Assembly (NCBI RefSeq): GCF_000186865.1
Contig: NW_008705674.1
Coordinates: 2,426-12,790 of the forward strand
DNA: 10,365 bases
DNA from: Aureococcus anophagefferens
Lineage: Eukaryota > Sar > Pelagophyceae > Pelagomonadales > Pelagomonadaceae
Reading direction: 5' to 3'
Part shown: piece after piece, positions 1-10,365 of the stretch
Layout: each line of letters opens with the position of its first letter
Numbering within the stretch: the first letter of the stretch is position 1
The notes under the pieces: generated by a model
Told to the model about the DNA's origin: nothing
Seen by the model: only the letters and a program-made list of their open reading frames with translations
Database searches by the model: none
Translations under genes and position numbers: made by a program

Positions 1-379
1 CGTCCATGTGCGCGAGGTCCCGGTCGCCCAGCAGCTCCTTGGCCGCGGCGAGCTCGGCCTGCACCTTGCGGTTCTCGTTGCGGAGCCGCGCGAGCTCCTC
101 CTGCTGCTGTTTTATCAATCGCATCGCCTCGGCGTACGACTCGGTCTGGAGCTCGGCCTCCTGGGAGAGCACGACCTCCTTGGACTTGCGGCGCTCGCCG
201 CCGGTGAAGAGGCCCCAGCTGGCCTTGCGCTGCTGGCCGCTGCCCCGCCGCTGGGTCTCGCGGATCATCTCCTGCGTCTCCGCGTCGAGCTGCGGGTTCG
301 GGCCGACGATGGAGCCGGAGCGGCCCGCCGCCGGCGCCGGCGCGGCGGCCTGCTTCCCACTGCTCGCGGCGCCGCCCAT
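1..379 (-). CDS. Partial N-myristoylated coiled-coil protein, 5' end only
   Basis: An uninterrupted reading frame runs from the ATG at 379-377 to the left edge (126 codons seen), so the C-terminus is missing. The protein begins MGGAASSGKQ. Gly2 and Ser6 fit the N-myristoylation pattern MGxxxS, so membrane attachment is likely. An Ala/Pro-rich stretch (residues 11-19) follows, then from about residue 85 a Gln/Glu/Leu/Arg-rich helix (KQQQEELARLRNENRKVQAE) with coiled-coil character. The start sits behind an A-rich leader (AAAAAAAACATGG on the minus strand), and a TAAAA tract lies about 15-20 bases further upstream. The Mpv17-like gene lies upstream on the same strand, with 148 bp between its stop and this ATG. 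I do not recognise the family. Myristoylation is inferred from the motif alone. Confidence 0.6.
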   Translation of the reverse strand, partial: MGGAASSGKQAAAPAPAAGRSGSIVGPNPQLDAETQEMIRETQRRGSGQQRKASWGLFTGGERRKSKEVVLSQEAELQTESYAEAMRLIKQQQEELARLRNENRKVQAELAAAKELLGDRDLAHMD

Positions 380-527
380 GTTTTTTTTCCGGGTTTTATC
401 TCGTGGTTCTGGGCGGGAGTGGTGTGTGTGTTGTGGTTGGGGGCGGCCCCATCGTATGCGTTGTCACAGATACGTCGGGGTGAAGTTGCCCTGCACCCGA
501 CGACGCGCCGCGGCACAACTAAAAACT

Positions 528-1271
528 TTAGTGCTGGTGCGTGAAGAAGGACGCCGCCGTGAGCCAGCCGAAGGACGTCGTCGCGATGAAGCCGATGCGC
601 AGCGGCACGGGCACGACCGTAAAAACGAGCATGTTCGCGGGGACCCAGACCGTGTAGTAGCGCCGGCACATGTCCGCGGCCTCGCCCTTGTAGCGCTCGA
701 GCCCCGCGCGCCAGCCGTCGCCGTCGTAGAGCACGTGCTTGTAGGCGTAGTACACGGGGAAGCACACCTGTGTGGAAATCAACCAGTGGAACGCCCTGTC
801 CAGCAAAAACTTCTCTAGCTCGGTCAAATCGAAGTCGATTCGGCTGATTTTTGGACGGATCGATTGCTCTCGTCGAGTTCTCGAAACACAGCCGAAGAGT
901 CTGGTCCAAACCGTTCGATTACGCGAAAATTGAAGTCAACTTGAAGATTTGATTGCCACGCAGAAGCACGCGAGCGGGATGTGGAACGCGCTATCGAACG
1001 CGACCTTCCGCGCGGCGTTGTAGACCGTCGTCTCCAACCCGAAGAGCGACGCGTAGCCCACGTTGTAGAGCGCGTGCTGGAACCAGCCGCAGTACCAGCC
1101 GCCGTAGAACGCGAAGACGCCCGTGCGCTTCCAGTCCTGCTCGCTCCGGCCCTCGACGACGCGCTGGCTGAAGGCGTCGGCGAGCATGCCCTTGAAGGTG
1201 CAGCTCGCGAAGGCGACGCTGTAGGGCCGCCGCGTGCTCAGCTCCGCGTAGGCCGCGACGAGCCGCGCCAT
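528..1271 (-). CDS. Mpv17/PMP22-family integral membrane protein, two exons
   Basis: Exon 1 is 1271-972 (100 codons) and exon 2 is 767-528 (79 codons plus stop). The 179-residue product is close to human MPV17 (176). Mpv17/PMP22/Sym1 proteins are small four-helix proteins of the mitochondrial inner or peroxisomal membrane. Family features: the N-terminal 'L..Y..L..RP' start, then FKGMLADAFSQ, a Gly/Trp-rich segment (FYGGWYCGWFQHALYN), a D-x3-H-x-P motif before the splice site, and the C-terminal signature WVPANMLVFTVVPVPLRIGF (residues 141-160) ending in W168. Joining CTC to GTG restores the family spacing (DSAFHIPL|VCFPVYY) but needs a GC donor. A GT donor at 959 is also in frame and would add four residues. 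The intron is a mobile introner, listed separately. The ATG at 1271 is the first in frame and fits the family start. Confidence 0.88.
768..963 (-). mobile_element. Introner element copy 1, forms the Mpv17-like intron
   Basis: This 196-bp element reads CTGCGTGGCAATCAA at its 5' end. The reverse complement of its 3' end reads CTGTGTGGAAATCAA, a 13/15 terminal inverted repeat. Flanking 8-mers are GCGTGCTT (971-964) and GTGTGCTT (767-760), matching at 7 of 8 positions, which is a target-site duplication. The 3' end CACACAG supplies the splice acceptor. The donor GC is the start of the left duplicated 8-mer, so the spliced intron is 971-768 (204 nt). The interior shares long near-identical blocks with the intron at 4456-4639, for example CCGAATCGACTTCGATTTGA. 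No protein-coding capacity is evident, so it would be non-autonomous. Confidence 0.85.
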
Positions 1272-2075
1272 GGCGCGGCCGCTGTGCCGTCACCGCTGGC
1301 GGCTGGAGAGCTCGTCACCTCGTTTGCTCTCCGAGGCGATGGCCGGGGTCGATGGCGTCGCCCTGTCGCGCAGTCGCGCTCCGGGCGACCGGTGCCTGGC
1401 TGGATCGCGAGGACCTCTCTTGCGGGACGTGGGTCTGTGGGTACTTCGTGGTGCTTCCTGGGTTTCGGCGCGCGACTGATCTCGGCGAACCGCGGCGGCG
1501 CGAGCGGCGTCCGTCACGGTGTTCGCGGCTCGCGAATTCGCGCGCCGTAGCTCCTAGGGAAGTCGCCAGCGTGTGCGCCCCCGGTTGCGGCCGCGCCGGA
1601 GCGTCGCTTCTCGAACGCACGCAGCCCGCTTTCTAGGCGTCTCGGGAGATTTTGATGCCGGCTCTTTGAGCTTGCTTGAAGATCCTGGCGACTCAGCGTC
1701 TCGCCCCAGAAGGACCACCTCGTCGCTCTTAAAACTCCCGCCTCGCTCACCGTGCGAGCCAGTGTCATCGACTTACTTCGCTCACGCACTCCCGCCCGCC
1801 CCGCCTGATACCGCCCTAACCCCTGCGGGCGCTGAACCCCTCGGAAAAAGCGCTCGTGAGGCTTCGGCGGAGAAACCGTCCGAAGCGGGACTGTGACGAG
1901 ATTTGCCGCCGTCGCGGGGCGTCAAAAATGAGGCGGGGCGCCCGGCGGCCGACGTCGGTACCGGAAAGACGGCCTCGACGCCGCCCCCGGAAATCGAGGG
2001 CGCGCTCGCGGGTCGCCTCGCGCGCGACCCGATAACGAGAGTGAAGTACGACCCGGACGCGCACGCAGGTTAATC
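1272..2075. other. Intergenic region, no recognisable gene
   Basis: This is the divergent gap of about 800 bp between the Mpv17-like start (1271, minus) and the H1-like start (2076, plus). Short open frames exist on both strands, but their translations are Arg/Ser-rich with no domain or motif that I recognise, as expected by chance at this GC content. I see no tRNA, rRNA or transposon end. It should hold the promoters and 5' leaders of both genes. A CAG at 2066-2068 just before the H1-like ATG could be an acceptor for an unseen leader intron, but nothing else supports that. Confidence 0.5.
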
Positions 2076-2714
2076 ATGGCCGCCAAGAAGCCCGCTTCCA
2101 AAAAGCCTGCCGCGAAGAAGGCCGCGCCGAAGAAGAAGACTGTCGCGAAGAAGCCGGCCGCGAAGAAGGTGCGCTCCCGCCATCGTCGAGAAGCTTTGTC
2201 CGTACGTGTTCCGACTCTCTTCTCCATAGGCCGCGCCTAAGCCCAAGGCCGCGCCCAAGCCCAAGGCTGCGCCGAAGAAGAAGGCGGCACCGAAGAAGAA
2301 GGCGGCGCCCAAGAAGAAGGTGAGCGACCGCCGTCGTCGAGAGACTGTCGGAGCGCTCCGACTCGTTTATCGTAGGCCGCGCCCAAGCCCGCCGCCGCGA
2401 AGCCCGCCGCGAAGCCCGCCGCGAAGCCCGCCGCTAAGCCCGCCGCGAAGCCCGCCGCCGCCAAGCCCGCGGCGAAGGTGAGCGCCCGCTGTCGCCTCGG
2501 GAAGTTTTTCCAGACTCCGCGCCAACTCTTGTACCCGTAGGCCAAGAAGGCCGCGCCGGCCAAGAAGAAGACCGTCGCCAAGAAGCCCGCGGCGAAGAAG
2601 GCCGCGCCCAAGGCGTCCAAGGCCACGGGCTCGCGCAAGTCCTCCCGCAAGTCGCTCTTGAGCAACGTGCCCGTCGCCGAGCGCGGCGCGGCCATGAAGG
2701 CCGCCGCCAACTAG
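2076..2714 (+). CDS. Histone H1-like Lys/Ala/Pro-rich chromatin protein, four exons
   Basis: Exons are 2076-2168, 2230-2319, 2376-2477 and 2541-2714, giving 152 residues ending at TAG. All junctions are phase 0 and read AAG|GT...TAG|GCC. The protein is made almost wholly of AAKK, AAPK and KPAA units, like the unstructured C-terminal tail of linker histone H1. No winged-helix (globular H5) domain is present, so it resembles the tail-only H1-like proteins of some protists and the Lys-rich nucleoid proteins of bacteria. The expected role is binding and compacting DNA in the nucleus. The last 30 residues differ (SKATGSRKSSRKSLLSNVP...) and carry Ser next to basic residues that could be phosphorylated. 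The ATG follows an in-frame TAA at 2070-2072. The alternating unspliced open frames on the opposite strand are shadows of the repeats. Function is inferred from composition. Confidence 0.8.
2169..2229 (+). other. Intron 1 of H1-like gene (61 nt)
   Basis: GTGCGC donor and CCATAG acceptor, phase 0 between two Lys/Ala codons (AAG|GCC). Removing it keeps the Lys-Ala-Pro frame open. It shares sequence blocks with introns 2 and 3, notably CGTCGAGA and TCCGACTC with intron 2. Confidence 0.85.
2320..2375 (+). other. Intron 2 of H1-like gene (56 nt)
   Basis: GTGAGC donor and ATCGTAG acceptor, phase 0, AAG|GCC junction. Its first 11 bases differ from those of intron 3 at a single position (GTGAGCGACCG against GTGAGCGCCCG), and it shares CGTCGAGA and TCCGACTC with intron 1. 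Confidence 0.85.
2478..2540 (+). other. Intron 3 of H1-like gene (63 nt)
   Basis: GTGAGC donor and CCCGTAG acceptor, phase 0, AAG|GCC junction. The 5' third is clearly related to intron 2. The middle is more diverged but keeps an AACTC block before the acceptor. Confidence 0.85.
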
Positions 2715-2814
2715 GCGCCTTTCCGGAAGGCCGAAGAGCCGCCGGGCCCGAAGCGTCCAAGACCGCCACGCGGTATTCCCCGGTCCCCGCGGCGCGCCCG
2801 GGTCGTCGCTGCAA

Positions 2815-2956
2815 CTCTCCAGTAACCACTCCCCGCGCAAAAAGAAGCTACTCGCCAGTAATCCACGAAAGCACAGCAACTACAAGCACGAACACCTCTA
2901 CAGTGACGAAAAGAGGCCACTCTCGAGTAACCACGAAAACACCTCTACAGTTACGA
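2815..2956. repeat. Degenerate short direct repeats in a convergent 3' gap
   Basis: Between the H1-like stop (2714) and the stop of the minus-strand PP1-docking protein (2982) lie interspersed near-repeats. AACACCTCTACAGTGACGA (2891-2909) recurs at 2938-2956 with one mismatch. CTCTCCAGTAACCAC (2815-2829) recurs in altered form at 2851-2865 and 2920-2934. The stretch has visibly more A and T than its surroundings. No gene is seen here. It may be the remnant of a minisatellite within overlapping 3' untranslated regions. Confidence 0.6.
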
Positions 2957-2981
2957 TACAGGGTCCGGACGCGCACGCCTC

Positions 2982-3551
2982 CTACGCGTCCTTCGCGCGG
3001 CTCGCGGCGCGGCGGCTCGGCCGCGCGTTCTTTTCTCGAGGCGACTGATTGAGCCAGTGGTTCTGCTGGAGCGGGCCGTGCTCGAGCTTCGCCTTGACGG
3101 CGGGGCTGATGCGCGCCTGCTTGTGGTTGCGCTCGCGCGACGCCTTGGGCGACTCGACGCCGGGCCCGAAGGACACGCGCCGGTCGGACACGGGCGTCGC
3201 GCCGGCGCGCAGCGCGCTCCGGACCGGCGTGCCGTCGGCGCGCAGCGCGCTCCGGACCGGCGTCGCGTCGCCGCGCGGCGTCGCCGCGGGCGTCATCTCG
3301 ACGTCCGGCGCGAAGGAGATCCGCGCCTCGCGCCGCTGCGCGACGGGCGTCGTCTGCGCGACGACGGCTACGGCGTCGCTCACGTCGATGGCCAGCGTCC
3401 GCCGCGCCGCCGCCGCCAGAACAGCATCATCGTCGTCGTTGTTCGTAGCTTCTGTGCGGCTCGAAGACGTCGCCTCCCGAGATGCTGCAGGCCGCATCGT
3501 CGACGGCGTCGACGGCGGCTCGACGATCTGCACCTTTCGTTGAGCGCTCAT
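2982..3551 (-). CDS. Putative PP1-docking phosphoprotein with duplicated RVxF-type motifs
   Basis: The 189-residue protein starts MSAQRKVQIV. An in-frame ATG at 3584 would add 11 residues. The open frame extends further upstream, but only antisense to the release factor. It looks intrinsically disordered. Two related blocks, ARISFAPDVEMTP (residues 76-88) and RRVSFGPGVESP (124-135), each contain an RxSF-type sequence matching the RVxF docking motif for protein phosphatase 1. RVSFG is also the form found in the mitotic PP1 targeting proteins Ki-67 and RepoMan. Between them lies an 11-residue repeat, TPVRSALRADG/TPVRSALRAGA, followed by TPVS. At least ten Ser/Thr-Pro sites make CDK or MAP-kinase control plausible. 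It shares a divergent 111-bp gap with the release factor. The family is unknown, and PP1 binding is inferred from motifs alone. Confidence 0.6.
   Translation of the reverse strand: MSAQRKVQIVEPPSTPSTMRPAASREATSSSRTEATNNDDDDAVLAAAARRTLAIDVSDAVAVVAQTTPVAQRREARISFAPDVEMTPAATPRGDATPVRSALRADGTPVRSALRAGATPVSDRRVSFGPGVESPKASRERNHKQARISPAVKAKLEHGPLQQNHWLNQSPREKNARPSRRAASRAKDA
3204..3263. repeat. 33-bp tandem repeat inside the PP1-docking gene
   Basis: A 27-bp block at 3204-3230 recurs exactly at 3237-3263, a period of 33 bp. This encodes the 11-residue TPVRSALRA repeat on the minus strand. The near-perfect DNA identity points to a recent in-frame duplication. Confidence 0.8.
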
Positions 3552-3662
3552 GGAGCTGCGACGAGCGGCACGCGTCGCGACCATCGTGCCAACGTCGAGA
3601 GTCTCTTGGCTTGGTCGAGCTGCCGCAACCACCACCGCTGTCGTCGCCGTCCACAGCGAGCC
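3552..3662. promoter_or_regulatory. Probable bidirectional promoter gap
   Basis: A 111-bp gap separates the minus-strand start at 3551 and the plus-strand release-factor start at 3663. Both genes must be driven from here or from within each other. No TATA-like or other core element is recognisable. Confidence 0.35.
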
Positions 3663-5020
3663 ATGCGCGGCATGCGCGCGCTCCGGCGCCTCGCGAACCC
3701 GATAGTCGGTCGCAGGGCTCGCCGGCGCGTCAGCGCGGCGGCGCTGCGGGCGCTCGCGGCGAAGCGCGGCCGCTACGACGAGCTCTGCGCGGTGGCGAGC
3801 GCCGAGGTGCTGGCGCCGGCGGCGGCGCGGGAGCTGAGCGAGCTCGGCGAGATTCTCGCCTGCCAGGAGGCCTGGGAGGGGTGCGTCGCGGAGCTGGACT
3901 CGCTGGCCGAGCTCGAGGACCGCTGCGCGGCGGCGACGCCGTCGGCGACGCGGAGCTGCGGGACGAGGCGCGGCGCGAACGCGAATTACTGACACCAAAA
4001 GTAGCGACACTCGCACACGACCTCACAGCAAAACTGCTGCCGCGGGACGCCGTCGACGACGCGCCGGCGTGCCTCGTCGAGGTCAAGGCCGCGGCCGGCG
4101 GCGACGAGGCGAGTTTGTTCGCGGGCGACCTCTTGGCCATGTACGAGCGCTTCGCCGGGCGCCGCCGCCACGGCTGGGACTTATTGAGCGTGACGAAGAG
4201 CGACTGCGGCGGCGTGAGCCACGCCTACGCCGAGGTCAAAGGGCCGGGCGCCTACGGCGCGCTCCGCTTCGAGTCGGGCGTCCACCGGGTCCAACGCGTG
4301 CCCCGGAACGACGTGCGCATCCACACGTCGACGGCGTCCGTCGTCGTCTTCCCGGCGGGCGCCGAGGACCGGGGGGCCACCGTCGACTTCGACCCGGCGG
4401 AGCTCCGGATAGACACGTTCCGCGCGTCCGGCGCGGGCGGGCAGCACGCGACTACCCGTATGGAAATCTTCAACCCGACTTCAATGCGAGCGTATCAAAA
4501 TGTTTCGACACGAGCACATCCGCCGTGCTTCGAGAACTCGATGAGAACAATGGATCCGTCCAAACCGAATCGACTTCGATTTGACCGAGCTAGAAAGTTT
4601 GGTCGGGACGTCCCAAACCAGCGGTCGATTTCCACGCAGGTGAACACGACGAATTCCGCGGTCCGCGTGACGCACCTCCCCACGGGCACGGTCGTGTCCA
4701 TCCAGGACGAGCGGTCCCAGCACCGCAACAAGGCCAAGGCGCTCAAGGTGCTCGCGAGCCGCGTGGTCGGCGCGCAAGCCGCCGCGGCCGCGGCGGCGCG
4801 GTCCGCGTCCCGCGCGAAGCTCGCGGGCAGCGGCGACCGCGCGGAGCGCATCCGCACCTACAACGCGCCCCACGACCGCGTCACGGACCACCGCTCCGGC
4901 TTCACGGCCAACTCCGTGGACCGCGTGCTCCGCGGCGACCTCCTCGACGACGTCGTCGCGTCCCTCGAGGCCGCGGACCGCGACGCGCGCATGGTCGAGT
5001 TCGAGGAGAGCAGCGCGTAA
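3663..5020 (+). CDS. Organellar class-I peptide chain release factor, RF1 type
   Basis: Release factors hydrolyse peptidyl-tRNA at stop codons. Exon 1 is 3663-4447 and exon 2 is 4640-5020. With one base restored in the frame break at about 3916-3950, the product is about 388 residues (E. coli RF1 has 360). Residues 1-25 are Arg-rich and nearly free of acidic residues, a likely mitochondrial presequence. The helical domain continues into LLPRD and the AAGGDEASLFAGDLLAMYER block. Then come FESGVHRVQRVP, RIDTFRASGAGGQH|VNTTNSAVRVTHLPTG (catalytic GGQ at about 259-261), QDERSQHRNKAKA and GDRAERIRTYN. The stop-codon recognition loop is unusual: E. coli VPATESQGRIHTS corresponds here to VPRNDVRIHTS, so the PxT tripeptide is absent and the loop is two residues shorter. 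An introner splits the gene directly after GGQH. ATG 3663 is the first good start. The 3' end may overlap the next gene. Confidence 0.88.
3916..3950 (+). other. Reading-frame break in the release factor gene
   Basis: Upstream of this interval the RF1-like sequence (DSLAELEDRC) is in one frame. Downstream (GDAELRDEARRERELL, then LLPRD) it is in another. One missing base in the GC-rich GCGGCGGCGACGCCG run would fix it. The unspliced length matches E. coli RF1 here, and no GT-AG pair of suitable phase was found, so an assembly error is more likely than an intron. Confidence 0.7.
4456..4639 (+). mobile_element. Introner element copy 2, forms the release factor intron
   Basis: This 184-bp element starts CCGTATGGAAATC and ends GATTTCCACGCAG. 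The ends form an inverted repeat matching at about 10 of 13 positions. It is homologous to the element at 768-963 over most of its length, with a strongly conserved core (about 4527-4592) that includes CTTCGAGAACTCGA and CCGAATCGACTTCGATTTGA. The right flanking 8-mer is GTGAACAC (4640-4647) and the left is GCGACTAC (4448-4455), a diverged duplication with 5 of 8 matches. Splicing from GC at 4448 to CAG at 4639 removes 192 nt and restores GGQHVNTT. The one nearby GT donor (4459) would shift the frame. Confidence 0.85.
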
Positions 5021-6113
5021 TTTTCTTTTTCGGAGCTTTATTGAGTGAAGCCTTTCTCTTTTTGAGCTTATGCAGGCGGGGGGGGGGATGGCCCGGCGCT
5101 TGGTGGGGCCCGGCGTGATGCGGTGGGACGTGCTTGGTTCCCGACGGCGGGACGTGCTTGGGTCCGGCGGGGCAGCTTGAAATCTGGAGCGCGTCCTCGC
5201 CGGCGGCCTTCGGGCCCTTGGCGCCGCGGACGCCCTTGCCGCCGCGGACGCCCTTGCCCTTGCCCTTGCCGGCGTCAAGGGCACGGCGGACGCCCTTGCC
5301 CTTGCCCTTGCCCTTGCCCTTGCCGCCGCCCTTGCCCTTGCCGCCAAAGGCGCCCGCGCCGCCGCCCAGGTGCGGCGGGCCGCCGCCGGCGTGGCCCGGG
5401 CCGTGGTGCTGCTCGGGCTTCGACACGCGCGTGTCCTCCTTGAAGTGGTATTCGTAGCTGTACGAGAACCAGTCGTCGTCGTCGTCGCCGTGCCAGTCGT
5501 CGTCGTGCCAGTCGTCGTCGTGGTAATCCCCGTAGTAGTAGTACTCGCCGTGCCAGTCGTCGTCGTGCTCGTCCCAGCACTCCGCCCACTGCTCCCAGGC
5601 GTACTCGAGGTCCTCCTTGCAGTAGCCGAGGTGGTCGTCGAGGTTGCGGATGCGGCGCTCGGCCATCTCGAGGTCGTGCTCGACGTCCTCGAGGTGCTCC
5701 TCGAGGGCCTTGACCTTCTCGCGGAGCTCCTCGACCTCGCCGGCGTCGCCGCCGAAGCGGCCGCAGAGCGTCTTGGAGAGGTCCGCGATGATGCTGCCGG
5801 CCTCCTCGCAGCTCGGGGGCGGCGGCATGACGCCGACGTCGAGCTCGCCGCAGTTCTTCTTGCACTCCTTGCCGGCCTTGCCCTCGGGGCAGTTGCGCTT
5901 GCATGCATCCTTGCGCTTCTTGGCCTCCTCCTTGCGGCACTTCTTGCCGGCCTTGCCCTCGGGGCAACCCTCGACGAGCTCGCGGCCCTCGAAGGCCTCG
6001 GCGGCGGGGACCGACGCGACGTGCTCGACGGCCGAGTCCGCCTCCGAGGAGACGAAGCCGGACGCGGACGACACGGCGAGAGCGAGAGCGACGATGACGG
6101 CGCGGGGATTCAT
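4902..6113 (-). CDS. Secreted Asp/Trp/Tyr/His-rich and Gly/Lys-rich protein
   Basis: The start MNPRAVIVALALAVSSASGF is a clear signal peptide and fixes ATG 6113. The mature part has a duplicated 12-residue Cys unit (CPEGKAGKKCRK and CPEGKAGKECKK, residues 50-86), further Cys at 88, 102, 117, 165 and 179, a coiled coil (about 126-175), an acidic aromatic block (about 181-222: repeated DDDWH, YYYY and SYSYEY), then a polycationic GK-repeat tail. No known domain is recognised. Opposite charges and Trp/Tyr richness suggest an extracellular matrix, mineral- or metal-binding role. Diatom cingulins combine Trp/Tyr- and Lys-rich parts in a comparable way, but I claim no homology. The ASGF site loosely recalls the plastid-targeting ASAFAP motif, but the following segment is acidic, so secretion is likelier. 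The C-terminus is unsure: as written the frame runs antisense into the release factor, while one base change in the G10 run (5078-5087) would stop it at about 5068. Confidence 0.72.
   Translation of the reverse strand: MNPRAVIVALALAVSSASGFVSSEADSAVEHVASVPAAEAFEGRELVEGCPEGKAGKKCRKEEAKKRKDACKRNCPEGKAGKECKKNCGELDVGVMPPPPSCEEAGSIIADLSKTLCGRFGGDAGEVEELREKVKALEEHLEDVEHDLEMAERRIRNLDDHLGYCKEDLEYAWEQWAECWDEHDDDWHGEYYYYGDYHDDDWHDDDWHGDDDDDWFSYSYEYHFKEDTRVSKPEQHHGPGHAGGGPPHLGGGAGAFGGKGKGGGKGKGKGKGKGVRRALDAGKGKGKGVRGGKGVRGAKGPKAAGEDALQISSCPAGPKHVPPSGTKHVPPHHAGPHQAPGHPPPRLHKLKKRKASLNKAPKKKITRCSPRTRPCARRGPRPRGTRRRRRGGRRGARGPRSWP
5232..5343. repeat. Short-unit repeat encoding the Gly-Lys tail
   Basis: Runs of the 6-mer CCCTTG/CCTTGC, interrupted at about 5271-5291, encode alternating Gly-Lys on the minus strand. 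This is a coding microsatellite likely to vary in length between strains. Confidence 0.75.
5469..5576. repeat. Coding repeat for DDDWH units
   Basis: Four copies of CCAGTCGTCGTCG begin at about 5469, 5493, 5508 and 5553 and encode Asp-Asp-Asp-Trp on the minus strand. Spacing is irregular and the repeat is low-complexity coding sequence, not a CRISPR array. Confidence 0.75.
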
Positions 6114-6580
6114 GCTTGCGATTGCCTGCGCGGGTCGACGGGTGAGACGTCTCCTCGACGGCGCTCGACGGCGCTCGTCGAACGGGTCGCGCGCGCGGAC
6201 GCGTCGTCGATGCACAGGCGCGTCGCCCCGCGCCACGACAGCCTCCCTCTCGGAGTGCGGAGCGATGCAGGCGGCCGGAGGATTGGCACGGCTTCGTCGA
6301 GCGAGTGATTTTGCTCTCCGAGAACGAGGGCGCTTCGGCGAAATTTTGCAGCTTTCGCGGCGCGAGGCGATGCGCGAGGCGCGAGGCGGGCGTGGGCAAT
6401 AATGGCGGACGCCGTCGTGCACGAGTTGCTGATTGCTCGAGTTGAGCTTGCGGTGCGTCCCGGGTTGGCGGCGCGTGTGATCTCTAGAGCTCAAAGTTTT
6501 TTTGACGCCGGCAAATGCTCGGAAAAACGCGAAGCGAGAGTTGAAGGTCAACATCGGCTCCCACACATCCCAAAACGCCG
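6114..6580. other. Gap between two minus-strand genes, no gene seen
   Basis: This 467-bp stretch lies downstream of the FHIT-like stop and upstream of the secreted-protein start, so it holds a 3' untranslated region and a promoter. A short tandem duplication (GACGGCGCTC twice, near 6158-6178) and two T- or A-richer patches (near 6300-6350 and 6490-6530) are visible. A plus-strand open frame starting at 6402 runs antisense into the FHIT-like gene and resembles no protein I know. Confidence 0.45.
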
Positions 6581-7541
6581 TCAACACCCCTTACTCGCCC
6601 CCCGGGGCAAGACGTGGACGTGGACGTGGGGCACGGACTGGCCGGCGCAGGCGCCGTCCTGGGATCCCCGGCGACGTTCGCGCCGGCCGCGCCGTAGTGC
6701 CGGAGCACGAGCGCGTGGACCTCGCGCGCGGTGCGCCAGAGGTCCGCGTGCTCAATGTCGTCGAGGTCCGCGAGCGACCTAAACGACGAAAGGGTCCCAT
6801 CGACATAAAAAAAGGGAGACTCAAAACTCACGGCACGTTCTTCGCCGGAACCACGAGCACGTGGCCCGGCACGAGCGGCTTCAGGTTCACGATGGCGCGC
6901 GTCAGCCCCGACGCGGACACGTAGAAGACCTGGCGCGGGTCCAGGTCGAACCTCCCGAAGCGCACGGCGCCCGCCGGCCGCGGCCCGCTCGCGACGGCGA
7001 CGCCGTTCGCGCCGACGGGCTCCCGGGCCATCGCCAGCGCCGTCGCCGCGTACGCGTCGGCCTCCGCGGCCATGTCGTCGGCCGTGCGCGGCGCGCGGGC
7101 CTCGTCCGGCGGCACGTCGAGGGTCACGGCGGGCGACGCTTCGCCGCCGGGCGTCCAGCCGTCGATCATGCCGTAGACCAAGTCGTTCTCCGGCAGGTCG
7201 CCCCGCGTCCGCGGCACGAGGTGCACGTGGCAGTGCGCCACGGCCTGGCCCGCGGCGGCGCCGTCCTTGATCGCGACGTTGAAGGCGTCGGCGGCCGGCG
7301 CCGCGCGCTGCGCCGCGCGCACGGCCGCGGCGACGTCGTCCGCCTCGGCGGCCGTCAAATCGCCGTAGCGCGCGACGGGCCTTCGCGGCGCGACGACGAC
7401 GTGGCCGGGCAGCAGGGGGTTCAGCGAGCCCAGCGTCACGCTCAGGTCGCTCGACCGCTGCGGCGCGACGCGCAGGCCGCCGAACTCGAAGGCCGAGCTC
7501 GCGAGGCCGCTCATGACTGCGACGACGGCGCGCCGCCGCAT
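6581..7541 (-). CDS. Tandem FHIT-like HIT-domain protein, two HIT domains
   Basis: HIT-family nucleotide hydrolases/transferases such as FHIT cleave dinucleoside polyphosphates through an HxHxH motif. Exon 1 is 7541-6832 and exon 2 is 6778-6581, about 302 residues after one base is restored near 6657-6674. Domain 1 (about 15-170) has NPLLPGHVVVAPRRPV, KDGAAAGQAVAHCHVHLVPR (HxHxH at 103-107) and the FHIT-type tail GDLPENDLVY...ADDMAAEA. Domain 2 (from about 195) has FGRFDLDPRQVFYVSASGL, VNLKPLVPGHVLVVPAKNV and QDGACAGQSVPHVHVHVLPR. Both catalytic triads look intact. Domain 2 lacks the GDxxxND tail; a GTAAGG at 6594-6589 may be a donor for a further exon not found here. An alternative start is Met at 7514. 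It is divergent from the Tex-like gene across 143 bp. FHIT normally has one domain, so the duplication is the unusual point. Confidence 0.82.
6657..6674 (-). other. Reading-frame break in HIT domain 2
   Basis: The frame carrying GAAGANVA changes to the frame carrying QDGACAGQS within about 15 bases. One missing base would join them into the expected HIT sequence. A 50-nt GT-AG splice (GTGCTC...CCCAG) also restores the frame but would delete the conserved segment before QDG, so an indel or assembly error is preferred. Confidence 0.65.
6779..6831 (-). other. Intron of FHIT-like gene (53 nt)
   Basis: Canonical GTGAGT donor, a T-rich centre and a TTTAG acceptor. It splits a proline codon after two bases, and splicing gives AKNVP|SLADLDDIE, as expected for a HIT domain. 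It is not related to the introner elements. Confidence 0.85.
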
Positions 7542-7684
7542 GCGACGCCGCGCGCGCCGGTGCGAGGAGTGTGCGGCGCGCGCGCGAGGCCGCGCGCGAG
7601 GCGTACAGGTGCGCGCGGGCTCGTCCGGCGGCTGGGCGGCGCCGGCGCTCGCACGTGCTCGAGACGCTGTGGCAGATCGAGGCG
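7542..7684. promoter_or_regulatory. Bidirectional promoter gap, FHIT-like / Tex-like
   Basis: A 143-bp gap lies between divergent start codons. It is extremely rich in GCGC steps with no TATA-like sequence. The plus-strand Tex frame is open back to a TGA at 7514-7516 but contains no ATG before 7685. Confidence 0.4.
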
Positions 7685-9953
7685 ATGGAGATGATGGAGC
7701 GCCTGCCGCGGCGCGACATGGGCGTCATCGACCTGACGCGCGACGACGACGCGCCGCCGCCGCAGAAGAAGCGCAAACAGGCGGACGGCGCCGCGCCGCG
7801 CCCGCGGAAGCAGGCGAAGCGCGACGACCGCGGCCCGGACCGGCTCGACGTCGTGCTCCGGGCCCAGGCGCAGCGCCACGGCGTCGCCGAGCGCTGCGTC
7901 CGCGCGGCGAAGCGCCTGCTCGTCGACGAGCAGTGCACCGTGCCCTTCGTCGCGCGGTACCGCGCCGCGGAGACGGGCCATCTGCCGCCCGCGGCGCTGC
8001 GCGCCGTCGAGGCCGCCGTCGCCGGAGCGGCCGCGCTCGAGAAGCGGCGCGCGTTCGTCGTCGGCGCCATCGGTTTGGCCCACGCCGCGGCGCGCGTCGC
8101 GGCGCAGCGCGCGGCGAGCCTCGAGGAGCTCGAGCAAATCTACGCGCCGTTCAAGGGCCAGCGGTGCACGCTCGCGACCAAAGCGCGCGCCGCGTTCGCC
8201 GGGGCCGACGCCGCCGCCGAGGCCGCGCTCGCCGGCGGGCCCCGCGGCGAGGACGCCGTGGCGCGCCTGCGGCGGAGCGACCGGGCCCACGCGCAAATCG
8301 TCCTCGCGGAGCTCGTCGCCAAGGACCCGCGCGCCCGCGACGCCGTCGCGCGCGCGTTCGATCGGGGACGGACCAGTGCGGCGCCGGGGCCCGAGCGGGA
8401 CCGCGCCTTCCGCGACTACGAGGGCCTGGACCGGCCGACGCGCCACGTGAGCCACCACGCCTGGCTCGCGCTGCGGCGCGCGGCCGAGGCCAAGGCGCTC
8501 AAGGTGTCGCTGTCGCCCGACCGCGACGACGCCGCCGCGGCGTTCCGAGCCGTCGCGGCGCGGGACCTCGGCCCCCAGAGCCGCCGGCTCCTGCGCGACG
8601 CCTGCGACGACGCCTGGAAGCGGTTGTTGAAGCCCCGGGGGAAGCGGGAGGCGCTGCGGAGGCGCGTGGACGCGGCCAAGGTCGAGGCCGTCGCGTGCTT
8701 CGCGTCGAACGTGAAGCACCTGCTCCTCGGCGCGCCCCTGCCGTCCCGCGGCGACGCGGAGGCCGTCGTCGTGGCGCTAGACCCCGGCTTCGCCCACGGC
8801 CACAAGGGCGCCGTCGTCCGCGTCCGCGACGGCGCGTGCGTCGGTGGCAAAACCGCCGTCGGACCGCGACGGCGCGTCGGACCCGCGCTGGAAAGCCTGC
8901 GCCGACGCGCTCGAAACCGCCCTGCGCCCCTACAACCACATCGTCGCCGTCGCCGTCGGCGACGGCGCGAACAGCCGCGGCTGCCAGCGCCTCGTCGCGC
9001 GATTGAAACTACCCTACGCCGTCGTCCGCGAGTGCGGCGCGTCGACGTACTCGGCGACGGACCTGGCGGCCGAGGAGCTGCCCGGCGTGCCCCTGGAGCG
9101 GCGCGGCGCCGCGAGCCTCGCGCGGCGGCTGCTGGACCCGCTCTCCGAGTACGTCAAGCTCGACCCGACGACGTTGGGCGTCGGCATGTACCAGAAGGAC
9201 GCGGACGCGAGGGCGCTCCGGTCCGCGCTCGACGCGGCCGTCGAGGACGCCGTCGCCGCCGCGGGCGTCGACGCCGCCGCGGCGTCCGCGGCGCTGCTGG
9301 CGCGCGTCGCGGGGCTCTCGGAGAAGCTCGCGACAAAAATCGTCGCCGCGCGACCCTTCGCGGCGCGCGCGGACCTCAACGACGTGCCGGGCCTCGGGCC
9401 CAAGACGTTCCGCAACGTCGCGGGCTTCCTCCGCGTGGCCAACGCGGCCGAGCCCCTCGACGCGACGCGCGTGCACCCCGAGGCCTACGGCGCCGCGCGG
9501 GCCTTGCTGGCGGCCGCGCGCGTGCCGCCGCCGGCGCTCGCGGCCGTCGCGGCGCGCGGCGGCGGCTTCGACGCGCCGACGGCGGCGCGCATCCGGGCCG
9601 CGGCGGCGGAGGGCGACGCGGACCTCGCGGCGCTCCTCTGCGACGGCTGCCTCGCGGGCGACGCGCGGGCCGCGCTGTCGCCGCCGCCGCCGCTCCGCAC
9701 CGGCGACCCGCTCGCGCTCGGCGACCTCCGCGCGGGCGACCGCTTCCGGAGCGCGCTCGTGAAGAACGTGTCGCCCTTCGGCGCCTTCGTCGACGTCGGC
9801 GTCGGCACGGACGGCCTCGTCCACGCGTCCAAGTTCGGCGACGCGAGCACGCGGCTCGTCGTCGGCGCGGCCGTCGACGTCGTCGTCGAGCGCGTCGACC
9901 GCGACCGCGGGCGCGTCGCCCTGCGGCCGAGCGGCGCGCGGGACGGGGCCTAA
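7685..9953 (+). CDS. Tex/SRBD1-family S1 RNA-binding protein
   Basis: Tex proteins are relatives of the transcription elongation factor Spt6 that bind nucleic acid. SRBD1 is the animal form. The N-terminus (about 23-50) carries two basic clusters, QKKRKQ and RKQAKR, a likely bipartite nuclear signal. Then come the Tex N-domain (CTVPFVARYRAAETG, ALEKRRAFVV, LEELEQIYAPFKGQR), a central helical region (RDYEGLDRP), the YqgF RNase H-like domain (VVALDPGFAHGHKGAVV from about 362; VAVAVGDGANSRG; VRECGASTYSATDLAAEELP; RRLLDPLSEYVKLDP; LGVGMYQKD), the helix-hairpin-helix (VAGLSEKLATKIV, DVPGLGPKTFRNVAGFLRV) and a C-terminal S1 domain (GDRFRSALVKNVSPFGAFVDVGVG). The frame changes near 8844-8895. With one extra base removed the length is 755, and with a 52-nt intron removed it is 738, against about 773 in E. 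coli Tex. The TAA at 9951-9953 lies two bases from the next gene's stop. Confidence 0.9.
8844..8895 (+). other. Candidate 52-nt intron or frame break in the Tex-like gene
   Basis: The YqgF domain begins in one frame and continues in another. A GTGGCA...GGAAAG intron here joins the frames exactly (GTC G|CC TGC GCC). Alternatively, one extra base near 8853-8870 explains it and keeps residues (GKTAVGP, then ASDPRWK) that fit the expected strand-helix spacing. I slightly favour the indel. Confidence 0.5.
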
Positions 9954-9955
9954 GG

Positions 9956-10365
9956 TTAGCTCGCGGCGACGACGAGCCACGCCTCCCGCGCGGCGTCGTC
10001 GCCGTGGCCGTCGAGGGAGCGGACGGCCGCGGAGATGGCCGTTTTCCCCGGCCGCGCGGGCGCGGGGAACGCGAGGACGCGGTCCTCGAGGGGCCGCGCG
10101 GCCGCGACGGCGACCTCGAGGCTCGCGAGGAGCTCGTCCCGCGCGGGGCAGCCCACGAGCAGGCGCCAGCGGCCCGGCCGGAGCCGCAGGCTCAGCGTCG
10201 CCGCCGCGCGCCCCGGCGCCGCGGCCGCGACGGCCAGCGCCTCGAGCGCGGGCGGCGGCCGACGCCCGCGCGGGCCCGGCGGCCCCGCGGCGACGCACTG
10301 CGCGGCCGTGACCGCGAGGTGCGCGTCGGCCCAGGAGCCGCGGCGCGCGGCCGCGCGGCCCTCGT
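9956..10365 (-). CDS. Partial protein of unknown function, C-terminal part
   Basis: The frame is open from the right edge to the TAA at 9958-9956 (about 135 codons seen). The start lies beyond the window. The visible sequence is Ala/Arg-rich, with LSLRLRPGRWRLLVGCPA, ELLASLEVAVAAARPLEDRV and a C-terminal REAWLVVAAS. Alternating hydrophobic residues around RPGRWRLLVG and the following stretches suggest beta strands, perhaps a small beta-sandwich, but I recognise no family. It is convergent with the Tex-like gene, with only two bases between the stop codons. At this GC content a long open frame can occur by chance, so the call rests on the snug 3' boundary and the absence of a competing frame I believe. 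Confidence 0.45.
   Translation of the reverse strand, partial: EGRAAARRGSWADAHLAVTAAQCVAAGPPGPRGRRPPPALEALAVAAAAPGRAAATLSLRLRPGRWRLLVGCPARDELLASLEVAVAAARPLEDRVLAFPAPARPGKTAISAAVRSLDGHGDDAAREAWLVVAAS

Follow-up and report, generated by a model that had tools for sequence, protein, structure and literature searches.

Introns in two unrelated genes of Aureococcus anophagefferens as probable insertions of one DNA transposon family that takes the 5' splice site from its target duplication

The stretch of DNA analyzed here (the window; 10,365 nucleotides with a G+C content of 72%, C82:2426-12790 in a genome of 49.05 Mb and 86 contigs) contains an Mpv17/PMP22-like gene on the minus strand and the gene for peptide chain release factor 1 (RF-1) on the plus strand, each of which is interrupted by an intron that is probably an insertion of a short non-autonomous DNA transposon (introner).

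528..1271, minus strand: Mpv17/PMP22-like coding region, interrupted by intron 1; assigned from the reading frame and Pfam, with end points set by eye
768..971, minus strand: intron 1, a probable introner insertion (204 nt, GC-AG) made up of the left target duplicate and the element; its excision restores the frame
964..971, minus strand: left target duplicate of intron 1, GCGTGCTT, holding the GC donor
768..963, minus strand: family A introner element, copy 1 (196 bp), ends CTGCGTGGCAATC / GATTTCCACACAG
760..767, minus strand: right target duplicate of intron 1, GTGTGCTT, exonic
3991..5020, plus strand: RF-1 coding region, exons about 3991-4447 and 4640-5020; limits approximate and N-terminus uncertain
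4448..4639, plus strand: intron 2, a probable introner insertion (192 nt, GC-AG) in peptide chain release factor 1, immediately after GGQH of the GGQ motif
4448..4455, plus strand: left target duplicate of intron 2, GCGACTAC, holding the GC donor
4456..4639, plus strand: family A introner element, copy 2 (184 bp), ends CCGTATGGAAATC / GATTTCCACGCAG
4640..4647, plus strand: right target duplicate of intron 2, GTGAACAC, exonic

In the sense of its gene, the copy 1 element runs CTGCGTGGCAATCAA...TTGATTTCCACACAG, with an inverted match between its ends at 13 of 15 positions and with left and right 8-mers identical at 7 of 8; the ends of copy 2 match at 10 of 13 positions and its 8-mers at 5 of 8. 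The locations, strands, ends, and duplications proposed for both introns in the initial annotation were found to be exact to the base. The two elements are identical at 138 of 184 aligned positions, including an exact stretch of 30 bases, and represent, as had also been proposed, one element of about 200 bp in hosts that are unrelated. A single open frame is regained in both host genes once the introns are cut out. The spliced protein of the intron 1 host matches Pfam PF04117 (35.7 bits, residues 115-170), and the codon-usage call at the empty site of copy 1 gives a coding margin of 66.9. The RF-1 coding region has the PCRF and RF-1 domains (Pfam PF03462 and PF00472), and the excision of intron 2 yields GAGGQHVNTTNSAVR, which was aligned to solved RF1 structures with no gap at the junction. 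If intron 2 were kept, the RF-1 frame would stay open, its 192 nucleotides having no stop, and, hence, the case for splicing in RF-1 rests on the split GGQ motif. A genome search for a second allele of the RF-1 region found none, the other matches being partial, with 69-79% identity.

Further copies are numerous in the genome, as had been anticipated. A search with copy 2 (a 211-base query) gave 1649 first-look candidates, among which 40 were scored; all 40 covered at least some 170 bases of the query, and, apart from the query itself, the remaining 39 were 81-85% identical to copy 2. The 14-base end GATTTCCACRCAGG had 662 exact matches, compared with 1 for its reversed control, and another end pattern, which matches introner ends and was used as a count and a source of copies, had 359 matches, compared with 0 for its reversed control; a first search with a gap pattern gave 0 matches. 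Homology searches and end patterns together provided the loci from which 97 copies were gathered, corresponding to 95 after de-duplication, of which 81 belong to family A and 14 to a second family, B, described below. For a profile of the element, there were 138 matches (in overlapping loci, so that copies recur), from which 29 starting after model position 16 or ending before position 190 were excluded. Family A has a modal length of 203 bp (53 of 83 copies), and its intact members carry CTG at both ends (CTGYG). Host genes were identified for the two window copies only, the others being judged by their coding context, and a search of Rfam with two copy-bearing loci gave nothing at E values up to 1.

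Perfect 8-bp duplications flank 66 of the 95 copies (55 of 81 in family A and 11 of 14 in family B), a count to be read with the tuning of the A boundaries within 4 bases by ends and duplication, which biases toward matching duplicates, and an 8/8 match occurs in 0.13% of cross-paired 8-mers from different copies. Exact repeats of 6, 7, 10, or 11 bp in the same register were absent, and 1 of 9 bp was present; the duplicates match at fewer than five positions in 3 of the 95 copies (L006, L005, and L088). Among the A copies in which both ends fit the consensus, 15 of 20 have 8/8 duplications. These findings bear on the possibility that the window introns are old, ordinary introns that are alike by chance or convergence. 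The divergence of the window copies would fit that explanation, and the 5/8 duplicate of copy 2 is by itself within chance, as about 17% of the cross-paired 8-mers reach at least 5 matches. However, the hundreds of end copies across the genome and the high frequency of perfect duplications leave it a negligible probability, and the duplication of copy 2 is convincing because the duplications of the family are mostly 8/8.

The proposal in the initial annotation of active and recent intron gain held in part. The identity to the family A consensus is 85% (166/196) for copy 1 and 90% (165/184 aligned bases) for copy 2, compared with a median of 90% and a lowest value of 65% among 80 A copies, and the duplications of both have decayed, suggesting that the window copies are fairly old and not especially recent. 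The description fits family B better. This family was found through weak profile matches limited to the core (about positions 19-168), which is common to family A, whereas the ends differ; in the orientation of the core, its members read CTGGGCAGCAAAAG... and ...CTTTTGCTGCCCTG and are 192 bp long. Of 2103 first-look candidates in a genome search, the best 40, which are not a random sample, were 98-99% identical to the query. The identity to the B consensus had a median of 99% in 12 copies, with a lowest value of 86%, and the comparison of this median with that of family A indicates that family B is, as judged from divergence, the younger and the product of a recent burst. Two more young B copies with perfect 8-bp duplications (L104 and L106) were missed by the pattern and are outside these counts.

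Codon usage at the empty site, with training on the window genes and long open frames and with splice sites unused, served to call the gene strand. The call was confident for 85 of 97 copies and not confident for 12, which left 83 after de-duplication (71 of family A and 12 of family B). As had been expected of introner copies, these read as introns. The donor, taken as the dinucleotide that opens the upstream duplicate, was GC in 49, GT in 32, and neither in 2 of the 83 copies. In family A, GC or GT was present at this position in 69 of 71 copies on the gene strand, compared with 24 of 71 on the opposite strand (p = 7e-17), and CAG stood at the acceptor in 70 copies and at the opposite end in 41 (p = 7e-10; of 71 in each case), with CTG to CCG as the commonest change at the latter; CAG was absent at the acceptor in 1 of all 83 copies. 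The loci picked by end patterns were required to have an intact end, which inflates the acceptor counts in those groups; among the A copies from homology-only loci, the values were 25/27 versus 10/27 for the donor and 26/27 versus 14/27 for the acceptor. Retention of the intron would lead to a frameshift or a stop in 83 of the 85 coding calls (before de-duplication). Family A copies are read in both directions, with 43 in sense and 28 in antisense (44 and 29 before de-duplication). Along the gene strand, each of the 12 B copies with a coding call ends in CCCAG downstream and opens upstream with CAGGG (10 copies), CAGCG (1), or CCGGG (1). The B copies run against the core in 11 cases and with it in L010 alone, in which the end types are swapped, indicating that the base at end position 2 goes with the splice direction. 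The T at this position in family B may be derived from the A of a CAGGG-type end.

Taken together, the many copies, the inverted ends, the 8-bp duplications, the acceptor in the element, the donor in the left duplicate, and the restoration of frames bear out the introner reading of the initial annotation, and both window introns are, on the evidence of sequence, very probably insertions of a non-autonomous DNA transposon. The introner would transpose into coding DNA, presumably by means of an unseen transposase, and duplicate 8 bp. The 3' splice site would be the CAG formed by the final three bases of the inverted end, and the 5' splice site would be the GC or GT at the start of the upstream duplicate. 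The spliceosome would then excise the left duplicate together with the element, as the reading frames suggest, so that the mRNA would retain the target once and encode an unchanged protein. One splice site would be supplied by the element and the other by the duplicate, with an mRNA identical to that of the empty site. With CTG at both ends, either end of an intact A element could read as an acceptor, and the element would be functional both ways. In family B, the CTGGG end would serve as the acceptor, the other end, usually CAGGG, would offer none, and the direction would follow the CTGGG end.

Introns might alternatively be copied through RNA by reverse splicing into new sites, a route proposed for fungal introners in the available excerpts of PMC9860276, and the reading of 85 of 97 copies as introns in confidently coding context would be in line with it. 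However, reverse splicing would yield one strand only and no duplication, whereas the 8-bp duplications, the inverted ends, and the use of both strands of family A fit DNA transposition; we regard reverse splicing as very improbable. A different question is how the donor is chosen in an inserted transposon. The information at donor positions +3 to +8 is only 0.00 to 0.12 bits, and it may be that RNA pairing of the inverted ends, which would hold the 8-mer beside the acceptor, selects the donor instead of ordinary U1 pairing. Over 13 positions, the two ends of one A copy do pair better than ends combined across copies, both in sense (p = 0.0005) and in antisense (p = 0.0085). However, subfamily structure alone could produce such an excess, which in the older half of the copies persists in sense (0 of 2000 shuffles) and is unclear in antisense (p = 0.079), and the folding of the copy 2 intron is only slightly better than that of shuffles (z = -1.7). 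Selection of the donor by end pairing is considered unlikely.

Both window introns are GC-AG, and the exonic duplicate begins with GT in both; the GC donors were absent from the initial annotation. Four other introns in the window, identified by eye, begin with GT; a lysine-rich gene (2169-2540) contains three of them and a HIT gene (about 6779-6831) the fourth, and they are too few for comparison. The share of GC in GC plus GT is 78% in the coding flanks, 60% in the donors (of 81), and 52% in the exonic duplicates (of 80), resulting, by that reckoning, in an acceptance of GC about 0.3 to 0.4 times as ready as that of GT. T/C differences between the duplicates have T in the exon and C in the intron in 6 of 6 cases at donor position +2 and in 1 of 5 elsewhere (Fisher p = 0.015); without L005, a family B copy with 8-mers matching at 1 of 8, the values are 5/5 and 1/4 (p = 0.048), all of these being small numbers. 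The five credible T/C cases include both window copies, and in four of the five the duplicates differ nowhere else.

These observations may relate to a known peculiarity of the species. According to excerpts of Iwata and Gotoh (2011; PMC3033335), GC-AG introns account for 1.3% of the introns examined there and for 39.6% in A. anophagefferens, and for 22.2% in M. pusilla versus 2.7% in Micromonas RCC299; of six clusters, the one in which the information deficit is largest contains A. anophagefferens alone, and G+C content, RNA modification, or protein parts of U1 were suspected, with the origin called an enigma. A 2012 review (PMC3488318), in its available part, excluded the species as an obvious outlier from a plot of branch-point versus acceptor strength, and the G+C content of the CCMP1851 genome is given as 70.5% in an excerpt of PMC11237714. 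The GC-AG excess and the outlier status could both follow because donors come from arbitrary targets. We put at about an even chance that the GC-AG excess in Aureococcus is a by-product of introners, in which the G-Y of duplicated targets, mostly GC at 70% G+C, would be recruited as donors, and GT donors would then drift to GC as the spliceosome reads little beyond G-Y; M. pusilla, which has introners, compared with RCC299 would be a second case. A noisy codon-usage scan of non-introner introns (143 clusters) gave GT at 1.34, GC at 1.03, and the non-donor CA at 1.49 times background, and thus did not show a restriction of the GC excess to introners, which weighs against certainty of the by-product reading. 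A link from introners to the GC-AG excess was not found in the portions of the literature searched, and Huff et al. (2016) may make it.

As for the enzyme that would mobilize the introners, the searches described below found no transposase with matching ends; the ends expected to flank a partner transposase gene are CTGYGTGGAAATC or CWGGGCAGSAAAAG. Exact end patterns, by which variants would be missed, were searched for an autonomous element with foreign inner sequence; with B ends, there were 9 matches versus 5 for the reversed control, with no pair close enough on a contig, and with A ends, there were 14 versus 0, none of which pair and three of which lie in A loci already fetched. The hAT superfamily has 8-bp duplications and CAGNG-like ends. 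The introners resemble hAT-type MITEs in the 8-bp duplication and in the one B end that begins with CAGGG; the other B end is CTGGG (with CAGGG opposite it in 10 of 12 coding copies), and the A ends are CTGYG. A genome profile search with hAT PF05699 gave 0 matches, with 4 candidates scored, and one with PF21788 also gave 0 matches; the control genomes were silent in both, so that neither result indicates absence. The P-element superfamily has a palindromic target resembling GTCCGGAC. The duplicates of the first loci resembled this target, but a P-element origin is not supported, as the 71 A duplicates have no clear preference beyond positions 1-2 and only end matches with 3 mismatches were found near P-like genes. 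In family B, C occupies position 8 of the duplicate in 75% of 12 copies, a sample too small for a conclusion. A P-like gene is present on C25 (PF21787, 43.2 bits), and two sequences near contig ends on C2 and C11, which share 99.94% identity across 3399 bases, are 29% identical to a piece of it; the introner-end matches in question lie near these three loci, and the left side of one of them reads N.

Introners of this kind are already known, their mechanism in A. anophagefferens having been published, and the window is a well-preserved example. Huff, Zilberman, and Roy are said to have described the introner elements of this species in 2016 (Nature 538:533), reportedly with an 8-bp duplication, an acceptor in the end, and a donor in the duplicate. 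The likeness, as judged from excerpts of later papers that cite this work, covers inverted ends along with direct repeats (PMC7789003), the co-opting of splice sites and insertion either way round (PMC10228655), and a length of about 210 bp (PMC9481584), compared with 203 + 8 = 211 for the modal A copy here. The excerpt of PMC7789003 calls these introners canonical in splicing motifs, in contrast to the GC found here at 49 of 83 donors, and it also places the species among those rich in non-canonical introns. In the available text of Gozashti et al. (2022; PMC9860276), some introner families bring only the 3' site, the 5' site coming from the duplicate, as in the introners here; a family numbered 4 in Aureococcus sp., which implies several families there, brings both splice sites itself and lengthens the mRNA by 12 bp, whereas the window copies add nothing.

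Beyond confirmation, this study adds two families with a common core, a one-base difference at the end that tracks the splice direction, and statistics of GC donors. Introners are the clearest case of introns made in bulk, and the rule by which they are made can be read here, in that one base of the transposon end would set spliceability and strand, and two bases of the target would set the donor. If introners explain the GC-AG excess, this splicing oddity would be a footprint of transposition, and the alga would serve as a natural test of a minimal 5' splice site.

A degenerate P-element-like transposase gene (Pfam PF21787) lies on contig C25 at 178300-179700 (fetched locus L042, 1-1400), and its reading frame is interrupted by in-frame TAG codons. 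Within the span of this gene, a profile search aligned L042 878-1007 to positions 18-147 of the introner core with 48 bits, and this match, which lacks inverted ends, looks from its sequence like a GT-AG intron.

Old introner copies were located as follows, both with ends richer in G+C, about CTGCGCCGGAAAC:
L034, old introner copy
L042:5573-5779, minus strand, old introner copy
These perhaps represent an older subfamily of family A, the introner family to which both copies in the window belong. Tandem repetition of parts of the introner core was also observed at L090:74-214.

At 2147-2342 of the window, a lysine-rich histone-like gene has short, mutually similar introns, the first and second being 78% alike over 45 bases, exon included, as if they had been duplicated together with their exons.

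P-like sequences were also present on two other contigs:
C2:3449163-3449561, P-like sequence (L078)
C11:1394141-1394539, P-like sequence (L079)
The two loci were 99.94% identical across all 3399 bases fetched, and a contig end lies less than 5 kb from each P-like sequence. The region is, as judged by this comparison, a contig-end segment present in duplicate, and is perhaps subtelomeric.
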